Assembly: GCA_944323995.1 (NCBI GenBank)
Contig: CALUUN010000002.1
Location: 62,001 to 126,000, forward strand
Direction of reading: 5' to 3'
Length of the DNA: 64,000 nt
Origin: Candidatus Gastranaerophilales bacterium
Lineage (GTDB): Bacteria; Cyanobacteriota; Vampirovibrionia; Gastranaerophilales; Gastranaerophilaceae
A program made the translations under genes and the position numbers. Positions within the stretch are counted from its first letter, which is position 1; every line of letters begins with the position of its first letter. The notes below the pieces were generated by a model. The model was not told where the DNA came from and did no database searches. It saw only the letters and a program-made list of their open reading frames with translations. This document shows, one piece after another, positions 1-64,000 of the stretch.

Positions 1-1229
1 AAATAAGCGGGTGCAAATTTCGGATTAAATTTCAAAATTTTCTCGTAAGAATCTCTTATCATGTTATCGTTACCCAGCTTTTCATAACATTTTGCCAGTC
101 TGAAATAGTTATAAGCATCTTTAGGGTCTTTTTTAAGAGCTTCTTTAAAATAATTCAGGGCATCTTCCGTGTTGCCGTATGCCAGAGCCGAAAGTCCTTT
201 TGCTTCTATTATATATACATTGGAAGCATCTTTTTCTCCTGCAAAATTTATAAAGTCATGCGCTTTTTCAAAATCTTTTGTTTCCGCAGCACACAAAGCC
301 ATGCCCGCCTGAGCTTCGGGGCATTCAACATCTTCGAGAAGCGCTTTTTGATAGATTTCTTTTGCTTCTTCAAATCTGCACAGTCTTACAAGAGCGTTCC
401 CCCATTCCGAATAAAGAAGCGGACTTTTCAGTTCTCTTTCTTCCGCGGACATAAAGCATTTTGTAGCGTTTTCGTAATCAAACAATATTGAATAAATTTT
501 TCCCAAAAGCAAATAAGCGGGAAGCATGCTCCTGTTAAAATCGACCGACATGCGTGCATAACGAATGGCATGCTCGTAATCTTCTTTTAAATAATACAAA
601 TTTGCATACTCATAGGTATTGCTCTCATTGGGGCATGTATTTGTCAAAAAACTCAATTTACTTTCTGCATCATCATATTTTTCAAGCCTGACTTCTACGA
701 TTGCCGCAAGCAGCATTGCTGCGAAATTATAGCGGTTTATTTTAATCGCTTTTATAAACTTTTCGTGCGCTTCATTGTATTTTTTTTGTTTAAACAAAGC
801 CATGCCCCAGCCTGTCTGGATATCTGTATTAACCGGTGAAATTTTGTCTGCTTTTTCAAAAGAAATTTCGGCATCTTCGTATTTTCTTACGGTAACAAGA
901 ACCATAGCCAGCTTATGCCAGATATTTTTATCCTGCGGATTTAATTCGGCGGATTTGCGGTAAGCCTCAATCGCTTCATTGAAATTTCCGGCTCTTTCTT
1001 CCGCGACACCGAGATATTTATATACAAGAGCATCTTTTTGTGTAATGGCAAGCGCTTCTGTTAAAACTTTTTTCGCTTCAACATAACGCATTTTTTCAAT
1101 AAGTTTTTTGGCACGGTTTACATAAGCCAGAGAAGGAATCGTCTGGTTGTCGGTTTCTTTTTTGTAAGAATCTACCGAAACGTTCAAATCTTTTACTTTA
1201 TCCGATATTTTTTTCAGCCAACTAAACAA
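1..1229 (-). CDS. TPR-repeat protein, partial (3' end beyond left edge)
   Basis: The minus strand stays open from a TTG start at 1229 to the window edge, giving about 409 residues starting MFSWLKKISDKVKDL. It is made of repeated helical pairs with the TPR pattern of small and aromatic residues and Pro near position 32, for example the stretches around AGNFNEAIEAYRKSAELNP and LKFNPKFAPAY. TPR arrays bind other proteins; no catalytic domain is visible. The start was chosen because GAGG (1240-1237) lies 7 nt upstream and no ATG gives the full first helix. The start overlaps the end of the phosphatase gene by 16 nt, so the two are probably translationally coupled. The C-terminus is outside the window. 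Confidence 0.85.
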   Translation of the reverse strand, partial: MFSWLKKISDKVKDLNVSVDSYKKETDNQTIPSLAYVNRAKKLIEKMRYVEAKKVLTEALAITQKDALVYKYLGVAEERAGNFNEAIEAYRKSAELNPQDKNIWHKLAMVLVTVRKYEDAEISFEKADKISPVNTDIQTGWGMALFKQKKYNEAHEKFIKAIKINRYNFAAMLLAAIVEVRLEKYDDAESKLSFLTNTCPNESNTYEYANLYYLKEDYEHAIRYARMSVDFNRSMLPAYLLLGKIYSILFDYENATKCFMSAEERELKSPLLYSEWGNALVRLCRFEEAKEIYQKALLEDVECPEAQAGMALCAAETKDFEKAHDFINFAGEKDASNVYIIEAKGLSALAYGNTEDALNYFKEALKKDPKDAYNYFRLAKCYEKLGNDNMIRDSYEKILKFNPKFAPAY

Positions 1230-1690
1230 TCCGCAACCTCTCTGAATGCTCCCGATCCGCCCTGTGAATTTGTTATTTGGATGCCTTCTATCTTTTTAAG
1301 TTTTTCAACCGAATGGGGAACGGTTATTTTGTACTTTGAAAACTCAAGGCATGCCGTATCGTTTATGTCATCACCGATATAAACAAATTCCTCTTTGGAA
1401 AGATTGTATTTTTCAACTATTGATTTCAAAACATCTATCTTAATTCTGATATTCTGGTGAACTTCTTCAATATTAAACTGCCTCGCAAGAATTTCAATTG
1501 CGCTGTTTTTTTCGCCGGAAATTATTGCGATATTGTAACCGTTTTTTCTCAGGATAGAAATTCCCATTATATCTTTGAAATTCATTTTTCTTGTCATGGA
1601 ACCGTCCGCATTTATATAGACGCAGTTGTCGGTCATAACGCCGTCAAAATCGGTTATAATCCATTTAATTGTATCGGGCAGTTTAATCAT
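1214..1690 (-). CDS. kdsC: HAD-family phosphatase, KdsC-like
   Basis: Small HAD hydrolase of about 158 residues. HAD motif I is DFDGVMTDN near residue 14 (nucleophile and acid/base Asp), motif II is the Ser in IISGEKN, and motif IV is YIGDDINDTACL. This short cap-less form matches KdsC, which removes phosphate from 3-deoxy-manno-octulosonate 8-phosphate in lipopolysaccharide synthesis; the phosphatase domain of acylneuraminate cytidylyltransferases looks the same. The ATG at 1690 is preferred over a TTG six bases upstream because AAGGA lies a suitable distance before it. No kdsA, kdsB or kdsD is nearby, so the substrate is inferred from family alone. It shares a divergent promoter region with the histidine kinase gene. 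Confidence 0.85.
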   Translation of the reverse strand: MIKLPDTIKWIITDFDGVMTDNCVYINADGSMTRKMNFKDIMGISILRKNGYNIAIISGEKNSAIEILARQFNIEEVHQNIRIKIDVLKSIVEKYNLSKEEFVYIGDDINDTACLEFSKYKITVPHSVEKLKKIEGIQITNSQGGSGAFREVADCLVG

Positions 1691-1712
1691 ATACAAATTT
1701 CCTTATATCTGA

Positions 1713-1722
1713 TATAATTATA
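1713..1722. promoter_or_regulatory. symmetric bidirectional -10 element
   Basis: The 10-bp palindrome TATAATTATA contains a TATAAT hexamer on each strand (plus 1713-1718, minus 1722-1717). It lies between the KdsC-like gene (minus, start 1690) and the histidine kinase gene (plus, start 1740), so each gene would have a 5' leader of roughly 14-20 nt. Promoters with symmetric -10 elements that fire both ways are known in bacteria; use of this one is inferred. Confidence 0.6.
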
Positions 1723-1739
1723 CCATAAGGCAGACACAA

Positions 1740-3011
1740 ATGATTACATATATTATCAACTGTTGTTTAATACTGGTATTCGTACTGTTGTTTTTCATCA
1801 CAAGAAAAACAAACAAGCGCTGGTCTAAAATCAATGACTATCTCGGAACGGTAACTAATACGGTAAACTCCGTCAGATACGGCAACTTAACAACAAAAAT
1901 CGAAAAACTTGAGCATCCGACATATCAAAACGTTACGGACAGTATCAACAGAATGGTTGAAACTCTTAACGACAGAGAAAAAATGATTATTGAATATCAG
2001 GCGGAATTAATGCGCCAGAACAGACTTCTTGAATCGGTAATCAATTCTTTATCCGACGGAATTTTGATAATAAACGAACACTCCGATATTCTCCGTGCAA
2101 CACCGAAAGTTTCCACCTGGTTCGGGTTAAAGGGAAAAGATATTATAGGAAAAAATATTTTTGAATTTATAGAACTCGCTGACGGTTTGAGTCCGGAAAA
2201 ACTTAACGGTGACGACGTTTTTATAAAACACACACCCACAAACAATTTTATAATAAGCTCTCAAAAACTCACAACCGACGACAAAAAACAGCGTTTTGTG
2301 CTATTGATAAAAGACATTACAAACGAACGTGAAATCGAAACCCTGAAAGAAGATTTTGTTGCAACCCTGACCCATGATCTTAAAGTTCCCATTGTTGCCG
2401 AAGCAAATATTGTTGAATTTCTCCTTGAAGGTAAATTCGGAGAAATTACCGACAAGCAAAGAGTCGCTTTGAAAAATATGCAATCGTCAAACAAAGAGCT
2501 TGTTGACCTTGTACAAATTCTTCTTGAAACCTACAAGATCAAAGAAAAAGGTATTCAGCTTTTGAAAGAAACAATTGTGCTCAACCCGTTTATTGAAAGC
2601 ATAATAGACGAAATGCAGCCGATTGCAAATAAGTCCGGCATAACCATAAACTTTACGCCTGAAAGAGCTCTCACCGTATTTGCCGACCCAATCCAATTAA
2701 CAAGAGTAGTCAAAAACCTTATTTCAAACGCAATTTCTCACAGCAACACAAAAGAATGCATTGATATAAAAACAGGCGAACTTCAAGGATATATCACAAT
2801 CTCCGTAATTGATTACGGACAGGGAATCTCGCCTGATGAAATTAAAATGATTTTTAACAAATACTATTCCGCAGCCAAAAAATTCCGCAAAATCGGAACA
2901 GGCCTCGGGCTCTATCTTTCCCAGCAAATTGCAATCTCTCACGGCGGCGAAATCACTGTTGAAAGCGAAGAAAACGTCAGAACAGAGTTTTGTATTAAGC
3001 TGCCGGTCTGA
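1740..3011 (+). CDS. membrane-bound sensor histidine kinase
   Basis: 423 residues. One N-terminal membrane helix (about 4-21) is followed by a helical linker, a PAS-like sensor domain (about 91-200), a HisKA dimerisation domain with phospho-acceptor His212 in THDLKVPI, and a HATPase_c domain. In the latter the N box is KNLISNAISHS (about 325-335), the G1 box is DYGQGIS (358-364) and the G2 box is GTGLGLYLS (386-394). It should autophosphorylate and pass phosphate to a response regulator, but none is encoded nearby, so it is an orphan kinase here. With a single TM helix and almost no periplasmic loop, sensing is probably cytoplasmic through PAS. Signal and partner are unknown. Confidence 0.93.
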   Translation: MITYIINCCLILVFVLLFFITRKTNKRWSKINDYLGTVTNTVNSVRYGNLTTKIEKLEHPTYQNVTDSINRMVETLNDREKMIIEYQAELMRQNRLLESVINSLSDGILIINEHSDILRATPKVSTWFGLKGKDIIGKNIFEFIELADGLSPEKLNGDDVFIKHTPTNNFIISSQKLTTDDKKQRFVLLIKDITNEREIETLKEDFVATLTHDLKVPIVAEANIVEFLLEGKFGEITDKQRVALKNMQSSNKELVDLVQILLETYKIKEKGIQLLKETIVLNPFIESIIDEMQPIANKSGITINFTPERALTVFADPIQLTRVVKNLISNAISHSNTKECIDIKTGELQGYITISVIDYGQGISPDEIKMIFNKYYSAAKKFRKIGTGLGLYLSQQIAISHGGEITVESEENVRTEFCIKLPV

Positions 3012-3023
3012 TAAACTAAAATA

Positions 3024-3032
3024 TGCTATAAT
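3024..3032 (+). promoter_or_regulatory. extended -10 promoter, leaderless start of comF
   Basis: TGCTATAAT is a perfect extended -10 (TGnTATAAT). Its last base is 6 nt before the ATG at 3039, so transcription would begin at about the A of the start codon. No Shine-Dalgarno fits in the gap. Confidence 0.65.
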
Positions 3033-3038
3033 AAGTAT

Positions 3039-3680
3039 ATGAAAGAAATATTCCTCGGACTCTTAGACTGGATATATAAGAAAAAGTGTTACTTTTGCAA
3101 AAATTCAAAAGAATCCGTCAGAATGTGCTCAAAATGTTACGAAAAACTCACACATCTGCCGGTGCAGCCTAACAGAATAATCAACGGAGTTAACATATAC
3201 TGCGCGGGAATTTATTCAAAAGAACTTCAAAAACTCATTCGCGGTCTAAAATATCACAAACAAAAAGATCTCGCCTATTTTCAGGCCAAATTCATGTATG
3301 AATACTGGCAAAAACTTAACCGCACCAGCGATTTTCAGGTTGTGGCGGTTCCCTTGCATAAAAAACGCATGCAAAAACGCAAATACAACCACATGGAGCT
3401 TGTTGCGGAAGAATTTTGCCGGATGACGGGATATACACCGAATTTCAGCCTTATAAAACGTATTAAAGACACAAAACCGCAGTACAAATTAACGAAAAAA
3501 GAACGCGCGCAAAACCTGCATAATGCGTTTGAAATTGAAGCGGCCAACCTTCTTGATAAAAAAATTCTGATTATTGACGACATCTGCACAACAGGTTCAA
3601 CATTTGAAGAAATGATTAACGAATTTAATAAAAACAATATCCGTGATATAATCTGTTTTGCAACAACAACACCCTTTTAA
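3039..3680 (+). CDS. comF: ComF family phosphoribosyltransferase-like protein
   Basis: 213 residues with the two-part ComF architecture. An N-terminal zinc finger has Cys pairs CYFC (17-20) and CSKC (30-33). A C-terminal type I phosphoribosyltransferase fold has the PRPP-binding loop ILIIDDICTTGST near residues 177-189. ComF proteins take part in handling incoming single-stranded DNA during natural transformation and in genome repair. Pilus assembly genes lie 1.3 kb away and pseudopilin genes elsewhere in the window, which would suit a competence role, but no comEA/comEC/dprA is seen here. The start matches the leaderless promoter. The next gene follows 3 nt after the stop. Confidence 0.9.
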   Translation: MKEIFLGLLDWIYKKKCYFCKNSKESVRMCSKCYEKLTHLPVQPNRIINGVNIYCAGIYSKELQKLIRGLKYHKQKDLAYFQAKFMYEYWQKLNRTSDFQVVAVPLHKKRMQKRKYNHMELVAEEFCRMTGYTPNFSLIKRIKDTKPQYKLTKKERAQNLHNAFEIEAANLLDKKILIIDDICTTGSTFEEMINEFNKNNIRDIICFATTTPF

Positions 3681-3683
3681 AAT

Positions 3684-4016
3684 ATGATATTAAGCGAATT
3701 TTCCAAATATTTACAACAGCATAATCAGGATTTGATGACAGGCAAAACAACCGCAGCAAAACTGCTCTGCGAATGGATAAGACTTGTTATTTACAAAAAC
3801 CCGAAAAACAATGTCGACAAAATAGTCCACCGCGAAATAATGCTTGCCGAAAACAAATCCGGTGATTTTTTAATTGTCGGCAAATCGGAAAGCGGCAGGG
3901 TTCTTGTAAATGCACTGAATAACTTTGCCCTGAGTTATGAGAACTATATTATGAGCAAATGGCTTTCAGACAAAAAGCCGCATCATTTTACAAACTATCC
4001 CGATAAAAATAACTAA
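3684..4016 (+). CDS. hypothetical protein, 110 residues
   Basis: I do not recognise this protein. It is 110 residues, soluble, mostly helical by composition, with a central strand-rich stretch (FLIVGKSESGRVLVNALNNF) and a basic, aromatic C-terminus. There is no signal peptide or membrane segment. The ATG lies 3 nt after the comF stop with no Shine-Dalgarno, so translation probably depends on termination of comF. Codon use looks like its neighbours. A role linked to ComF is possible only by position. Confidence 0.65.
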   Translation: MILSEFSKYLQQHNQDLMTGKTTAAKLLCEWIRLVIYKNPKNNVDKIVHREIMLAENKSGDFLIVGKSESGRVLVNALNNFALSYENYIMSKWLSDKKPHHFTNYPDKNN

Positions 4017-4085
4017 TTGCCATATTGGCGGATTTTATTTAATCTCCCTAATCATAAAATATTTTTGAAGATAAGGGGATTTACC

Positions 4086-4937
4086 ATGAACAACATATAC
4101 ACAGCACCTGTTTGCGAAATGAAAACTTTCAGCAATCTTTTTATAGAATTAACCGCCAAAAACTGCAACCAGCGATGCAAGCACTGCTACATTGATTTTC
4201 CGCTCACCAAAAACGTAAAAGATTTTATATCAACAGATTCAATAAAAGAAGCCTTAAATGATACAGTAAACGAAAACATCGACTGCATTTATCTGACAGG
4301 TGCCGAGCCGATGACACATCCTGATTTTAACACGATTTTACGCCTCTGTCTTAAGCGCTGCAACGTCTGTATTTTTACAAACGGCTCTTTTATAAATGAA
4401 AAAAAAGCACGCTTTTTAAAACGCGTTGAAGGCGAAAGCAATTTTGAAATAATATTCAAATTAAGCATCGACCACTACAATGAAGTAAAAAGCGACGATA
4501 TAAGAGGCAGAGGAACTTACAGACAGGTTCTCCATGCAATAAAAAGCCTTGTGAAATACGGATTTAACCCGATACTGTGCATAACTGATTACTACAACGA
4601 AGGCAAAGACGTATTACTTTCGGAATTTAAAAAAGTCTGCAGCAAAATCGGATTTGAAGCAAAAGATAACAATTTCAAAATAAATAAATGGTACGACAAA
4701 AATTCACACAACGAAATTGAATCCTTCACCTGCGGACTGGATTGCGAATACGGAAGAATTTTAACCGCAAAAGGAGTTTACACATGTCCGTTTCTTGCAA
4801 ACGATCACAGAGGCCGCTGCGGAAGCAGTTTCAGAGATTTTTCAAGAAAAAACACACTTGAAACACCGTGCTGTGCAGCCTGCATAGAAAACGGCGAACC
4901 GCTTTTCGGGATAGATTTCAGGCTTTTTCAGGAATAA
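4086..4937 (+). CDS. radical SAM protein with SPASM-like C-terminal cysteines
   Basis: 283 residues from the ATG at 4086, which is preceded by AAGGGGAT; an in-frame upstream extension to 4017 lacks a ribosome site. The radical SAM cluster motif CNQRCKHC (CxxxCxxC) lies about 30 residues from the start and is followed by a GAEP-type SAM-binding segment. The C-terminal third has eight Cys (TCGLDCEYG, YTCPF, GRCGSS, TPCCAACIENG), consistent with an auxiliary SPASM/twitch iron-sulfur cluster. Such enzymes often mature peptides or make cofactors. No precursor peptide is obvious: the 110-residue neighbour is not Cys-rich or leader-like. Its stop lies 1 nt from the stop of convergent pilO. Substrate unknown. 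Confidence 0.85.
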   Translation: MNNIYTAPVCEMKTFSNLFIELTAKNCNQRCKHCYIDFPLTKNVKDFISTDSIKEALNDTVNENIDCIYLTGAEPMTHPDFNTILRLCLKRCNVCIFTNGSFINEKKARFLKRVEGESNFEIIFKLSIDHYNEVKSDDIRGRGTYRQVLHAIKSLVKYGFNPILCITDYYNEGKDVLLSEFKKVCSKIGFEAKDNNFKINKWYDKNSHNEIESFTCGLDCEYGRILTAKGVYTCPFLANDHRGRCGSSFRDFSRKNTLETPCCAACIENGEPLFGIDFRLFQE

Positions 4938-4938
4938 C

Positions 4939-5523
4939 TTATTTTTGTGCGTATAATTTCAACTGAAATTTAATAATCAAAATCTTTCTGTCTTTTTGAT
5001 ACGGAACTATTTCGACCGATGAAATATCAAGGAAATGTTCATGCTTATAAAGCTCTTTCAAAAAACCTTCAAAATCTTTATAAGTTCCGATCATTTCAAC
5101 ATTAAGTTTGGCAACATTGTATTTGTCCGCAACATTTTTGACGAAATTATCATCTTTGGGGTCGTATTCATACTTTATCGAACGTGTTCTGATACCGTTG
5201 CCGCGGATTAAGGTAAGAATTTCCGCAAACTCGTCGGCGATAACCGTTTCGGTATCAAGACCTTTTTCTATGGGCTTAAAAAATTCTTTCGGGATATCTT
5301 TATTTTCAGCATTCGCCTTGGCTGTTTTTTCTTTAAGACTTTCCAGAGTTCTTTCTTTATCTTCAAGTGCTGCCGCAGCTTTTGCATGTTCATCCCAAAT
5401 CTTAAAAATTCCGGTAACAATAGGAACCACGCGGCTTATAACAATACAAAAAATTAAAAGCGCGCCTGCCAGAATTAATATAGAAGATTTAAATTTTTTA
5501 AGATATAGTTCAATTTCGTGCAT
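4939..5523 (-). CDS. pilO: type IV pilus inner-membrane assembly protein PilO-like
   Basis: 194 residues: a short cytoplasmic N-terminus, one membrane helix (about 14-36), a charged coiled coil (about 40-75) and a periplasmic ferredoxin-like domain with the alternation typical of PilO (TVIADEFAEILTLIRG, then LNVEMIGTYKDFEGFLKEL). PilO pairs with PilN in the ring that joins the pilus motor to the outer parts of the machine. It lies 10 nt downstream of the pilM/N fusion gene on the same strand, which fixes the assignment better than sequence alone. The rest of the pilus genes (pilB, pilC, pilQ) are not in this window. Confidence 0.8.
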   Translation of the reverse strand: MHEIELYLKKFKSSILILAGALLIFCIVISRVVPIVTGIFKIWDEHAKAAAALEDKERTLESLKEKTAKANAENKDIPKEFFKPIEKGLDTETVIADEFAEILTLIRGNGIRTRSIKYEYDPKDDNFVKNVADKYNVAKLNVEMIGTYKDFEGFLKELYKHEHFLDISSVEIVPYQKDRKILIIKFQLKLYAQK

Positions 5524-5533
5524 TCAAACATCC

Positions 5534-7273
5534 TTATTCAGATTTTGAGTCAATATTAATAGGTTCAAGAGCATTTACGGGTTTTGCCGTAGTTTTAGGC
5601 TCAATATTAGGAACCTTTGTACTGTTTTGTTCCGCAGGCTTTGCCGTAGTTGACTTGGCGGCGGTAGTGCCGGAAGTATTTAATTCGCCTTCGGACATAT
5701 TGGTTATTTCAAATTCATAAAATGACGGTTCGGTAAAGACAACCGCATCGTCAATTGATTCAGACTGCATTTCCAGCTTGTATAAACGCAATTGCGAATC
5801 CGTGAGATAATCTTTCATATTTTTAAAGAACACATAAATATCTTCAACATTTTCAGACATACCTTTGATGTCGATTTTGCCGTCTTCTTTAACATTAAAA
5901 TATGTAATCCACAAATTTTTAGGAACCGATTCACCGATTGCGGAATAGGCCATCAATTTAGTTCTGTTGCGTTTCAAAACCTTTTCTATTTCGGTTTTTA
6001 CGACAAATGAGCCGGATACGGATGCCTGTTCCGTGAGTCTGGAAATTTCATCGTCCAGCTTTTTGACTTTTTCGTTAACTTTGTCTAATTTTGCCTGAGA
6101 ACTTTTTTGCAGCATAGGCAGAGTCATCAGGGCAACAAGCGCCGGAATAATCAAGATACCTGCAACCGCGTAGGACATCTTTTTCATTACGGTTTCTGTC
6201 AAAACTATCTCTTTATCGTTGAAGTGGAAAGAAAAAGTTTCCTCCGCTTCAGAACCCGTAAGCTCACCTGACTTATTACCGAGGAAATCGAATTTAACCG
6301 GATAATTACAAATTCTTGAAACAGCCACACCGATTGATTCAAGAGAAATTTTCATAACCTGATCCGGCAGGATATTCAAACTTACCGGAAGTATTTCTCT
6401 TTTTCGGAAACTGTTATTTTCAAGAAAATCCACCACACCTTCAAACTGCACTTTGGAAACAAGGTGTTCCGAGCTTACAAGGTCGGTTTCCGAAATCACA
6501 TAAAGGTAATTGCTCGGACTGTTCATAAGAGCAATCTGGGCAGACGCATTAATTGCATCATAAATCTCATCAAGCTCATAAGTTTTTAACGCCAGCGGTT
6601 CTTCGTAATAATCCACAATATCTTTACCGGTGAGAGAAACCAGTGAATAACCGTTTGAATTAATAATCAAAAGGTTCCATACACTGTTTTCTTCCATTGC
6701 GACTTCGGTAAGTCCGGAATACAGCAGACCTCTGAGGGATGAAACAAGCGAAATTTCAATACCTGTCAAAGTTGCACCCATCTCGGTCAAAATATCTTTT
6801 ATTTTATCTATAGCCGGTTTTTGCAAAGCCGAATAAAATACCGTTCTGGTATCGGAAGGCGAATTTGCAGACGCTTCGTACCAGCTGACAACGGGCTCGC
6901 AGCGTTTGAAAATATATGCCTGCTCAACTTCGGAAATAATTGCTTCTGTTACGCCTTCATCATTAAGCAGAAGCGGCAAATCAATTTTACCAAAATGCAC
7001 CATAGGCAAATTTAAAACAATGTTACATTTCGGGCTTATGTTCAAATCGGTAAACAGTTCTTCCAGTGCGGTTTTAAAATCGTCGTAATTTGCGATTTCG
7101 CGCATGGAATCATTGTATTCAAGCGGTTTGTGCCCGTAGGTTTTAACAGTTTTTATTGCCGGATCTATCTGAATCAATTCAAGTCCGACACCGGGTGTTA
7201 CCGAAAGATATATCAATTCTTTACTGCCGGCTCCGAACTGTGATAACAAGTCATTTAAAAATTTTTCTATCAT
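5534..7273 (-). CDS. pilM: PilM-PilN fusion, type IV pilus assembly protein
   Basis: 579 residues that join two normally separate proteins. Residues 1-340 look like the actin-fold PilM/GspL cytoplasmic domain. A membrane helix lies at about 367-387, then a coiled coil (395-415) and a PilN-like periplasmic domain with the NLWITYF segment near 453. The last 50 residues are a low-complexity tail with two TTAKP motifs and many Thr, Ala, Pro and Asn. A linked PilMN would fix the cytoplasmic and periplasmic parts in one chain, as in GspL. The -10 TATAAT is at 7313-7308 on the minus strand, about 35 nt before the start. pilO follows by 10 nt. Confidence 0.82.
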   Translation of the reverse strand: MIEKFLNDLLSQFGAGSKELIYLSVTPGVGLELIQIDPAIKTVKTYGHKPLEYNDSMREIANYDDFKTALEELFTDLNISPKCNIVLNLPMVHFGKIDLPLLLNDEGVTEAIISEVEQAYIFKRCEPVVSWYEASANSPSDTRTVFYSALQKPAIDKIKDILTEMGATLTGIEISLVSSLRGLLYSGLTEVAMEENSVWNLLIINSNGYSLVSLTGKDIVDYYEEPLALKTYELDEIYDAINASAQIALMNSPSNYLYVISETDLVSSEHLVSKVQFEGVVDFLENNSFRKREILPVSLNILPDQVMKISLESIGVAVSRICNYPVKFDFLGNKSGELTGSEAEETFSFHFNDKEIVLTETVMKKMSYAVAGILIIPALVALMTLPMLQKSSQAKLDKVNEKVKKLDDEISRLTEQASVSGSFVVKTEIEKVLKRNRTKLMAYSAIGESVPKNLWITYFNVKEDGKIDIKGMSENVEDIYVFFKNMKDYLTDSQLRLYKLEMQSESIDDAVVFTEPSFYEFEITNMSEGELNTSGTTAAKSTTAKPAEQNSTKVPNIEPKTTAKPVNALEPINIDSKSE

Positions 7274-7378
7274 AATTTCCGTTAATTTGCACTTAATTCT
7301 TATTTTTATTATACAATATATTTTATAAACATCTCAAATTTAACATAAATTTACACTACTTGGAGGATAAAACCCTTA

Positions 7379-8287
7379 ATGGAAGGAATAAGAGAAAAAA
7401 TCAATAAGCTGAAAAGAGAGAAAAACGCGGTAATTCTGGCACACAGCTATCAAAACATAGAAATTGATGAGGTTGCGGATTACGTAGGGGATTCTCTGTA
7501 TTTAAGCAGGATGGCCGCAAAAACCGATGCTGACATAATTGTGTTTGCGGGAGTTTATTTTATGGCGCAGACCGCAAAAATTCTCTGTCCTCAAAAAAAA
7601 GTTCTTCTGCCGGATTTGAACGCAGGATGTGCAATGGCGGACATGATAAATTTAAATCAGTTAAGAGAATTCAAATCAAAAAATCCTGATATTAAGACGG
7701 TATGTTACATAAATTCAACCGCGGAAGTAAAATCCGAATGCGATATCTGCTGCACGAGTTCAAATGCTCCGGAAATTGTTAAGAACCTGCAGGCGGATAA
7801 AGTTTTATTTCTGCCTGACAAAAACCTCGGCAGATGGGTTGAAAAACAGCTCAAAAACGTTCAAGTAATCACATACGATGGATATTGTCCGATTCACCAC
7901 AACATAACTGTTGAAGATGTTTTAAAAATCAAAAAAGAAAATCCCGGCGTCAAACTGCTTGCACATCCGGAATGCAAAGAGGAAGTTTCTTCACTTGCTG
8001 ATTTTGTCGGAAGCACGACAGCGATTATGGATTTTGTAAAAGAGAGTTGTGACAACAAATATATTATTGCAACCGAAAAGGGAGTTGTTGACAGGCTAAA
8101 ACGCGACTATCCGGAAAAAGAGTTTGAGCTGATAAAAGAAAATCTCATCTGCTCCAGCATGAAAGTTAACACTCTTGAAGATATTTATAATTCACTAAAC
8201 AATGAAACCCATGAAATCAAAGTTGAAGAAGAAACATCCCGAAAAGCTCTCAAATGTATAGAAAGGATGCTTGAGGTATCAAAGTAA
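7379..8287 (+). CDS. nadA: quinolinate synthase A
   Basis: 302 residues, usual for NadA. It condenses iminoaspartate with dihydroxyacetone phosphate to quinolinate in de novo NAD synthesis, using a [4Fe-4S] cluster. The three expected ligands are Cys84 (LNAGCAMAD), Cys170 (DGYCPIHH) and Cys258 (ENLICSSMK). Substrate motifs such as AHSYQN and DEVADYVGDS are intact. nadB and nadC are not in the window. A strong GGAGG lies about 12 nt before the ATG, longer than normal, but no better start exists. Its stop overlaps the rlmB start in TAATG. Confidence 0.96.
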   Translation: MEGIREKINKLKREKNAVILAHSYQNIEIDEVADYVGDSLYLSRMAAKTDADIIVFAGVYFMAQTAKILCPQKKVLLPDLNAGCAMADMINLNQLREFKSKNPDIKTVCYINSTAEVKSECDICCTSSNAPEIVKNLQADKVLFLPDKNLGRWVEKQLKNVQVITYDGYCPIHHNITVEDVLKIKKENPGVKLLAHPECKEEVSSLADFVGSTTAIMDFVKESCDNKYIIATEKGVVDRLKRDYPEKEFELIKENLICSSMKVNTLEDIYNSLNNETHEIKVEEETSRKALKCIERMLEVSK

Positions 8288-9042
8288 TGGACGACATAAT
8301 TTTCGGCAAAAATTCGGTTCTGGAAGCGCTGACAGCTGCTGACAGAGAGATAAACAAAATTATAATCTCAAACAATATCCACAGTGATGCAAAGTTAAAC
8401 AAGATAAAAGAGCTTGCAAAATCTAAGGGTATAGTGTATCAATTTGCCGCAAAGGAAAAATTTCAGCCCTATGCCGAATACAATCATCAGGGTGTAATTG
8501 CGCAGATTTCACCGGTAAAATACATTGAACTTGAAGATTTTCTGGAAAAACCGCACGAAAACGATACGGTTGTAATTCTTGACGGAGTTGAAGATCCGCA
8601 CAATTTAGGCGCCGTAATAAGAACCTGTGTGTGTGCGGGAGTCAGCGCAATCATAATCCCTTCAAGGAGAAGTGTACAGGTAAATTCAGTTGTGGAAAAA
8701 ACAAGTGCCGGCGCAATAAATCACATACCCATAATAAAAGTCAATAGTCCGGTTAACGCTGTACAAAAACTAAAAAATAACGACTGGTGGATAATTGCAA
8801 CAGATGCGTCCGCGAAAGATAATTATTACGACATAGATTATTGCGGCATGAATTGCGCAATAATTATGGGCGCGGAACACGCGGGGGTTTCCAGATCACT
8901 TTTAAAACTGTCTGATTATATCGTAAAAATTCCCATGATGAATAATTTTAATTCCCTGAATGTTTCAAATGCCCTGAGTGCGATTATATTTGAAACAGTG
9001 CGGCAAAAGTTAAACAAATTTAACAAAAAAGCTGAAATTTAA
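8287..9042 (+). CDS. rlmB: 23S rRNA 2'-O-ribose methyltransferase RlmB/TrmH family
   Basis: 251 residues: an N-terminal substrate-binding domain starting IIFGKNSVLEAL, then a SPOUT methyltransferase domain. The three SpoU motifs are present: VILDGVEDPHNLGAVIRT, the IIMGAEHAGVS block, and VKIPMMNNFNSLNVSNALS. The family forms a trefoil-knotted AdoMet site and methylates a ribose in 23S rRNA (G2251 in E. coli) or tRNA; the N-terminal domain favours RlmB over TrmH. It overlaps nadA by one base, so the two are co-translated, and sigA follows 34 nt later. Confidence 0.93.
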   Translation: MDDIIFGKNSVLEALTAADREINKIIISNNIHSDAKLNKIKELAKSKGIVYQFAAKEKFQPYAEYNHQGVIAQISPVKYIELEDFLEKPHENDTVVILDGVEDPHNLGAVIRTCVCAGVSAIIIPSRRSVQVNSVVEKTSAGAINHIPIIKVNSPVNAVQKLKNNDWWIIATDASAKDNYYDIDYCGMNCAIIMGAEHAGVSRSLLKLSDYIVKIPMMNNFNSLNVSNALSAIIFETVRQKLNKFNKKAEI

Positions 9043-9076
9043 AATCTGTTGTAATATTAAATTACGGAGCAAAACA

Positions 9077-10078
9077 ATGAAGAAAGAGTTTGAAAAATTC
9101 GGAATACTCACAGACGAGATTTCGGACGATAATATAGATTTTCACCAGCTTCAATCGGAAGACGACGAGGACAACGTTCTTGAATCGGTTGAAGATCCGA
9201 AAGTTCAGGAAAGTTTATCAACTGTTAACGCGGATGACAGCGTGCGGATTTATCTTCAACAAATCGGCAAAATTCCGCTTTTATCCAGCGAACAGGAACT
9301 TGAACTTGCAAAAAAAATTCGTGATGAGCACGACGATTTTTCAAAAGATTTGCTGGTAAATGCAAATTTACGTCTTGTCGTAAGCATTGCAAAAAAATAT
9401 ATCGGCCGCGGACTTTCTTTTTTGGATTTGATACAGGAAGGCAACATGGGGCTGATGAAAGCTGCCGGACGATTTGATTACACAAAGGGTTACAAATTTT
9501 CAACCTATGCAACCTGGTGGATTCAGCAGTCTATAACCCGCGCTATTGCGGATAAAGCAAGAATAATAAGACTTCCCATCCACATGATAGAATCTCTGGG
9601 AAAAATCCGCCGCGCAACGCTTGATTTGACAACGGAATTGGGACACACTCCGACAAAACAGGAGATAGCTTACCGCCTCGGGGTTCCGGTCAGTAAACTG
9701 ACCTCAATTGTAAAAGCCGCACAGTCAACAATCAGCATGGATACACCCGCAAGCTCTGATGAAGATGCCACGAAACTTTCGGACTTTATAGTTGATGAAA
9801 GCACAATCACACCTGACAGCAGAGTTTCGCAGGAAAACCTTCTTGAAGATATCAGAAGGATTTTGAACCAGCTAAGCCAGAAGGAACGCGACGTTTTGAT
9901 TTTGCGCTACGGACTTGACAATAACGGCGCAAAAAAAACTCTCGATGAAATCGGCTCGCAATACGGTGTTTCCAGAGAACGTATCAGACAGATTGAAAAC
10001 CGTGCAATTGCAAAACTCAAAAAACTCTGCAAAAATAAAAAACTCACTGTCGGGTTAAAAAATTATTTTGGCGAATAG
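9077..10078 (+). CDS. sigA: primary RNA polymerase sigma factor (RpoD/SigA)
   Basis: 333 residues with an acidic N-terminus and all conserved sigma-70 regions: 1.2 (DSVRIYLQQIGKIPLL), 2.1-2.4 (DLIQEGNMGLMKAAGRFDY, then YATWWIQQSITRAI, which melts and reads the -10 element), region 3 (HTPTKQEIAYRLGV) and region 4 with its helix-turn-helix (YGVSRERIRQIENRAIAKL). The intact 2.4 and 3.0 regions agree with the extended -10 promoters seen across the window. It probably follows nadA-rlmB in one transcript. ACGGAG precedes the ATG. Its last 16 nt overlap the convergent small gene at 10063-10317. Confidence 0.96.
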   Translation: MKKEFEKFGILTDEISDDNIDFHQLQSEDDEDNVLESVEDPKVQESLSTVNADDSVRIYLQQIGKIPLLSSEQELELAKKIRDEHDDFSKDLLVNANLRLVVSIAKKYIGRGLSFLDLIQEGNMGLMKAAGRFDYTKGYKFSTYATWWIQQSITRAIADKARIIRLPIHMIESLGKIRRATLDLTTELGHTPTKQEIAYRLGVPVSKLTSIVKAAQSTISMDTPASSDEDATKLSDFIVDESTITPDSRVSQENLLEDIRRILNQLSQKERDVLILRYGLDNNGAKKTLDEIGSQYGVSRERIRQIENRAIAKLKKLCKNKKLTVGLKNYFGE

Positions 10079-10317
10079 TGTGAATTAAGCATTTTGAACA
10101 AGTTTTCATAATCTTTTTCAAACATTTGAAACTGCTCAATGAAAATTTGTAAAACATTAACCGTCGTATCATAACCTGTCTGATTATTAATTAAATAAAA
10201 ATTCATAACCTCAAGCAAATCTTTAAGTCTTAACATTTGAAGGTCGAGATTATATAAATTAAGACTTAATTTATTTATATCTATTTCATTTTTCAATATT
10301 TTATTTATGTTATCCAT
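10063..10317 (-). CDS. hypothetical protein, 84 residues
   Basis: A small, Leu/Asn-rich helical protein with no recognisable domain (MDNINKILKNEIDINKL...). Hydrophobic residues recur in a heptad-like pattern, suggesting a short coiled coil or helical bundle. It overlaps the 3' end of sigA by 16 nt on the opposite strand and is divergent from the HTH gene at 10373. Real because of its length, ATG start and a typical AT-rich divergent upstream region, but with no homology evidence. Confidence 0.55.
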   Translation of the reverse strand: MDNINKILKNEIDINKLSLNLYNLDLQMLRLKDLLEVMNFYLINNQTGYDTTVNVLQIFIEQFQMFEKDYENLFKMLNSHYSPK

Positions 10318-10360
10318 AATTTATATACATTTTACTATAAACTATATTTATTTTGCAATA

Positions 10361-10366
10361 TATAAT
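10361..10366 (+). promoter_or_regulatory. -10 box, leaderless start of XRE gene
   Basis: TATAAT ends 6 nt before the ATG at 10373, so the transcript should start at or within a base of the start codon. No -35 hexamer is convincing. Confidence 0.5.
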
Positions 10367-10372
10367 ATTTGA

Positions 10373-10597
10373 ATGGACGAAAAATTGTTGAAAGACACAT
10401 TAGCAAAAAATCTAAAAATTCTGCGTGCAAAAAACGATTATTCTCAAGAGCAACTTGCAGAACTTGCTGACATTTCACAACAACAAATAAGTTTTCTTGA
10501 AAATGGCAAGATGAACCCAAAACTTACAATGCTGGTACAAATAGCGGAAGTTTTCGGGATTACGGTAAATGACCTGATTTATGAAAGTAAATATTAA
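10373..10597 (+). CDS. XRE-family HTH transcriptional regulator
   Basis: 74 residues, essentially one Cro/C1-type helix-turn-helix domain: NLKILRAKNDYSQEQLAELA, then ISQQQISFLENGKMNPKL, then LVQIAEVFGITVNDL. The recognition helix is around SQQQISFLENG. Such stand-alone domains usually repress their own or a neighbouring promoter. The neighbour across the divergent intergenic gap is the 84-residue unknown gene. It ends directly in a strong bidirectional terminator. Confidence 0.9.
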   Translation: MDEKLLKDTLAKNLKILRAKNDYSQEQLAELADISQQQISFLENGKMNPKLTMLVQIAEVFGITVNDLIYESKY

Positions 10598-10626
10598 AAA
10601 AGACCTTCAAAATGAAGGTCTTTTTT
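10596..10626. terminator. bidirectional intrinsic terminator
   Basis: A perfect hairpin AAAAAAGACCTTC / GAAGGTCTTTTTT with a short AT loop. T-runs on both strands make it work for the XRE gene (plus) and rpsA (minus), which converge here. Confidence 0.9.
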
Positions 10627-10641
10627 ATTTTCAGCTTTAAC

Positions 10642-11715
10642 TTATGCTTCTTTGTTAATATCTTTTATGCTCAAAGCAATTCTGTGTTCTTGCGGGGTGA
10701 ATTTCTTAATAAGAACTTCAACGCTGTCGCCGACTTTGAATTGATTGAACGGATTAACATTTTCTTCTGCCATTTCAGAAACCGGAAGCAATGCTTCAAC
10801 TCCGGGGAAAATATTTATAAAAGCGCCGAATCCGGTAACTTTATTTACGGTTCCGGGGATAATCTGGCCTTCTTCAAACTGGCCTTCAATCTGCTGCCAC
10901 GGATCTTCGCCCATTCTCTTTAATGACAGAGAAATTCTCTTTAATTCGCTGTCGATTTTAATAATTTTAACTTCAATGGTTTCACCGAGAGAAATTACAT
11001 CTGACGGATGTTTGATTCTTGACCATGAAATTTCCGAAATCGGAAGCAATCCGTCAATACCGTTGATGTCAACAAATGCGCCGAAATCAGCAATTCTTAC
11101 AACTTCGCCTTTAACAACCTGACCTTCTTCAAGTGTTGAAAGAATGTTATCAACAACCTGATCGCGCTGTTCTGCCATTGCCTGACGCTGTGAAAGAATT
11201 AATTTGTTTTTCTTAGGATCAGCTTCAAGAACTTTAACTTCGATTTTCTGGTCAACAAGACCGTCAAACGGTGTGCCGGTTCTCAATTGAGATGAAGGAA
11301 TAAATCCTTTCAAATCAGCCACGTCAACAAGAACGCCGCCTTTGACAATGGAAACAACTTTCGCAAGAATTGTATCGCCCTGAATTTTTGCGTCATTTAA
11401 TTGTGCCCAGGCTTGAGCGTTAGCAAGACGTTTGAGCGACAAAACCATTCCGTCTTCGTCGTTTTCTTCTTTCAAAACATAAAATTCTTTTTCGTCGCCG
11501 ATTTCAAGAGTTTCTGCGCCTTCGCCGGACGGAATTTCTTTATTCGGCAAAAATGCTTCTGTTTTTGCTCCGCGGATACTGATTAAATATCCGTCCTGTT
11601 CTTTTTTCGCAACCGTACCTTCTACGATATCGGCTACAGAATAAGTTTTTGAAAAACTTTCTTCAAGAAGTCTTTCAAATTCATCCATAGATGTTTTTTC
11701 TAATGTTGCTGTCAT
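10642..11715 (-). CDS. rpsA: 30S ribosomal protein S1
   Basis: 357 residues with four S1 (OB-fold) RNA-binding repeats, starting near VEGTVAKKEQDGYLI, AKVVSIVKGGVLVDV, GEVVRIADFGAFVDI and GTVNKVTGFGAFINI. S1 holds mRNA on the 30S subunit. Four repeats is fewer than the six of E. coli and similar to the shorter forms in Cyanobacteria and Firmicutes. The ATG at 11715 (MTATLEKTS) is chosen because AGGAG sits 9 nt upstream; a longer in-frame start at 11745 would run into ispH. It lies 4 nt after ispH on the same strand, a pairing also known as ispH-rpsA fusions in some anaerobes. Confidence 0.95.
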   Translation of the reverse strand: MTATLEKTSMDEFERLLEESFSKTYSVADIVEGTVAKKEQDGYLISIRGAKTEAFLPNKEIPSGEGAETLEIGDEKEFYVLKEENDEDGMVLSLKRLANAQAWAQLNDAKIQGDTILAKVVSIVKGGVLVDVADLKGFIPSSQLRTGTPFDGLVDQKIEVKVLEADPKKNKLILSQRQAMAEQRDQVVDNILSTLEEGQVVKGEVVRIADFGAFVDINGIDGLLPISEISWSRIKHPSDVISLGETIEVKIIKIDSELKRISLSLKRMGEDPWQQIEGQFEEGQIIPGTVNKVTGFGAFINIFPGVEALLPVSEMAEENVNPFNQFKVGDSVEVLIKKFTPQEHRIALSIKDINKEA

Positions 11716-11719
11716 TTTT

Positions 11720-12640
11720 TTATTCTCCTTTTCTAATTTTTTCAATGACTTTTTCTATAACTTCCTGCGGAGTTGAGGCTCCCGCAGTAATTGAAATTTT
11801 TTGCGCGTTTTTGATTAAAGCAATATAATTTTGCAATTCTTCATCATTTTCAATATGAATTGTTTTTGTAATATCTTTCAAAATTTCAGCCAGATGGGTT
11901 GTGTTGGCGCTTTTTTTGGAGCCTACAACAATCATAAGGTCACTATTTTGTGCGAGTTCTCTGGCTTCGGTCTGGCGCATTGAAGTGCTTGCGCAGATTG
12001 TGTTTGCAACATGCAGCTCTTTTGCAATAGCCGTCAAATATTCCACAATCGGCGTCAGGGTTGTAATTCTCTGCGTTGTTTGAACAACTACACCTATTTT
12101 TTTGTGAGATTTCAAATCCGCCTCAAGCGGTTTTAATTTTTCAACCGAACTTGCTACAACAACTTTGTCGGTATAAAGTTCCGCATTTGCCTTGATTGCT
12201 ATAACTTCAGGGTGCTCGGATTTGCCGACAATAACCACATAATAGCCGTCATTTGCCAATTCAACGGCTTTTTGCTGAACTTTTTTGACGTCGGGACAGG
12301 TCAAATCAACGGGTTCAAAACCGGCCTGCTTAATCTTTTCGATAACCTGCGGGCTCTCGCCGTGACTTCTTATAACACAAATACCTTCGCCTTTTTCAGG
12401 AATACTGTTAAGCGTTTTTATCCCTAAATTTTCCAATTCGTGAATAACCTGAGTGTTATGAATAAGTTCACCCAGCACAAAAACATTTTTATCAGGGTTT
12501 TCGGCTTTTAATTTTTTAGCGGTTTCAACGGCTCTTTTTACACCGTAGCAAAATCCCGCATGTTTTGCTAGAACTATATCTTTCGGCAATTTAAAATTGT
12601 CTTCTTTCTTATGGACTCGCGGCGAACCGCTGTAAGACAA
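11720..12640 (-). CDS. ispH: 4-hydroxy-3-methylbut-2-enyl diphosphate reductase
   Basis: Last enzyme of the MEP isoprenoid pathway; makes IPP and DMAPP from HMBPP with a [4Fe-4S] cluster. The three cluster Cys are Cys31 (HAGFCYGVKRAV), Cys115 (VDLTCPDVKK) and Cys216 (NTICASTSM). The substrate motifs IRSHGE and the TTQRIT loop are present. The start is uncertain: a stop codon directly precedes the TTG at 12640, which has no clear ribosome site. Another TTG at 12589 follows a GA-rich stretch and would give a more typical family length. The gene lies 24 nt after the 840-residue unknown and 4 nt before rpsA. Confidence 0.94.
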   Translation of the reverse strand: MSYSGSPRVHKKEDNFKLPKDIVLAKHAGFCYGVKRAVETAKKLKAENPDKNVFVLGELIHNTQVIHELENLGIKTLNSIPEKGEGICVIRSHGESPQVIEKIKQAGFEPVDLTCPDVKKVQQKAVELANDGYYVVIVGKSEHPEVIAIKANAELYTDKVVVASSVEKLKPLEADLKSHKKIGVVVQTTQRITTLTPIVEYLTAIAKELHVANTICASTSMRQTEARELAQNSDLMIVVGSKKSANTTHLAEILKDITKTIHIENDEELQNYIALIKNAQKISITAGASTPQEVIEKVIEKIRKGE

Positions 12641-12664
12641 TTAAATTACAAACAGGTTAAAAAA

Positions 12665-15187
12665 TCAAGCCTTGAATCTGAGCGGTTTTTCTTCCGTTGG
12701 TTTTTCATCAAGGTTAAGCGCTTTTTTTGCATGTTCTTGAGAAATTTTTGTAAATTGTGCCGGATTATTTATGATAAATTCATTAAGCTGTTGTTTAACT
12801 CTGCTGCTTGAGCTTTTCATTCTTCTGATTGCATTGTCTGCCGTAATTGAACTGCAGCTAGTAATAATTTCGATACCTCTGCCGTTATCAACAAATGTCG
12901 GAATATATTCGGGGAAATCCTCGCATACAGTAACCGGAAGTTTGCTGAACACCTGCGCAGGCAGAGATTTTAACAACTCGCTCTGCTCTTTGTGAGTAAG
13001 GCTTTTGAAGTATTTCACCGCTTCATCACGTGTCATTACACCGTCGTGCGATTCAACCTCCCGATAAACCGCTTTTGCCGGTTCTGAAAGCTGTTCATAG
13101 CTGATAATATTTATATTATCGTTTAAATTGTTTGAAATTGTATTTGTCTGATAAGAATTATCGTATTGCGAAGTTTCCTGAGTATTTAAACGCGCGGATG
13201 AATTTGTGTTATCAACAGGCGGCTCTGTTCTGATGGCATTTGTCAAATTCTCTTTGCCGAGTGATTTGGTGTAATCGCTTGCCCAATCTCTGACGCTTTC
13301 GTCCAACCTGTAAATGTTATTTGCGGCGTGTTCCTGTACTTCATCAAATTTTGATGTCATTATTGTTTCAAAGGCATGGCTTTGATTTTCTACGGCCAAA
13401 TCGCCGATTATATCGTTTAATTCTTTCTGAGCAGCTATTGCATCACTTTCATTTTCAAAAGTATCAGTATAAGCCATATTGCTGTCAAATTCCGACGTCT
13501 GGAGTTCAGACGCTAATTGCGGGGTCATTTGGGTTAAATATTTAAATACATGTCTTGAGTCTTTTATACTCCTTAATCCGTCACCCACAACCTTGGTATA
13601 GCGTGAATCTTCATATAACGCATTGAAATTCTTTCCCGGCTCATAACCGTGATGTATCATTGCACCCTGCATGCCGGCCATTCTTTGAGCATACTGCAAA
13701 TCTTCCGCATCAGGATTTTTCTTACCTTTCATACGGGCTGCATGCTCTTCAATATTAGCCGCAATTACAGCACACGCTTCATCAGAAAGTTCGCCGTTTT
13801 TGGCAGCAAGAATAGTTTTATCATCAAATCCTAAATCAATAGTGAAATCCAAAAAATTGTCCAGTTGTTCCTGCGCCATTGCTTTAATTTTGGGATCTTC
13901 GGATTGAGTTCTTTCAATTAATCTTTCTTTAACTTTAGCCAGATCTCTGGCTTTTGCCAAAACATTTTCTGAAGGTGAAAGATTCTCATCAAATTTTTCG
14001 GTAAATATTTTTTTGAATAGCTGCCTGTCGTTCCGGCTGTTAAAATTAACATCACGACCGACACGCGTTCTGAACATGTCTGCAGAGTTGTCAGTATTTA
14101 TATTATCATTGCCGGATTCGTGCATGCCGGGTATTTTTATCGGTTTGCGGCTTTTGGTAGAATCCATCGCGGCAAGCTCTGCTAAATTCCCTTGCGGTCG
14201 TATTTCAGACCCTTCCGGCAGCGCGCCTGCAGCAAATGCACCGGAGTTTTTCTCGGCTATATCTTTCGGAGAAACCGGCGTTTCATCAGTTAAAAGCATA
14301 TCAAGACTTGCCATCAAACGTTCTTTTGCTTTATCTTTCTCATATGATTGCTGCTTTTCCGTTATTGCTTTTTCCAGATTTTCCCGTAATTTTTGGTACT
14401 TTTCCGGATCAATGTCTGCGTCCGGATTATCAGGCATATTAGCCAGAACTTCATTCATCTTTTGCAGTTCTTTGTCCTGCAATTCTATTTCAAGACGAAG
14501 TTTTTGCTCATAAGACAATGATGCAAAATCTTCTTTAGTAAATTCGTTCTCAACCACAAGCGCAAAATCGGACATAAATCTTTCTCTTAATTTTTCTTTG
14601 CGCTCATCGTTCATATTGTCCCATCTCTCATCAGAGAAGCCGCGTGTTTCTTTTATACGGTTGTCAACAAGCGCTTTTATCGCTTCTGCGCGGTGTTCTT
14701 CCGGAACATCTTTTAAAAGTTCGGCCAATCCGGATTTTAAATAGGCCACATGGGCCTCATGCGACATGTTTTTCCAATCTTCTTTGTTTACGGTGTCGGG
14801 ACGACGCATCTGAAGTCCTTTGCCTGCATCTGTTTCGGCTTTTACATCAATATCGGGTGATTCTGTCAACAACGGTTCCGGCTTTGCCTGCGTTTGTCCG
14901 TCAGGATTTTTTTCCACATACAATCCCGTAACACCCAGATTGGTTTCATTTCCGGAGGCTTTAATCTGATTTATCTGATTATTTATTTCGTTTTTTTGTT
15001 CGTCAGGAAGCTGCAAATATTGTTCAAGAGTTAATCCTAACAGTTTTAATAACTCTTCATCAACAGCTACCGGAACAATGATTTTGGCGCTTTCGGCGGC
15101 AGAACCTGACGTGACGGCTCCGGCAGACGTTGTCTGCACCTGCTGCACATTCACATTCTGTTTAATTGTATTATCGCTAAAGGCCAT
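12665..15187 (-). CDS. large helical protein of unknown function, 840 residues
   Basis: Not recognised. There is no signal peptide, membrane helix or Cys-rich motif. The first 50 residues are polar and Val/Gln/Ser-rich (MAFSDNTIKQNVNVQQVQ), then come long charged helices rich in Glu, Lys, Asp and Met, and a Ser/Asn-rich linker near residues 680-720. The C-terminal segment (about 720-830) seems a separate small domain (SEPAKAVYREVESHDGVM, then EAVKYFKSLTHKEQSELL). It reads like a cytoplasmic scaffold or a secreted effector, but neither is shown. GAGAGA precedes the ATG. ispH follows 24 nt later. Codon use matches the neighbours, so no sign of recent transfer. Confidence 0.8.
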   Translation of the reverse strand: MAFSDNTIKQNVNVQQVQTTSAGAVTSGSAAESAKIIVPVAVDEELLKLLGLTLEQYLQLPDEQKNEINNQINQIKASGNETNLGVTGLYVEKNPDGQTQAKPEPLLTESPDIDVKAETDAGKGLQMRRPDTVNKEDWKNMSHEAHVAYLKSGLAELLKDVPEEHRAEAIKALVDNRIKETRGFSDERWDNMNDERKEKLRERFMSDFALVVENEFTKEDFASLSYEQKLRLEIELQDKELQKMNEVLANMPDNPDADIDPEKYQKLRENLEKAITEKQQSYEKDKAKERLMASLDMLLTDETPVSPKDIAEKNSGAFAAGALPEGSEIRPQGNLAELAAMDSTKSRKPIKIPGMHESGNDNINTDNSADMFRTRVGRDVNFNSRNDRQLFKKIFTEKFDENLSPSENVLAKARDLAKVKERLIERTQSEDPKIKAMAQEQLDNFLDFTIDLGFDDKTILAAKNGELSDEACAVIAANIEEHAARMKGKKNPDAEDLQYAQRMAGMQGAMIHHGYEPGKNFNALYEDSRYTKVVGDGLRSIKDSRHVFKYLTQMTPQLASELQTSEFDSNMAYTDTFENESDAIAAQKELNDIIGDLAVENQSHAFETIMTSKFDEVQEHAANNIYRLDESVRDWASDYTKSLGKENLTNAIRTEPPVDNTNSSARLNTQETSQYDNSYQTNTISNNLNDNINIISYEQLSEPAKAVYREVESHDGVMTRDEAVKYFKSLTHKEQSELLKSLPAQVFSKLPVTVCEDFPEYIPTFVDNGRGIEIITSCSSITADNAIRRMKSSSSRVKQQLNEFIINNPAQFTKISQEHAKKALNLDEKPTEEKPLRFKA

Positions 15188-15279
15188 TATTTTCTCTCTG
15201 TTTTTAACACTTAAATATATAAAAACATCCCAAAAAGCGCTATTTCAGCATGTTTTCATGTTGTTACATTTGTTTACAA

Positions 15280-16401
15280 TTAATCATCGCCTAAAGCGAA
15301 ATTGACGGTTTTGGTATTAGCAGAAAAGTAACCGGCTTTTTCTAAATTGAATTTAGGTGATTCAAACGCTTCAGCCAGTTCACCAAAAACAAAATCATCC
15401 GTCATAATCAAAGGATCTTGCTCTGCCGCTAATGCAAGCGGATCCGGCTGTAACAAAATACCGTAAATTTTACCGAGTGATACCTTATCGTCAACACCGT
15501 GCAGGTGACCGTCTATAAATGTGAATCCCGTAACAAGAAACTCATTTTCTCCGTCTTTTTGCACAGACATAAGTTCAAAGTTATCCTTGTTGTTATCGGT
15601 ATCATAAAATCTGATTGTATAATTTCCGTAAAGTCCTTCTCCCTGTATAGCTAAATCCCTGAGTTCATTGAGTTGACCTCTCTGTTTAAACTTTGACATA
15701 ACAAGTTCGTTACCTGAATTTGCATTAAAGTTTTTCTTCATAGCGGGAAGGAATGTATTTTGAAGATAATCATCGTCAACAAAAGCCAAATCCCCTTTTT
15801 GTGTTGCAATAATCAAATTGCTATGGGCTTTGCGGACACCTTTGATATTACTTTCGTTTGTGGGCTGAGCAACAACAGCTTCAACAAAGCCTACAACCTG
15901 CGGATCTATAAAGCTGAATCTCTGTTTTTCTCCGTCAAATTCAGTTTCACCGACAACTTCTTTAATACGCAAAGGCCCTTCTTTGCCGCCGTTTCCCGTA
16001 TACAGATAGATTTCTCTATCCACAATGTCTTTAGCCTCAAATTCAAACTGTCCGGCTTTTATCATAATTTTATCATAGCTGTCGGAGCCGCCTTTTGTAT
16101 TCAAAGCCATAACGGTAACATCAGTTCCGTTTGCGGATTTGAAAGAATCACCGTAAATAAGCACCCGACCCTGTGATTGCGGAGCTTCCGCAAGTTCAAT
16201 GGTATTTGCATTGTTTTCCGCTCTCATAATGTCTGCTGCATTTGTTGTTGTCAACGGACTCATTGCAATCATAACCGCCAGAGGAACCGCTTTCATCGGA
16301 CTTGTAACGTTATGATTTTTTGCGGGTTTTTCGCTGCGTTTTCCGAAACTTATATTTGAGTAACCTTTATTTGTAATGCTTGATAATGCTTGAATTGCCA
16401 T
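15280..16401 (-). CDS. hypothetical exported protein, 373 residues
   Basis: Not recognised. The N-terminus (SNISFGKRSEKPAKN) is basic and about 35 residues long, then comes a hydrophobic stretch AVPLAVMIAMSPL ending TTTNAAD that resembles a signal peptide with an Ala-x-Ala-like site. The rest is strand-rich with many Asp/Asn/Gly (FYDTDNNKDNFEL, ITGFTFIDGHLHGVDD type segments), compatible with an extracellular beta domain. The late hydrophobic segment is unusual for a Sec signal. AAGGAG precedes the ATG. It is divergent from the aldolase gene. Confidence 0.75.
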   Translation of the reverse strand: MAIQALSSITNKGYSNISFGKRSEKPAKNHNVTSPMKAVPLAVMIAMSPLTTTNAADIMRAENNANTIELAEAPQSQGRVLIYGDSFKSANGTDVTVMALNTKGGSDSYDKIMIKAGQFEFEAKDIVDREIYLYTGNGGKEGPLRIKEVVGETEFDGEKQRFSFIDPQVVGFVEAVVAQPTNESNIKGVRKAHSNLIIATQKGDLAFVDDDYLQNTFLPAMKKNFNANSGNELVMSKFKQRGQLNELRDLAIQGEGLYGNYTIRFYDTDNNKDNFELMSVQKDGENEFLVTGFTFIDGHLHGVDDKVSLGKIYGILLQPDPLALAAEQDPLIMTDDFVFGELAEAFESPKFNLEKAGYFSANTKTVNFALGDD

Positions 16402-16551
16402 AACAACTCCTTGTTTTTAGTGCTTTCTCAATATAAATCGCCTAAAAACCTTTTTTGCTACCACTATTACTTAATTTTTTAATTCATTAACCTTTTGAGC
16501 CTATTATATCAGTATTTTTAGGGTTTGTAAAGAGTTCTCAATAAAATTAAT

Positions 16552-16580
16552 ATATCTTAACGATATCTTAACAAGATATC
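16552..16580. promoter_or_regulatory. tandem and inverted repeats upstream of aldolase gene
   Basis: ATATCTTAAC occurs at 16552-16561 and again at 16563-16572, an 11-bp period. The second copy is also the left arm of a perfect inverted repeat, GATATCTT-AAC-AAGATATC (16562-16580). Direct CTTAAC half-sites spaced one helical turn apart are typical of OmpR/PhoB-type response regulator sites, and cyanobacterial Pho boxes use TTAA-centred 8-bp repeats with 3-bp gaps. The site lies about 70 bp before fba and about 150 bp before the divergent 373-residue gene. Confidence 0.45.
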
Positions 16581-16648
16581 CTCTTGTAATCCGTAAATGT
16601 TTGTAATACACTTGATGTGTGTAAAATTTTTTAAGAAGGAGAACTCAA

Positions 16649-17608
16649 ATGAGTGAAAGAAAATTAGTTGGAACAGGCGAAATGTTCAAAAAAGCACTTG
16701 CCGGCGGATATGCTATCGGTGCTTACAACGTAAACAACATGGAAATTTTGCAGGGTATTGCGGAAGCTGCTGAAGAAACCCAATCACCTATTATTTTACA
16801 GGTTTCTGCAGGTGCAAGAAAATATGCTAACCAGACATATTTAATCAAACTTGTTGAAGCTGCACTGGCTACAACAACGGTTCCTATAGCTTTACACCTT
16901 GATCACGGTGCTGATTTTGAAATTTGCAAAGCATGTATTGACGGCGGATTTTCATCTGTCATGATTGACGGTTCAAGATTCCCGCTTGAAGAAAATATCA
17001 AACTAACAAAACAGGTTGTAGATTACGCTCATCCGCGCGGAGTTTCAGTAGAAGCAGAACTCGGCAAACTTGCGGGTGTTGAAGATGATGTTAAAGTTCA
17101 CGCTAAAGATTCAACATACACAGATCCGGAAGAAGCAGCAAGATTTGTTAAAGAAACAGGCTGCGACTCTTTAGCTGTTGCTATCGGTACTTCTCACGGC
17201 GCTTACAAATTCAAAGGCGAAGCTAAACTTGATTTTGAAAGATTGGCTGCAATTAAAAAAGCTGTTAACGAAGCTGTAGGCTATGATTATCCGTTAGTTC
17301 TTCACGGTTCATCTTCAGTTCCGAAAGAATTTGTTGAAAAATGCAACAAATTCGGCGGAAACTTGCCTGACGCTCAAGGTGTTCCTGAAGATATGCTCGC
17401 TTATGCGTCTAAACACGGCGTTGCAAAAATCAACATTGATACTGACTTGAGACTTGCAATGACTTCAACTATCAGAGAATTTTTCATTGAACATCCTGAA
17501 AAATTCGACCCGAGAGAATATATGGGACCCGGCAGAACTGCAGTTAAAGAAATGGTTATGCACAAAATGCGCGACGTTCTCGGTACTGCAGGCCACGCTA
17601 AAGACTAA
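16649..17608 (+). CDS. fba: class II fructose-bisphosphate aldolase
   Basis: 319 residues. Zn-dependent aldolase of glycolysis and gluconeogenesis (fructose 1,6-bisphosphate to DHAP and GAP). Zinc ligands and active-site motifs are intact: LHLDHGADFE, VEAELGKLAG, GTSHGAYKFKG, LHGSSSVP and the phosphate-binding NIDTDLRLA. AAGGAG stands 7-8 nt before the ATG. Codon use shifts toward T-ending and GCT/GGT codons compared with its neighbours, the pattern of a highly expressed gene. It is a single-gene unit with a strong terminator and an upstream repeat region that may control it. Confidence 0.97.
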   Translation: MSERKLVGTGEMFKKALAGGYAIGAYNVNNMEILQGIAEAAEETQSPIILQVSAGARKYANQTYLIKLVEAALATTTVPIALHLDHGADFEICKACIDGGFSSVMIDGSRFPLEENIKLTKQVVDYAHPRGVSVEAELGKLAGVEDDVKVHAKDSTYTDPEEAARFVKETGCDSLAVAIGTSHGAYKFKGEAKLDFERLAAIKKAVNEAVGYDYPLVLHGSSSVPKEFVEKCNKFGGNLPDAQGVPEDMLAYASKHGVAKINIDTDLRLAMTSTIREFFIEHPEKFDPREYMGPGRTAVKEMVMHKMRDVLGTAGHAKD

Positions 17609-17627
17609 TTTCTCCATGTACAACAAA

Positions 17628-17655
17628 AAAAGACCGCCTTTTCAGGCGGTCTTTT
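17628..17655. terminator. bidirectional intrinsic terminator
   Basis: Stem AAAAGACCGCC / GGCGGTCTTTT with a six-base loop. It ends fba and, read the other way, the LysM gene at 17662-18933. Confidence 0.92.
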
Positions 17656-17661
17656 GAATTT

Positions 17662-18933
17662 TTATGCCGATAATTTTAATTTATCTTCCGGATAAATCAA
17701 TACCCTGTATCCGTCAGCTTCGTATTTAAGCCCGTTCAACTCCATAATTTCTTTTGTATGGTTCAGGATTTCCAAGTTGGTCGGTTTGTATCCTTCAACA
17801 TCCTTATGAAGTTCTTTCAGATGAGCTTTGGCAATATTCCATACATTATCACCTTTGACGACTGTGTACAAATCGGACGGCGCACCGTCTGCACCCGGAA
17901 TAATCAACTGTTCGGGAACTTCCTCTGTCGGAGCAGTTTTTGTTGTATCAGCACCATCAGGCGAAGTTACTTCCGTTGTGTCCGAACCTGCCGGCGGAAT
18001 TACAACTGTTGTATCTGTCGTATCGGTTGTGCCTGTTGTATCAGCAGCTTCTTCTTCAGGTAATACAGGGCCGATAATATTTTCCGGATCTGTTACTAAT
18101 TCAAGGTTTTCATTAACCGGAGCAGTATCATCTTTTTTGCCGGATTTTACAAGAGCCGTTATACCTGCACCGACAGCCAGCACTGCTGCTGCAATAAGTC
18201 CTGCTTTACCTTTTTTGCCTTTTAATAATTTCGTAATCTTGCTGCCGCCTTTTTGATTTTCAAGAATTTTTGCGGCGGCAATTTCGTCTGCTTTTACGAC
18301 ACCTGAGACCTGCCCTTTGTTTTGTGCAAGTTTCTTAAATCGTTCAAGTTTACCGCGTTCATATTTGAGTTGTTTTTCAAGTTCTGCAACTTTTGAATTA
18401 GCCGGCTCTGCTGTGCCTCTTATTTTAGCTTCAGCAATTTCATCAGCCTTTACGACACCCGAAATCTGTCCTTTGTCTTGCGCAAGTTTCTTAAATCGTT
18501 CAAGTTTACCGCGTTCATATTTGAGCTGCTTTTCAAGTTCTGCGACTTTTGCATTATTCGTGTTTGCGGAAATTTTTGCTTCGGCTATTTCATCTGCAAG
18601 AACAACTCCTGATTTTCTGCCTTTTATTTCTGCAATTTCTTTTCTTATACGGGCTTTTTTAGCATCCATTTTATCTTTTTCATCAAGAGCATTTTCCCAG
18701 AACTTAACATATTCATTTCTTTTTGCCTGTCGCTCAAGTGCAAGTTCCTTACCGTATTGTTTGCCGAAAGCCTTTTTATCAGCTTTTATTTGATCATACT
18801 GCAATCCGACCGAATATCTTCCGAATTGTTCCGCCAGCTTGTCACCTTTTAGACCCAGCTTGTCAGCATTTGCCTTTAAATACTTTTCGTACGCTGCGAA
18901 TTTTGCATCAAAATTAACGCCATCAATCCCCAT
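17662..18933 (-). CDS. coiled-coil repeat protein with internal TM helix and C-terminal LysM-like domain
   Basis: 423 residues in clear blocks: a charged helical N-terminus (about 1-105), 2.3 tandem repeats of 50-52 residues beginning SGVV.ADEIAEAKI (about 106-220), a hydrophobic helix KAGLIAAAVLAVGAGITALV (about 235-255), a Thr/Asp-rich linker with TTDTTDTT, and a C-terminal LysM-like domain (YTVVKGDNVWNIAKAH to YRVLIYPEDKL). LysM binds peptidoglycan glycan chains, so the protein likely crosses the membrane with its repeats inside and LysM outside. The ATG at 18933 is used because GGAGG precedes it by 5 nt; a TTG at 18945 lies inside that site. No signal peptide. Function unknown. Confidence 0.82.
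   Translation of the reverse strand: MGIDGVNFDAKFAAYEKYLKANADKLGLKGDKLAEQFGRYSVGLQYDQIKADKKAFGKQYGKELALERQAKRNEYVKFWENALDEKDKMDAKKARIRKEIAEIKGRKSGVVLADEIAEAKISANTNNAKVAELEKQLKYERGKLERFKKLAQDKGQISGVVKADEIAEAKIRGTAEPANSKVAELEKQLKYERGKLERFKKLAQNKGQVSGVVKADEIAAAKILENQKGGSKITKLLKGKKGKAGLIAAAVLAVGAGITALVKSGKKDDTAPVNENLELVTDPENIIGPVLPEEEAADTTGTTDTTDTTVVIPPAGSDTTEVTSPDGADTTKTAPTEEVPEQLIIPGADGAPSDLYTVVKGDNVWNIAKAHLKELHKDVEGYKPTNLEILNHTKEIMELNGLKYEADGYRVLIYPEDKLKLSA
18262..18612 (-). repeat. in-gene tandem repeat, 150/156-nt units
   Basis: Two full units (18463-18612, 150 nt; 18307-18462, 156 nt) and a 45-nt partial third unit (18262-18306). The middle 38 nt, coding around FKKLAQ and LKYERGKLERF, are nearly identical in both copies, showing a recent duplication within the coiled-coil region. 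Confidence 0.9.
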
Positions 18934-19137
18934 AATGTCCTCCAATTCTTGTATTATGTAAATTATCCCCTATGCATTTATTAAAAATTTTTCTCCTGAA
19001 TAATTGACCTGACAAATGGATAAAATAACCGTATCATAAGGCACAAAATAGGCGTTATTACAGAGCTTCAGGGTGTTTTAAAATCACTTTTACATTTCGT
19101 TACAATCGCGGTTCTATTTAAACTTCAGTGCCGGAAA

Positions 19138-20877
19138 CTAGGCCTGACGCATGAAAAACGCAGCGATTTCTTTATGTGGAATTATATGCGAAATAGGTCT
19201 GCCGTGCGGGCATGTATAAGGCATTTTGGTACTGCGCCATTTTTTAACTATTTCCTGCATCTGCCAGATTGACAATTTTTGTCCTGCTTTTACGGATGCT
19301 TTGCAGGATGTTGTTATAAGAATTTTTTCCTCAAGTCTGTCTATATCGCCTTCAATATTCTCCAGAATGTCTGCGATAATTTCTTTCGGGCTTACTTTTG
19401 CAATAAGCATAGGAACTTTTCTGAGAATAATTTCCGTTTCATTCAAAATTTCTATACCGAATCCGAATTTTTCAAACTTTGCCATGTTATCTCTTATTAT
19501 TGCCGTATCGCTTGCGGAAACATCAACCACATCCGATATAAAAAGAATTTGAGATGCAATTTGTTTTTCGGATTTGAGTTTTTCGTAAATATATCTTTCT
19601 TCTGCGATATGCTGGTCAATAATTTCCAGCCCGTCATCTTTTTCAATTAAAATATATGTATTTTTATACTGGCCGATAATATTTTCTTCGGGTTCCGGCT
19701 CTTTAGGTTTAATTTCATTGATTATTTTCTGCTGTTCAACGGTTTCGTGCTTAATATTTTCTTGAATTTGCGTGATAAACGCATCGGATACGTACATAGT
19801 ATCTTCTTCATTATCAATTTTTACATCCTGCGAAACAGGCTCAAATTTTACAACATTTTGCGGCGGAACAGGCCTGATTTCAGGTGCGGCATAATTAGCA
19901 AGCCCGCCTTCAACCGCAGTCATTACGAAATTAAAAATCTGGTTCGGATTTTTGTATCTGACTTCTTTTTTCGTCGGATGAACGTTGACATCAACGTCAT
20001 GCACCGGAATTTCAAGGTTCAAAACCACAAAAGGATACTTGCTGTTTGCAATAAGCGTTTTATAAACCGTATCGACCGCTTTTTGCATAACCGGACATTT
20101 GACCGAGCGGGAATTTATATAAAGATGGTAATTTTTTTTGCTTGATCTTGTATAATCGGGTTTACTTACCATACCGGTAATTTTAAGTCCCGCAAGCTCG
20201 TCCGTTTTGGAAACAGGTTTCAGATTTTCAACAATATCAGTCGAAAAAACTTCTTTCAAAGTCTGGGCTAAATCTCCCTGTCCTGTTGTCTTTAGAACTG
20301 TTTTACCGTTTCTTTTTAATTCAAATCCGACTTTTGTGTTTATTATTACAAGCGACTGGACAATTTCTTGTATGTAAGAAAATTCCGTATTCGGGTTGCG
20401 CAGAAATTTAAGTCTGACCGGAAGGTTATAAAATAAATCCTTAACCTCCATAATAGTGCCCACTGCACAGCCGGTTTCAACCTTTTTTACTTCCGAATTT
20501 TCGCACTTAACTTTTGTACCGGTATCATAGTCTTTTGTTCTGGTTGTACAGGTAAGTTTTGAAATTGAAATAATACTTGCGAGCGCTTCACCGCGAAATC
20601 CGAGTGTATGAATATCAAACAAATCTTCATCATTTTGGATTTTGCTTGTGGCGTGTTTTGCAAATGCAAGCATAATATCATCAGGATGGATTCCCGAACC
20701 GTTATCCGCAACCCTTATGTCGCGGCAGTCATTCGTAATTTCGATACTTACTCTGGAAGCGCCTGCATCTATTGAGTTTTCGGCTAATTCTTTTACAACC
20801 GATGCCGGACGTTCAATTACTTCACCTGCCGCAATCTGGTTAATCAAATGTTTTGATAACTGTTTTATCCTGGCCAT
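19138..20877 (-). CDS. mutL: DNA mismatch repair protein MutL
   Basis: 579 residues. GHKL ATPase motifs are intact: EVIERPASVVKELAENSIDAG is split by the Asn/Asp site, then DNGSGI and GFRGEALASI. The C-terminal domain carries the metal-dependent endonuclease motif DQHIAEERYIYE, a variant of DQHA(x)2E(x)4E with Ile for Ala, plus TTSCKASVKAG and CPHGRPISH. So this is a nicking MutL of the type found in bacteria without MutH. mutS is not in the window. It lies 3 nt after the PiT-like gene, and its ATG is next to that gene's stop. Confidence 0.96.
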   Translation of the reverse strand: MARIKQLSKHLINQIAAGEVIERPASVVKELAENSIDAGASRVSIEITNDCRDIRVADNGSGIHPDDIMLAFAKHATSKIQNDEDLFDIHTLGFRGEALASIISISKLTCTTRTKDYDTGTKVKCENSEVKKVETGCAVGTIMEVKDLFYNLPVRLKFLRNPNTEFSYIQEIVQSLVIINTKVGFELKRNGKTVLKTTGQGDLAQTLKEVFSTDIVENLKPVSKTDELAGLKITGMVSKPDYTRSSKKNYHLYINSRSVKCPVMQKAVDTVYKTLIANSKYPFVVLNLEIPVHDVDVNVHPTKKEVRYKNPNQIFNFVMTAVEGGLANYAAPEIRPVPPQNVVKFEPVSQDVKIDNEEDTMYVSDAFITQIQENIKHETVEQQKIINEIKPKEPEPEENIIGQYKNTYILIEKDDGLEIIDQHIAEERYIYEKLKSEKQIASQILFISDVVDVSASDTAIIRDNMAKFEKFGFGIEILNETEIILRKVPMLIAKVSPKEIIADILENIEGDIDRLEEKILITTSCKASVKAGQKLSIWQMQEIVKKWRSTKMPYTCPHGRPISHIIPHKEIAAFFMRQA

Positions 20878-20880
20878 TTA

Positions 20881-21897
20881 TTACCCCATAAAGTGCATTA
20901 TAAAGAAATCTTTTACAACATGGAATTTTGTTAAAATCACAACCGCAACAAGAGAAACTATCATACCGAAAGTTACTTTTGCAAGGTCTTTCAAAATGTG
21001 TTTGTACATTTTCTTCGGAGATTCAAAACGCAATCTGTGATAAAGCGCAATCTCACGGCCTGCAAGCAGTCCTAAAAATACCCACGTCGTTGACATCGGA
21101 ATATTGTTTAGTTGTATGAAATACAAAAGCAATGATGCGTAAATTAAGTCAATAATGGTTGCGGAACGAGGATCCTGAACATTGGTTTTCATTTTAACAA
21201 TATTCTGAATTTCGCCGCCTCTGTTATAAGAAATCCAGCCTAAAAATATCGTACAGGCCGTAAGTACAAATATCAACTCGCCCAATGAGGCTTTTCTCGG
21301 AAGGTAAACAAAAAGGTTTGCGGCATCCTGCATAATCCATTGCGACCACAAAAACGCCGTTGAACACCATTTTGCAACCATCCACCATTTTGAAATATTT
21401 TTTGAATGTTTCTTTTGCGTATAGTAAAAATAACGCTCAATCGGACGCGCAATAATGTTGTAAATAACAAGCGCGCAAACAAATGCCACTGCGTACCCGA
21501 TAAATGATTTTGTAATCATCAATCCGATAACATGCACATCGCTTACCGAAAATATACTTAATATTAAAAACGCTGTGGCAACAGGTATGCCATAGCGTGT
21601 TAAAACTAATAATATAATAGGCGGTAAAACGTGTATAATACTGAACGTATGCGCAACCGGTATTCTGTCCAAACGGCCGAATGACATATCTCCGTCATTT
21701 ACTATCCAGCCTATACCTATCGTAAGAATTAAAACTACACTTGTAAACGCCCATATATATAATGAATTTGTCTTCTTGTTTGCACTTAAGAATGTTCCCA
21801 ATGTTTGGATAATGTCATTGGAAACACACGAGAACATCGCAAGAAGGAAGCCGGTAATCATAAAAAAAGTGTTTAAGGTAAATCCGTACTCTAACAT
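20881..21897 (-). CDS. PiT-like inorganic phosphate transporter family membrane protein
   Basis: 338 residues, nine or ten predicted membrane helices. Two half motifs recall the PiT (PF01384) signature: FSCVSNDIIQTLGTFLSAN near the N-terminus, in place of xANDxANxxGT, and NIPMSTTWVFLGLLAGREI in the C-terminal half, in place of the xPVSTTHxxxG motif. It is therefore a divergent PiT-like protein; ion and substrate are not proven. The ATG at 21897 has GGAGGA just upstream; the TTG at 21912 is part of that same sequence. It is the first gene of an operon with mutL, an unusual pairing. Confidence 0.75.
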   Translation of the reverse strand: MLEYGFTLNTFFMITGFLLAMFSCVSNDIIQTLGTFLSANKKTNSLYIWAFTSVVLILTIGIGWIVNDGDMSFGRLDRIPVAHTFSIIHVLPPIILLVLTRYGIPVATAFLILSIFSVSDVHVIGLMITKSFIGYAVAFVCALVIYNIIARPIERYFYYTQKKHSKNISKWWMVAKWCSTAFLWSQWIMQDAANLFVYLPRKASLGELIFVLTACTIFLGWISYNRGGEIQNIVKMKTNVQDPRSATIIDLIYASLLLYFIQLNNIPMSTTWVFLGLLAGREIALYHRLRFESPKKMYKHILKDLAKVTFGMIVSLVAVVILTKFHVVKDFFIMHFMG

Positions 21898-22011
21898 ACT
21901 TCCTCCATTCAATTTTAATGTACTACAAACACAAATTCATCTAAACGTTTGATTACAAATTTGAAACATTTCTATAAAATAAAGCTGTATTAATTAATCG
22001 GGGGAAGAGAA

Positions 22012-22884
22012 TTGGCAAGATTAAAGACCAACACAAAACTTAAGCCGGCTAAAAAAGCTGATTTGCAGGTTGTAAAAAAAGTCAAAACCACAGCATACAG
22101 CGATATAAATTTGAATGCCTGGAGAGATTATGATCATATAAAAACCGATACATTGTGGGAGTTTCCGTCAAGATTAAAAGAACACGGACACTCAAACGAA
22201 TATCACGGAAATTACATCCCGCAGATTGCACAGCAGCTCTATGAAAGATTCACAAAGAAAAATGACGTTGTGCTGGATTTATTTTTCGGCTCCGGAACCT
22301 CCGGAATTGAAGCCGTCAACATGCAAAGACGCTGCATCGGCGTTGAATTAAAAGACGACCTTGCGGAAAAAGTTTCTGAAAAATTCACTCCCAAACAGCT
22401 TGTAACCGACGTAAACATTATATGCGCCGATTCGGCATCCGAAATCGCAAAAGAAAAAATTAAGGCAAGGCTTGATATTATGGGCGAAGATTACGCACAA
22501 TTTTTGATTCTTCACCCGCCTTATGATGATATTATTAAATTTTCGGATAAAAAAGAAGATTTATCAAACTGCGCATCAACCGCAGAGTTTTACGATTTAT
22601 TCGAAAAAGTTGCCAAAAACGGATACGATTTGCTTGAAAAAGGCAGATTTGCAGCCCTTATCATCGGCGACAGCTATAAGAATTCGGAAGTCCAGCCGCT
22701 CGGGTTTGAATGCATGGCAAGAATGCAAAAACTTGGTTTTGCTCTGAAAGCTATTATAGTCAAAGATATGCAGGGAAATGAACGGGCAAAAGGCAAAACC
22801 GCAAACCTCTGGCGCTACAGAGCGCTTGCCGGCGGATTTTACATTTTCAAACACGAATACGTAATGGTATTCCAAAAACGGTAA
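22012..22884 (+). CDS. orphan DNA methyltransferase (N4/N6 amino-methyltransferase fold)
   Basis: 290 residues with a TTG start after GGGGGAAG. AdoMet-binding motif I is LDLFFGSGTSGIEAV with an acidic end in GVELKDD; the catalytic motif IV is FLILHPPYDDII, with His instead of the usual Asp/Ser/Asn of (D/N/S)PP(Y/F). The N-terminus is basic (MARLKTNTKLKPAKKAD). The layout fits the N4-cytosine/N6-adenine DNA methylase family. No restriction enzyme, specificity subunit or phage gene lies next to it, so it is orphan and may be regulatory or protective. An RNA methyltransferase is a possible alternative. Ends in its own terminator. Confidence 0.78.
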   Translation: MARLKTNTKLKPAKKADLQVVKKVKTTAYSDINLNAWRDYDHIKTDTLWEFPSRLKEHGHSNEYHGNYIPQIAQQLYERFTKKNDVVLDLFFGSGTSGIEAVNMQRRCIGVELKDDLAEKVSEKFTPKQLVTDVNIICADSASEIAKEKIKARLDIMGEDYAQFLILHPPYDDIIKFSDKKEDLSNCASTAEFYDLFEKVAKNGYDLLEKGRFAALIIGDSYKNSEVQPLGFECMARMQKLGFALKAIIVKDMQGNERAKGKTANLWRYRALAGGFYIFKHEYVMVFQKR

Positions 22885-22901
22885 TTTCTCATACAACCCC
22901 G

Positions 22902-22929
22902 AAGAGAGCGCCATAGCGCTCTCTTTTTA
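22902..22929 (+). terminator. intrinsic terminator of methyltransferase gene
   Basis: Perfect stem AAGAGAGCGC / GCGCTCTCTT with loop CATA, followed by a T-run. Confidence 0.9.
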
Positions 22930-22941
22930 AAATTTACGGAT

Positions 22942-22966
22942 AAAAAAAGGGACGGAAACCCGTCCC
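22942..22966 (-). terminator. intrinsic terminator of ftsZ
   Basis: Stem GGGACGG / CCGTCCC with a 4-nt loop; on the minus strand it is followed by seven T. It sits back to back with the methyltransferase terminator, so each convergent gene has its own. Confidence 0.88.
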
Positions 22967-22991
22967 TCACTTTTTCATACTTCAAAAATCA

Positions 22992-24149
22992 TCACTTCTT
23001 TAGAAAGTCCGGAATTTCAATGTTTGTGAAACTCGGTGAAACTTCCGGAATTGAAGTTCTTCTCGGCTGGTTAAACGAACCTGAGCTTGCGAAAAAGTCA
23101 GCAGCATTCAACTGTTTGGGTTCAACTTTTTCTTCAGGCATCTGGTTTTTCAGTTCAAAGCCTGTTGCAATAACCGTAACCTGAATTTCGCCCTGAATAT
23201 TTTCGTTAACAGCAGTACCGATGATAACCGTTGCATCATCAAGAACAGCGTCGTGGATGATGTTTGCAGCGTCAGTAATTTCGTGAAGCGTCATATCCGG
23301 GCCGCCTGTGATGTTAACAATAACGCCTGATGCGCCGTTGATAGATGTTTCAAGCAGCTGCGAATTGATAGCGATTTCAGCAGCCTTGATAGCTCTGCCT
23401 TCGCCCTGACCGCGGCCGATACCCATAAGGGCAGATCCTGAAGCCTGCATAACATTTTTAACATCGGCAAAGTCAACGTTAATAAGTCCCGGAACGGTAA
23501 TGATATCAGAAATACCCTGAACACCGCGCAGCAGAACTTCATCAACAATAATAAACGATTCTGTCAATGTTACCTGTCTGTCGACTACCTGCAACAATTT
23601 GTCGTTAGGAATAACGATTACCGCATCAACTGCTTCTCTGAGTTTTTCCAAACCTTGAACAGCCTGATTTTGTCTTTTCTTACCTTCCCAGGAGAAAGGT
23701 TTTGTTACAACTGCGATAGTCAAAATTCCCAATTCTTTGGCAATTTTGGCAACAACGGGAGCTGCACCGGTACCGGTTCCGCCGCCCATACCTGCCGTAA
23801 TAAATACCATATCCGCACCTTCAAGTGCTTTTGTAATTTCTTTTTGAGCTTCTTCTGCGGCTTTTTCACCGATTGACGGATCTCCGCCTGCGCCCAATCC
23901 GTTTGTTGAAGATGCGCCTAATTGAATTTTATTTTTTGTCTGGCCGTATTCCAAAACCTGCAGGTCTGTATTCATTAACCAGAATTCCACACCTGACAAG
24001 CCGGCTTTAATCATTCGGTTAACAGCGTTTCCGCCGCCGCCGCCGACGCCGACTACTTTAATATTAGTAGGGTTTACGGGAGACCTGTTTACGGGAGTGC
24101 TTGTTGTGTCATCTTTTCTTGCAAAGATATCTGATACGAAATTTTCCAC
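22992..24149 (-). CDS. ftsZ: cell division GTPase FtsZ
   Basis: 385 residues. Tubulin-fold GTPase that forms the division ring. The GTP-binding signature [15 protein letters not shown], the N-terminal [14 protein letters not shown] loop and the T7-loop region [11 protein letters not shown] are intact. A short variable linker leads to the C-terminal peptide IEIPDFLKK, which binds partners such as SepF and FtsA. The GTG start at 24149 follows AGAGG by 8 nt. It is transcribed alone, away from any mur/fts cluster. The likely partner gene sepF lies 2 kb away on the other strand. Confidence 0.97.
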
Positions 24150-24318
24150 TATTTTTACCTCTTTATATTGATATTACTTGTTTTCGGGTTAATTTTCTCC
24201 ACCACGGCTAAGCGGGTAAGACAATAATATACTAACATACTATTTTAAATAGAAAAAAAGTACAATAATTTCCATGCCAATTATGAACAAAAGTTAATAA
24301 AATTTTAAAAAATTTTGG

Positions 24319-25113
24319 CTAAATATTCGCCGGTGATATACCCCAGTGCAGCTTATTTCTTAAAACCGAATAAAATTCCACGCCGTCAAGAAGCGCTAAC
24401 TTTGCGGTATAGCGGGATTTTTTAATTTCAATTTCTTTTGCAAATTCATAAAATTCCTGACCGTCTGTAGATGCAACATAGTTTGTCAAGTCTTTATCCG
24501 AACAAATTGTAATAACTTCGTTATCCGGAATAACAATCGGGCGTGCCGTAAGCGTATGCGGACAAATCGGAACGATTACAAACGCATTCAATAAAGGCGA
24601 GATTACGGGCCCGCCGGCTGAAAGTCCGTATGCGGTAGATCCTGTCGGAGTTGTTACGATAATTCCGTCCGCCAGATAATCACAGACCAGTTTTCCGTTG
24701 ATTTTTAAAGAGAATCTTGAAGTTCTTCCGGTTGTTGTGCCTTTTACGACAAAATCGTTCAGGGCAATTTTTTCACCGCTTTGAAGCATAATCCTGTCTT
24801 CTATCCGGAAATCTCCGTTCAAAATCTTTTCAATTGAAGTTTTTATATCCTCTTTTGAGGACTGGGACAAATACCCGAGCCTTCCGAGATTAATCCCGAA
24901 AATCGGTGTGGAGGTTCTGGCATAAAATCTTGCGGCTTTTAAAATTGTTCCGTCGCCGCCGATAACAAAAACAAAATCATAACCGCTTTTTAAATCATCT
25001 ATATCATGCGACTCGGCAGTCATACCGTGTTTCAAAAGCATCTGTTTGACCTGATGCATAACTTCTGCGGAATGCTCAATTGTTTTGTTATAACAAATTG
25101 CAAAATTTTTCAT
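24319..25113 (-). CDS. nadK: NAD kinase
   Basis: 264 residues. Phosphorylates NAD to NADP. The motifs are intact: FVIGGDGTILKAARF (GGDGT), GINLGRLGYLS, the NDFVVKGTTTGR loop (family NE/D motif) and GSTAYGLSAGGPVISP. The C-terminus ends GISPANI. The ATG at 25113 follows an extended -10 element so closely that the message is probably leaderless. It is divergent from yggS-sepF across a 370-bp regulatory region. Confidence 0.95.
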   Translation of the reverse strand: MKNFAICYNKTIEHSAEVMHQVKQMLLKHGMTAESHDIDDLKSGYDFVFVIGGDGTILKAARFYARTSTPIFGINLGRLGYLSQSSKEDIKTSIEKILNGDFRIEDRIMLQSGEKIALNDFVVKGTTTGRTSRFSLKINGKLVCDYLADGIIVTTPTGSTAYGLSAGGPVISPLLNAFVIVPICPHTLTARPIVIPDNEVITICSDKDLTNYVASTDGQEFYEFAKEIEIKKSRYTAKLALLDGVEFYSVLRNKLHWGISPANI

Positions 25114-25119
25114 AAAGAG

Positions 25120-25128
25120 TTTATACCA
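25120..25128 (-). promoter_or_regulatory. extended -10 promoter, leaderless start of nadK
   Basis: On the minus strand TGGTATAAA, then 6 nt (CTCTTT), then the ATG at 25113. The spacing puts the transcription start at the start codon. Confidence 0.6.
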
Positions 25129-25243
25129 TAAATAAATATCCCGCTCAACTCTGTATTTTAATAAAATCTCATATAAACGAAGGATAAATTTTATTCAAAA
25201 AAGGTTTATTCTTATAACAAGAAAACCAATTTTTTACCGGACT

Positions 25244-25309
25244 TTTACAAATTGTAAAGAAATTGGCATGGGATACATGCCCGAAAAGCTCAAGTATTAC
25301 AAATTGTAA
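25244..25309. promoter_or_regulatory. pair of identical 13-bp palindromes flanking a hairpin
   Basis: TTACAAATTGTAA occurs at 25245-25257 (extended to 15 bp by flanking T/A) and at 25297-25309. The centres are 52 bp apart, about five DNA turns, so both face the same side of the helix. Between them lies GGCATG-GGATA-CATGCC (25265-25281), a 6-bp stem hairpin. The arrangement suggests two operator sites for a dimeric regulator, possibly with looping. Confidence 0.5.
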
Positions 25310-25406
25310 CCAAAAATTAAGAAATATTAATTATGGCTGAAAACATGTCAACATCATGGTTTCGGGAGTAGTAAAAAAGGGGGTGAGCACATTAAAAATA
25401 AAATAG

Positions 25407-25435
25407 TTGTCCGCGTTAACAGGTTAGAGTACAAT
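25407..25435 (+). promoter_or_regulatory. promoter of yggS-sepF
   Basis: TTGTCC (25407-25412) and TACAAT (25430-25435) are 17 bp apart, the optimal sigma-70 spacing. Transcription would start near 25442, about 40 nt before the GTG start. This is one of few classical -35/-10 pairs in the window. Confidence 0.6.
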
Positions 25436-25483
25436 TAATATGTAGTCTGCTTTGCGGGCGGATTTCTTGTAGAGGTGAAGATA

Positions 25484-26146
25484 GTGCAGGAAACAATCAG
25501 AAAAAATCTTTTGCAGATACAAGAAGAAATTGCACCTTATAGACCAAATATCATTGCAGTTACCAAGTATTTTGACGAAAGCGCCATAATTGCGGCATAC
25601 AATGCGGGGTTAAGGGATTTCGGGGAATCAAGGGTAATTGAGGCATCACAAAAGATTAACAATCTGCCGCAGAAAATAAAAGAAAATTCAACGTTTCATT
25701 TTATCGGACATTTGCAGACGAATAAAGTGAAAAAAGCGATAGAAATTTTTGATTATATACACTCTGTGGATTCGCTCAGGCTTGCTGAAAAGATTTCGGA
25801 AGAAGCCGGCAAAGCCGGGAAAGTGCAAAAGGTTTTAATCGAGATTAATAATGCCGGCGAAGAACAAAAATTCGGATTTTCAAAAGAAGAAATTTTTGAA
25901 GCGTTCGGCGAGATAATTAATCTAAAGAACCTTGATGTAAAAGGCGTAATGAATATGGCGCCTTTCGGGGCTGATGAAGAAGAATTGACAAGACTTTTCT
26001 CTGAAATCAGACAAATACGGGATGCTCTTGAAAAACAATTCAACTGCAAATTAAAAGATATATCTATGGGGATGAGTCAGGATTACAAAATAGCAGCCCG
26101 CGAGGGTTCAACAATACTAAGGATAGGAAGAAAATTATTTAAGTAA
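25484..26146 (+). CDS. YggS/YlmE family PLP homeostasis protein
   Basis: 220 residues from a GTG at 25484, preceded at 8 nt by the near-perfect GAGGTGA; the in-frame GTG at 25475 lies inside that site. Fold-type III PLP-binding protein with the Lys in IIAVTKYFDE, FIGHLQTNK, the SVDS segment, INNAGEEQKFGF, and C-terminal SMGMSQDYKIAAREGSTILR. The family buffers free pyridoxal phosphate and has no known enzyme activity. Its place just upstream of sepF is widely conserved in Gram-positives and Cyanobacteria. Confidence 0.94.
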   Translation: MQETIRKNLLQIQEEIAPYRPNIIAVTKYFDESAIIAAYNAGLRDFGESRVIEASQKINNLPQKIKENSTFHFIGHLQTNKVKKAIEIFDYIHSVDSLRLAEKISEEAGKAGKVQKVLIEINNAGEEQKFGFSKEEIFEAFGEIINLKNLDVKGVMNMAPFGADEEELTRLFSEIRQIRDALEKQFNCKLKDISMGMSQDYKIAAREGSTILRIGRKLFK

Positions 26147-26164
26147 ATAAACGGAGGAATAACG

Positions 26165-26659
26165 GTGGCAGTAGTAACAGACAAAATCAAATCAGTAGTA
26201 GACTTCTTGGTAAAAGGTTTTGAACCGAGAGAAACAATATTTGATGAAATGGCAGAAGAAATGGGCGACGAATACGAAGTACAGGACAATCTCGCAATTG
26301 ATCCGAAGTATTCATACCAAGCAGACAGAACAAACGATTTAAAAGTAGTAAATCATCCGAATTTCAGAGGATACGAAGTAATCGTAATGGAACCCCGCTC
26401 ATTTGATGATGCCGCAAACATAGTTCAGTATTTGAAAGACAGAAAGACAATCGTTTTAAATCTTCACTTGCTGGATAAAGAACAATCACAACGCACAATC
26501 GACTTTGTATGCGGTGCTGCACACGCTTTGAACGGCAAACCGCAAAAAGTAGGCGATCTGGTATTTGTATTCACACCGAGCAACGTAACTTTGTCTGTTG
26601 AATTGAATGCAAATCAAAATAAATTTAATGATTCTTTGTGGAGAGCTCCTTTACAATAG
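26165..26659 (+). CDS. sepF: cell division protein SepF
   Basis: 164 residues from a GTG start after GGAGGAA. An N-terminal helix that can bind membranes (KIKSVVDFLVKGF), a variable acidic linker, and the C-terminal SepF domain (about 70-160) with VVNHPNFRGYEVIVMEPRSF split over two strands, VLNLHLLDKEQSQRTIDF and GDLVFVFTPSNV. SepF polymerises, bundles FtsZ and ties the ring to the membrane in lineages that use it besides or instead of FtsA. It lies 18 nt after yggS in the same operon. Confidence 0.94.
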   Translation: MAVVTDKIKSVVDFLVKGFEPRETIFDEMAEEMGDEYEVQDNLAIDPKYSYQADRTNDLKVVNHPNFRGYEVIVMEPRSFDDAANIVQYLKDRKTIVLNLHLLDKEQSQRTIDFVCGAAHALNGKPQKVGDLVFVFTPSNVTLSVELNANQNKFNDSLWRAPLQ

Positions 26660-26767
26660 GAGATTGACAATAGATATCATTGGGTATGAGAAGAGATAGT
26701 TGTATAAGGGAACGAAAGTTCCCTTTTTATTTATTTATATTTTTAACGGGAAATTGCATGATTTTTA

Positions 26768-26776
26768 TGGTATAAT
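26768..26776 (+). promoter_or_regulatory. extended -10 promoter, leaderless start of CDF gene
   Basis: TGGTATAAT ends 7 nt before the ATG at 26784. No Shine-Dalgarno is present in the gap. Confidence 0.65.
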
Positions 26777-26783
26777 AGGGGCT

Positions 26784-27680
26784 ATGGAGCTGAATACGGA
26801 AAAAAAATTCGCGGCGGGATTTTCGATTTTATCAAACGCCGTAATAATCATTTTAAAACTTGCAGCCGGTTTTATTTCGGGCAGTATCAGTATAATTTCG
26901 GAGGCGGTGCATTCATTAAGTGATATGCTGGCGTCTGTTTTGACTTATTTTTCCGTAGTACGCTCTTCCGAGCCGGCGGATAAAGAGCATCCGTTCGGAC
27001 ATGCGCGGTATGAAGATATGTCCGGATTTATAGAAGGCATATTAATCATATTTGCATCCGTTTTTATTTTTACGGAAGCGGGGAAAAAATTATTTTTTCA
27101 CACAACAGCGGATTTTGAGCCTGCACTCGGAATTTACGTAATGCTTTTTGCAGTGGCTGCAAATTTTGCGGTAAGCAGTTATCTCTTCAAGGTTGCAAAA
27201 AAATCGGATTCAATTGCATTGTTAGCGGATGCGGAACATTTAAGGACGGATATTTATTCTTCCTTCGGGGTTTTGCTGGGGCTTGTTTTAATAAAACTTA
27301 CGGGAATAAGCATTCTTGACCCTGTTATAGCGCTTATTGTAGCCGTATTAATTTTAAAAACGGGAATTTCGATTACAAAAACAGCACTCAACAATCTTCT
27401 TGACGGTTCGCTGCCGGAATCAGACATACAAGTTATAGAAAAAATTATAAACGATTTCAAAGATAAGGGTGTTATAAATTTCAAAAAGATAAAATCAAGA
27501 CAGGTCGGGGCGTACAAGTATATAGAAATTACACTGATATTTCCGCCGGATTTGACCATATTAAAATGCCACAGTATTTGCGACGAAATTGAAAAGAAGC
27601 TGGAAACAGAACTTGGCAACACAATGGCGGTAATTCATGCGGAACCTGACTGCAGAGAATGCGCAAGGAGCGGAAAATGA
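26784..27680 (+). CDS. cation diffusion facilitator family transporter
   Basis: 298 residues from the ATG at 26784; the open frame continues upstream but has the promoter inside it. Six membrane helices and a cytoplasmic C-terminal domain, as in the CDF (ZitB/FieF/YiiP) family, which exports Zn2+, Mn2+ or Fe2+ by proton antiport. Metal-site residues are seen in SEAVHSLSDMLAS (helix 2), HPFGHARYED after helix 2, and ADAEHLRTDIYSS (helix 5, HxxxD). The C-terminal end contains MAVIHAEPDC. The second Asp in helix 2 and HxxxD suggest Zn/Fe/Mn; not narrowed further. Stop overlaps the next start (ATGA). Confidence 0.92.
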   Translation: MELNTEKKFAAGFSILSNAVIIILKLAAGFISGSISIISEAVHSLSDMLASVLTYFSVVRSSEPADKEHPFGHARYEDMSGFIEGILIIFASVFIFTEAGKKLFFHTTADFEPALGIYVMLFAVAANFAVSSYLFKVAKKSDSIALLADAEHLRTDIYSSFGVLLGLVLIKLTGISILDPVIALIVAVLILKTGISITKTALNNLLDGSLPESDIQVIEKIINDFKDKGVINFKKIKSRQVGAYKYIEITLIFPPDLTILKCHSICDEIEKKLETELGNTMAVIHAEPDCRECARSGK

Positions 27681-28333
27681 CAGATAACGTAAACATTAAA
27701 GGCGACGGAAACAAAGTTATACTAATAAAAGACGGGCAGGAAATTCCTTACGAACCCGTAAAAGGATTGTCGATAACAATTACCGGCAACAACAATATCA
27801 TAAGGATTGAATTACCGTCAAAATTTATAAACACCGCAATTGTAATGAACGGAGATAACAATTACTTTTCGGTAAAACCGACACGCCACAGATTCATAAG
27901 ACACACAACTTTCGGAATGGAAAACGGCGGAATAATAACTGTAGGCGGCGGAATTTCGGTTTACAGAAATATGAACGTTGTTGCAAAAAGCTCCAAACGC
28001 GTTGACATAGGCGATGAATGCATGTTTGCGCGCGATATTATAATCAGAAACAATGACGGACACACAATAACCGACACATTAACCGGCGAAATCATTAACG
28101 CACCCGAGGACATAAAAATTCATGATAAAGTCTGGGTGGGCACAAGAGTAATGATTTTAAAAGGTGCGGAAGTTCAAGACGGTTCGGTAATCGGTGCAAT
28201 GGCGCTTGTTAATAAAAAATTCGACGAAAAAAATATTCTGATTGCAGGAGTTCCCGCAAAAAAAATCAGAAGCAACATCTGCTGGGACAGAGCGGATTTT
28301 GACGCTTATGTGGAAAAAAACTCTATACAATAA
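27677..28333 (+). CDS. left-handed beta-helix (hexapeptide) acyltransferase
   Basis: 218 residues from the ATG at 27677, with AAGGAG 6 nt upstream; it overlaps the CDF stop by 4 nt. The N-terminal half has repeated short strands rich in Asn/Gly (VNIKGDGNKVILI, ITGNNNIIRI, VMNGDNNYFSV) and the second half is a typical acetyltransferase beta-helix (VDIGDECMFARDIIIRN, HDKVWVGTRVMILKG, VIGAMALVNK, IAGVPAKKIR). The C-terminus resembles O-acetyltransferases that modify capsule or cell-surface sugars. Acceptor unknown. Its last 11 nt overlap convergent bioB. Confidence 0.85.
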   Translation: MTDNVNIKGDGNKVILIKDGQEIPYEPVKGLSITITGNNNIIRIELPSKFINTAIVMNGDNNYFSVKPTRHRFIRHTTFGMENGGIITVGGGISVYRNMNVVAKSSKRVDIGDECMFARDIIIRNNDGHTITDTLTGEIINAPEDIKIHDKVWVGTRVMILKGAEVQDGSVIGAMALVNKKFDEKNILIAGVPAKKIRSNICWDRADFDAYVEKNSIQ

Positions 28334-29228
28334 CTTTATTGAGCGCTCTTACGGTTTTGATATCTTCTTTGGGGTTTTTGCCGACGGTTGTCAGGTAATT
28401 ACCGATTAAGATTCCTTCTACGCAAGTTTTCAGAGCGAGTTTTTGATTTTCTTCGTTTAATCTCATCCTGCCGCCGCAGAACCGAAGAACCGATTTCGGG
28501 TTTGCAATCTTAAATACGGCGAGCGTCCGCAGGATATTTTCCTCATCAATTTTGTCATGGTAATTTTCAAAAGGCGTGTCGGGAATAGGCATAAGAATAT
28601 TTATCGGAATTGACTCCGGCTGAATTTCGGCAAGTTCAAGCGCCATTTCAATTCTCTGTTCAACGGTTTCGCCCATTCCGAGAATTACGCCGCAGCAGAG
28701 TTCCATCCCGTATTTTTTGACAAGCCTGCAGGTATTTAATCTGTCATCCCAAGTATGAGTTGTGCAGACTTCCGGATAATAAGAGCGGGAAGTGTTGATA
28801 TTGTGGTGAAATCTTTTCAATCCGGCTTGTGCAAGTTTTTTGGCCATATCTTCATCAAGAATTCCGATTGAGGCGCAGCTTTTAATCCCGTCGATTTTAT
28901 TTACCGCTTTTATAAGGCTTAAAACTTTATTAAAATCTTCTTCGGCCGGAGTTTTACCGGAAGTTACCACTGCAAATCTGTCTGCGTGATTTGATTTTGC
29001 ATCCAGTGCCGCTTTGATTACCTCATCTTCATCAATCAGAGGATAAGTTTCGATATTTGTTCTGTAATGCGAACTTTGCGCACAGTATTTGCAATTTTGT
29101 GAACATTTTCCGTTTCTGGCGTTAACTATTGAACAAAATTCCACCCTGTCGGAAACATATTTGGAAGATAAAGCAAGCAAATCTTCCAAATTCATATTAT
29201 ACAATTTAAGCAAATCATCTTTTGTCAT
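28323..29228 (-). CDS. bioB: biotin synthase
   Basis: 301 residues, slightly short for BioB. Radical SAM enzyme that inserts sulfur into dethiobiotin. The [4Fe-4S] ligands are Cys42, Cys46 and Cys49 in KCSQNCKYCAQ. Other signatures: FHHNINTSRSYYPEVCTTHT, with the Asn/Asp site and a [2Fe-2S] Cys, GVILGMGET, and RFCGGRMRL with the Arg ligand. AAGGAG precedes the ATG. Other bio genes are not nearby, so it may act on imported dethiobiotin or in a dispersed pathway. Confidence 0.96.
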   Translation of the reverse strand: MTKDDLLKLYNMNLEDLLALSSKYVSDRVEFCSIVNARNGKCSQNCKYCAQSSHYRTNIETYPLIDEDEVIKAALDAKSNHADRFAVVTSGKTPAEEDFNKVLSLIKAVNKIDGIKSCASIGILDEDMAKKLAQAGLKRFHHNINTSRSYYPEVCTTHTWDDRLNTCRLVKKYGMELCCGVILGMGETVEQRIEMALELAEIQPESIPINILMPIPDTPFENYHDKIDEENILRTLAVFKIANPKSVLRFCGGRMRLNEENQKLALKTCVEGILIGNYLTTVGKNPKEDIKTVRALNKVIV

Positions 29229-29314
29229 ATTCCGGCTCCTTTTTTATTTTATGCCGAAAACCTTTTAAAATCAACTTTAATTCATATAAATGATGATTTT
29301 TAAAGAACAATCGT

Positions 29315-29320
29315 TATAAT
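29315..29320 (+). promoter_or_regulatory. -10 box, leaderless start of 29327 gene
   Basis: TATAAT ends 6 nt before the ATG at 29327; no ribosome site in between. Confidence 0.55.
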
Positions 29321-29326
29321 AAAAGT

Positions 29327-29953
29327 ATGAGAAAGTTATTCGCGATAATTTTCATGCTGCTGTTATGCACACCCGCATACGGCGTAAAAAATAACCCTGA
29401 TTTTGACGGCATGGGTTATGTCGGAACACTGCCGGATTTGACGCGGCAGTACATTCCATCTGAGCCCAAATCTACAAAACCCGTTTTTGAACAGGTTCAA
29501 AATTTTCACTCCGCCGACCCGATAAAACCCGTTCCCAGAGATAATCCTGCATTTGTAAACATTATTCTTAAACAGGATAAAACTTCCCGCTATATTAACG
29601 ATATCAATGAATTTATCCCGATGCTCGAAAAAATTTACGATTCAATTGACAGCAACGAAAGCGTGCAGCTTTTTAATGCAAAGGTTTATTATTTCAACAA
29701 AAACGCGGATTTTTTGAGAACAAAATACGACCAAAAACCTGAAGGTGAATATATTTCGTTCAAAAAACTTATGGAATTAAGCACGCATGCAAAATCAATT
29801 GCACTTTTGCGTTCGGAAGCATTAAAATACAATCCGTATCTTGCCTATTCGGGTGCCGGATATATTTACGACCCGAATAATATCACACAACAGCTTGAAT
29901 ACTTAAAAACAGAAGTTGAGCGGACAATTTTGCTGTTGAAAGATGCTAATTAA
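29327..29953 (+). CDS. hypothetical secreted protein, 208 residues
   Basis: Not recognised. A clear Sec signal peptide (MRKLFAIIFMLLLCTPAYG, cleavage likely after TPAYG) is followed by a Pro-rich segment (about 40-75) and a helical domain that may form a bundle (INDINEFIPMLEKIYDSI, LKTEVERTILLLKDAN). Probably periplasmic. The last 8 nt overlap the convergent substrate-binding protein gene. No domain match can be stated. Confidence 0.72.
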   Translation: MRKLFAIIFMLLLCTPAYGVKNNPDFDGMGYVGTLPDLTRQYIPSEPKSTKPVFEQVQNFHSADPIKPVPRDNPAFVNIILKQDKTSRYINDINEFIPMLEKIYDSIDSNESVQLFNAKVYYFNKNADFLRTKYDQKPEGEYISFKKLMELSTHAKSIALLRSEALKYNPYLAYSGAGYIYDPNNITQQLEYLKTEVERTILLLKDAN

Positions 29954-30728
29954 TACCGTATCTTGATTTTAATTGTCTTATTTCGCCGCGGTTAAGCGCT
30001 TCTTTGAGAACGAAATTAACTTCGTCAATAAAATTCTGTGATTCTATATCTTTTCTGAACGCGATTGCATAGGGTTCTTTTGAATAGCGCTTGGGAAGGA
30101 TTTTGACCGATTTGTCATTCATTGCAAATCCCATCAAAATTGTATCGTCGGCAATCATCGCGTCCGCTTTGCCTGCTTTGAGCGCCGCAAAGGCTTCCGG
30201 GTAAGTTTTGTATCCGATTATCGTAATATTGGGAACATTTGAGCGAAGTCCCTTTTCAACGGTCGAACCGAAAACAATTATGGCTTTTTTGCCTTCAAGT
30301 TCAAGCAGTGAAGTTATTTTGCTTTCTTTTCTTACCATAATTGCCTGACCTGCAGTATGGTAGGGAATTGAAAAATCCAGAATCATCTGTCTTTGCGGAG
30401 TGATTGACATGGTTGCAGCAATCATATCAACCTCTCCCGATGTAAGTTTCATAATCCTGTTTGCAGGCGATACCGGAACAAAGGAAACTTTTGCGGGATC
30501 ACCGAGAATTCTCTGCGCAATTAGTCTTGCAAGCTCTATATCAAAACCGAGGTTTTTGCCGTTTTTGTCAAGATAGCCGAAAGGCGGCGTGTCAGTCTTA
30601 ACCCCGACAACAAGAATATCTTTTTGCTTAATCGCGGTGAGTGTATCGTTAATCACTTCTTCCTTTTTTCCGCACCCGCAAAGCAATATACACGTTAATA
30701 ATAAAACACTGCAAAACTTTTTTATCAT
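29946..30728 (-). CDS. amino-acid ABC transporter substrate-binding lipoprotein
   Basis: 260 residues from the ATG at 30728. Signal peptide with lipobox LLCGC, lipidation at Cys19. The mature part is a periplasmic binding protein of the polar amino acid class (PBPe/GlnH): TPPFGYLDKNGKNLGFDIELA, split by the substrate-loop Gly, then VDMIAATMSITPQR, DFSIPYHTAGQ and AIAFRKD near the end. It binds something like glutamine, arginine or cystine. The permease and ATPase genes are not adjacent. Start is supported by an extended -10 that makes a leaderless message; a longer frame to 30773 contains this promoter. Confidence 0.92.
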   Translation of the reverse strand: MIKKFCSVLLLTCILLCGCGKKEEVINDTLTAIKQKDILVVGVKTDTPPFGYLDKNGKNLGFDIELARLIAQRILGDPAKVSFVPVSPANRIMKLTSGEVDMIAATMSITPQRQMILDFSIPYHTAGQAIMVRKESKITSLLELEGKKAIIVFGSTVEKGLRSNVPNITIIGYKTYPEAFAALKAGKADAMIADDTILMGFAMNDKSVKILPKRYSKEPYAIAFRKDIESQNFIDEVNFVLKEALNRGEIRQLKSRYGIN

Positions 30729-30734
30729 GTTTTT

Positions 30735-30743
30735 ATTATAACA
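30735..30743 (-). promoter_or_regulatory. extended -10 promoter, leaderless start of binding-protein gene
   Basis: On the minus strand TGTTATAAT followed by AAAAAC and then the ATG at 30728. Confidence 0.65.
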
Positions 30744-30852
30744 TGAAAGTACATCAAATAATAGAGTGAGCAACGTAATTTTCCCTCATTAAGTCAGATG
30801 ATGAATTCTCGAGTAAAACTACAATCCATCAAGCCTTTAAGATTTTTTACAA

Positions 30853-31536
30853 TTACTTGTCCCACATAGACGGGGCACTTGGCTTTGAAGATTTATGTTC
30901 AGAAAATTTATAATCCTCACTAAATTTCATTCCATCCTGAAGAAATTTCATAAAACATGCGTAACTGTTCCAGGCACCACCATATAAACTGCAAGATGCT
31001 TTATCTTTTCTGTTAGCGTAGGAAGGATTATAATAACTTGGATTACCCGGCCAACCGCAACCAGTTGCTGAATAATTACATAGTTTTGTTGTATCCTTAA
31101 GATTCCACAAGCTAATCTCAAAAAAATCTCTGCCATAATCATCAACGCTTGCGCAATTTGTACTTATGCCGATATAATAATCTTTAAAAACTGAGGTGCC
31201 GCCATTTGTTCGCAATCGCCCGCAAGTCCCGTCTTTTAGAACAAAATATACCCAATCGCTATCATCATTTATCTTAACCACTGACAAGTATTTTCTAAAA
31301 TATTTGTTAAAAACAGGTTTTGCACCGGTTAATTCCCATGTCTGCCAATTGCCCTCCTCCGATACCGCACGTTCATTTACTTGCACCATCGTGCTGTAAA
31401 ATTTTCTTAACTTTGTTGCCGTGGTTAGCATATCATATTTGTTCATTAGTGTCGGGATTGTTAACGCTGCGACAATACCGATTATTGCTAAGGTTATCAA
31501 CACTTCGGCTAACGTGAAGGCGGCTTTATTTTTCAT
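30853..31536 (-). CDS. type IV pilin-like protein (pseudopilin) I
   Basis: 227 residues. A 6-residue leader (MKNKAA), then the class III pilin helix beginning FTLAEVLITLAIIGIVAAL. Glu5 of the mature protein is in place, but the residue before the cleavage site is Ala where prepilin peptidase normally needs Gly. The globular part has about seven Cys (TNCAS, LCNYSATGCGW, ASCSLYGG, YACFM), suggesting disulfides, and is not a standard major pilin. The start at 31536 is chosen for AAGGAG 6 nt upstream; an ATG at 31575 lies in the palindrome. Divergent HTH gene 31617 is the likely regulator. Confidence 0.85.
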   Translation of the reverse strand: MKNKAAFTLAEVLITLAIIGIVAALTIPTLMNKYDMLTTATKLRKFYSTMVQVNERAVSEEGNWQTWELTGAKPVFNKYFRKYLSVVKINDDSDWVYFVLKDGTCGRLRTNGGTSVFKDYYIGISTNCASVDDYGRDFFEISLWNLKDTTKLCNYSATGCGWPGNPSYYNPSYANRKDKASCSLYGGAWNSYACFMKFLQDGMKFSEDYKFSEHKSSKPSAPSMWDK

Positions 31537-31569
31537 TACTTTCTCCTTATATTCTTCTGATTTCATTAT

Positions 31570-31585
31570 GGACATAATTATGTCC
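31570..31585. promoter_or_regulatory. 16-bp perfect palindrome between pseudopilin and HTH gene
   Basis: GGACATAATTATGTCC is fully symmetric. It lies just upstream of the HTH gene's -10 (TATAAT, 31593-31598), in its -35/spacer region, and covers the divergent leader of the pseudopilin gene. This is the expected place for an operator of the XRE protein encoded next to it. Confidence 0.65.
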
Positions 31586-31592
31586 GCAAAGG

Positions 31593-31598
31593 TATAAT
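31593..31598 (+). promoter_or_regulatory. -10 box of XRE gene 31617
   Basis: TATAAT with the ATG 18 nt downstream, giving a leader of about 11 nt without a Shine-Dalgarno. The adjacent palindrome overlaps the position of the -35. Confidence 0.6.
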
Positions 31599-31616
31599 AA
31601 CACGTAAAATTAAAAT

Positions 31617-31883
31617 ATGCAAGAAGAAGTCAGAAAGAAAGAGTTGTCAAAGGCTCTGGGCAAAGTTGTCGAAAGGCTGCGCAAGCAGGCTAACCTCTCA
31701 AGCCGAACCCTCGCTTATGAAATGGGCATGTCAAAAACCACGTTTCTGCTTGCCGAACAGGGCAGACTGGATCCGCGAATTTCCACTTTTTGCAAAATTG
31801 CCGAGGCTTTTTATATGAAACCTGACGAATTTTTTTCGCTTGTGTTAAAAGAACTTCCCGAATGGTGGTTTCCGGCAGAATAA
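31617..31883 (+). CDS. XRE-family HTH regulator, 88 residues
   Basis: A single Cro/C1-type HTH domain: LGKVVERLRKQANLSSRTLAYEM, with the turn and recognition helix around GMSKTTFLLAEQGRLDP, then ISTFCKIAEAFYMKPDEFF. The C-terminal end is Trp/Pro-rich (ELPEWWFPAE). It is divergent from pseudopilin I with a perfect palindrome in between, so control of both genes is likely. The MshEN-like gene follows about 50 nt later. Confidence 0.88.
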   Translation: MQEEVRKKELSKALGKVVERLRKQANLSSRTLAYEMGMSKTTFLLAEQGRLDPRISTFCKIAEAFYMKPDEFFSLVLKELPEWWFPAE

Positions 31884-31936
31884 AGGCTTGAAGTTAAAAC
31901 ATTTATATGTTAAAATCCGGATACAGGAGAGTGGTT

Positions 31937-32671
31937 TTGAAAAAAAGTATTTTCAATACGTTTCTGGAAAAAGTCGAGGATTTTCCGCTCTGGATTAAAC
32001 AGATAATCTGTCTTAAGCTGTCGGAGGATATCAAAGCGCATGTATGTGAAAAATTTTTGAAAGAAAAATCCGACGATATTTTTTCGCTCTATATTCCTGT
32101 TTTAACCTTCAAAGGCAGTGAAGAATTAACAAACCGCACGGGCGGGCTTGATTTGAACATCTATAATTTTCTTGAATACTGCAAAAGCGGCTCTAATATT
32201 CTGGAAATCTCGCTTAACACGTTTTTATCAATGGAAGAAACCGCAAAATATTTTATCTTTTGCATTGAACAGGGTTATGTCGAAAAACCTGAAAATGCGG
32301 AAATTGAAGCAATGGCAGGTTTTATAGCGGGCAAATTCAGAACGGGCGAATACTTTGAGAAAAAAGGCGTCATAACTGAAGAACAGCTGCAAAAAGCCGT
32401 CAGCATAAGTGAAAATTCCAAAAAGAAATTTGCCGAAATCCTTGTGGAACTCGGGTTCATAACTCAAGATGACGTGCGCGCAATGCTTACCTTCAAAGAA
32501 GAATCAAAAAAACGCTTTGTCCTTGATCATAACTCCGTTCCGCAGGGCAAAAGCGAATTTTGCGACAAGGAAGAAATGTACAAAAAAGAGATTTCGGATT
32601 TGAAAGAAGAAAACGAAAAATTGAAAAAGAAAATTGCAAATTTGCTGGAAATTATGAAAAATTATGATTGA
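31937..32671 (+). CDS. MshEN/T2SSE_N-like domain protein with coiled-coil tail
   Basis: 244 residues from a TTG at 31937, preceded by AGGAG at 7 nt; the ATG at 31907 is an alternative without a ribosome site. Residues about 1-115 are a helical region I do not recognise. Residues about 125-185 (GEYFEKKGVITEEQLQKAV ... FAEILVELGFITQDDV) match the small helical repeat found at the N-terminus of GspE/PilB/MshE ATPases, which can bind c-di-GMP. The last 40 residues are a Glu/Lys coiled coil. There is no ATPase domain. Proximity to a pseudopilin suggests pilus or secretion control. It overlaps the asparaginase start by 8 nt. Confidence 0.72.
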   Translation: MKKSIFNTFLEKVEDFPLWIKQIICLKLSEDIKAHVCEKFLKEKSDDIFSLYIPVLTFKGSEELTNRTGGLDLNIYNFLEYCKSGSNILEISLNTFLSMEETAKYFIFCIEQGYVEKPENAEIEAMAGFIAGKFRTGEYFEKKGVITEEQLQKAVSISENSKKKFAEILVELGFITQDDVRAMLTFKEESKKRFVLDHNSVPQGKSEFCDKEEMYKKEISDLKEENEKLKKKIANLLEIMKNYD

Positions 32672-33614
32672 GACATCACCTGAAAGACTTGTAAAATATA
32701 TTCGCGACGGACTTGTTGAGCAGGAACACTTCGGCTTTATTGTACTGTGCAGCAGAGAAAAAGTCATCGGAACAACCGGAGAAACAAACAATTATCCGTT
32801 TTTTCTGCGCTCATGCGCCAAGCCCTTACAGGCAAGCCTTTTGATAGATTTCGGCATGGATAAGTTTTTTAATATGACGCAGGAAGAAATTGCGCTTTGC
32901 TGTGCATCCCATGCCGGTGAAGAAATCCACACCCGAACAGCACAAAATCTGCTTGAAAAAATCGGTCTTGAACCAACGGCTTTAAAATGCGGATTACACA
33001 AACCTCTTTCCAAAACAGAACAGGAAAAACTTCTGATTAACGGAGAATCGGAAAACGTTTTTCACAACAACTGTTCAGGCAAACATATTATGATGCTCGG
33101 GCTCTGCGTTATGAACGGCTGGGATACACTGACCTATGATGACATAAACCATCCGCTGCAAAAGTTGATAAAACAAAAAATCTACGAACTGTGCGAAGTT
33201 AAACAAAATTATCCCGTAACCTCTGACGGCTGCGGTGTTCCCATTCATTCAATGCCGCTTAAAAATATGGTTAAAGGATATCTGAATCTTTTCTGCAATC
33301 CGGTTTATGAAAAAATTACGCGCGCATTTCTTGATTTTCCGTACATTATAGGCGGAGAAAACAGAACTGACACAAAGATTATTGAGAACTCACAAAACAT
33401 CATAGCAAAAGTAGGAGCCGGCGGACTCTGTATTGTCGTCAACACAAAAAGTGAAGAAGGCTTTGCCGTAAAAATCTGCGACGGAGATATGAAAGCCCGC
33501 GAAATTACGGTAATCGACACTTTGAAAAATTTACGGTGGGCAAATATTGAAATCGACAGAACCATAAAAACAATTCACGGAAATATTGTCGGAGAAATCA
33601 TAACTACTCTTTGA
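32664..33614 (+). CDS. asparaginase, thermolabile/ReAV-type (class 3)
   Basis: 316 residues. Hydrolyses asparagine to aspartate and ammonia. It belongs to the family of Rhizobium etli ReAV, unrelated to E. coli AnsA/B. Family residues are present: Ser50 and Lys53 in RSCAKPLQA, Ser82 in CASHAGEE, Cys137 in HNNCSGKH and Cys190 in SDGCGVP, the two Cys that in ReAV bind zinc. The Lys of the C-terminal AKVGAGG segment also fits. Cytoplasmic, no signal. Translationally coupled to the MshEN-like gene. Its last 11 nt overlap the convergent lysozyme gene. Confidence 0.9.
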   Translation: MIETSPERLVKYIRDGLVEQEHFGFIVLCSREKVIGTTGETNNYPFFLRSCAKPLQASLLIDFGMDKFFNMTQEEIALCCASHAGEEIHTRTAQNLLEKIGLEPTALKCGLHKPLSKTEQEKLLINGESENVFHNNCSGKHIMMLGLCVMNGWDTLTYDDINHPLQKLIKQKIYELCEVKQNYPVTSDGCGVPIHSMPLKNMVKGYLNLFCNPVYEKITRAFLDFPYIIGGENRTDTKIIENSQNIIAKVGAGGLCIVVNTKSEEGFAVKICDGDMKAREITVIDTLKNLRWANIEIDRTIKTIHGNIVGEIITTL

Positions 33615-35811
33615 TTGCTATCCACTGTCTGTCAATAAATTCCCCGAGGAATTTTTTGGCGTATGCATTGTAATCAACCCGCGAGTTTTTGTTCCTAATA
33701 TTATTAAACCCGCTGTCATAAAGCCTTTGGACTGTTTCCATAACGGTTTTGGTTTCTCTTGATGAAAATCTTGAACCGTCAACAAATTTTGCTATATCCA
33801 TAAACCTTCTTTTTGCAAGCCCCGGCAGCACCTGCATTCTGCCGTTCACAGTGCCGCAGGCCTGATCCATCTGACAGGCTGCTTCCACATAATCACCGGC
33901 TTTCAGTGCCTGTACAAGTTTCGGACTTCCGCTGAGTCCGCCCGTATTAAATATAAGTCCGTACAAAGCCTCTTTTTGTCCGCGCGAAAGATTGTCATAG
34001 GCATCTTTTCCTATTGCCGCTTTTATTTTATTTTGGGCATCCGTAATATCACGTGCAAGAAGGCTGTATATCTGATTATCCGAAAGCGTTTTGCCGCGGT
34101 AATATTCCGTGTCGCGGTGTGCCCGTGTATTGTGGCCGATTCCGATTGTCGGAATTCCGCAGGCATCGTTATAAATTCTGCTCTTTTTCTTTTCTATCGA
34201 AATTAAATCGTTTATAAATTCTTCGCTTACGCCCGTTGCATCAATTACTGCTTTTTTTGTTGCAATAATCTGTATATGCTTGATTTCTTTTTCGGAAAGT
34301 TTTGTGGAAGAATTCACTCCGCGTAAATTATCATTATACATAAGCAAATCTTTTACGGGAATATTGTATTTCTTTGCAATATCTTTTATTGTATCATTTT
34401 TTCTTACCTTGTGAATAACAATACCGCGTCCTGAAGAAATTGTCTGCTGCGGGGCTGAAGATGGAGTTTTACGTTCCGTTTGAATTCGTTTCTGCGCCCT
34501 TTCAAGTTCTGCTGCTTCTTCTTTATCGGGAATTATTATTTTTTGTCCGGGTTGAATGTGTTTCGGGTTTTGAATATCGTTTTTAAACATTATTGAAGCG
34601 GTTGAAACACCGTATTTTAAGGCAATTTTAGACAACACATCACCTTTTTTTACAGTATATTGAACAGGCGCATTTTGCGCAGGCGGTTTTTGTTCAGGTG
34701 CACCTGTTTCAGGTTTAGAAAGCTGCAAAACCTGCCCCGGTCTGATGTCGTTATTTTTCAATCCGTTCCATTCTTTGATCTGAGCAACGGTTACGCCGTA
34801 TTTCAAAGCTATTTCCGAAAGCGTATCGCCTTTTTTAACCGTATGTGATGACTGCACTTTTTCAGGCGACGCCTGAGATTTGTCTTTCAGTTTGGTAAGC
34901 TCTGCGACTTCTTCTTCTGTCGGAATTTCCAGAACCTGATTTTTATAAATTTTGTCTACATCTTCAATTTTGTTATGCAGCATAACAGCCCAGGTCGGGA
35001 CGCCGTACTTTTCGGCGATTTTTGAAAGAGCTTCACCGTTTTTGACCTTATGAGTAATTTTTTGCGTGGGCTGTTCAACTTCCGGCTGCGGTTGACCTGA
35101 TTCCGGCGGAACCTCAGGTTCGCTTTGTTCCGATATCAAATTCTGTCCGGCAAGTTTCGGAACATTTAAAATTTGACCGGATTTTATGGTATTGTCATCC
35201 AGTCCGGGGTTTAGTTCTTTCAGCATTGAAAGAGTTATATCATGAGCCTTTGCAATTAATGTCAAATTGTCGCCGGATTTGACTTCATAACCGGGAACTT
35301 TAAAAATCTGGTCTTTTTTAATATTTTCCAGATCAATATCCGGGTTCAGCATTTCAAGTTCTTCTTTGAACAGGTTAAATTTTGACATAATTGAATAAGC
35401 GCCTTTGCCTTTTTCAATCTGCCATGAGCCGTAAACAGCATCTTCCTGCGGCGGAATAACCGGCTGCCGCGGTGTGTCAATAACTTCGAATACTTTTATA
35501 ATTGACCCGAGCTGTATTACTTTATTGCCGTTTTTATCCGTTTTTAACTCGGGATTCAGTTCTATAATTTTGGCAACAGTTGTACCGTAATGGTTTGCAA
35601 TACTGTAAAGCGTCTGCCCCTTTTGCACACGATGACTGCCCGCCGGAATATTTACAACCGAATCTATTGCAACTCCAAGCGGATCTTCCGTTGCAGGCTT
35701 GGTGCCTTTTGGCGGAATATCGGGTTTCTTTTCCGGTTCCGAAGGTGCCTTTTGCCGGTTTTGATTTTGCAGATATATGTTATTATTTTCTAAATTATTA
35801 ATTCTAAGCAC
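33604..35811 (-). CDS. multi-LysM protein with C-terminal GH24 lysozyme domain
   Basis: 735 residues: an Asn/Pro-rich N-terminus without signal peptide or TM helix, then seven LysM motifs (for example HRVQKGQTLYSIANHYG, YEVKSGDNLTLIAKAHD, HTVKKGDTLSEIALKYG, YTVKKGDVLSKIALKYG; the second is degenerate) joined by Pro/Gln/Glu linkers, and a phage-type GH24 lysozyme domain at about 545-700. Its catalytic E...D...T triad is in LISIEKKKSRIYNDACGIPTIG around the Glu, Asp and Thr, followed by IGHN. It should cut or remodel peptidoglycan. No holin or phage genes nearby. The start is a GTG with AGAGG 5 nt upstream. How it reaches the wall is unclear. Confidence 0.9.
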   Translation of the reverse strand: MLRINNLENNNIYLQNQNRQKAPSEPEKKPDIPPKGTKPATEDPLGVAIDSVVNIPAGSHRVQKGQTLYSIANHYGTTVAKIIELNPELKTDKNGNKVIQLGSIIKVFEVIDTPRQPVIPPQEDAVYGSWQIEKGKGAYSIMSKFNLFKEELEMLNPDIDLENIKKDQIFKVPGYEVKSGDNLTLIAKAHDITLSMLKELNPGLDDNTIKSGQILNVPKLAGQNLISEQSEPEVPPESGQPQPEVEQPTQKITHKVKNGEALSKIAEKYGVPTWAVMLHNKIEDVDKIYKNQVLEIPTEEEVAELTKLKDKSQASPEKVQSSHTVKKGDTLSEIALKYGVTVAQIKEWNGLKNNDIRPGQVLQLSKPETGAPEQKPPAQNAPVQYTVKKGDVLSKIALKYGVSTASIMFKNDIQNPKHIQPGQKIIIPDKEEAAELERAQKRIQTERKTPSSAPQQTISSGRGIVIHKVRKNDTIKDIAKKYNIPVKDLLMYNDNLRGVNSSTKLSEKEIKHIQIIATKKAVIDATGVSEEFINDLISIEKKKSRIYNDACGIPTIGIGHNTRAHRDTEYYRGKTLSDNQIYSLLARDITDAQNKIKAAIGKDAYDNLSRGQKEALYGLIFNTGGLSGSPKLVQALKAGDYVEAACQMDQACGTVNGRMQVLPGLAKRRFMDIAKFVDGSRFSSRETKTVMETVQRLYDSGFNNIRNKNSRVDYNAYAKKFLGEFIDRQWIAIKE

Positions 35812-35999
35812 AATAACCTCTTACGCATAAATTTACGGTGAGTATTCGGAAAAACTTTAATACTTTTGAAATTTTGTTACGCAGAATTTACAATACCCGA
35901 TTTAATTCAACTTTCGGGGAATTGATTTTCACGCTTTGTACTATTGATTTATTGTATTCAGCCATGTAAAATAATACTAAAGAATAAGGGGAGAATATA

Positions 36000-37187
36000 A
36001 TGGAAAAAGATAAAAAAACTACGGTTATATCCGTTTTGGCTCTTATCGGGCTTGTTACCACAATTAAACTGGCAATGATTTACTATAATGCAAACTTTAA
36101 CCCGTATGCGCTTGCAAGTTTTTGTTCGGTAAACGATTTTATAGACTGTGACGGAATCGCAAAAACAACCGAGTCGCAATTTTTCGGAATACCGCTTGCA
36201 TACTGGGGGCTGCTATTATATTCGTTTATTTTCCTGATGCTTTTTGTTGACAAGCTGAAAAATATAAAATTCTTAAAATTTTTGGAAGTTTTTAAAAATC
36301 CTTTTTCATACATTGCGGCACTCGGCGTAATTTCATTTGCTATTTCTATGATTTTGTTATGCCTGAGCCTTTTTGAAATCAAAAAATTGTGCATACTCTG
36401 CGCATTTACATATATCCTAAACCTGTTAATCGGTATTGCCGCGGCTCAGGGTATCGGATTTAAACAGGCATTCAAGCAAAGTTTCTTTGATTTCACAGAT
36501 GCTTTAAAAATCAAGCCTTACGCAATCGCCTTCGGCGCCGTTGTTTTGATTGCGGCATCATTTTTAACTTACACGAGCGTATCATACGTATTTGCACCGC
36601 AGGTAAAACGACAAAAAGAATTTAAAGAATTTACACAGGCAAAAACAAACAAATACGCTGTTTCGGGAAATCTTCTCGGTGCGGAAAATCCGAAAGTTGT
36701 TCTGCACGCTTACACTGACTACAGATGCCCGATGTGCTTTGCATATAACATTATGATTCACAAACTGGCAAAAGAGTTTAAGGATGTAAAAGTTGTTCAC
36801 CATAACATGCCTCTGGATACCGAATGCAACAGATATTTGAGAAACGAATTTCACAAAGGTTCCTGCACAATGGCAAAATATGCCGTTGCTGCCGAACATC
36901 AGGGAAAATTCTGGGATATGAACAACCTGTTATTTGAAAAACAGCCAAATAACGAAAAAGAAATTCTAGAACTGGCAAAAAGTCTGAATCTTGATTTGGA
37001 AAAACTTCAAGATGATGCAAACAGCCTTGACACAATGCATAAAATTCAAGCCGATATTGACGAGGCCTATTCAAATCATATTAACGGCACTCCGAGCACA
37101 ATCATAAACGGAAAACCGCATGTCGGTATGAAACCGTACTCCGAATTTAAGAAATGGCTGAGAGATGAAGGAGCAACAGAAAAATAA
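36000..37187 (+). CDS. VKOR-DsbA fusion, disulfide bond formation protein
   Basis: 395 residues. The N-terminal vitamin K epoxide reductase domain (about 1-155) has four or five membrane helices, with the loop Cys42/Cys50 pair and the quinone-site CxxC at Cys131/Cys134 (KLCILCAF). A further helix (175-198) leads to a periplasmic thioredoxin-fold DsbA domain with the active site CPMC (243-246, TDYRCPMCF) and the cis-Pro GTPST. The fused form is common in Cyanobacteria: DsbA oxidises exported proteins and VKOR reoxidises it. The Cys-rich pseudopilins are plausible substrates. Overlaps queH by 23 nt. Confidence 0.94.
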   Translation: MEKDKKTTVISVLALIGLVTTIKLAMIYYNANFNPYALASFCSVNDFIDCDGIAKTTESQFFGIPLAYWGLLLYSFIFLMLFVDKLKNIKFLKFLEVFKNPFSYIAALGVISFAISMILLCLSLFEIKKLCILCAFTYILNLLIGIAAAQGIGFKQAFKQSFFDFTDALKIKPYAIAFGAVVLIAASFLTYTSVSYVFAPQVKRQKEFKEFTQAKTNKYAVSGNLLGAENPKVVLHAYTDYRCPMCFAYNIMIHKLAKEFKDVKVVHHNMPLDTECNRYLRNEFHKGSCTMAKYAVAAEHQGKFWDMNNLLFEKQPNNEKEILELAKSLNLDLEKLQDDANSLDTMHKIQADIDEAYSNHINGTPSTIINGKPHVGMKPYSEFKKWLRDEGATEK

Positions 37188-37737
37188 AATAATTTTGCAC
37201 GCCTGCTGCGCAATATGTTCCGGTTATCCCGTAACTTTTTTAAAAGATGCGGGATATGAACCTGTTGTGTTCTTCTATAACCCTAATATATACCCGAAAT
37301 CCGAATATGAAAAACGGCTTGAGGCAGAAAGAATTTTGTGCGGGGCTCTTGATTGCGAACTTATAGAAGGAGATTATGAGCCGGAGGAGTTTTATTCTGC
37401 GGCAAAGGGTTTGGAAAGTGAACCTGAAAAAGGAAAACGCTGCGGCAAATGCTTTGAATTGCGTTTATCCAAAACCGCAGAGCTGGCAAAAAAACTCGGG
37501 ATTCGGGAATTTACAACATCAATTGTCATAAGCCCGCACAAAAATTTTCAAAAACTCACCGAAATCGGTGAAAAAATTGCCGCAGAAAATAATCTTATCT
37601 ACACAGCAGTTGATTTTAAAAAGAAAGACGGATTTTTAAAAACAAATAAAATTTCAAAAGAACTCAATTTGTACAGACAAAATTACTGCGGCTGCGAATA
37701 CAGTATTAATAAGGAGATAATATGCACGAAATCTTAA
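37165..37737 (+). CDS. queH: epoxyqueuosine reductase QueH
   Basis: 190 residues of the DUF208 family. Catalyses the last step of queuosine synthesis on tRNA without cobalamin. The conserved Cys motifs are all present: HACCAIC (14-18), KRCGKCFELRL and NYCGCEYS, which bind a [4Fe-4S] cluster and a second metal site. FTTSIVISPHKN is the family signature. Cytoplasmic. The frame is nested between VKOR-DsbA (23-nt overlap) and the YqaA/DedA gene (16-nt overlap), so the three genes are tightly coupled. Confidence 0.95.
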   Translation: MKEQQKNKIILHACCAICSGYPVTFLKDAGYEPVVFFYNPNIYPKSEYEKRLEAERILCGALDCELIEGDYEPEEFYSAAKGLESEPEKGKRCGKCFELRLSKTAELAKKLGIREFTTSIVISPHKNFQKLTEIGEKIAAENNLIYTAVDFKKKDGFLKTNKISKELNLYRQNYCGCEYSINKEIICTKS

Positions 37738-38291
37738 CGCAAATGAATAATATTTTTCAGAGCATGGGAGTTCAGGGACTTGCTTTGAACGCATTTATTG
37801 AAAGTTTTTTCCTTGTTCCGCCGCCTGATATTCTTTTGATAGCAATGGATCTTGCAAAACCGGAAAAAGCTCTCTATTACGCATTTATCTGTACAATATT
37901 TTCAGCGCTCGGCGGAGTTATGGGTTATATCATAGGACTTTTCGGAGGCAGACCCGTTTTTAATTTTCTTTTCAGAAACAAACACGAACAATTTGACCAT
38001 GTTGAAAAATTGTATAACAAATACGGCTCAATTGCCGTGTTTTTATCGGCATTCACACCGATTCCGTACAAAATTTTCACAATAGCAAGCGGAATTTTGA
38101 AGATGAATTTCCCGCAATTTCTTGTGGCCAGCTTTTTCGGAAGAGGATTAAGATTCTTTATCGTAAGCATTGTTCTTATGCTCTTTGGGGAAACAATCAA
38201 AGAATATATTGAACTTGTTATAATCGCGGTTACAATTTTAATTATTTTGTTCTTTGTAATTCTATACAAAAAACGTCATGTTTTGAAATAA
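37722..38291 (+). CDS. YqaA/DedA (VTT domain) family membrane protein
   Basis: 189 residues, four or five membrane helices. The VTT/SNARE-associated domain motifs are visible: AFIESFFLVPPPDILL with the Glu and Pro-rich turn, GGVMGYIIGLFGGRP, and LSAFTPIPYKIFTIASG, the conserved F(S/T)PxPxK helix. DedA-related proteins take part in lipid (undecaprenyl phosphate or phospholipid) flipping and membrane stability; the exact substrate is not known for YqaA types. Overlaps queH by 16 nt. Confidence 0.88.
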   Translation: MHEILTQMNNIFQSMGVQGLALNAFIESFFLVPPPDILLIAMDLAKPEKALYYAFICTIFSALGGVMGYIIGLFGGRPVFNFLFRNKHEQFDHVEKLYNKYGSIAVFLSAFTPIPYKIFTIASGILKMNFPQFLVASFFGRGLRFFIVSIVLMLFGETIKEYIELVIIAVTILIILFFVILYKKRHVLK

Positions 38292-38382
38292 TTTCATATA
38301 TTTATATTAGTAAATATTAAAGGAAATGTTATATAATTGATTTGTGTGAAATAATCATTATATAAAAAACAGAGGAAAATAT

Positions 38383-39375
38383 ATGAAAAAAACAGCACTG
38401 TTATTGTTATCTTTAATATTTGTGACAAGCACGGCATCATTCGGTGCACTCGGCAAAGACACAAAAGGCCCTTTCGGCTATAATCTTTATGATGATATAA
38501 ACAGAAAACCCGCAGCACAAACTCAAAATAAAGCCTCAGACAAGACATCTAAAGAGTTTTACGGCGATGATGAACCGCCCGAATGGGAAAGCGAACAAAT
38601 ATATTACCCCAGAGCAAACATCAACAGTGCAATAAATAAATACAAACACGGCAATTATTCCGGCTGCCTGCAGGAAATGATTTCACTCACAAAAACAGAT
38701 CCGGCAAATCCGGTTGTATACTACTATATGGGCATGTCATATACGCAGGTCGGCAAAAAAGATCAGGCTGTAAAGGCTTACGAAGCTGTTTTAAAACTGA
38801 ATTCCGACAGAATACTTACGGAATACGCAAGAAAAGGCCGCGACTGCCTTGTAGGCGGCCCGACCTGTGCGCCTGAAACTGCGGAAGGTGAAACTGATGA
38901 AGCGCTTGACGATTTTATAAATTCTCCTTACGGAAACGGTTTCTCCGAAGAACTTAATCAGGAAGTTAAGCAGCAGCAGCTTAAAAATATTCAAAAAACT
39001 ATAAACGAGAAAAAAGACCTCGAACACGAAGATATTCAGAAAATCAAAGATTTTGACCAGAAAGGCGAAGCCGCCGATCAGAAAAAAACAGCTGAAAATA
39101 CCGCCACAAACGACGATATTATAAAAGCTATTGAAACTTTGAAAAAAGCCGGTGTAACAGTTTCGGTCACACCGATGCAAATGAATAACCAATATGCGGA
39201 ACTTGGAATGCTGCTCGGAAACAATAACAACAATAATTCAATGATGAATATGGTTCCTTTCTTAATGAGCCAGCACCAGAACGGTCAAAAAATTGACCCG
39301 CAGCTTTTGCAGTCAATGATGATGAATTCAATGCTTCCTGATTTTACATTCTCTGATAACGACAACAAATATTAA
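38383..39375 (+). CDS. secreted TPR protein with Asn/Met-rich tail
   Basis: 330 residues. The Sec signal peptide MKKTALLLLSLIFVTSTASFG is about 21 residues, split just before the mature GAL. Two TPR-like repeats lie at about 80-145 (INKYKHGNYSGCLQEMI, YYYMGMSYTQVGKKDQAVKAY), then a charged coiled-coil linker and a tail with N-rich and M-rich stretches (NNNNNSMMNMV, QSMMMNSML). Periplasmic or outer-surface. AGAGGAAA precedes the ATG, and TATAAT (38332-38337) gives a 39-nt leader. The following gene begins 3 nt after the stop. Function unknown. Confidence 0.8.
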   Translation: MKKTALLLLSLIFVTSTASFGALGKDTKGPFGYNLYDDINRKPAAQTQNKASDKTSKEFYGDDEPPEWESEQIYYPRANINSAINKYKHGNYSGCLQEMISLTKTDPANPVVYYYMGMSYTQVGKKDQAVKAYEAVLKLNSDRILTEYARKGRDCLVGGPTCAPETAEGETDEALDDFINSPYGNGFSEELNQEVKQQQLKNIQKTINEKKDLEHEDIQKIKDFDQKGEAADQKKTAENTATNDDIIKAIETLKKAGVTVSVTPMQMNNQYAELGMLLGNNNNNNSMMNMVPFLMSQHQNGQKIDPQLLQSMMMNSMLPDFTFSDNDNKY

Positions 39376-39378
39376 TAT

Positions 39379-39966
39379 ATGATATCTGATTATAAAACAG
39401 CAAAAAAAGACTTTCTTGCAGCAAAATTTAGAGGCTGCAGAAAGTTTTTCGGCAGTCATAACTACAAATTGGAAGAAGGATACTGCGAAATTATGCTGGA
39501 TAATCTTAAAAAAGCCCGTGAAATATTTGAAAGCATTGAGAAACAAGATATGCGCGCCCACTGGGCACTTGTAATGCTGGACTTTATTAACGGATGTGTT
39601 TCAAGATACCCGACCTATTTTGAATTGAGAAATTTTCTTGAAATAGATTTGAATATACTTATAACATACTATAAAGGCGATTATGTTGAAAAAATAGTAC
39701 GTTACGCTGATTTTATGTTCACAATTAACCCCGAAGTACACAAATTCATCGGCAGAGTGTTCTTAAACAACGGGCTAAAGCCTCAGGCGATGTTTTTCTT
39801 TACAAGAGCACGTGATAATTTTTATCAGGATCCCGAACTTCACTATATTCTTGCGGAAATTTATAAAGAAGAAAACAATATTCCCGAATGCAAAAAAGCA
39901 CTTTTGACCTGTCTGGAAATTCTGCCGGGGTATGCGCCTGCAAAAACAATGCTTGGAAAAATTTAG
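39379..39966 (+). CDS. TPR-like helical repeat protein, 195 residues
   Basis: No signal peptide. Helical pairs throughout, the clearest TPR units being PQAMFFFTRARDNFYQDPEL and HYILAEIYKEENNIPECKKAL, ending at a typical LPGYAPAKTMLGKI. Probably a cytoplasmic adaptor working with the preceding secreted TPR protein, judged only from the 3-nt spacing. Its stop overlaps the convergent R3H ATPase gene by 4 nt. Confidence 0.75.
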   Translation: MISDYKTAKKDFLAAKFRGCRKFFGSHNYKLEEGYCEIMLDNLKKAREIFESIEKQDMRAHWALVMLDFINGCVSRYPTYFELRNFLEIDLNILITYYKGDYVEKIVRYADFMFTINPEVHKFIGRVFLNNGLKPQAMFFFTRARDNFYQDPELHYILAEIYKEENNIPECKKALLTCLEILPGYAPAKTMLGKI

Positions 39967-41564
39967 CCTATCTTTTTATTTTCCATATCGCGGCCGCCGA
40001 CAATTTTCAAATGCCGCAATTCGCCTTCGCCAACCGATTCGCTTTCAAGGTTATGCTGTTCAACAAGCTCGTGCTGAAGTTTTCTTATCTGGTGGTTTTG
40101 AGGCTGAAGCTCAACGTGCTCCGCACCTGCAAGAATTTTATTAATTGCGGCTTTAGCCTCATCCAGCGCGCGTTCCGCATCATCATAATATCCGCGCAGC
40201 GTTTCGTTGGATTCAGGGACATCCAGAGCCTCTTTCAAAACTTTTTGAATCTGAGCCATTGAGTTTGTTTTTACATAGAAAATTTGCAGCCTGTAATCAT
40301 TTGCCGTACTCAAGACTTTTGCTCCGCCTTTTGCAAAGTTTTTGTGGGCGATTACAATATCGGCATCCTCTATACTGCGTGTAATCTCCGCGTTCAAATC
40401 AAGCCGTTCGATTACTTTTTCAACAATACTTCTTGATACCGCATAAAGATATATCTTTTTAAAGGCTTTTACGCTTTCTGCATACTCTTTTCTGTTAAAG
40501 CTGAATTTCAGGCTGTCTGAAGAATCGGGAATTTTTTCTTCAAGTTTATGGATTTCTTCCGCAATTGTCGGTTCTTTATGTTCGTAGGTCTGATCGACTT
40601 TTCTGATTTCAGGTCTTATAGGCCAGCCGCGAAGGATATAGTCAACGGCCTCTGCAGTATCTTTGTATACCGCAAGAGTATTTCTGTCCAGAATTTCTAT
40701 AACAATATCAAAAGTCGGCTGTTTTTCACGTTCCAGAACTGTTTTTTGGGAAGCTCTGCGTTTTGCCTCATCATCACCGAGCGTAACCGACTGGATGCCG
40801 CCGACCAAATCCGACAGAGTCGGGTTTTTGATTAAATTTTCAAGAGTATTACCGTGGGCAGTTGCAATCAACATAACGCCGCGCTCCGCAATTGTTCTTG
40901 CGGCCTGCGCTTCCGCTTCGGTACCGATTTCGTCGACTACAATAACTTCGGGTGTGTGGTTTTCGACTGCTTCTATCATTACATCCTTTTGAAACTCCGG
41001 CTGGCGAACCTGCATACGTCGTGCATGTCCTATGGCCGGGTGAGGAACATCACCGTCACCGGCTATTTCATTTGATGTATCGACTACCACAACCCGTTTT
41101 CCGAGTTCGTCGGCGACAAGACGCGAGATTTCTCTGAGTTTTGTCGTTTTGCCGACCCCCGGTCTGCCCAAAAACAGTATACTTTTATTCTGCATACAAA
41201 AATCTTTTATACATGCAATTGTCCCCGTAACAACTCTGCCTATCCTGCATGTAAGACCTATGACTTTTCCCTGTCTGTTTCTTATTGCGCTGATTCTGTG
41301 GAGTGTTCCGGGGATGCCTGAACGATTATCCGATGTGAATTCCTGAACCCTTTGCGTTATGTACGAAATATCTTCGTCCGTAACCTCCGATTTGCCCAGA
41401 TACTCTATCTTTCCCGATGAGTGCCTTATCTCAGGAATCCGCCCGATATCCAAAACGATTTCTATAACATCTTCCATATTATCATAGGTGATGTGCTTTC
41501 GGACCTTTTCGGGCAAGATCTCGATTAACTTATCTAAGTCGTTTTGAAATTGTAAATTTTTCAT
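39963..41564 (-). CDS. R3H-domain AAA ATPase (Ycf45/SpoIIIAA-like)
   Basis: 533 residues. The N-terminal ATPase of the SpoIIIAA/Ycf45 group has Walker A GRPGVGKT (133-140), DTSNEIAGDGD, and Walker B VIVVDEIG (207-214) followed by IATAHG. A middle region lines up with the cyanobacterial proteins (ILDRNTLAVYKDT). The C-terminus (about 495-528) is an R3H single-strand nucleic acid-binding domain with R-x3-H in RKLQHELV and SESVGEGELRHLKI. Typical of Cyanobacteria, plastids and their non-photosynthetic relatives; role not well known. AGGAGG precedes the ATG. Confidence 0.9.
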   Translation of the reverse strand: MKNLQFQNDLDKLIEILPEKVRKHITYDNMEDVIEIVLDIGRIPEIRHSSGKIEYLGKSEVTDEDISYITQRVQEFTSDNRSGIPGTLHRISAIRNRQGKVIGLTCRIGRVVTGTIACIKDFCMQNKSILFLGRPGVGKTTKLREISRLVADELGKRVVVVDTSNEIAGDGDVPHPAIGHARRMQVRQPEFQKDVMIEAVENHTPEVIVVDEIGTEAEAQAARTIAERGVMLIATAHGNTLENLIKNPTLSDLVGGIQSVTLGDDEAKRRASQKTVLEREKQPTFDIVIEILDRNTLAVYKDTAEAVDYILRGWPIRPEIRKVDQTYEHKEPTIAEEIHKLEEKIPDSSDSLKFSFNRKEYAESVKAFKKIYLYAVSRSIVEKVIERLDLNAEITRSIEDADIVIAHKNFAKGGAKVLSTANDYRLQIFYVKTNSMAQIQKVLKEALDVPESNETLRGYYDDAERALDEAKAAINKILAGAEHVELQPQNHQIRKLQHELVEQHNLESESVGEGELRHLKIVGGRDMENKKIG

Positions 41565-41739
41565 ATTCTTTTGCCTCCTGTCAGTACAGGGATCCGGCGA
41601 TATTTTATTATCTCCTCTAATATTATTATACCACTTTTTTTGAAGTTTTCATCAATCAATGGTGTGACTTTAATTGCAATTTTACAAAACTTAATTTGTG
41701 AAAATTAAGCCGGCAGCGATTAATATTTTCAAATAATTT

Positions 41740-42789
41740 TTAGTCTACATTTGCCGAAAGGCAAGTTTTTTCGTAATGCAAGTGATCCATCATGGAATTT
41801 ACGCGGCCCATCATATCGACAAACATCGGGATTGTAAGGCTCTGTTTTCCGTCTGAAAGGGCATTTTCAGGATCATGGTGAACTTCAATCATAATTCCGT
41901 CAGCGCCGACAATTAATCCTGCTTTTGTCATCGGTTCTATCAAATATTTCTGACCGGTACCGTGGCTGGGGTCAGCGATAATCGGAAGGTGGGAATACTT
42001 TTTGATTACAGGGATAGAAGCTATGTCCATAACGTTTCTTGTAAATGTACTGTCAAAACTTCTGATACCGCGCTCACAAAGAATAACCTGCGAATTACCG
42101 TTATACATTATGTGTTCTGCCGCAAGCAAAAATTCTCTTATAGTGCTTGCAAGCCCGCGTTTTAAGATTACGGGTTTGCTGCATTGGCCGACAGCTTTGA
42201 GCAGTTTGAAATTCTGCATGTTGCGTGCACCGATTTGTATAACATCGACATAATTGCAGATAAGTTCCAAATCAGCAGAATCCATAACCTCGGTTACGGT
42301 AAGCAGACCGGTTTCCTCACTTGCCTGTTTAAGGTACTTAAGCGCCTTTTCTTCATACCCTTGAAAATCATAAGGAGAAGTTCTGGGTTTGAATGCACCG
42401 CCGCGCAAAAATTCACATCCGGCTTCTTTTGCTGCAAAAGCAACCTGTCTTAAACCTTCGTAGTCACTTTCGACCGAACACGGGCCGACAATCATTACGG
42501 GCTTGTTTGCACCGCCGATTTTAACCCCGTTTTTAAATTCAATTACGGTATCTTCGGGCTTTCTGTCGCGTGAAGCAAGGCGGAAAGGTTCACGGATAAT
42601 TTTAACTTCTTTAACACCTTTTAATGCACTAATTCTGCCCGGAGTAATAGACGTTTTATCCCCGAACGCATCAATTACCGTGTGAATTTCACCGTGATTT
42701 ACTATAACTCTGAATTCGTGTTCGGTTAATACTTCCACAACCCGTTTTATATTTTCTTCGGAAGCCGACGGCTCCATAATTATAATCAT
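41740..42789 (-). CDS. aroF: 3-deoxy-7-phosphoheptulonate (DAHP) synthase, type I beta
   Basis: 349 residues. First step of the shikimate pathway. The N-terminal ~70 residues are the ferredoxin-like regulatory domain (IIIMEPSASEENIKRV) that gives feedback control in this subtype. The barrel has MIVGPCSVES, FLRGGAFKPRTSPY, VILKRGLAST, IADPSHGTG and the metal site near IMIEVHHDPENA. AAGGAG precedes the ATG and an extended -10 lies about 23 nt upstream. Single-gene unit. Confidence 0.95.
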   Translation of the reverse strand: MIIIMEPSASEENIKRVVEVLTEHEFRVIVNHGEIHTVIDAFGDKTSITPGRISALKGVKEVKIIREPFRLASRDRKPEDTVIEFKNGVKIGGANKPVMIVGPCSVESDYEGLRQVAFAAKEAGCEFLRGGAFKPRTSPYDFQGYEEKALKYLKQASEETGLLTVTEVMDSADLELICNYVDVIQIGARNMQNFKLLKAVGQCSKPVILKRGLASTIREFLLAAEHIMYNGNSQVILCERGIRSFDSTFTRNVMDIASIPVIKKYSHLPIIADPSHGTGQKYLIEPMTKAGLIVGADGIMIEVHHDPENALSDGKQSLTIPMFVDMMGRVNSMMDHLHYEKTCLSANVD

Positions 42790-42811
42790 ATTCTTAGCTC
42801 CTTATATTTTT

Positions 42812-42820
42812 ATTATAACA
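42812..42820 (-). promoter_or_regulatory. extended -10 promoter of aroF
   Basis: On the minus strand TGTTATAAT, immediately downstream of the ppdK terminator; the ribosome site and ATG follow. Confidence 0.65.
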
Positions 42821-42824
42821 TAAC

Positions 42825-42848
42825 AAAAAAGCGGCTCATAAGAGCCGC
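42825..42848 (-). terminator. intrinsic terminator of ppdK
   Basis: Stem GCGGCTC / GAGCCGC with loop ATAA; on the minus strand followed by six T. It separates ppdK from the aroF promoter. Confidence 0.9.
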
Positions 42849-42872
42849 ATTTTTGTTATTTATCCAAAGGCC

Positions 42873-45533
42873 TTAGCTGTGGACAGCCTGTTTTTCTTCA
42901 ACAACAGCCTGAGCAGCAGCGAGTCTTGCCTGCGGGATTCTGAACGGTGAGCAGGATACGTAATCCAAACCGATTCTGTGAGCAAATTTTACAGAATCGG
43001 GATCGCCGCCGTGTTCGCCGCAAATTCCGCCTACGAGGTTCGGATTTGTGCTCTTGCCTCTTTCCATTGACATTTCTATCAACTGGCCGACGCCTTTCTG
43101 GTCAAGAGTTTCAAACGGGTTAGACGGCAGGATTTTTTGTTCAACGTAACGGTTGAGGAATTTACCTTCAGCGTCGTCACGTGAATATCCGAACGTCATC
43201 TGAGTAAGGTCGTTTGTACCGAATGAGAAGAATTCGGCATATTCTGCAATTTCGTCCGAAGTTAATGCGGCACGCGGAATTTCAATCATAGTACCGAATT
43301 TGTAGTTAACTTCAACGCCTTTTTCAGCCATAACGTCTTTTGCCACGCGGACAAGAACATCTTTTGCCGTTTTCAATTCATTAACGTGTCCGATTAACGG
43401 AACCATTACCCACGGTTGAACAGCAACGCCTTCTTTTTTCAAGTCGCAGCATGCTTCAAAGATTGCTCTTACCTGCATTTCGTTAATTTCAGGGTAAGTC
43501 AATCCCAGACGGCATCCTCTCAAGCCCATCATCGGGTTAGCTTCGGAAAGTCCTTCCACAACGTGTAAAAGTTCTTCTTTTTCAGATGCGTCTTTACCCA
43601 GAGCTTTCAATGTTGCAACTTCCGCAATCAATGATTCTTTATCAGGTAAAAATTCATGAAGCGGCGGGTCAAGAAGTCTTACTGTCAAAGGTTTATCGCC
43701 TAATGCTTTAAACATTGCATAGAAATCTGAATACTGCATCGGAAGAAGGTGGCTCAACGCTTCTTTTCTTGCTTCCGGAGTACCTGCAATAATCATTTTC
43801 TGAACCCATGGCAATCTGTCGGGATCCATAAACATGTGTTCCGTTCTGCAAAGGCCAACACCTTCAGCACCGAATTTCAGAGCGTTTTCAATATCTTTCG
43901 GAGTATCGGCGTTTGCTTCAACGTGCAATTTTTTGATTTCGTTAACCCAGCCGAAGAATTTGTTCCAGTTGTCGTCAATTTTAGCTTCAACGAGTTTAAC
44001 TGCACCTTCCATAACAATACCTTTACCGCCGTCAAGAGAGATAATATCGTCTTTGCGGTAAACAGTGCCGTCGCTGCCTGTCAAGGTTTCATTTGCAAGG
44101 TCGATTTTCAAATCTTCGCAGCCTGAAACGCAGGGTTTGCCCATACCTTTAGCAACAACTGCTGCGTGAGAAGTTGCGCCGCCGCGTAATGTCAAAACAC
44201 CTTGAGAAACTGCCATACCGTGAATATCATCAGGGCATGTTTCAACACGTACGAGGATAACTTTTTCACCTGCTTCACCGCGTTGTGCAGCTTCTTCCGT
44301 ATCGAATACGATTTTACCAACGGCAGCACCCGGAGATGCATTTACGCCGGTACAAATCTTGTGAGCTTCTTCCATTGCTTTTGTATCAAAGCAAGGTAAA
44401 AGAATCTGGTTAACGGTATACGGATCAACAAGCTGAATTGCTCTTTCTTTTGTGATAATGCCTTCTTCATACATATCAACGGCGATTTTAACAGCTGCAG
44501 CAGCGGTTCTTTTGCCGTTACGTGTTTGAAGGATCCATAACTTACCGCGTTCAATCGTAAATTCCATATCCTGAACATCTTTGTAACCGAGTTCAAGTTT
44601 TTTGGCGATATCGACATACTGTCTGTATAAATCAGGCATTTCGTGTTCAAGTTCAGCGATAGGTTTCGGAGTTCTGATACCTGCAACAACGTCTTCGCCC
44701 TGAGCATTTGTCAAATATTCACCGTAGAATTTATTTTCACCGGTAGCGGGGTTACGGGTGAACGAAACACCTGTTGCGCAGTCGTCGCCCATGTTACCGA
44801 ATACCATTGTTTGAACGTTAACCGCAGTACCGTAATTGTGGTCGATTTTGTTCATGTTTCTGTAAGCAACCGCACGCGGGATATTCCAAGATCTGAATAC
44901 CGCTTCAATTGCTTCTTCTAACTGAACGTAAGGATCTTGCGGGAATTCTTTGCCTGTAACTTCTTTAATAACATTTTTGTATATAGGAATTAAAGATTTC
45001 CAGCCGTCTGCAGAAATTTCGGTATCTTCTTTAACGCCTTCACGTTCTTTAAGTTTTTCAACTTCTGATTCAAAGTATTTTTGTCTGTCCATTTCCCAGG
45101 CAACTGAACCGAACATGGTTAAGAAACGACGGTAGCTGTCATAGCAGAATCTCGGATTGTTAGTCAATCTGATCATAGCTTCAACAGTGTCATCGTTCAA
45201 ACCTAAGTTCAAAATTGTTTCCATCATACCGGGCATGGAAAGTCTTGCGCCGGATCTGACCGAAACGAGCAAAGGATTTTGAGAATCGCCGAATTTTTTG
45301 CCGGCCTGTTCTTCAACTTCCTTCAAATAATACTTAACTTCATCCATCAACCCTTCAGGCATTTTGTTCCCGTGGTTAATATAATCCATACAAGTTTCTG
45401 TTGTAATGGTTAACCCCGGAGGAACAGGCAGGCCTAAATTGGTCATTTCAGCAAGGTTAGCACCTTTGCCGCCGAGAAGATTACGCATGCCTGCATTACC
45501 CTCTCTGAAAAGCCATACTCTTTTTTCTGTCAT
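42873..45533 (-). CDS. ppdK: pyruvate, phosphate dikinase
   Basis: 886 residues, full length. Interconverts pyruvate + ATP + Pi and PEP + AMP + PPi. ATP-grasp domain at the N-terminus (GGKGANLAEMTNLGLPVPPG, split by family Gly residues; SVRSGARLSMPGMM), the swivelling His domain with catalytic His in LRGGATSHAAVVAKGM and PCVSG, and the C-terminal PEP barrel (GVGLCRTEHMF, MIEIPRAAL, FGTNDLTQ, GICGEHGGDP). In anaerobes it often replaces pyruvate kinase and saves ATP through PPi. AGGAG precedes the ATG. Single-gene unit. Confidence 0.97.
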   Translation of the reverse strand: MTEKRVWLFREGNAGMRNLLGGKGANLAEMTNLGLPVPPGLTITTETCMDYINHGNKMPEGLMDEVKYYLKEVEEQAGKKFGDSQNPLLVSVRSGARLSMPGMMETILNLGLNDDTVEAMIRLTNNPRFCYDSYRRFLTMFGSVAWEMDRQKYFESEVEKLKEREGVKEDTEISADGWKSLIPIYKNVIKEVTGKEFPQDPYVQLEEAIEAVFRSWNIPRAVAYRNMNKIDHNYGTAVNVQTMVFGNMGDDCATGVSFTRNPATGENKFYGEYLTNAQGEDVVAGIRTPKPIAELEHEMPDLYRQYVDIAKKLELGYKDVQDMEFTIERGKLWILQTRNGKRTAAAAVKIAVDMYEEGIITKERAIQLVDPYTVNQILLPCFDTKAMEEAHKICTGVNASPGAAVGKIVFDTEEAAQRGEAGEKVILVRVETCPDDIHGMAVSQGVLTLRGGATSHAAVVAKGMGKPCVSGCEDLKIDLANETLTGSDGTVYRKDDIISLDGGKGIVMEGAVKLVEAKIDDNWNKFFGWVNEIKKLHVEANADTPKDIENALKFGAEGVGLCRTEHMFMDPDRLPWVQKMIIAGTPEARKEALSHLLPMQYSDFYAMFKALGDKPLTVRLLDPPLHEFLPDKESLIAEVATLKALGKDASEKEELLHVVEGLSEANPMMGLRGCRLGLTYPEINEMQVRAIFEACCDLKKEGVAVQPWVMVPLIGHVNELKTAKDVLVRVAKDVMAEKGVEVNYKFGTMIEIPRAALTSDEIAEYAEFFSFGTNDLTQMTFGYSRDDAEGKFLNRYVEQKILPSNPFETLDQKGVGQLIEMSMERGKSTNPNLVGGICGEHGGDPDSVKFAHRIGLDYVSCSPFRIPQARLAAAQAVVEEKQAVHS

Positions 45534-45654
45534 AGTTTTTCTCCTATCTAAAATCTAAATTTAAACAATAAAAATTGTATCACGAACATGATTTCAAGAC
45601 GAAAAACATGCCCATCATGCTTTATAACTGTTTACAATAATGCTTAAAAATATT

Positions 45655-46686
45655 TTATTCAATACATACCGCATAGGTATATGTATTAAGAGAGTCTGGA
45701 GCGATATGTTTATAAGAATACGTAGATAATCGTCCCTCGTAGCCTCCTCCGCCAAAATAATACCTATAGACATATGTTGTAAGTTTAGACTGTTCCTCAC
45801 CACTCCATAAATAAAAAGTTCTTGATGAAGGATGTATTTTAAATCCCAACTCTTCAGCTTTAGCTGCAGCACCTAAAGGACCGGATGCAGAAATATAATC
45901 GGAAATTTCCTGAAGTTGAGCATTTGTAGGCATTTTATCTTTTCCGCCACAAGTAAGGACTGCGCCTAACCAATAATCATCGGCATTTATTACAGCTCCA
46001 CATCCTATAACATTGACCTTGCCTTCTGCAATTAACTCAGCACATTCAGAAGTACTAAAACCTTTTGGAGCAAATGGTGCAGTAAAACACGTTCCTCCAA
46101 TTTCGAAAGCACAATTATTTGCAAGCTTTTTAACATTTATAGAACGTAAATCTTTACCAGATGTATTAGGATTTTTAAAACCGTCAACATCATAAAGAAT
46201 TGCTAAACAGTCTGAACCTATTATTTGGTTGCTGTATGGATCCTGATGACAATCAGGGTTATATGCTACTACTGCGTTTACTCCGTTTGCAAATTGTAAG
46301 CCTATTGTTTCAGTATCCCAATTGTCCTGACCAAAGTTTTTAGAAGTTTTAATTTTAGTCATGTCAATTTCTTCATTTTCAGCGCCCCAGTAGACTTTAT
46401 CTGCAAAGCATGATGTTATGTCATCGTTTTTGCATACTTTGGTTATTTTAATATGTTTAGATAATTCATTCACGAACGCTTCAGTAGATGAATAACCAGC
46501 AAGAGTTCCTTGCGTATTCATAACCTTCAAAGATTCTTCAAGCTTACGTTGGAAAACCGTTGATGCTGTGTCCCATGCCTTTGATTGAAAATTCTGCACC
46601 AATGTCGGTATTGTCAGCGCTGCAACAATACCGATTATTGCTAAAGTTATCAGCACTTCCGCTAAAGTGAAACCTTTTTTAAACAT
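45655..46686 (-). CDS. type IV pilin-like protein (pseudopilin) II
   Basis: 343 residues. A minimal leader MFKKG, cut after Gly, then FTLAEVLITLAIIGIVAAL, the same helix as in pseudopilin I, followed by a long globular domain with about ten Cys (KVCKNDDITSCF, PDCHQDP, GSDCLAIL, NNCAFEIGGTCF, STSECAEL, LTCGG) and a Tyr/Gly-rich end. Much larger than a normal pilin; it may be a surface adhesin or tip subunit. AAGGAG precedes the ATG. Divergent from a small HTH gene. Confidence 0.87.
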   Translation of the reverse strand: MFKKGFTLAEVLITLAIIGIVAALTIPTLVQNFQSKAWDTASTVFQRKLEESLKVMNTQGTLAGYSSTEAFVNELSKHIKITKVCKNDDITSCFADKVYWGAENEEIDMTKIKTSKNFGQDNWDTETIGLQFANGVNAVVAYNPDCHQDPYSNQIIGSDCLAILYDVDGFKNPNTSGKDLRSINVKKLANNCAFEIGGTCFTAPFAPKGFSTSECAELIAEGKVNVIGCGAVINADDYWLGAVLTCGGKDKMPTNAQLQEISDYISASGPLGAAAKAEELGFKIHPSSRTFYLWSGEEQSKLTTYVYRYYFGGGGYEGRLSTYSYKHIAPDSLNTYTYAVCIE

Positions 46687-46708
46687 CTTCTTTCTCCTTC
46701 AAATTTAT

Positions 46709-46742
46709 AAAAGTATATTTTTATTAATAAAATAATACTTTT
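46709..46742. promoter_or_regulatory. 34-bp near-perfect palindrome between pseudopilin II and HTH gene
   Basis: Arms AAAAGTAT and ATACTTTT surround the core TTTTATTAATAAAA; 15 of 17 base pairs are symmetric. It lies 22 bp before the pseudopilin II start and about 67 bp before the divergent HTH gene, and is a likely operator. Confidence 0.6.
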
Positions 46743-46793
46743 AATAATGCAACAATTCTTTTGTTTTGTCAAGCAAGTAACAAGATTTAAATA

Positions 46794-46799
46794 TATAAT
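46794..46799 (+). promoter_or_regulatory. -10 box of small HTH gene 46809
   Basis: TATAAT ends 9 nt before the ATG at 46809, so the leader is at most a few bases and has no ribosome site. Confidence 0.5.
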
Positions 46800-46808
46800 T
46801 TACTTATT

Positions 46809-47039
46809 ATGCAATCCGACAAAATCACAAAAATTGATGCTAAAAAAGAAGTCAAGATCCTGCTTTCCAAAAAAGCATGGACAATGAAAATGCTTGCTGA
46901 AAAATTGTCCGAAGCCAGCGGGAAATACTATTCGCCGCAAAACCTCAACTACAGACTCTCGCAAAATAAACTCAAACTCTACGAAATGGGTTATATCTGC
47001 CAGATTTTAGGATTTAAATTAGAGTTTATTGAAATTTAA
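46809..47039 (+). CDS. small HTH-like DNA-binding protein, 76 residues
   Basis: Basic protein with a predicted helix-turn-helix: KKAWTMKMLAEKLSEASG, then YSPQNLNYRLSQNKLKL as the likely recognition helix, then MGYICQILGFKLEF. It resembles short phage-repressor-like regulators found in Firmicutes and gut bacteria, but differs from the two XRE proteins in the window. Divergent from pseudopilin II with a palindrome between them, so it probably controls that gene. Confidence 0.7.
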   Translation: MQSDKITKIDAKKEVKILLSKKAWTMKMLAEKLSEASGKYYSPQNLNYRLSQNKLKLYEMGYICQILGFKLEFIEI

Positions 47040-47042
47040 AGG

Positions 47043-47267
47043 CTATTTTTTAAAATAGTCACAAATTAACATTTTTTTACGGGGCAAAAGGTTTTTTACA
47101 CCTTCTACAAATTTGTTTTTGCGTGAATCTTCCAACTCTTTTTTCAGGATTGCTTTTTCTAAAACGACTTTGTTATAAAGTTCTGCACAAACGGAACTTT
47201 TGTCCGCGTGTTCTCTTAATCGGGCGAGTTGACGTTCTTTCTCCTTTATTAACAATTCTTTCTTCAC
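47043..47267 (-). CDS. small coiled-coil protein, 74 residues
   Basis: Not recognised. Highly charged single helix (MKKELLIKEKERQLARLREH, then KVVLEKAILKKELEDSRK) with a basic C-terminus. The GTG at 47267 is chosen because AGAGG lies 7 nt upstream; the frame extends to an ATG at 47315 that has no such site. It follows the vor operon by about 75 nt on the same strand. Its end is 3 nt from the convergent HTH gene. Confidence 0.5.
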   Translation of the reverse strand: MKKELLIKEKERQLARLREHADKSSVCAELYNKVVLEKAILKKELEDSRKNKFVEGVKNLLPRKKMLICDYFKK

Positions 47268-47341
47268 TGTAAACCTCTTTATTTCGACATGAAACAGAAT
47301 AATATTATTCCGCATTTTTTAAATCGACTTTTTAGGTGATT

Positions 47342-47893
47342 TTAGCAATTTACTGTCAATAAATCATACTTATAGCCCATTTCCATGGCATTTTTATTAA
47401 GGGGCAGAAGATTTTTTCTGTGCGGCGGAAGCACAACATCAAGCGCCTTTTCAAGAATATCGACATTCAAAAACCCGCCGGCTCTAAGCAGCATCCCCAG
47501 AGCCAGCATATTTGCCATCTTTACGTTGCCTAGTTTTTCAGCCATCTGAGAAATAGGCGCAAATACGTATTTTATATCATCTCTGTTTTGAACTTTTTCC
47601 GCAAGAGATGTATTAACTATCAAACATCCGCCCTTTTTGACTTTAGGTTCAAACTTGTCAAACGATGCCTGATTTAAAACAATGATAAAATCGGCATCTT
47701 TTTTGTTAACGGAACTTACTTCCTCATCACTCATGACAATCTCGCAGTTAACTGTCCCGCCGCGCATTTCGGCACCGTAACAAGGGTACCAGGTAACATT
47801 TTTGTTATCCAGCATAAACGCATTTGCAAGCACTTCTCCCGCAAGTAAAACACCCTGACCGCCAAATCCTGCTATTATAAAATTCTTTTCCAT
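47342..47893 (-). CDS. vorC: 2-oxoacid:ferredoxin oxidoreductase, gamma subunit
   Basis: 183 residues. Family motifs FIIAGFGGQGVLLAGE, WYPCYGAEMRGGTVNCEI and VLNQASFDKF; the C-terminus has VLPPHRKNLLPLNK. In these enzymes gamma completes the catalytic core with alpha and beta. Subunit order and sizes (70, 354, 252, 183 residues for delta, alpha, beta, gamma) match 3-methyl-2-oxobutanoate (branched-chain) oxidoreductases of anaerobes; 2-oxoglutarate is an alternative. Starts directly after the beta stop. Confidence 0.92.
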   Translation of the reverse strand: MEKNFIIAGFGGQGVLLAGEVLANAFMLDNKNVTWYPCYGAEMRGGTVNCEIVMSDEEVSSVNKKDADFIIVLNQASFDKFEPKVKKGGCLIVNTSLAEKVQNRDDIKYVFAPISQMAEKLGNVKMANMLALGMLLRAGGFLNVDILEKALDVVLPPHRKNLLPLNKNAMEMGYKYDLLTVNC

Positions 47894-48652
47894 TTAGTTG
47901 TTTTCCTTATTAGTTATATCTTTATACACACCCGGAACAAAAATCGGCATCATTTCATTTCTTACCCGTTCATGAGCTTTTTGCGGAGTCATTTTCCAGT
48001 TCGTCGGACAGGTCGAAAGGATTTCCACAAACCCGAATCCGAGCCCCTGAAGCTGTACTTCAAACGCCTTTTTAATCGCCTGTTTTGCTTTTCTTATGTT
48101 TGCAATCGTATCCAGCGAAACTCTTGCGGAAAATGCCGTTCCGTCGCAAAGCGCAACATGTTCGGCTATTTTAATCGGGTAACCGTAGTATTCACGGTTA
48201 CGACCGGTCGGAGAAGTTGTTGTAACCTGTCCCAAAAGCGTTGTAGGCCCGAGCTGGCCGCCTGTCATGCCGTAGGTTGTATTGTTAATACAAATTGCGG
48301 ACAATGATTCACCCCTGAGTGCGGCATGCAAACTTTCAGCCAAACCTATTGACGCAAAATCGCCGTCGCCTGAATATGTAAACACGAATTTATCCGGATT
48401 GGCCCGCTTAACCCCTGTTGCAACAGCCAGAGCCCTGCCGTGCGGAGCTTCTATTGCATCCATATCAAGAAAATCGTATATAGTAACCGAACATCCGATT
48501 GAAGTTGCGGCAATTGTGTTTTCCCTTATGCCGAGTTCGTCCATAACTTCGCCGACAAGTCTTATTGCAACACCATGATCGCATCCGGGACAAAATGTGT
48601 ATTTAAAATCTTTTTTAAAAGATTCCGGTACTTTAAAAACCTGTGTTTCCAT
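47894..48652 (-). CDS. vorB: 2-oxoacid:ferredoxin oxidoreductase, beta (TPP) subunit
   Basis: 252 residues. Binds thiamine diphosphate and a [4Fe-4S] cluster: TFCPGCDHG with Cys21 and Cys24, SIGCSVTIYDFLDMD, and the TPP motif SGDGDFASIGL followed by INNTTYGMTGGQ. MTGGQxSPT-like elements close to this determine substrate range. Catalyses oxidative decarboxylation of the 2-oxoacid to the acyl-CoA with reduced ferredoxin. One nt separates it from alpha. Confidence 0.93.
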   Translation of the reverse strand: METQVFKVPESFKKDFKYTFCPGCDHGVAIRLVGEVMDELGIRENTIAATSIGCSVTIYDFLDMDAIEAPHGRALAVATGVKRANPDKFVFTYSGDGDFASIGLAESLHAALRGESLSAICINNTTYGMTGGQLGPTTLLGQVTTTSPTGRNREYYGYPIKIAEHVALCDGTAFSARVSLDTIANIRKAKQAIKKAFEVQLQGLGFGFVEILSTCPTNWKMTPQKAHERVRNEMMPIFVPGVYKDITNKENN

Positions 48653-48653
48653 A

Positions 48654-49718
48654 TTACACCGCCCCTTCTATAACGACAGCCAGTTCTTCAACACTCGGCC
48701 ATGCTCCGACCGGCTTGCCGAAAAATTCCACCGGCACTCTGCCGTTGACCGCAAGTTTTATATCTCTGACCATTTGCCCCATATTGACTTCAATCGCAAG
48801 GAATTTTTTTGTTTTTTCCGCAAGTTCTTTAATCCGTTCAGACGGGAAAGGAAACAGGGTTATCGGTCTGAAAAATCCTATTTTAAGGCCTTTTTCTCTT
48901 AATTTTTTAATAGCCGCTTTAACATTTCTTGAAAGACTGCCGAAACTCGAAACTATCAAATCCGCATCGTCAGTATAAAGTTCTTCATACATAACTTCGT
49001 TTTCTTCAAGCTGTTTATATTTGTCAAACAGGTGTCTGATATGCTCGCACTGCGGTTCTTCGGTCGGAGAATATGATCTTATTATTCTTGATTTTCTGTC
49101 TTTTGCACCCGAAAGCGCCCAGGATGAATTATCAATTTCAGGATACGGGTATTCACCGAACTCAACGGGTTCCATCATCTGTCCCAGAAGTCCGTCCGCC
49201 AGAAGCATGGCCGGATTTCTGTATTTATGCGCAAGATAAAAAGTTTTATAAGTCAAATCAACGGCTTCCTGAACCGTGGAGGGCGATAATACAATTAATT
49301 TATAATCACCGTCGCCGCCGCCGATTGTAGCCTGATTATAATCACCCTGTGAAGGGAAAATATTACCGAGCCCCGGGCCGCCGCGCATAACGCTTACGAC
49401 AACTACCGGCAGTTCGTCCGATGTGGCGTAAGACAAACCTTCCTGCATCAATGAAATTGCGCATGATGATGATGAAGTCATTGCCTTTTTACCGGTCGAA
49501 CATGCTCCGATGCACATATTAATCGCTGCAAGTTCACTTTCTGCGGATACATAAGCACGTTTTAATTCCTGCATCTTTCCGCTCATAAACTCTCCGATTT
49601 CGCTCTGCGGAGTAATCGGATATCCGAAATAGCAGTCACAACCGGCTATTACCGCCGCATTCGCTATTGCATAATTCCCTTTTGTTAAAACTTTTGTCTT
49701 TTTCAAACACTCTGTCAT
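48654..49718 (-). CDS. vorA: 2-oxoacid:ferredoxin oxidoreductase, alpha subunit
   Basis: 354 residues. The pyrimidine-binding and domain II regions are typical: NYAIANAAVIAGCDCYFGYPITPQSEIGEF, split at the substrate loop, VSAESELAAINMCIGA, SSSSCAISLMQEGLSYA, and VVVVSVMRGGPGLGN. The MTSSSS and PITPQSE segments favour the VorB/KorA type over pyruvate enzymes. It follows the ferredoxin subunit by 3 nt. Confidence 0.93.
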   Translation of the reverse strand: MTECLKKTKVLTKGNYAIANAAVIAGCDCYFGYPITPQSEIGEFMSGKMQELKRAYVSAESELAAINMCIGACSTGKKAMTSSSSCAISLMQEGLSYATSDELPVVVVSVMRGGPGLGNIFPSQGDYNQATIGGGDGDYKLIVLSPSTVQEAVDLTYKTFYLAHKYRNPAMLLADGLLGQMMEPVEFGEYPYPEIDNSSWALSGAKDRKSRIIRSYSPTEEPQCEHIRHLFDKYKQLEENEVMYEELYTDDADLIVSSFGSLSRNVKAAIKKLREKGLKIGFFRPITLFPFPSERIKELAEKTKKFLAIEVNMGQMVRDIKLAVNGRVPVEFFGKPVGAWPSVEELAVVIEGAV

Positions 49719-49721
49719 CTC

Positions 49722-49934
49722 TTATCCTTTATACACCTCTTTAATAGCAAGATCCGGACACCTTACCGCACACATGGCGCAGCCAAGGCATTCACCTTTG
49801 GGATCGTCAAATTCCACTATTCTGTCACCGAGTTTGTTTGTTTTATCACTCACTTTTATGAGTTTTTTGGGGCACTCGTTTACACACAAATAACAAGCCT
49901 TACACTTTGTACTGTCTATAACTATTCGGCTCAT
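49722..49934 (-). CDS. vorD: 2-oxoacid:ferredoxin oxidoreductase, delta (ferredoxin) subunit
   Basis: 70 residues, a 2[4Fe-4S] ferredoxin. Cluster motifs are CKACYLCVNECP (Cys11, 14, 17, 21) and CLGCAMCAVRCP (Cys49, 52, 55, 59). It carries electrons from the TPP site to external ferredoxin. First gene of the delta-alpha-beta-gamma operon. Confidence 0.93.
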   Translation of the reverse strand: MSRIVIDSTKCKACYLCVNECPKKLIKVSDKTNKLGDRIVEFDDPKGECLGCAMCAVRCPDLAIKEVYKG

Positions 49935-50004
49935 ATCTACCTCACCTGTAGTAGTAATACATGCTCTATTGTACCACTAATTTAACCAAAATAGGCTATA
50001 ATCT

Positions 50005-50016
50005 TTACAATTGTAA
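50005..50016. promoter_or_regulatory. 12-bp palindrome upstream of giant coiled-coil gene
   Basis: TTACAATTGTAA is the same sequence as the 25-kb palindromes without the central A. It lies about 46 bp before the TATAAT (50062-50067) of the coiled-coil gene, and could be a second site of the same regulator. Confidence 0.35.
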
Positions 50017-50061
50017 TAAATAAACTTAATATTTTTGCTAAATCATCCATAATTCTGGTAC

Positions 50062-50067
50062 TATAAT
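50062..50067 (+). promoter_or_regulatory. -10 box of giant coiled-coil gene
   Basis: TATAAT; transcription would start near 50074, about 30 nt before the ATG at 50104. Confidence 0.5.
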
Positions 50068-50103
50068 AAGATGTAGGGATATTATTTGAGGAAATTAAAA
50101 AAT

Positions 50104-53100
50104 ATGGCACAAACAGTAGAAGAACTTGCTGAAATTTTAGATAACATGAAACTTGAAGCTGACCGTAATGCGGAAACTTTTGACAAACTTTTGCAGAGTA
50201 TCAACAACAAGATTGAATTTATGTCAACCGATACCGAAGCGGATGACTTGATAAAAGTTTATCTGACCGAACTTAAAAAAACTCTCGAAGAACGGCATGC
50301 GCTTGTTGTCGAAGAATTCGGCAAAATGGAAACTTCATTTAAATCCCTCACCGATGAGCAGTCACAGCTCATAAAAACCTCTCAGGCAAAGGAGATGTTT
50401 GACACTTTTTCCGATAATATGAAAACTATTGCACAGGAACTGTACAATCAAAAAGAACTTCTGGCGCAATACAACGAAAGATTTGCCGCTTTTTCAGCCG
50501 ACAAATCAGATAAAAACGAAATTATTACATCTGTTGCGGCTATCAGAAAAGATGTTGAAATCATTAACGAAAATTTTGAATCCTCAATTTCCGATATAAA
50601 TTCAAATATCCAGTCCATATTCAAAAATCTTATTGTAATGGATCCTACAGCACAAAACGATATTGTAAAACGCGAACTGGAAAACGTTTATCTTTCGGCA
50701 AATGCAATACTTTCTTCCCTGCATGTTGTCGATCAGAAAAACGACGATTTAGCGCAAACATTAGAAAAAATTTCCACAAAAGAAGATATTGAAAAAGCGG
50801 TTGAAAAACTGGATTCAATTGCCACAAAATCAAATGAAATTTTTGACAAATTCTCATCACTTGCCGAAAAATCGGATATTGATTCAATTATGAGTAAAAC
50901 ATCCGAAATATCGGATAAAATGAATGTTTTGCCGCTGCGTGAAGATTTGAGGTATTTTGCGGAAAAAACAAATGAACTTTCCGCACAGATTTCATCACTT
51001 CCGCAAAAAGATGATTTGCAAAATATTACGCACAATACTGTTGAAAATCTTCAGGCAAAACTTGATGAATTGTCTGTAAAATCGGAACTTGACGGAATAA
51101 TTAAAAAAGCGGAAGAAATTACCGAAAAATTTTCTCCCGTTGCCGAAAAAAGCGACATTGAAAACGTTCTTGTAAAATCGGTTGAAATCTCTGAAAAACT
51201 TGATTCCGCTGCAACAAAACAGGATATTGATCCGGTTTTTGAACAGGCAAAAGCGCTTGAAACCCAAATCGCGAGTCTTCCGCAGCAGTCTGACCTTGCA
51301 GGTGTTTATCAGACTGTTCATGAGTTTTCGGATATTATTGAAAATCTGCGAACAACTTTCCACAGCGCAAACGAAGACACTAACCGGATGATTAATGAAC
51401 ATCTTGACCGCTTAAATTCAACGCTCTCCGATGTCGTAACCGAAAAAGATTTCACCGGATTCAGACATGACCTTGCCGATTTTATTCAAAAAATTATTGA
51501 TAATTCCGCAAGTTTAAACGAAAATCTGAACATCAACAAAGAAGTTCTCGAAAAACTTATTACAGAAGTTGAGAACCTTGATATTCACCAAAACATTGAA
51601 ACCATCGCCAATGCTCTTGAAGGCTTGCAGGCAGGTTTTGCGCGCGATACCGAAAAAATAACCGGCGATATCAACAGTATTAACGAAAAAATTAATTCTC
51701 TGACAAATCAGCCGCTTGAAGAAAAAATAACCAACCTGAATGTCAGTTTGTTTGACGCTGCAGAAAGCCTGAAAAATATGCAATCCGAAGTTTTTGAAAA
51801 ACTTTCGCAAGATAACGAAGAAATTTCAAAACAGATTGAGAACCTGAATATTCCGGCAAATTTCGGCACGCTGAATAATTCAATGAGTGATATTCGCGAG
51901 ATATCGCTTCACGGCACCGAAAAAATTTCCTCTGATATTGAAAACTTAAGCAGCAAACTTGACAATCTGCCGGTCAATAACATTGAGCTGAAAATAGATA
52001 ATTTGAATACCGAACTGATTTCAAACGCGGGACGGCTGCAAAATATGCATGCCGGACTCACCGAACAATTGTCCGGTAATTTAAGAGAAATTAATGACAA
52101 AATAGACGGATTGAATTTTGAAAACAAATTTGAAACCATCGGCAGCAATATGGAAATTTTAAAAAACATAACCGCTGCAGGTGCTGAAAAGATTGACAAT
52201 CTAAACATTCAAGGCGAATTTGAAACAGTTAACGGCAATCTTGAAAATTTGAAAAATATCTCGCTTACCGGTCTGCAAAAAATTGATGAATTAAACCTTC
52301 AAAACAGATTTGAAAACCTTAACAGCAATCTTGAAAATTTGAAAAATATTTCGCTTTCAAGTGCGGAAAAAATCGACGAATTAAACACCGCCTGCAAACT
52401 TGATACAATAAACGGTTCCATAGAAAGTTTAAAAGACGCATCAATTGCAAACGCTGAAAGACTCTCGGGCGAAGTTGAAAATATAAGTTCAAAACTTGAT
52501 ACATTCACCACTTTAAGTTTTGAATCAAGAATTAACGATATCAAAGAGAACCTTGAAGAAACTTCCCAAAAACTTTCGGGTTTCCAAAATGATGTTATGG
52601 AAAAACTCTCTGAAGACGACAGTGAAAAATTCTCCAGTCTGCACAATAACATAGACTTTTTGAGGGAAACAATAACCTCTGCACAGACAGCCAACGAAAC
52701 AAGTTTGAGCGAAAAACTTCTTGCACTGCGGGATATGATAACCTCAAGTGATGAAGCAGGCAATGAAAAATTGGCAGAACTCCGTAACCAAATTGAAGAA
52801 TTTACGGACAAAGTCAGAACAATTTCCGGCGATACCGGAATAAAAATCAGCGAAGCGGTTGCCGAAATGAGTGCAATGAAAACCGAAGTTGAAAAAATTT
52901 CAAAAGATTTCACCGAATGGAATTACGGGCAGGAAACAAGAGATTCCAAAATAGTTAATATGATTTCTTCCGAACTTGGAGAACTCGGTGTTGCAATCTC
53001 GACTTTGCAGGATTCGGTACAGGCAGGAGTTCACCACGAACTTTCCAAAAACTCCGAAGTAGTTGAACAGCAAATTAATTCACTTATTGAACATATTGAC

Positions 53101-54969
53101 AATCTTAAAGATGAATTGAATTCAAAAGATGAAGAAGAACCTTTTGATTTTGAGGAACATTTCAAAGAAGTACGTGAAAAAATTACCGCCGTAAAACAGG
53201 AAATAAACCTGATAAATACCGACATAACCGATGCGGTAAATTCACAATCCGAAGCCGTTCAAAACGCCCTTTCAAATCTGCAGGACAGTCTGAATGCCTT
53301 CAGCAACCTTGAAGAAAACTTGTCCGCAAAATTTGAGGAAACAACTCTGGAAAACACCTCAAAAATATCAGAAGCAATTGAAGAGGTCAAAACACTTGTA
53401 AATAACGCCGCGGAAACTCTTAATGTAAAAGATGTTATCCTCACTTCCGCAGAAGATGTTAAACGCGCAATAATAAATAAAATTACAATAAGCGACACAA
53501 GCGAAGTCATAAAACACACTGTTACATCCTCCGCTGACGACGTTAAAAAGACAATAGGCGATAAAATTTTACAAACCGGCGAAGATTTAAAAAATCTTCT
53601 CTCGGTTGCAATGAACAACGACGACATAACCTGGGCAATCGACAATTTGAAAAGCGATTTGTCCGATAAAGTTACCAGAATCTTTAACGAAAGAAATAAT
53701 CTTGTTGAAATTCTCGATAAAACAAACGAAATTTCCGGTCACAACACAAAAATATCTGAGCTTCTTGATACTTTGAATCAGAAAATCGACATAATTGCAA
53801 TGACCGACAACGATGATGACTACGAAGTTCTGGATGAAATTGACGAAGTCAAAAACATGATATCATCCCAGCGTCAGCTTCTTGAAAATACAGCCGGCGC
53901 GGAAAAAGTTAACGCAATAGAAAATCAGCTTCAAGAACTCATTGATAAAATTGACACAATTGAAAACACTGACCTGAAAGATATGCGCGAAAGCATACTT
54001 TCAACCATCCTGAATGTATTTGAACAAATTTCATTCATTGAAGAATCCGAAGACATAAAAGATTTTGTTGAAGAAAAAACCGAAGAAATAAACAAAAACC
54101 TGATTGAAGTTAAACAGCAGCTAAAACAAATTGCGAACAATGACGACGGATATTCTTATACATTGCAGGATGTGGAATCCGATATCGCAAAACTTCGGCT
54201 TGTAATTAACGATATCTCAAATTCAACCTCAAATGAAGATATCGCAGATATTTCGGACAATATTCACAAAATAGTAACCTCTGTCGAAGATTTGCAAAAT
54301 TCTCTGACACAGGAACAAATTGCCGATTTAAAATCAGATTTTGAAAAGTTATCCGAAGATATTGTAAGCATAAGTTCAAGGACTAACAAACTTCTTCTTA
54401 CATCTGATGAATCCTACAATGCGTTAAATAACGGCCTGAACGATTTCAGCAATATAGTTTATAAACTTGAAGAAAGAATTAACTATCTTGACAACACCGA
54501 AATCACTGAACGCATTGAGAAAAAACTCGACAACGTCACAAACGTTGTGACAGGTTCGGCCAACTCTGACAAAGTAATGCGCCAGGCCTTAATGTATATG
54601 GGTGAATGGATTGATACGGCAAGTGAAAATATTGAAAATATAAACGAACAAACCGAAAAAATTGATAACCTTCAATCAAACATCGACACCATATGCCGTC
54701 AGACAAACCCGATTGAAGAAATTCATTCAATAATTAAAAAGCTCGAAACCCAGACCCCGAACCAGCTTGAGCTTATCAAAACTCTTGCCGAACGTTTTGA
54801 CAAACAACAGGAAAGAATTGACCGGCTTGAAATGCAGCTTGAAAAAATTCTTTCTGCGGTGGATGATATTGATGACACCAAATTAAGCAAAAAAGTTGAT
54901 AAAATAGACAAACAGCTCGCCAAATTGAGCGGCACAATAGAAAAGCTGGCATCTTATGTTGATGAATAA
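50104..54969 (+). CDS. giant coiled-coil protein, 1,621 residues
   Basis: Not assignable to a known family. Almost the whole chain is helical coiled coil rich in Glu, Lys, Ile, Leu, Asn and Ser, with no membrane helix, signal peptide or catalytic motif; only one or two Trp and almost no Cys. It contains six repeats of about 23 residues (K.DI...pattern ending SLPQ/SAAT) and four exact-length 30-residue repeats. It could be a cytoskeletal or scaffold element, like SMC-type or filament proteins, but lacks an ATPase head. The ATG at 50104 is used; GAGG lies 12 nt upstream, and an in-frame TTG at 50086 is an alternative. glcD-like gene overlaps its end. Confidence 0.85.
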   Translation: MAQTVEELAEILDNMKLEADRNAETFDKLLQSINNKIEFMSTDTEADDLIKVYLTELKKTLEERHALVVEEFGKMETSFKSLTDEQSQLIKTSQAKEMFDTFSDNMKTIAQELYNQKELLAQYNERFAAFSADKSDKNEIITSVAAIRKDVEIINENFESSISDINSNIQSIFKNLIVMDPTAQNDIVKRELENVYLSANAILSSLHVVDQKNDDLAQTLEKISTKEDIEKAVEKLDSIATKSNEIFDKFSSLAEKSDIDSIMSKTSEISDKMNVLPLREDLRYFAEKTNELSAQISSLPQKDDLQNITHNTVENLQAKLDELSVKSELDGIIKKAEEITEKFSPVAEKSDIENVLVKSVEISEKLDSAATKQDIDPVFEQAKALETQIASLPQQSDLAGVYQTVHEFSDIIENLRTTFHSANEDTNRMINEHLDRLNSTLSDVVTEKDFTGFRHDLADFIQKIIDNSASLNENLNINKEVLEKLITEVENLDIHQNIETIANALEGLQAGFARDTEKITGDINSINEKINSLTNQPLEEKITNLNVSLFDAAESLKNMQSEVFEKLSQDNEEISKQIENLNIPANFGTLNNSMSDIREISLHGTEKISSDIENLSSKLDNLPVNNIELKIDNLNTELISNAGRLQNMHAGLTEQLSGNLREINDKIDGLNFENKFETIGSNMEILKNITAAGAEKIDNLNIQGEFETVNGNLENLKNISLTGLQKIDELNLQNRFENLNSNLENLKNISLSSAEKIDELNTACKLDTINGSIESLKDASIANAERLSGEVENISSKLDTFTTLSFESRINDIKENLEETSQKLSGFQNDVMEKLSEDDSEKFSSLHNNIDFLRETITSAQTANETSLSEKLLALRDMITSSDEAGNEKLAELRNQIEEFTDKVRTISGDTGIKISEAVAEMSAMKTEVEKISKDFTEWNYGQETRDSKIVNMISSELGELGVAISTLQDSVQAGVHHELSKNSEVVEQQINSLIEHIDNLKDELNSKDEEEPFDFEEHFKEVREKITAVKQEINLINTDITDAVNSQSEAVQNALSNLQDSLNAFSNLEENLSAKFEETTLENTSKISEAIEEVKTLVNNAAETLNVKDVILTSAEDVKRAIINKITISDTSEVIKHTVTSSADDVKKTIGDKILQTGEDLKNLLSVAMNNDDITWAIDNLKSDLSDKVTRIFNERNNLVEILDKTNEISGHNTKISELLDTLNQKIDIIAMTDNDDDYEVLDEIDEVKNMISSQRQLLENTAGAEKVNAIENQLQELIDKIDTIENTDLKDMRESILSTILNVFEQISFIEESEDIKDFVEEKTEEINKNLIEVKQQLKQIANNDDGYSYTLQDVESDIAKLRLVINDISNSTSNEDIADISDNIHKIVTSVEDLQNSLTQEQIADLKSDFEKLSEDIVSISSRTNKLLLTSDESYNALNNGLNDFSNIVYKLEERINYLDNTEITERIEKKLDNVTNVVTGSANSDKVMRQALMYMGEWIDTASENIENINEQTEKIDNLQSNIDTICRQTNPIEEIHSIIKKLETQTPNQLELIKTLAERFDKQQERIDRLEMQLEKILSAVDDIDDTKLSKKVDKIDKQLAKLSGTIEKLASYVDE
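50869..51285 (+). repeat. in-gene tandem repeat, 69/72-nt units x6
   Basis: Units start at 50869, 50938, 51007 (72 nt), 51079, 51148 and 51217. Each codes for 23-24 residues beginning K/R-x-D/E-I/L and carrying EIS/ELS-x-K/Q in the middle. Identity between units is moderate, so the duplication is old. Confidence 0.8.
52114..52473 (+). repeat. in-gene tandem repeat, four 90-nt units
   Basis: Units start at 52114, 52204, 52294 and 52384, exactly 90 nt each. Each codes for 30 residues with the core NLENLKNIS and end EKIDEL. Thirty residues is two 15-residue blocks, not a heptad multiple, which suggests a right-handed or mixed coiled coil. Confidence 0.88.
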
Positions 54970-56332
54970 AGCAATAAATGATTTACGAAAAACACTGACA
55001 CCGGAAAACGTCTTATGCGAACTTGAAGAAAGATACGCTTACGCTTTTGACGCTTCAAATTCATTTGAAAAAACCTGTTTGCCGGACGTTGTTGTATTTG
55101 CTGAAACAATTGAACAGGTGCAAAATGTTATAAAAATCGCGGACAAATATTCAATTCCCGTAATCTGCCGCGGAGCGGGTACAAATACTGTAGGCTCGTG
55201 TATCGCGGAACACGGCGGAATTATTTTAAACTTTTCCAAAATGAACAAAATCCTTGAAATTAACCGCGAAAACATGACAGCACGCGTTCAGCCCGGAGTG
55301 GTTCTGAAAGATTTAAAAAATCAGGTTGAACAACTCGGGCTATATTATCCGCCGGACCCGTCAAATCTTGCGGTATCAACCATAGGCGGCAGCATTGCCC
55401 AGAATTCTGCAGGCGCAAGATCTTTCAAATACGGGACTACAAAAGATTACGTGCTTGACTTGCTCGTTGTAACCGCAAATGGCGAACTTTTAAGAACAGG
55501 TTCCAATACAATAAAAAATGCCGCAGGATACAACCTGGGAAGCCTCTTTACAGGTTCTGAAGGCACACTCGGAATTGTTGTTGAAGCAACATTGAAACTT
55601 ATCCCCAAACCGCAGTGTACAAAAGTTATAATGGCATATTTTGATTCGCTTTCTGATGCCGCAAAATCAGTCAGCGCAATAATTGATCGGCAAATTTTGC
55701 CCGCGACAATAGATTTTATGGACAAAAATGCACTGCAAACAGTCGAACAATTTAATCCGGCAGGACTTTTAACCGATAAAGAAGCAGCTTTGATTATAGA
55801 AATCGACGGCCCGAAAAATTCAACGGATGAACAGGTAATTACAAACCTCCTGCGTCAGAGCGGAGCCTCCGCAATTCAATATTCATCAACAGAAAAAGAA
55901 GCGGAAAAAATCTGGGCAGCCCGAAGATCCTCAATGGCGGCCTGTGCAAAATTAAAACCCGATGTTACAACAGATGATGTAATAGTTCCGCGTGAAAATC
56001 TTCCGGAACTTGTCAACGGCATCCACGAAATTTGTAAAAAATACAACCTCACGGTCTGTCTGATAGGACATGTCGGCGACGGCAGCGTTCACCCGCAGAT
56101 TCCGATTGATTTTAACAACAAAGAAGAATATAAGAATTATAAACTTGCCAAAAGCGAAATCTACAATTTAACCGTAGGCCTCGGCGGAACAATTTCCGGC
56201 GAACACGGCATCGGCAGGACAAAACGCGAACATCTCCCGAAAGTCGTAAGTCCGCTTGCCCTGAATTATATGCGCGAAATCAAAAAAGTTTTTGACCCCA
56301 AAAATATTCTGAATCCGTACAAAATATTCTAA
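54962..56332 (+). CDS. glcD: FAD-linked oxidase, GlcD-like (glycolate/D-lactate dehydrogenase subunit)
   Basis: About 456 residues. The FAD-binding PCMH domain has VICRGAGTNTVGSCIAEHGG, split at the pyrophosphate loop, PPDPSNLAVSTIGGSIAQNSAGARSFKYG segments, and NAAGYNLGSLFTGSEGTLGI. The C-terminal oxidase domain has IGHVGDGSVHPQI and GEHGIGRTKREHL. These fit GlcD and D-lactate dehydrogenases, which oxidise 2-hydroxyacids. glcE and glcF partners are absent, so it may work alone or with ETF. It overlaps the coiled-coil gene by 8 nt (ATG at 54956 is equally possible) and has no ribosome site, so translation is probably coupled. Confidence 0.92.
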   Translation: MNKAINDLRKTLTPENVLCELEERYAYAFDASNSFEKTCLPDVVVFAETIEQVQNVIKIADKYSIPVICRGAGTNTVGSCIAEHGGIILNFSKMNKILEINRENMTARVQPGVVLKDLKNQVEQLGLYYPPDPSNLAVSTIGGSIAQNSAGARSFKYGTTKDYVLDLLVVTANGELLRTGSNTIKNAAGYNLGSLFTGSEGTLGIVVEATLKLIPKPQCTKVIMAYFDSLSDAAKSVSAIIDRQILPATIDFMDKNALQTVEQFNPAGLLTDKEAALIIEIDGPKNSTDEQVITNLLRQSGASAIQYSSTEKEAEKIWAARRSSMAACAKLKPDVTTDDVIVPRENLPELVNGIHEICKKYNLTVCLIGHVGDGSVHPQIPIDFNNKEEYKNYKLAKSEIYNLTVGLGGTISGEHGIGRTKREHLPKVVSPLALNYMREIKKVFDPKNILNPYKIF

Positions 56333-57519
56333 TTATACCATTTTACATTACGTGTTGAATACATAACGAGCGACATAATTAAAAACAGTCCGAAACTTCC
56401 TATAATAAGCGACAAATCCTGAAGCATCAAAAGTACGTACAAAAACAGGTACAACAACGCCATAATCGCACAAATTAATACAGGAAATCGTTTGCTTTCA
56501 CGTTTTAAAATAACAAAATAAGTATACAATCCTATCAGGCCTATAGTCATTGCAGCAGCAAATGAATACGCAAACCCGAACGGCAAAAATTCGGATATTG
56601 AAACCAGCAAAAGGTAAAATATAAGCATTGCACCGCCCATCATAAGATACTGGAGCTGGTGAATACGGTTTTCTTTTTCTGATGTTATTTCAAATATGAA
56701 AAATGACAAAAACGTCAATGACAGGAATAAAAATGCATACTTAACCGCACGTATTGCCATTCTGTAGTTATCCACGGGAGTCAGGAACGAAGCGCCAAGC
56801 ACCGGATTTTGCAAAGATGTTGTTGCAATTGCAGGGACAGTCCATTCCGCTTTAAAACCGGAATTTGTTACTTCTCTTTGTGCCGGCAGAAAATCTCCCT
56901 GAAAACTCGGATCCGGCCAGTTTCCGGTTATATTAATTTCGTTATTCTGTCCTTCCGGTTCTACGTATAAATTATTCAAACCTCTTATTTTATATTTTAT
57001 TTCAAAAGGAAGGGTTTCATCCGTTGTTGTCAAAACTCTTGAATATTCATTATCGTATACAGTCACAAAATCTTTTCCGGCAAATTTAATCTGCGGCTGT
57101 GAAATGAATCCCTTTGAATCACTCACCCTGAATAATAAATCCGCTTTAATTCTTTTCAAAGGGGCATAAGGATTCACAAAATCACCCTTTAAGCTGACAT
57201 CAGCAACATAAACCGGAACATGAAAAATTCCTTTTTTGCGCATTTCGACATTCACGCTGATATCAGCATTGAAGTTTCTTAATTCAAGAGGTCTTTGCGG
57301 ATTTTTCTTGTCAGAGGGATAATTCAGAATCAAAATAGGCGCATAAATTGTCTGTGAATCAGCCCACGATGCGGCTACATTTCTTACGGCCAAATCTTTA
57401 TATGATTCTCTGTCGCTTACTATATTGTCCAAAAATATTATCGGTATAAGCAGTAACAGAAGCATTCCTAAAATAATATAAAACTTTTTCACCTTACTGC
57501 TTTTTGAAACTTCATTCAT
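56329..57519 (-). CDS. creD: CreD family inner-membrane protein
   Basis: 396 residues. One N-terminal helix (about 13-30), a large extracytoplasmic strand-rich domain (35-260), then about five helices. The C-terminal block has HQLQYLMMGGAMLIFYLLLVS, split as two helices, EFLPFGFAY and the closing MYSTRNVKWYN, all typical of CreD. In proteobacteria CreD belongs to the CreBC regulon and affects envelope integrity; no creB/creC is adjacent here. Shorter than E. coli CreD by about 50 residues. AAGGAG precedes the ATG. Overlaps the glcD-like stop by 4 nt. Confidence 0.9.
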   Translation of the reverse strand: MNEVSKSSKVKKFYIILGMLLLLLIPIIFLDNIVSDRESYKDLAVRNVAASWADSQTIYAPILILNYPSDKKNPQRPLELRNFNADISVNVEMRKKGIFHVPVYVADVSLKGDFVNPYAPLKRIKADLLFRVSDSKGFISQPQIKFAGKDFVTVYDNEYSRVLTTTDETLPFEIKYKIRGLNNLYVEPEGQNNEINITGNWPDPSFQGDFLPAQREVTNSGFKAEWTVPAIATTSLQNPVLGASFLTPVDNYRMAIRAVKYAFLFLSLTFLSFFIFEITSEKENRIHQLQYLMMGGAMLIFYLLLVSISEFLPFGFAYSFAAAMTIGLIGLYTYFVILKRESKRFPVLICAIMALLYLFLYVLLMLQDLSLIIGSFGLFLIMSLVMYSTRNVKWYN

Positions 57520-57590
57520 AAAAACTCCTTTTTTTCATATTATTTATCAAATCATAACACACCGCAAGAGATTATTACTTTTTTTTAACC

Positions 57591-57596
57591 TATAAT
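57591..57596 (+). promoter_or_regulatory. -10 box, leaderless start of metallopeptidase gene
   Basis: TATAAT ends 7 nt before the ATG at 57604; no ribosome site in the gap. Confidence 0.55.
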
Positions 57597-57603
57597 AATA
57601 AGT

Positions 57604-58404
57604 ATGAAAGAGATAATAAAATATTTAAAAACTCTCGGGATAGAAGTTCATACCGGCACAAAAGCCCGCGGACACCACGGTTTTTTTCTGAAAAACCGTA
57701 TTGATATTTCAAAAAATCTTCCCGACAACAAAAAAATCCCGACGCTTATACATGAATTTGCGCACTATATCCATTTTAAACTTGAGCCTGACATGCCAAA
57801 AACCGGCGGCACATTTGAAGTTCTGTTCAAATCTTCCGATCCCGTAATTCAAAAAGAATTGATTGAAGTTACGCATTTTGTCGACGAAAATTCGCTTTGC
57901 AAAAAACTCGAATTCCACAAGTCCCTCGTAAAAGAAGAAATCAAAAAACAGGAAAAAATAATAAAAAAAGGATATCCGAAATTTCAACGTTCAAAAAAAT
58001 TCAAAGAATTTGAAAAATATATCAAAAATTCCGACGCCAAATATCTTTTAAAATACGACAGGATAAAACTGATTAAAGGCTTTTGGACCAAGAAAACCAA
58101 ACTCTATACAACAGACACAATCGAAAAAGATTTTCCGGCCATGCCTGCAGAATTTGCGGCATATATAAGGCTTTGCTCATTCAAAAAGAAACAGTCGCGG
58201 ATTTCCGCAAGAATAAATAAAAACAAAAAATACTACACAAAACCCTCTGAACTTTTTGCCCGATTTGTTGAAGCACTCTATATTGACCGCAAATATACCG
58301 AGGAGCTTGCGCCCGTTTCAACGGAAATTTTTTACAAACTGCTGAATGAAAATTACTACAGAGAACTTTCTATACTCTGCCGTAAATATCTTCGTATCTT
58401 GTGA
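57604..58404 (+). CDS. putative zinc metallopeptidase (HEFAH), 266 residues
   Basis: The gluzincin motif HEFAH is at residues 50-54 (LIHEFAHYIHFKL), in a helix after a short strand, like ImmA/IrrE-type and polyvalent-protein peptidases. A candidate third ligand Glu is in KPSELFARFVEALYI near residue 223. The middle (110-180) is very Lys-rich and helical. No signal peptide, so cytoplasmic. The family is not one I can name with certainty. The last 35 nt overlap the convergent cupin gene. Confidence 0.7.
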   Translation: MKEIIKYLKTLGIEVHTGTKARGHHGFFLKNRIDISKNLPDNKKIPTLIHEFAHYIHFKLEPDMPKTGGTFEVLFKSSDPVIQKELIEVTHFVDENSLCKKLEFHKSLVKEEIKKQEKIIKKGYPKFQRSKKFKEFEKYIKNSDAKYLLKYDRIKLIKGFWTKKTKLYTTDTIEKDFPAMPAEFAAYIRLCSFKKKQSRISARINKNKKYYTKPSELFARFVEALYIDRKYTEELAPVSTEIFYKLLNENYYRELSILCRKYLRIL

Positions 58405-58744
58405 TATCTTCTTCAGAAAGATCATCACCCATCTGGATTTCAATAACTTCTATATCTTTATCATAAGGATTTTGCAGAGAATGAATTGCTTTCACCGGAA
58501 TATCAATGCTGTGCCCCGGAGATAAGAAATAATCCTTACCTTCCAAAACAACTTTTGCCATGCCCGACAGCACTACCCAGTGCTCGCTTCTGTGATTATG
58601 AGATTGCAGAGAAAGCCTTTGGCCCGAATTAACATGAATAATCTTTGACTGGAAGCCTTCCCCTTTTGCTATAACAATATAATATCCCCACGGACGAAAA
58701 TACTTTATGTTAAGTTCCTGATTGTTTTCTGTTTTTTCGGTCAT
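58370..58744 (-). CDS. stand-alone mannose-6-phosphate isomerase-type cupin
   Basis: 124 residues from the ATG at 58744, with AGGGGTGG upstream. Single cupin barrel equal to the C-terminal domain of bifunctional ManC/AlgA: YFRPWGYYIVI, then SLQSHNHRSEHWVVLSG with the metal-binding His and Glu, and the second motif with PVKAIHSLQNP. It should isomerise mannose 6-phosphate and fructose 6-phosphate or bind a sugar nucleotide pathway intermediate. No GDP-mannose pyrophosphorylase partner in the window. Confidence 0.9.
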   Translation of the reverse strand: MTEKTENNQELNIKYFRPWGYYIVIAKGEGFQSKIIHVNSGQRLSLQSHNHRSEHWVVLSGMAKVVLEGKDYFLSPGHSIDIPVKAIHSLQNPYDKDIEVIEIQMGDDLSEEDITRYEDIYGRV

Positions 58745-58899
58745 AACCACCCCTTTTATTTAATTATACTATAAAACTTTTAATAAAGAATAAAAAAACA
58801 GACCTGTTACATAAGTTTACAAATTAATAAAAAAAGTAAATAATCAAACCGCAATAAACTTTATAAATATAAGGTAATGTGTAATCGGAGAATTAGGTT

Positions 58900-59277
58900 A
58901 TGGAAAATATGATGATAACTCCTGCGATTTATCAGGATATCCCGAGCAGTTTTATGATGAGCCCGATGCCCGTAATGCCGATGATGCCTATGTACGGCTA
59001 TGGCATGTCGCCTATGAGGCCGGTGCTTGCGGATGACAAATTTGAAAAACTGCAAACCAAAAAAGAAGAAACCAAAAAAACCGCAAAAACCACCGCAATT
59101 GTTCTCGGTGCACTTGCAATCGGCGGCTGGATTTTAAGCAAACGCGTCAAACTTAAAACTCCGCAGTTCTTGACAAATCTCAAACCGAAACTTCAGAACG
59201 GTTATCAACAGGTCAAAACAGCCGTTTCCGGCGGATTGGATAAAATAAAAAACTTATTCAAAAAGAAAAAACCCTAA
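58900..59277 (+). CDS. Met/Pro-rich membrane protein, 125 residues
   Basis: Not recognised. The N-terminal ~45 residues are Met/Pro-rich (MMSPMPVMPMMPMYGYGMSPM), followed by a charged coiled segment, a membrane helix TTAIVLGALAIGGWIL (about 71-86) and a very basic C-terminus ending KKKKP. Ten or more Met in 45 residues is unusual and could bind Cu/Ag or a hydrophobic partner. Single gene with its own terminator at 59297-59324. Confidence 0.68.
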   Translation: MENMMITPAIYQDIPSSFMMSPMPVMPMMPMYGYGMSPMRPVLADDKFEKLQTKKEETKKTAKTTAIVLGALAIGGWILSKRVKLKTPQFLTNLKPKLQNGYQQVKTAVSGGLDKIKNLFKKKKP

Positions 59278-59296
59278 AAAAATATACATCCCCTTT

Positions 59297-59324
59297 AGGT
59301 AAGAATTAAATTCTTACCTTTTTT
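59297..59324 (+). terminator. intrinsic terminator of Met/Pro-rich gene
   Basis: Stem AGGTAAGAA / TTCTTACCT with loop TTAAA and a following T-run; the yajQ -10 starts 2 bases later. Confidence 0.82.
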
Positions 59325-59325
59325 A

Positions 59326-59334
59326 TGCTATAAT
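59326..59334 (+). promoter_or_regulatory. extended -10 promoter of yajQ
   Basis: TGCTATAAT; the AAGGGGG ribosome site and ATG (59355) follow with a leader of about 14 nt. Confidence 0.65.
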
Positions 59335-59354
59335 TAACAAAAAAGGGGGTAATT

Positions 59355-59855
59355 ATGGCAAAAGATTGCAGTTTTGACGTAGTATCGGAATTTGACAGAC
59401 AAGAGCTTGTCAATGCGGTTGATCAGGTAAAACGCGAGGTATCTTCAAGATTTGACCTCAAAGATTCAAATTCCGACATAAATCTGGATTCGGATAAATC
59501 AATTACTATAACCACAAATGACGAAATGAAATTGAGAAATATCTATGATATTTTGCAATCCAAACTTGTAAAAAGAAATTTAAGCATAAGGATTTTAGAC
59601 CCGCAGCCCGTAGAAAACGCTCTCGGCGGCAATGTAAGACAGGTTTATAAGTTGAAAAAAGGCTTAACTCAAGAACTTGCCAAAAAGATTTCTTCTGATA
59701 TAAAAGATATGAAAATAAAAGTTCAACCGTCAATTCAAGGCGACAGTGTAAGAGTTTCCGGCAAAGACAAAGACGATTTGCAAATGGTAATCAGGATGTT
59801 AAAACAAAATGAAGAAAAATACGATTACCCTCTGCAGTTTACAAATTACAGATAA
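59355..59855 (+). CDS. yajQ: YajQ family nucleotide-binding protein
   Basis: 166 residues, standard length. Two ferredoxin-like domains; family signatures SFDVVSEFDRQELVNAVDQ, SRFDLKDS, and the end PLQFTNYR. Homologues bind cyclic di-GMP (XC_3703) or RNA; which applies here is unknown. AAGGGGGT precedes the ATG. Followed by a hairpin at 59861. Confidence 0.95.
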   Translation: MAKDCSFDVVSEFDRQELVNAVDQVKREVSSRFDLKDSNSDINLDSDKSITITTNDEMKLRNIYDILQSKLVKRNLSIRILDPQPVENALGGNVRQVYKLKKGLTQELAKKISSDIKDMKIKVQPSIQGDSVRVSGKDKDDLQMVIRMLKQNEEKYDYPLQFTNYR

Positions 59856-59860
59856 AAATG

Positions 59861-59882
59861 AAGGCGGGACAAGTCCCGCCTT
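59861..59882 (+). terminator. GC-rich hairpin after yajQ
   Basis: Stem AAGGCGGGAC / GTCCCGCCTT with a 2-nt loop, 6 nt past the yajQ stop. The following AT-rich run is weak in U, so termination strength is uncertain. Confidence 0.7.
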
Positions 59883-59957
59883 AAAATTTATATTCCCTTT
59901 TTCCCTGTATTCATGATAACGGCAAATTTTAAAAAAACTTTAGCAGGCACACTTCGA

Positions 59958-59977
59958 CCATACCATACCATACCATA
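59958..59977. repeat. four tandem CCATA units
   Basis: CCATA repeats four times in the 296-bp gene-free gap between yajQ and the zinc-ribbon ATPase gene. Otherwise this gap holds no convincing feature. Confidence 0.7.
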
Positions 59978-60151
59978 CAGGCATTATAACAGGGTTTCAG
60001 CCCCATCGCAACAATATTTACAAAACGTTACATTTGATTTATATGTCAGATTTAAGATTAAAAATCAATTTAATTTTTTAGTGCATTTTTCCGGTGCACA
60101 TATATTTTCAATAAAATTTAACTCCGCTCCCGCGATAAAAAAAATAACATG

Positions 60152-63094
60152 TTAAATCTTTATACTGTTAAGCTGGCAAAACGATTTCAGAACATTTTTA
60201 GCTTTTTCAATTTCTATGTATACGCAGTTATTTTTTGTCTGCTTAACGATTTCGGTTGCTTTTTCATACATTTTGCCGCAGCCTTTGAGATATTCTGATT
60301 GCTTGTCGGTTTTTAAAAGCCCGATTTCCTGAAAATACTTGCCATACAAGAGATACAAGCGCGAGAGCAAATCTTTCATATTAAATTTGCCCGCAAGAAT
60401 AATTGAATTTTCAAGCTGGATTTTTGCGGTTTCGTAATCCGAGATAACTATGCTTGCTTTTGCGATAAGCATTTTTAAAAGGATTATGAAGAAATAGCTG
60501 TTAATTTTCGGATTTTGCGCGACATCAAGCGCCTGCGAAGCGATTTCGATTGCCGCATGCGGGCCTTCAACATCAAGCGTTGCTTCAGCTATCAAATACC
60601 AGGTCAAAAGTGCGCCCAGAGCCATTTTTTCTTTGGCAAAATATGTTATCTGGTCGTTATAAATATCAAGCGCCTGTTTTGATTGTTCATGGTCTTTAAA
60701 GATTTTACCGAGCAGAGTTTTGAGAACATTTTTGGTAAAATTATCCCCGCAGTTGTTGGCAAATGTAACAACCTGAAACAGATCTTCCTGCAAGCCGTCA
60801 TATCTTTCACGGAAGAAATTATTCAGAATTTCTATCAAATTCCAGCGCAAAATGGTTTCGTTATCCATTGAAGTTGTCTTGTATATTTTCAAAACATCGT
60901 CAAGAATTGTTTCTGAGGTATAGAAATCACCCTTCATAGTATTTGCAAATGCCAGAGTAAGTTTGCACTTGCATACAAAAAGGTTATCCTGAATGCGGTT
61001 GCGCTCTATAATATCAAACAGTATAGTCAAAATTTCAAAGGCGCGGTCATTCCCCTGCATAACAAGAGCGTTTGCAAGAAGCAGATAACACTTAATCCAA
61101 GTTTCATAAACAAAATCATAAGTGATTTTGGATCTGGGTTCTTTTGCCAGAAATTCATCCAGAACAGGCATTATATCGTTATCAATCGTATTAATAACTT
61201 CACCGCAGTTACCTATATTCAGTAATGCTTCAAGTTTTGAACATTTCAAAAGCGCGGTTTCAATTTTATGTTCGGGAGGAACTTTAGCAAGCACGTTATC
61301 AACGCATTCAACATTACCGTAATAGTTACCCGTTTTCAGGCAGCAATGCGCAAGATATCCCAGAAGTTCAATTTCTTTGGGGCTGTTGCCTACGGCTTTT
61401 GCGTTAGCAATAGCGTCGGGAAGAAATTCAAGCGCTTCTTTGGGGTTATAATCCGTGAGGAGCTTGCCGAGGCGTTCCGAAATATTATAGCGTGTTTTTA
61501 TGGTTTCGCTTTCATCAAGTTCGTTAATCAAAGCAAGGCACTGTTTTTGCGAAATTACATAAAGGTTTGTGTCGCCTATATATGCGGCAAGTCTTGTATT
61601 CTTTGTCCAGATATCAAGCGCAAGCTGAGTCTGTTTAAGGTTCTGTGCTATTATACCCATAATTGCGTTTGAATTGAGAACGAAATTATTCAGGCGATTT
61701 GCGATTTTTGTATTAATCTCCGCGAAATCTTCATCATGTTTTGAACTTGTGAGAATGGTTTCCCACAAAAGCAGGTTTTTAAATTCATAGAATATTTCAT
61801 TAACCGGCCCGATAAAATGCATTTCGCGCAGATAATCAATTATTCCGCCGAATTCTTTTTCATCAAATTCAAAAATCTCTCTCAAAAGCGCAAGGTTAAT
61901 TTTATCACCTAAAACAGAAGCTCCCACAAGAGTTTTATAGGCAACCGGATTTACGTCTTTAAGATTTTTGAGTCTTTCATTTATTAATTCGGTAAACGTT
62001 AACGGCAGATTGAAAGGTTTGTCGCCTATCTGGCAATCAAAACAATAACTCAAAGCCTGCTCCAAAAACGCCGGATGACCTTTGCTTTTAGAAATAATAT
62101 CCCCGCGCTCAAATTCGTTTGTATATGAAAAAGCATCCTCGTAAAGTTTACAGAATTCCTCCGTTTCCTGATTATTCAAAGGAGCGACACCGACATCGAG
62201 ATAGGCATTTTCCATATCTTCGCCGAGATAAAAATACCCTTTTGAAGGTTTCGGATCAGCATAAAGCATAACCAGTTTGAGGTTGGGTAAAAGGTTTTCG
62301 CGTTTTAAAAGCGTGTTTAAAAATTCAAACGAAAATCCGTCTATAAAATCGAAATTGTCCGCAATTATCACAAATTTACCCATCTGTGAAATTTTGTCAA
62401 AAACTTTGTACAGTATATTAAAAGTGTGCTTTTTGTTTATCAGCAGATCTTCAAAATTCCCTTCCTGAACCGAATACAGAAAGTTTACAAAATTACTCAC
62501 CTCACAGGGGCTCATTTCCGGAAACTCGTTTCTGAAAAAACTTGCAGCATCTTTTTTAAAATCAGCCGTATTTATGCAAAAATTAGGCAGATCATAGAGA
62601 TTCAAAATCATATCCTGAATCATGCCGCCCGGAGTTAACTGGGTTAGCGGTGTGCATTTGCCGAACATCCATATAAAATTATGCTCTTTAAGTTTCAAGA
62701 CAGCATTTCTCAACACATGACTTTTTCCGATACCTTTTTCACCGCTCAAAGAAAATATTTTTTTGTCGTCGTCAAGAAGGCCTTGAGTTAAAATAGTCAG
62801 AGCATTTTTTTGAGAAATCAAGTCGGGTCTGTATTCAAGCGTATCAATCTTTGCCGGTTCTTCAACGGATTCAAAAGGTATACCGCATTTGCGGCATTTT
62901 TTGGCGTCGGGGAAATTAACACTGCCGCAGTGGGCGCAGGTTTTCAAGATTTGTTTTCCGCATTTTTTGCATTTCAAATCAAAGATTGAATTTACCGTAT
63001 TGCAATTTTTGCACAACAAACCGGTTCTTGTTTTACAGTACGGGCATTTGAGTGCATTTTCGGGAATTGTTTTTTTGCATACGGGACATTTCAT
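60152..63094 (-). CDS. zinc-ribbon/AAA ATPase/TPR signalling-type protein
   Basis: 980 residues. Six CxxC pairs (Cys3/6, 17/20, 28/31, 42/45, 53/56, 67/70) form three zinc ribbons. An AAA/STAND-like ATPase follows: Walker A GEKGIGKS (118-125) and a Walker B-like FVIIADNFDF near 245. The C-terminal 550 residues are helical TPR-like repeats. The layout matches ATPase-TPR sensor modules found with cyclases, kinases and LuxR-type regulators, but no effector domain is attached. Ribosome site AGGTGG precedes the ATG. It begins 15 nt after the sigma-like gene, suggesting a two-gene regulatory unit. Confidence 0.85.
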   Translation of the reverse strand: MKCPVCKKTIPENALKCPYCKTRTGLLCKNCNTVNSIFDLKCKKCGKQILKTCAHCGSVNFPDAKKCRKCGIPFESVEEPAKIDTLEYRPDLISQKNALTILTQGLLDDDKKIFSLSGEKGIGKSHVLRNAVLKLKEHNFIWMFGKCTPLTQLTPGGMIQDMILNLYDLPNFCINTADFKKDAASFFRNEFPEMSPCEVSNFVNFLYSVQEGNFEDLLINKKHTFNILYKVFDKISQMGKFVIIADNFDFIDGFSFEFLNTLLKRENLLPNLKLVMLYADPKPSKGYFYLGEDMENAYLDVGVAPLNNQETEEFCKLYEDAFSYTNEFERGDIISKSKGHPAFLEQALSYCFDCQIGDKPFNLPLTFTELINERLKNLKDVNPVAYKTLVGASVLGDKINLALLREIFEFDEKEFGGIIDYLREMHFIGPVNEIFYEFKNLLLWETILTSSKHDEDFAEINTKIANRLNNFVLNSNAIMGIIAQNLKQTQLALDIWTKNTRLAAYIGDTNLYVISQKQCLALINELDESETIKTRYNISERLGKLLTDYNPKEALEFLPDAIANAKAVGNSPKEIELLGYLAHCCLKTGNYYGNVECVDNVLAKVPPEHKIETALLKCSKLEALLNIGNCGEVINTIDNDIMPVLDEFLAKEPRSKITYDFVYETWIKCYLLLANALVMQGNDRAFEILTILFDIIERNRIQDNLFVCKCKLTLAFANTMKGDFYTSETILDDVLKIYKTTSMDNETILRWNLIEILNNFFRERYDGLQEDLFQVVTFANNCGDNFTKNVLKTLLGKIFKDHEQSKQALDIYNDQITYFAKEKMALGALLTWYLIAEATLDVEGPHAAIEIASQALDVAQNPKINSYFFIILLKMLIAKASIVISDYETAKIQLENSIILAGKFNMKDLLSRLYLLYGKYFQEIGLLKTDKQSEYLKGCGKMYEKATEIVKQTKNNCVYIEIEKAKNVLKSFCQLNSIKI

Positions 63095-63108
63095 AATTCC
63101 ACCTGAAT

Positions 63109-63657
63109 TTAACTAAACGATTCTTTTACTTTTTTCATCAATTTAAACAATCGTTTTGAAACCTCTGACTGGGAAAGACCTAATTCATCCGAGATTTCTT
63201 TCTGGGTCATGCCACTATCATAACGCAATTTATAAATTTGTAAATACTGTTTTTCGGGTTCTTCATCATCAATTTTGGCAAGCAGGCCTGCAATATATTT
63301 CAAAGTATCCTTTTCAACAGCCAATTCTTCGGGCGTAATATTCACCGCGAAACTGCCGTAAGAAATTTCGCATCCGGCGTAGTCGGCATCTGCTGACACT
63401 TCTTTAACCGGAGTATAACCTTCTTTTGTACGTTTAAGGCGCCCTGAATCTTTCAGTACGTTTATTATTGATGTGGTTGCAATTTTCTTTAAATATGCCT
63501 CAAGCGCAGCGTCAGAGCTGACAATATTAACAATATTCAAAGAACGTTTGCAGGTTTCATTAAAGAAATCTTCAAACAAATCCTCATTATTTGAGTATTT
63601 CCTGTCATTTTTTATAATTTTTTCTATTAAATCTAATTTGTCCTGTGCTAAATCCAC
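63109..63657 (-). CDS. sigma-70-like transcription factor with region 4 HTH
   Basis: 182 residues. The C-terminal ~60 residues are a sigma region 4: IYKLRYDSGMTQKEISDELGL, then SQSEVSKRLFKLMKKV as the recognition helix. The N-terminal part is helical and could be a shortened region 2 (DLFEDFFNETCKRSLNIV), but a clear -10-binding 2.4 motif is not evident, so it may be an ECF-like factor or an HTH regulator of the sigma family. GTG start at 63657 with GTGAGG upstream. Promoter with extended -10 is in the gap after the TonB-like gene. Followed by the zinc-ribbon ATPase. Confidence 0.8.
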   Translation of the reverse strand: MDLAQDKLDLIEKIIKNDRKYSNNEDLFEDFFNETCKRSLNIVNIVSSDAALEAYLKKIATTSIINVLKDSGRLKRTKEGYTPVKEVSADADYAGCEISYGSFAVNITPEELAVEKDTLKYIAGLLAKIDDEEPEKQYLQIYKLRYDSGMTQKEISDELGLSQSEVSKRLFKLMKKVKESFS

Positions 63658-63681
63658 TGTAAAGTTTCCTCACCTTGTGGT

Positions 63682-63690
63682 ATTATAGCA
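63682..63690 (-). promoter_or_regulatory. extended -10 promoter of sigma-like gene
   Basis: On the minus strand TGCTATAAT; the GTG start (63657) is about 24 nt downstream, with GGTGAGG in between. Confidence 0.65.
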
Positions 63691-63693
63691 TAT

Positions 63694-64000
63694 TTATAGA
63701 TATATTTTAAGTGTCAAGTGGATATTATCCCCGACAATCACGCCAGCAGGGGCTTTGACCACCTTCAGCGTATCATTAACAGTTCGTAACACAATATTAT
63801 CAATCTGGGTGGAACCGCTTGACTGGAGTATCTTTGAGTCCTTTACAACACCGTCTTTTGAAACAACCACATCAACCTGAATTTGATTGGAATAAGCATA
63901 TTCGGTTGCGAGCAAAAGATCGCTTGATAGTGAAAGTTTCAAACTTTTGCCGGCGGTTTGGAGATATTTTTTGAAATCGTTATTATACGAAACATAGTCA
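63694..64000 (-). CDS. TonB C-terminal-like protein, partial (5' end beyond right edge)
   Basis: The reading frame is open to the window end, so at least 101 residues are seen. The pattern NQIQVDVVVSKDGVVKDSKI, then LQSSGSTQIDNIVLRTV and a closing hydrophobic strand, matches the TonB C-terminal domain (energy transduction across the periplasm). The upstream part that would hold the membrane anchor is missing. A TTG at 63942 is only an internal codon. The family call is likely but short. Confidence 0.7.
   Translation of the reverse strand, partial: DYVSYNNDFKKYLQTAGKSLKLSLSSDLLLATEYAYSNQIQVDVVVSKDGVVKDSKILQSSGSTQIDNIVLRTVNDTLKVVKAPAGVIVGDNIHLTLKIYL

Follow-up and report, generated by a model that had tools for sequence, protein, structure and literature searches.

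HLR1-like direct repeats upstream of yggS-sepF in a Gastranaerophilales genome, with RpaB as their putative binder

The window, a stretch of 64,000 nucleotides from a 1.75-Mb Candidatus Gastranaerophilales genome in 35 contigs, contains nadK (24319-25113, minus strand) and, on the plus strand, yggS/pipY (25475-26146; PF01168), which encodes a PLP-binding protein of COG0325, followed by the cell-division gene sepF (26165-26659; PF04472), identities that an earlier note on this DNA had assigned and that Pfam confirmed. Alignment with relatives suggests that yggS probably starts at the GTG at 25484. The region between nadK and yggS comprises two copies of TTACAAATTGTAA, at 25245-25257 and 25297-25309, with starts 52 bp apart; the earlier note had recognized the pair, placing its beginning one base early, at 25244. 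Each copy lies within a longer, HLR1-like direct repeat on the plus strand, namely (i) box 1, TTTTAC-AAAT-TGTAAA (25243-25258), containing the first palindrome, and (ii) box 2, TATTAC-AAAT-TGTAAC (25295-25310), containing the second. These are followed by (iii) a degenerate third module, AATTAA-GAAA-TATTAA (25315-25330, plus strand), in phase with the 10-bp period of box 2, (iv) an inverted repeat, CTGAAA-N-CATG-N7-CATG-N-TTTCRG (25336-25366, no strand assigned), and (v) a predicted core promoter of yggS-sepF, TTGTCC-N17-TACAAT (25407-25435, plus strand). The hairpin reported between the two sites, GGCATG/CATGCC at 25265-25281, exists in the window and is intact in just 10 of the 13 genus sequences, as judged by eye from the alignment; its GGCATG is also seen near box 2 in many loci of the family, the hairpin itself not always being kept.

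The window contains three palindromes of the form TTACA-N0-3-TGTAA, where 100 shuffles predict 0.46, and the genome-wide search for TTACAAN0-1TTGTAA proposed in the earlier note returned five places, three of them in the window. A 12-bp relative, TTACAATTGTAA, is found as described at 50005-50016, upstream of a giant coiled-coil gene (50086-54969), whose probable start, from a comparison of 16 genomes, is the ATG of ATGGCACAAACAG (MAQTVEEL...) and not the TTG at 50086. The site before this gene, TTTACAATTGTAATAAA (50004-50020, plus strand), is conserved and carries a 3-nt spacer; by eye, TTTACAATT(G/T)TAA is conserved and its left half, TTTACA, is kept in 16/16 genomes, with the 12-bp palindrome intact in 10/16. 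The link drawn from the yggS sites to the giant gene is thus weak: the site is conserved, but it is not the same element, given the spacer of 3 nt rather than 4 nt and the inconstant palindrome. It may be at most a partial box, in which the regulator of the yggS boxes would find a single half-site.

The gene yggS is present in 14 of the 16 genus genomes, the source genome counted in. A block of approximately 280 bp 5' of yggS displays a mean pairwise identity of 83%, compared with 80% for yggS itself (13 genus sequences, omitting L018, whose contig starts after box 1). Farther upstream, on the nadK side, alignment between the genus genomes breaks down, which assigns the element to yggS and makes nadK a local neighbour. 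Most genus loci hold both sites with 51-52 bp between them, and the retention of both near sepF in related genomes, on which the earlier note had staked its reading, is what was found. Box 1 is recognizable in 11 of the 12 genus relatives holding that stretch, being lost in L014, and box 2 is changed in L013 and L014. Outside the genus box 1 appears in a minority only, the strict repeat standing at its offset in 14/79 named loci (genus members counted). Box 2, on the other hand, recurs at a fixed place 5' of yggS in the 39 family loci examined, which comprise the 14 genus loci and 25 of 26 fetched loci, one unparsable sequence (L167) having been dropped. The third module is conserved in the genus and kept in most, not all, of the family loci. 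A second set of 80 named loci overlaps the first, 30 of them sharing an identical yggS stretch with its members. Conservation across genus, family and named loci agrees with the proposal that conserved, probably regulatory, sites precede the division operon. An open reading frame of about 30 codons runs through the promoter region in L014, L015, L017 and L019 (MSKSWFRELIKGGE..LEYN in L017; by eye); a small conserved peptide (ATG...) encoded in the block was considered and rejected, its frames being broken in most of the sequences in alignments read by eye.

The conservation follows a direct repeat. In box 2, YNTWAM-N4-TGTWAM is found in 37/39 family loci and the palindromic ends TTAC..GTAA in 21/39; among the 80 named loci the strict repeat occurs in 55, the palindrome in 20 and a relaxed form, [TC][GA]TWAM-N4-T[GA]TWAM, a consensus picked after the data had been seen, in all 80. 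The two half-sites are oriented as in HLR1, with 10 bp between their starts. Each yggS box of the window has one imperfect half, TTTTAC in box 1 and TATTAC in box 2, and compared to KTTACAWW one half of each box matches 8/8 and the other about 5/8; the second-position A of box 2 is itself conserved (37/39). The fifth position of TTACA is variable (A 25, G 9, C 4, T 1; n=39), whereas its palindromic partner T is invariant (39/39), and the substitutions TTAC to TTAA and GTAA to GTTA in the 39 family loci break the palindrome and preserve TGTWAM.

These patterns bear directly on the original interpretation of the sites as palindromes bound by an unknown dimeric regulator, which we consider very improbable. 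The palindromes are perfect in the source genome, and each genus genome has 3-9 occurrences of TTACRAAWTGTAA, compared with 0-2 when the pattern is reversed, yet the palindrome is often absent where the direct repeat is retained, its arms are not symmetrically conserved, and the asymmetric substitutions respect the 10-bp repeat; moreover, the palindrome-making half TGTTAC appears 7 times in 52 N4 sites, among the matches listed, with 6.9 expected from independent columns, and the candidate regulator, RpaB, is of a known kind. Because the direct repeat is kept where the palindrome often is not, and position 5 of TTACA varies opposite an invariant partner, the palindrome is better regarded as a by-product, one that the freedom of W (A/T) and M (A/C) readily generates, since TNTTAC followed by TGTAAM reads TTAC...GTAA. 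Readings based on GlnR/TnrA-like or LysR-type operators, whose consensuses we take to be TGTNA-N7-TNACA and T-N11-A, respectively, were dropped once the asymmetry of the substitutions appeared. A chance or compositional origin, which the AT-richness of the intergenic DNA and the shortness of the motif might favour, is already refuted by conservation and deserves almost no weight: the position is fixed, any other 4-nt offset block of the 80 named loci giving at most 2 matches to the relaxed repeat, and box 2 together with the inverted repeat is found in 87 of 292 phylum genomes against 0 for the reversed control. The best explanation of the two 13-bp palindromes, as far as sequence comparison goes, is that they form the central portions of two HLR1-type boxes, with TGTWAM half-sites, a 4-nt spacer and a 10-bp period.

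The boxes at yggS-sepF are part of an architecture of nearly constant dimensions. In the 80 named loci, all of which contain the inverted repeat, 48-49 nt separate the first CATG of the repeat from the start of box 2, and the -10 element, varying as TANAAT, lies 132-136 bp from that start in nearly all loci. The predicted promoter would place the yggS transcription start near 25442 and hence box 2 near -140 and box 1 near -192. Both positions fall outside the ranges reported for RpaB in PMC13421787, from -66 to -45 for activation and from -38 to +23 for repression. The pattern GAAANCATGN6-7CATGNTTTY occurs in 14/16 genus genomes, namely those with yggS, as a single copy that always precedes this gene; other genomic copies, sought as a route to the regulator of the repeat, were absent from the genus genomes. 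All 87 genomes with the composite of box 2 and inverted repeat fall within the 130 of this family, compared with 0 of the 162 outside (counted from the listing), and a few of the matches, such as that of G088 at a contig end, may lie elsewhere than at yggS. A minus-strand promoter, TTGACA..TAATAT, was also considered and discarded, its -35 not being conserved in the family alignment (by eye).

Beyond this locus, the near matches of the genome include many asymmetric forms, for instance TGTAAC-GAAA-TGTAAA and TGTTAA-GAAA-TGTAAA, and these led to a search for TGTWAM-N2..7-TGTWAM. Among the first 100 of 132 matches, spacers of 2 to 7 nt account for 7, 12, 52, 14, 9 and 6 cases (binomial p 6e-16). 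The N4 matches are intergenic in 41/51 cases against 16/48 for the other spacers (Fisher p 2e-6), counted over 99 of the matches listed after removal of near-edge and duplicate ones. In the window, further TGTWAM-N4-TGTWAM matches are located at 7340-7355, 15263-15278, 19089-19104, 58806-58821, 60017-60032 and 63776-63791; the match at 19089 precedes a gene adjoining ftsZ, and that at 7340 precedes a gene that we take to be, likely, nadA. Sites of the genus recur before orthologous genes at similar distances. Within the genus, TTACRAAWTGTAA is found before a CheY-like regulator (PF00072) associated with a type II/IV secretion ATPase (PF00437 with MshEN), before several large proteins to which Pfam assigns no family and before a gene next to ftsZ, and the N4 sites of the source genome add further genes of these kinds. 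Pfam assigned no family at E 0.001 to 5 of ten proteins of the candidate regulon, and one more had only a LysM match below the cut-off. Relative to predicted starts and judged by eye, the box lies near -50 at the operon of the CheY-like regulator and secretion ATPase and near -60 at the giant coiled-coil gene. The best reading of these distributions is that the boxes belong to a broad regulon. In L030, L031, L039 and L079 (near 1501-1600), TAAASTTT/TAAAGATT-N11-GCCGTWA is seen 3' of the box, before MGMAASQARFLGL... genes, and presumably resembles a sigma-28/FliA promoter.

HLR1 is described as KTTACAWW-N2-KTTACAWW, bound by RpaB (PMC13421787; PMC9241938), with examples in PMC6331805; read on the other strand it becomes TGTAAM-N4-TGTAAM. 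The genome encodes three OmpR-family regulators, L146, L147 and L148, of which L146 alone passes the RpaB model (NCBIfam NF045944; 362 bits, cut-off 330) and represents the RpaB orthologue, L147 and L148 scoring 209 and 212 bits, under the cut-off; L147 adjoins a histidine kinase. RpaB above the cut-off is found in 15/16 genus genomes and in 1/14 control genomes. A search of solved structures with RpaB disclosed only the expected OmpR-family relatives, MtrA being the best and RpaA the third. A box within one mismatch before rpaB itself was found in none of 14 of the 15 genomes, the source genome showing one weak match, and autoregulation of rpaB was rejected for want of a supported box. RpaB-type boxes are likely to control yggS-sepF, with RpaB as the putative binder. 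Counting against this reading are the imperfect half of each yggS box, the predicted positions beyond the published ranges, the want of a box before rpaB and the presence of two further OmpR-family regulators.

The same boxes could instead be read by another OmpR-family response regulator, L147 or L148, an alternative that we hold to be unlikely, if the more substantial of those left. Both paralogues are encoded in the genome with the quoted similarity to the RpaB model, and in G013, a genus member 99% complete, without yggS and without RpaB over the cut-off, proteins scoring like the two paralogues were found and the N4 spacer occupies 21 of 50 listed pairs (165 in all); of G010 and G014, only G010 contributed pairs to the count, namely the first 50 of 100 listed (144 in all). 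Because the N4 preference persists, G013 is uninformative as a natural knock-out of RpaB and speaks mildly against RpaB as the sole binder. The absences in G013 reflect either loss or an assembly gap, and the persistence would be due to such a gap or to a different binder. The missing RpaB may itself result from a gap in the assembly, and both the motif and its N4 spacing fit the published RpaB box, L146 alone exceeding the RpaB cut-off. Still less probable is the reading of the conserved block as chiefly an RNA element, a leader or small RNA starting near box 2 with the repeat at 25336-25366 as its hairpin. Arm pairs 5 and 6 of the repeat show G-T/T-G changes in 13 and 22 of 39 loci, as RNA pairing would allow, so that an RNA hairpin is conceivable, and the fold of 25230-25475 gives a z of -2.4. 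However, the innermost arm pair is Watson-Crick in 1/39, Rfam returned no match at gathering level and chance-level matches only at E up to 5, no family-conserved -10 is seen by eye between box 2 and the repeat, and an RNA element would leave the direct-repeat grammar of the boxes unexplained.

Returning to RpaB as the probable binder, phosphorylated RpaB would bind box 2, together with the third module in phase with it, and also box 1 in loci that have one, approximately 140 and 190 bp 5' of the predicted yggS-sepF start, and would act on the promoter across a fixed distance, with whichever sign, probably jointly with whatever recognizes the inverted repeat lying between the boxes and the promoter. 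The expression of yggS/pipY and sepF would thereby follow a signal common to a regulon whose genes concern the surface, secretion and signalling.

The arrangement resembles the HLR1/RpaB system of photosynthetic cyanobacteria in its half-sites of 6-8 bp in direct repeat with a period of 10, in the OmpR-family protein RpaB and in the many sites upstream of genes. It differs in that the yggS boxes are predicted to lie far upstream, the first half of box 2 is TATTAM, the neighbouring element is a family-specific inverted repeat, and the host group is described as lacking photosynthesis (PMC3787301). Boxes of WalR/YycF (VicR) in Firmicutes, reported as TGTWAH-N5-TGTWAH with a link to the envelope and division (PMC4168254; PMC10746227), share the half-site and the response-regulator family; nevertheless, the preferred spacer here is 4 and not 5 nt, and the YycF model, with a cut-off of 340 bits, gives the RpaB protein only 227. 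Regarding the target genes, pipY (COG0325) followed by sepF is reported to be common in cyanobacteria, where PipY overexpression lengthens cells (PMC5504682); the order yggS/pipY then sepF is preserved here, although, unlike the pipX-pipY-sepF cluster, yggS is the first of a pair.

RpaB is known as a master regulator of light and redox responses, and was reportedly seen by Moronta-Barrios in 2013 to restrain cell size, with which boxes at yggS-sepF agree; the link to pipY-sepF also agrees with the reported effect of PipY on cell length (PMC5504682). A 2013 paper reported homologues of RpaB and NblS in Melainabacteria, which lack photosynthesis, and noted that RpaB there perhaps has another function (PMC3787301); a search of one open library found no paper joining HLR1 with Vampirovibrio. 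A regulon defined by its boxes in such a genome makes the question of RpaB targets without photosynthesis a testable one. The locus is best explained by an element of a known kind whose host is unexpected, the inverted repeat at a fixed distance being the unexplained and most novel part. Tentatively, and with more doubt than confidence, the pairing of RpaB with HLR1 may be older than, or independent of, photosynthesis, and in gut Gastranaerophilales may run an intact regulon of envelope, secretion and division genes, a WalR-like job, acting at yggS-sepF by way of a module confined to the family and constant in length, in which an HLR1 box, 48-49 bp, the inverted repeat and a promoter 132-136 bp from the box succeed one another and the repeat would belong to another partner.

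Follow-up and report, generated by a model that had tools for sequence, protein, structure and literature searches.

What does a small regulator gene do beside the gene of a pilin-like surface protein, and what is the long palindrome between the two for? This question is raised by a locus in a stretch of 64,000 nucleotides from a gut bacterium (Candidatus Gastranaerophilales), which as a whole is called the window here. The initial annotation had described a palindrome with two mismatched pairs between a pseudopilin gene and a divergent small helix-turn-helix (HTH) gene, and all of this was confirmed. The elements of the locus, and a second pair in the window, are as follows:

45655-46686, minus strand: type IV pilin-like (pseudopilin) gene, 343 amino acids, class III signal peptide FTLAEVLITL
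46694-46699, minus strand: Shine-Dalgarno sequence AAGGAG of the pilin gene
46709-46742, no strand: 34-bp palindrome, proposed double operator (dyad symmetry, conservation in orthologues)
46709-46722, no strand: 14-bp site 1, AAAAGTATATTTTT
46729-46742, no strand: 14-bp site 2, reverse complement AAAAGTATTATTTT
46744-46749, minus strand: -10-like element CATTAT of the pilin gene, conserved in orthologues as ATAATG on the plus strand
46767-46772, minus strand: -35 element TTGACA of the pilin gene, 17 bp from the -10 element, conserved in orthologues as TGTCAA
46794-46799, plus strand: -10-like element TATAAT of the HTH gene, 9 bp before the ATG, no Shine-Dalgarno sequence
46809-47039, plus strand: gene of a predicted 76-aa lambda-repressor-like HTH protein, at most a distant DUF6471 relative
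30853-31575, minus strand: second pilin-like gene in the window, 240 amino acids, arranged likewise
31617-31883, plus strand: XRE-type HTH gene divergent from the 240-aa pilin gene, 88 amino acids (HTH_31, 30.8 bits, cut-off 27)

The two gene products

Type IV pilins are recognized by a prepilin N-terminal motif (G/A followed by F(T/S)xxE) and a hydrophobic helix. The 343-aa protein carries these marks, its N-terminus is matched by solved pilins, and it scored above the cut-offs of PF07963 (27.2 bits, cut-off 21.2) and TIGR02532 (30.6, cut-off 16.3). It did not reach the named pseudopilin equivalogs (26.9 versus 88.85 bits for GspG, the others also below cut-off). Its predicted structure was poor (pLDDT 55) and thus unsuited to structure search. 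A C-type-lectin-like C-terminus (DUF1566/Lcl_C), considered because of a motif likeness, was discarded, since Pfam gave no support even at an E-value of 10. Two other pilins (L192:1451-2107 and L193:2214-2876) are about 30% identical to the window pilin in its C-terminal region and lack its middle part, suggesting that pilin domains are shuffled.

The HTH protein scored 19.4 bits with DUF6471 (PF20075), below the gathering cut-off of 26.8, and 15 of its orthologues match this family weakly (best E-value 1.8e-4). Judged by these scores, it may be called a distant DUF6471 relative at most. The model of the 76-aa protein (pLDDT 88.6) contains helices at residues 11-22, 26-37, 43-51 and 57-66, and its predicted fold is the lambda-repressor-like one (XRE/Cro-CI), a four- to five-helix domain with a central HTH. 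ClgR, HipB, SinR, C proteins and P22 c2 dominate the structural matches (Z 7-8.5); the Foldseek E-values are weak. The two HTH genes of the window had been assigned to different families, which is correct: BLASTP between them gave an E-value of 2.2, and HTH_31/HTH_3 is matched at 31.6 kb as opposed to sub-threshold DUF6471 here. A phage origin of the window HTH gene was also considered and rejected, phage records containing no match and only one weak PHROG being found.

The palindrome and its conservation

The palindrome AAAAGTATATTTTTATTAATAAAATAATACTTTT has exactly two mismatched pairs and can be extended to 36 bp, with a half of 18 bp. It occurs once in the genome, even if up to three mismatches are allowed. 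Shuffling this intergenic region with its dinucleotides preserved gave a P of about 0.02, so that a palindrome of this quality is only moderately unlikely in a single sequence. The decisive evidence is its conservation in orthologues. The 36-bp blocks of the window and 12 orthologues can be aligned without gaps (L204, identical to L203 in this part, was counted once), and over these 13 blocks dyad pairing was observed at 196 of 234 positions, compared to a mean of 101 and a maximum of 125 in 2000 composition shuffles. In L197 and L203, both arms have changed jointly. A single orthologue (L207), whose HTH frame is broken, also has a decayed left arm that has lost bases. Free variation of the palindrome among close strains, which had been named as a refutation of the initial interpretation, is therefore not what the orthologous blocks reveal.

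Each arm is itself a 14-bp site near AAAAGTATACTTTT, and the right arm of L201 is a perfect one. The two inverted sites have their centres at a distance of 20 bp, which corresponds to roughly two helical turns and would fit two dimers on one DNA face. Site and regulator are conserved together, and the HTH protein may bind to the palindrome in a sequence-specific manner. Further clades within this HTH family bear different conserved palindromes, for instance ATGAAATATATTCAT (read by eye). The strength of palindromes as a general marker of HTH-linked pilins was dismissed: throughout the genome, the best palindromes of these pilins were not clearly stronger than those of HTH-free pilins. Hence, operators can be claimed firmly solely for clades with orthologues.

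Promoters and transcripts

On the pilin strand, the motif TTGACA-N17-CATTAT is conserved among the orthologues, and the positions of its two elements predict a transcript start at about 46737. Counted from there, the palindrome extends from about -5 to +29. CATTAT is a weak -10 element (4/6 matches to the consensus); many other pairs possess a full TTGACA-N17-TATAAT. In the same genome, exact TTGACA was found ahead of 17/31 HTH-linked but only 3/37 HTH-free pilin genes (Fisher P 3e-5). Shine-Dalgarno sequences precede 29/31 HTH-linked versus 7/37 HTH-free pilin genes, the start codons of the latter being uncertain. Among 19 HTH-linked pilin genes with a good promoter, 12 have the centre of their best palindrome within -14 to +16 of the predicted start, while 100 shuffles yielded a mean of 5.6 and a maximum of 11.

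On the other strand, the ATG of 19 of 29 HTH genes is preceded by a -10-like element at a distance of 5-9 nt (mean 5.5 and maximum 14 in 2000 shuffles). As HTH genes facing pilins mostly lack a Shine-Dalgarno sequence as well, many of their mRNAs are probably leaderless. From the position of its -10-like element, this probably also applies to the window HTH gene; the lambda cI mRNA is likewise leaderless. The sequence TTTTGTCAA was examined as a -35 element of the HTH gene and rejected. Most orthologues have 21 bp between it and the HTH -10 element, the others about 11 bp more, and on the opposite strand it is the TTGACA of the pilin gene with the 17-bp spacer.

The HTH-free pilin genes (L033, L039, L126-L128, L136-L139, L148, L156-L158) are mostly devoid of a Shine-Dalgarno sequence and share repeated upstream sequences. 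One repeat, ACCCTCTACC(TTT/ACT)GGGAGAGGGT, lies approximately 15-38 bp ahead of the called start; another reads GCAAAAGCACCGC..AGAGTGCATTTGC. TTGCCA-N17-TATAAT is often located upstream, and several of the genes are situated at the ends of contigs. Their make-up suggests a second class of pilin genes with a construction of its own.

A constant regulator and an exchanged pilin

Sixteen orthologues of the window HTH gene were detected, in genomes labelled mainly Candidatus Gastranaerophilales, and 15 were read, L206 (rearranged or truncated) being left out. In all 15, the divergent neighbour is a pilin-like gene or a remnant of one; the remnant occurs in L200 and has relatives in the L194, L196 and L198 pilins. 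The linked pilins are of about eight kinds, range from 219 to 618 amino acids and are encoded mostly at differing chromosomal sites. The genes downstream in the window (orf90 and a VorC-like gene) recur in L201 only, where a 618-aa pilin of a different kind takes the place of the 343-aa one. Across species, the pilin varies behind a conserved regulator-operator half. Two records that carry this Gastranaerophilales locus are titled Muribaculaceae (L199, JAMPCZ010000006.1) and Fusobacterium sp. CAG:439 (L196, FR900466.1); they are probably mislabelled or mixed bins.

Pilin-HTH pairs in this and other genomes

A survey of FTLAEVL-type pilins for divergent HTH genes, compared with the background, had been suggested and turned out strongly positive. 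The 1.75-Mb genome contains 75 pilin-like genes (identified by searching the DNA for codons of F[ST]LAExLI; the reversed pattern, as a control, gave one match). A divergent HTH domain lies within 1 kb of 33 of them, nearly always within 265 bp, DUF6471-like domains included; the loci L034, L035 and L123 raise the number of pairs to 36. Neighbourhoods were read around search matches, and neighbours were called partly by eye on lists of open reading frames. Conversely, 31 of the 56 HTH_3 matches in the genome have a divergent pilin-like gene at a distance of up to 1 kb, which in 30 cases is 131-262 bp, although only about 0.5 such pairs would be expected if genes were placed at random and gene spacing is ignored. 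Gene spacing is insufficient as an explanation, since none of the 56 matches lies near a pilin-like gene in any other orientation. About half of the roughly 75 pilin-like genes are thus paired with a regulator of their own, which suggests a wardrobe whose surface proteins are gated individually.

The same arrangement was encountered in other genomes. G025 is a member of the family but of a different genus; among its 61 HTH_3 matches listed, 37 are divergent to one of 100 listed pilins, at distances of 116-210 bp, and in G022 this holds for 17/19 on the stretches where both lists are comparable. The DUF6471-like HTH genes are less strictly linked: within family f1, 28 of the 63 copies read face a pilin gene within 450 bp and 35 do not, and outside f1 none of 30 does. 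The number of pilin-like genes rises to 144 within f1; elsewhere it is mostly low, with exceptions such as G063 (77). Over 50 genomes, the numbers of pilin and HTH_3 genes correlate moderately (Spearman 0.45; HTH_3 counted among the matches listed, at most 58 per genome).

Regulator-pilin pairing had been supposed to have arisen twice or diverged strongly. An origin in two events is an understatement, since the divergent position in the 36 pairs is taken by members of two HTH families (HTH_3/XRE-like and DUF6471-like) or more.

Some further observations concern the distribution of these genes. Up to 144 FTLAEVL-type pilin genes are held by one 2.3-Mb genome (G055, G042, G003 and G025 are pilin-rich). 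In L149 (G000:C14:1-1600), a pilin gene faces two successive HTH genes, an XRE-type and a DUF6471-like one. Tandem duplicates of DUF6471-like HTH genes with no pilin nearby are present in L006, L007, L008 and L083 (G061, G081, G062 and G034), and matches of this type reach 20 in one genome of family f3.

Proposed mechanism and alternatives

With its near-consensus promoter, the palindrome at the start point and the small HTH gene reading in the opposite direction, the locus has the anatomy of a private repressor switch, and it is likely that each pair is such a switch for one pilin, within a repertoire sharing one assembly machine. The 76-aa protein would be made from a probably leaderless mRNA; its dimers would bind to the two inverted AAAAGTATACTTTT-like 14-bp sites at the start point of the near-consensus sigma70 promoter and repress the adjacent pilin-like gene, until some signal, or a lower level of the HTH protein, frees the promoter. 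In the other pairs, other HTH clades may use other operators at the same place, so that about 36 pilins would each be gated alone. For PilB, the genome revealed one strong match; PilC and the prepilin peptidase were each found once. Dozens of pilin-like proteins therefore probably depend on a single peptidase and a single type IV filament machine, which would be a reason for switching the pilins singly.

The position of the regulator site at the start point favours repression without proving it, and activation is the main rival. The HTH protein might activate its pilin gene, or act as a bifunctional switch like lambda CI whose double site recruits polymerase on one side. The pilin -10 element with its four matches would be compatible with activation, as would the HTH promoter, which has a -10 but no recognizable -35 element, as activated leaderless promoters do. 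Lambda PRM is an example of such a promoter. However, the palindrome lies downstream of the pilin -10 element, where activators rarely bind, the -35 element is perfect, and many other pairs have complete promoters. Activation is rather unlikely on these grounds.

Still less probable is the assumption that the pairs are horizontally spread mobile cassettes, in which the HTH protein mainly silences an incoming pilin gene and which reflect gene gain rather than regulated display. The occurrence of orthologous HTH-operator units with varied pilins at several chromosomal places, and the downstream neighbours shared with L201 alone, would agree with it. On the other hand, a non-systematic look brought neither terminal repeats nor transfer genes to light, and the HTH gene has no match in phage records. 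Moreover, mobility would be compatible with a private repressor switch.

Since the pilin mRNA is predicted to contain the palindrome in its 5' leader, shortly ahead of the Shine-Dalgarno sequence, an RNA element (a 5' hairpin or terminator) with the HTH gene as an unrelated neighbour was also considered. This is very improbable in view of the weak fold (-7 kcal/mol, z -0.77, equalled by 44/200 shuffles), the near dyad within each 14-bp arm and the retention of the HTH neighbour in all orthologues while the pilin changes. A switch by DNA inversion or the like, as in fim and mrp fimbriae, can practically be dismissed even though surface-fibre genes elsewhere are often phase variable (PMC9820224), since the promoter is not flanked by inverted repeats, the palindrome has no spacer that could be inverted, only one further short pair (12 bp, inside the HTH gene) was detected at 46500-47300, and by eye no recombinase-like gene was seen among the neighbouring open reading frames. 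Of the phase- or condition-specific display proposed initially, the condition-specific part is thus a reasonable inference, and the phase-variable part was not borne out, no invertible segment having been detected in that region.

Repression by a private regulator is accordingly the preferred reading. A divergent repressor-target pair is ordinary, but more than 30 of them for one protein class in a 1.75-Mb genome are not. We found no description of pilin-HTH pairs in Gastranaerophilales/Melainabacteria in the open-access literature searched. If true, the proposal accounts for the abundance of pilin-like and one-domain HTH genes in these small genomes, predicts that every HTH protein acts solely on its own promoter and offers a natural set of regulator-operator pairs with differing specificities. 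In its broadest form, a family of gut bacteria would address dozens of pilins singly via private regulator-operator modules, evolution would swap the pilins and keep the regulator-operator unit, and each cell would select for every gene separately what coats its shared filament machine; this form is put forward tentatively, with slightly more doubt than trust.

Comparison with known systems

The invertible-promoter fimbriae (fim, mrp) share with these loci the on/off control of surface fibres but differ by their invertible element, as none was found here. Modular type IV pilins with large C-terminal regions behind a standard N-terminus, in many architectures, have been reported (PMC8179133) and resemble the proteins studied here; the part of that paper at hand describes the proteins, not private linked regulators. 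In Proteus mirabilis, 10 of 17 fimbrial operons are accompanied by a gene for a small regulator, and MrpJ, encoded by the last gene of its chaperone-usher operon on the same strand, acts on flhD and other operons (PMC9820224). MrpJ and PapX (fimbriae of Proteus and E. coli) are thus similar in that many fibre loci per genome have a small regulator gene. Unlike these, every linked HTH gene here is divergent and none stands at the 3' end of the operon on the same strand, the protein concerned is of the type IV pilin kind, and the units have separate operators.

Closest in build are the C proteins of restriction-modification systems and the lambda-type CI/Cro repressors, which are small proteins of the lambda-repressor fold as well; the modelled HTH protein matches C.AhdI, C.BclI, SinR, HipB and P22 c2 with Z 7-8. 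Leaderless regulator mRNAs are known from these systems, and so are operator sites that occur in pairs at a promoter which is divergent or adjacent. What separates the present pairs from them is the target, a pilin-like gene, and the repetition of the arrangement dozens of times per genome with differing operators.
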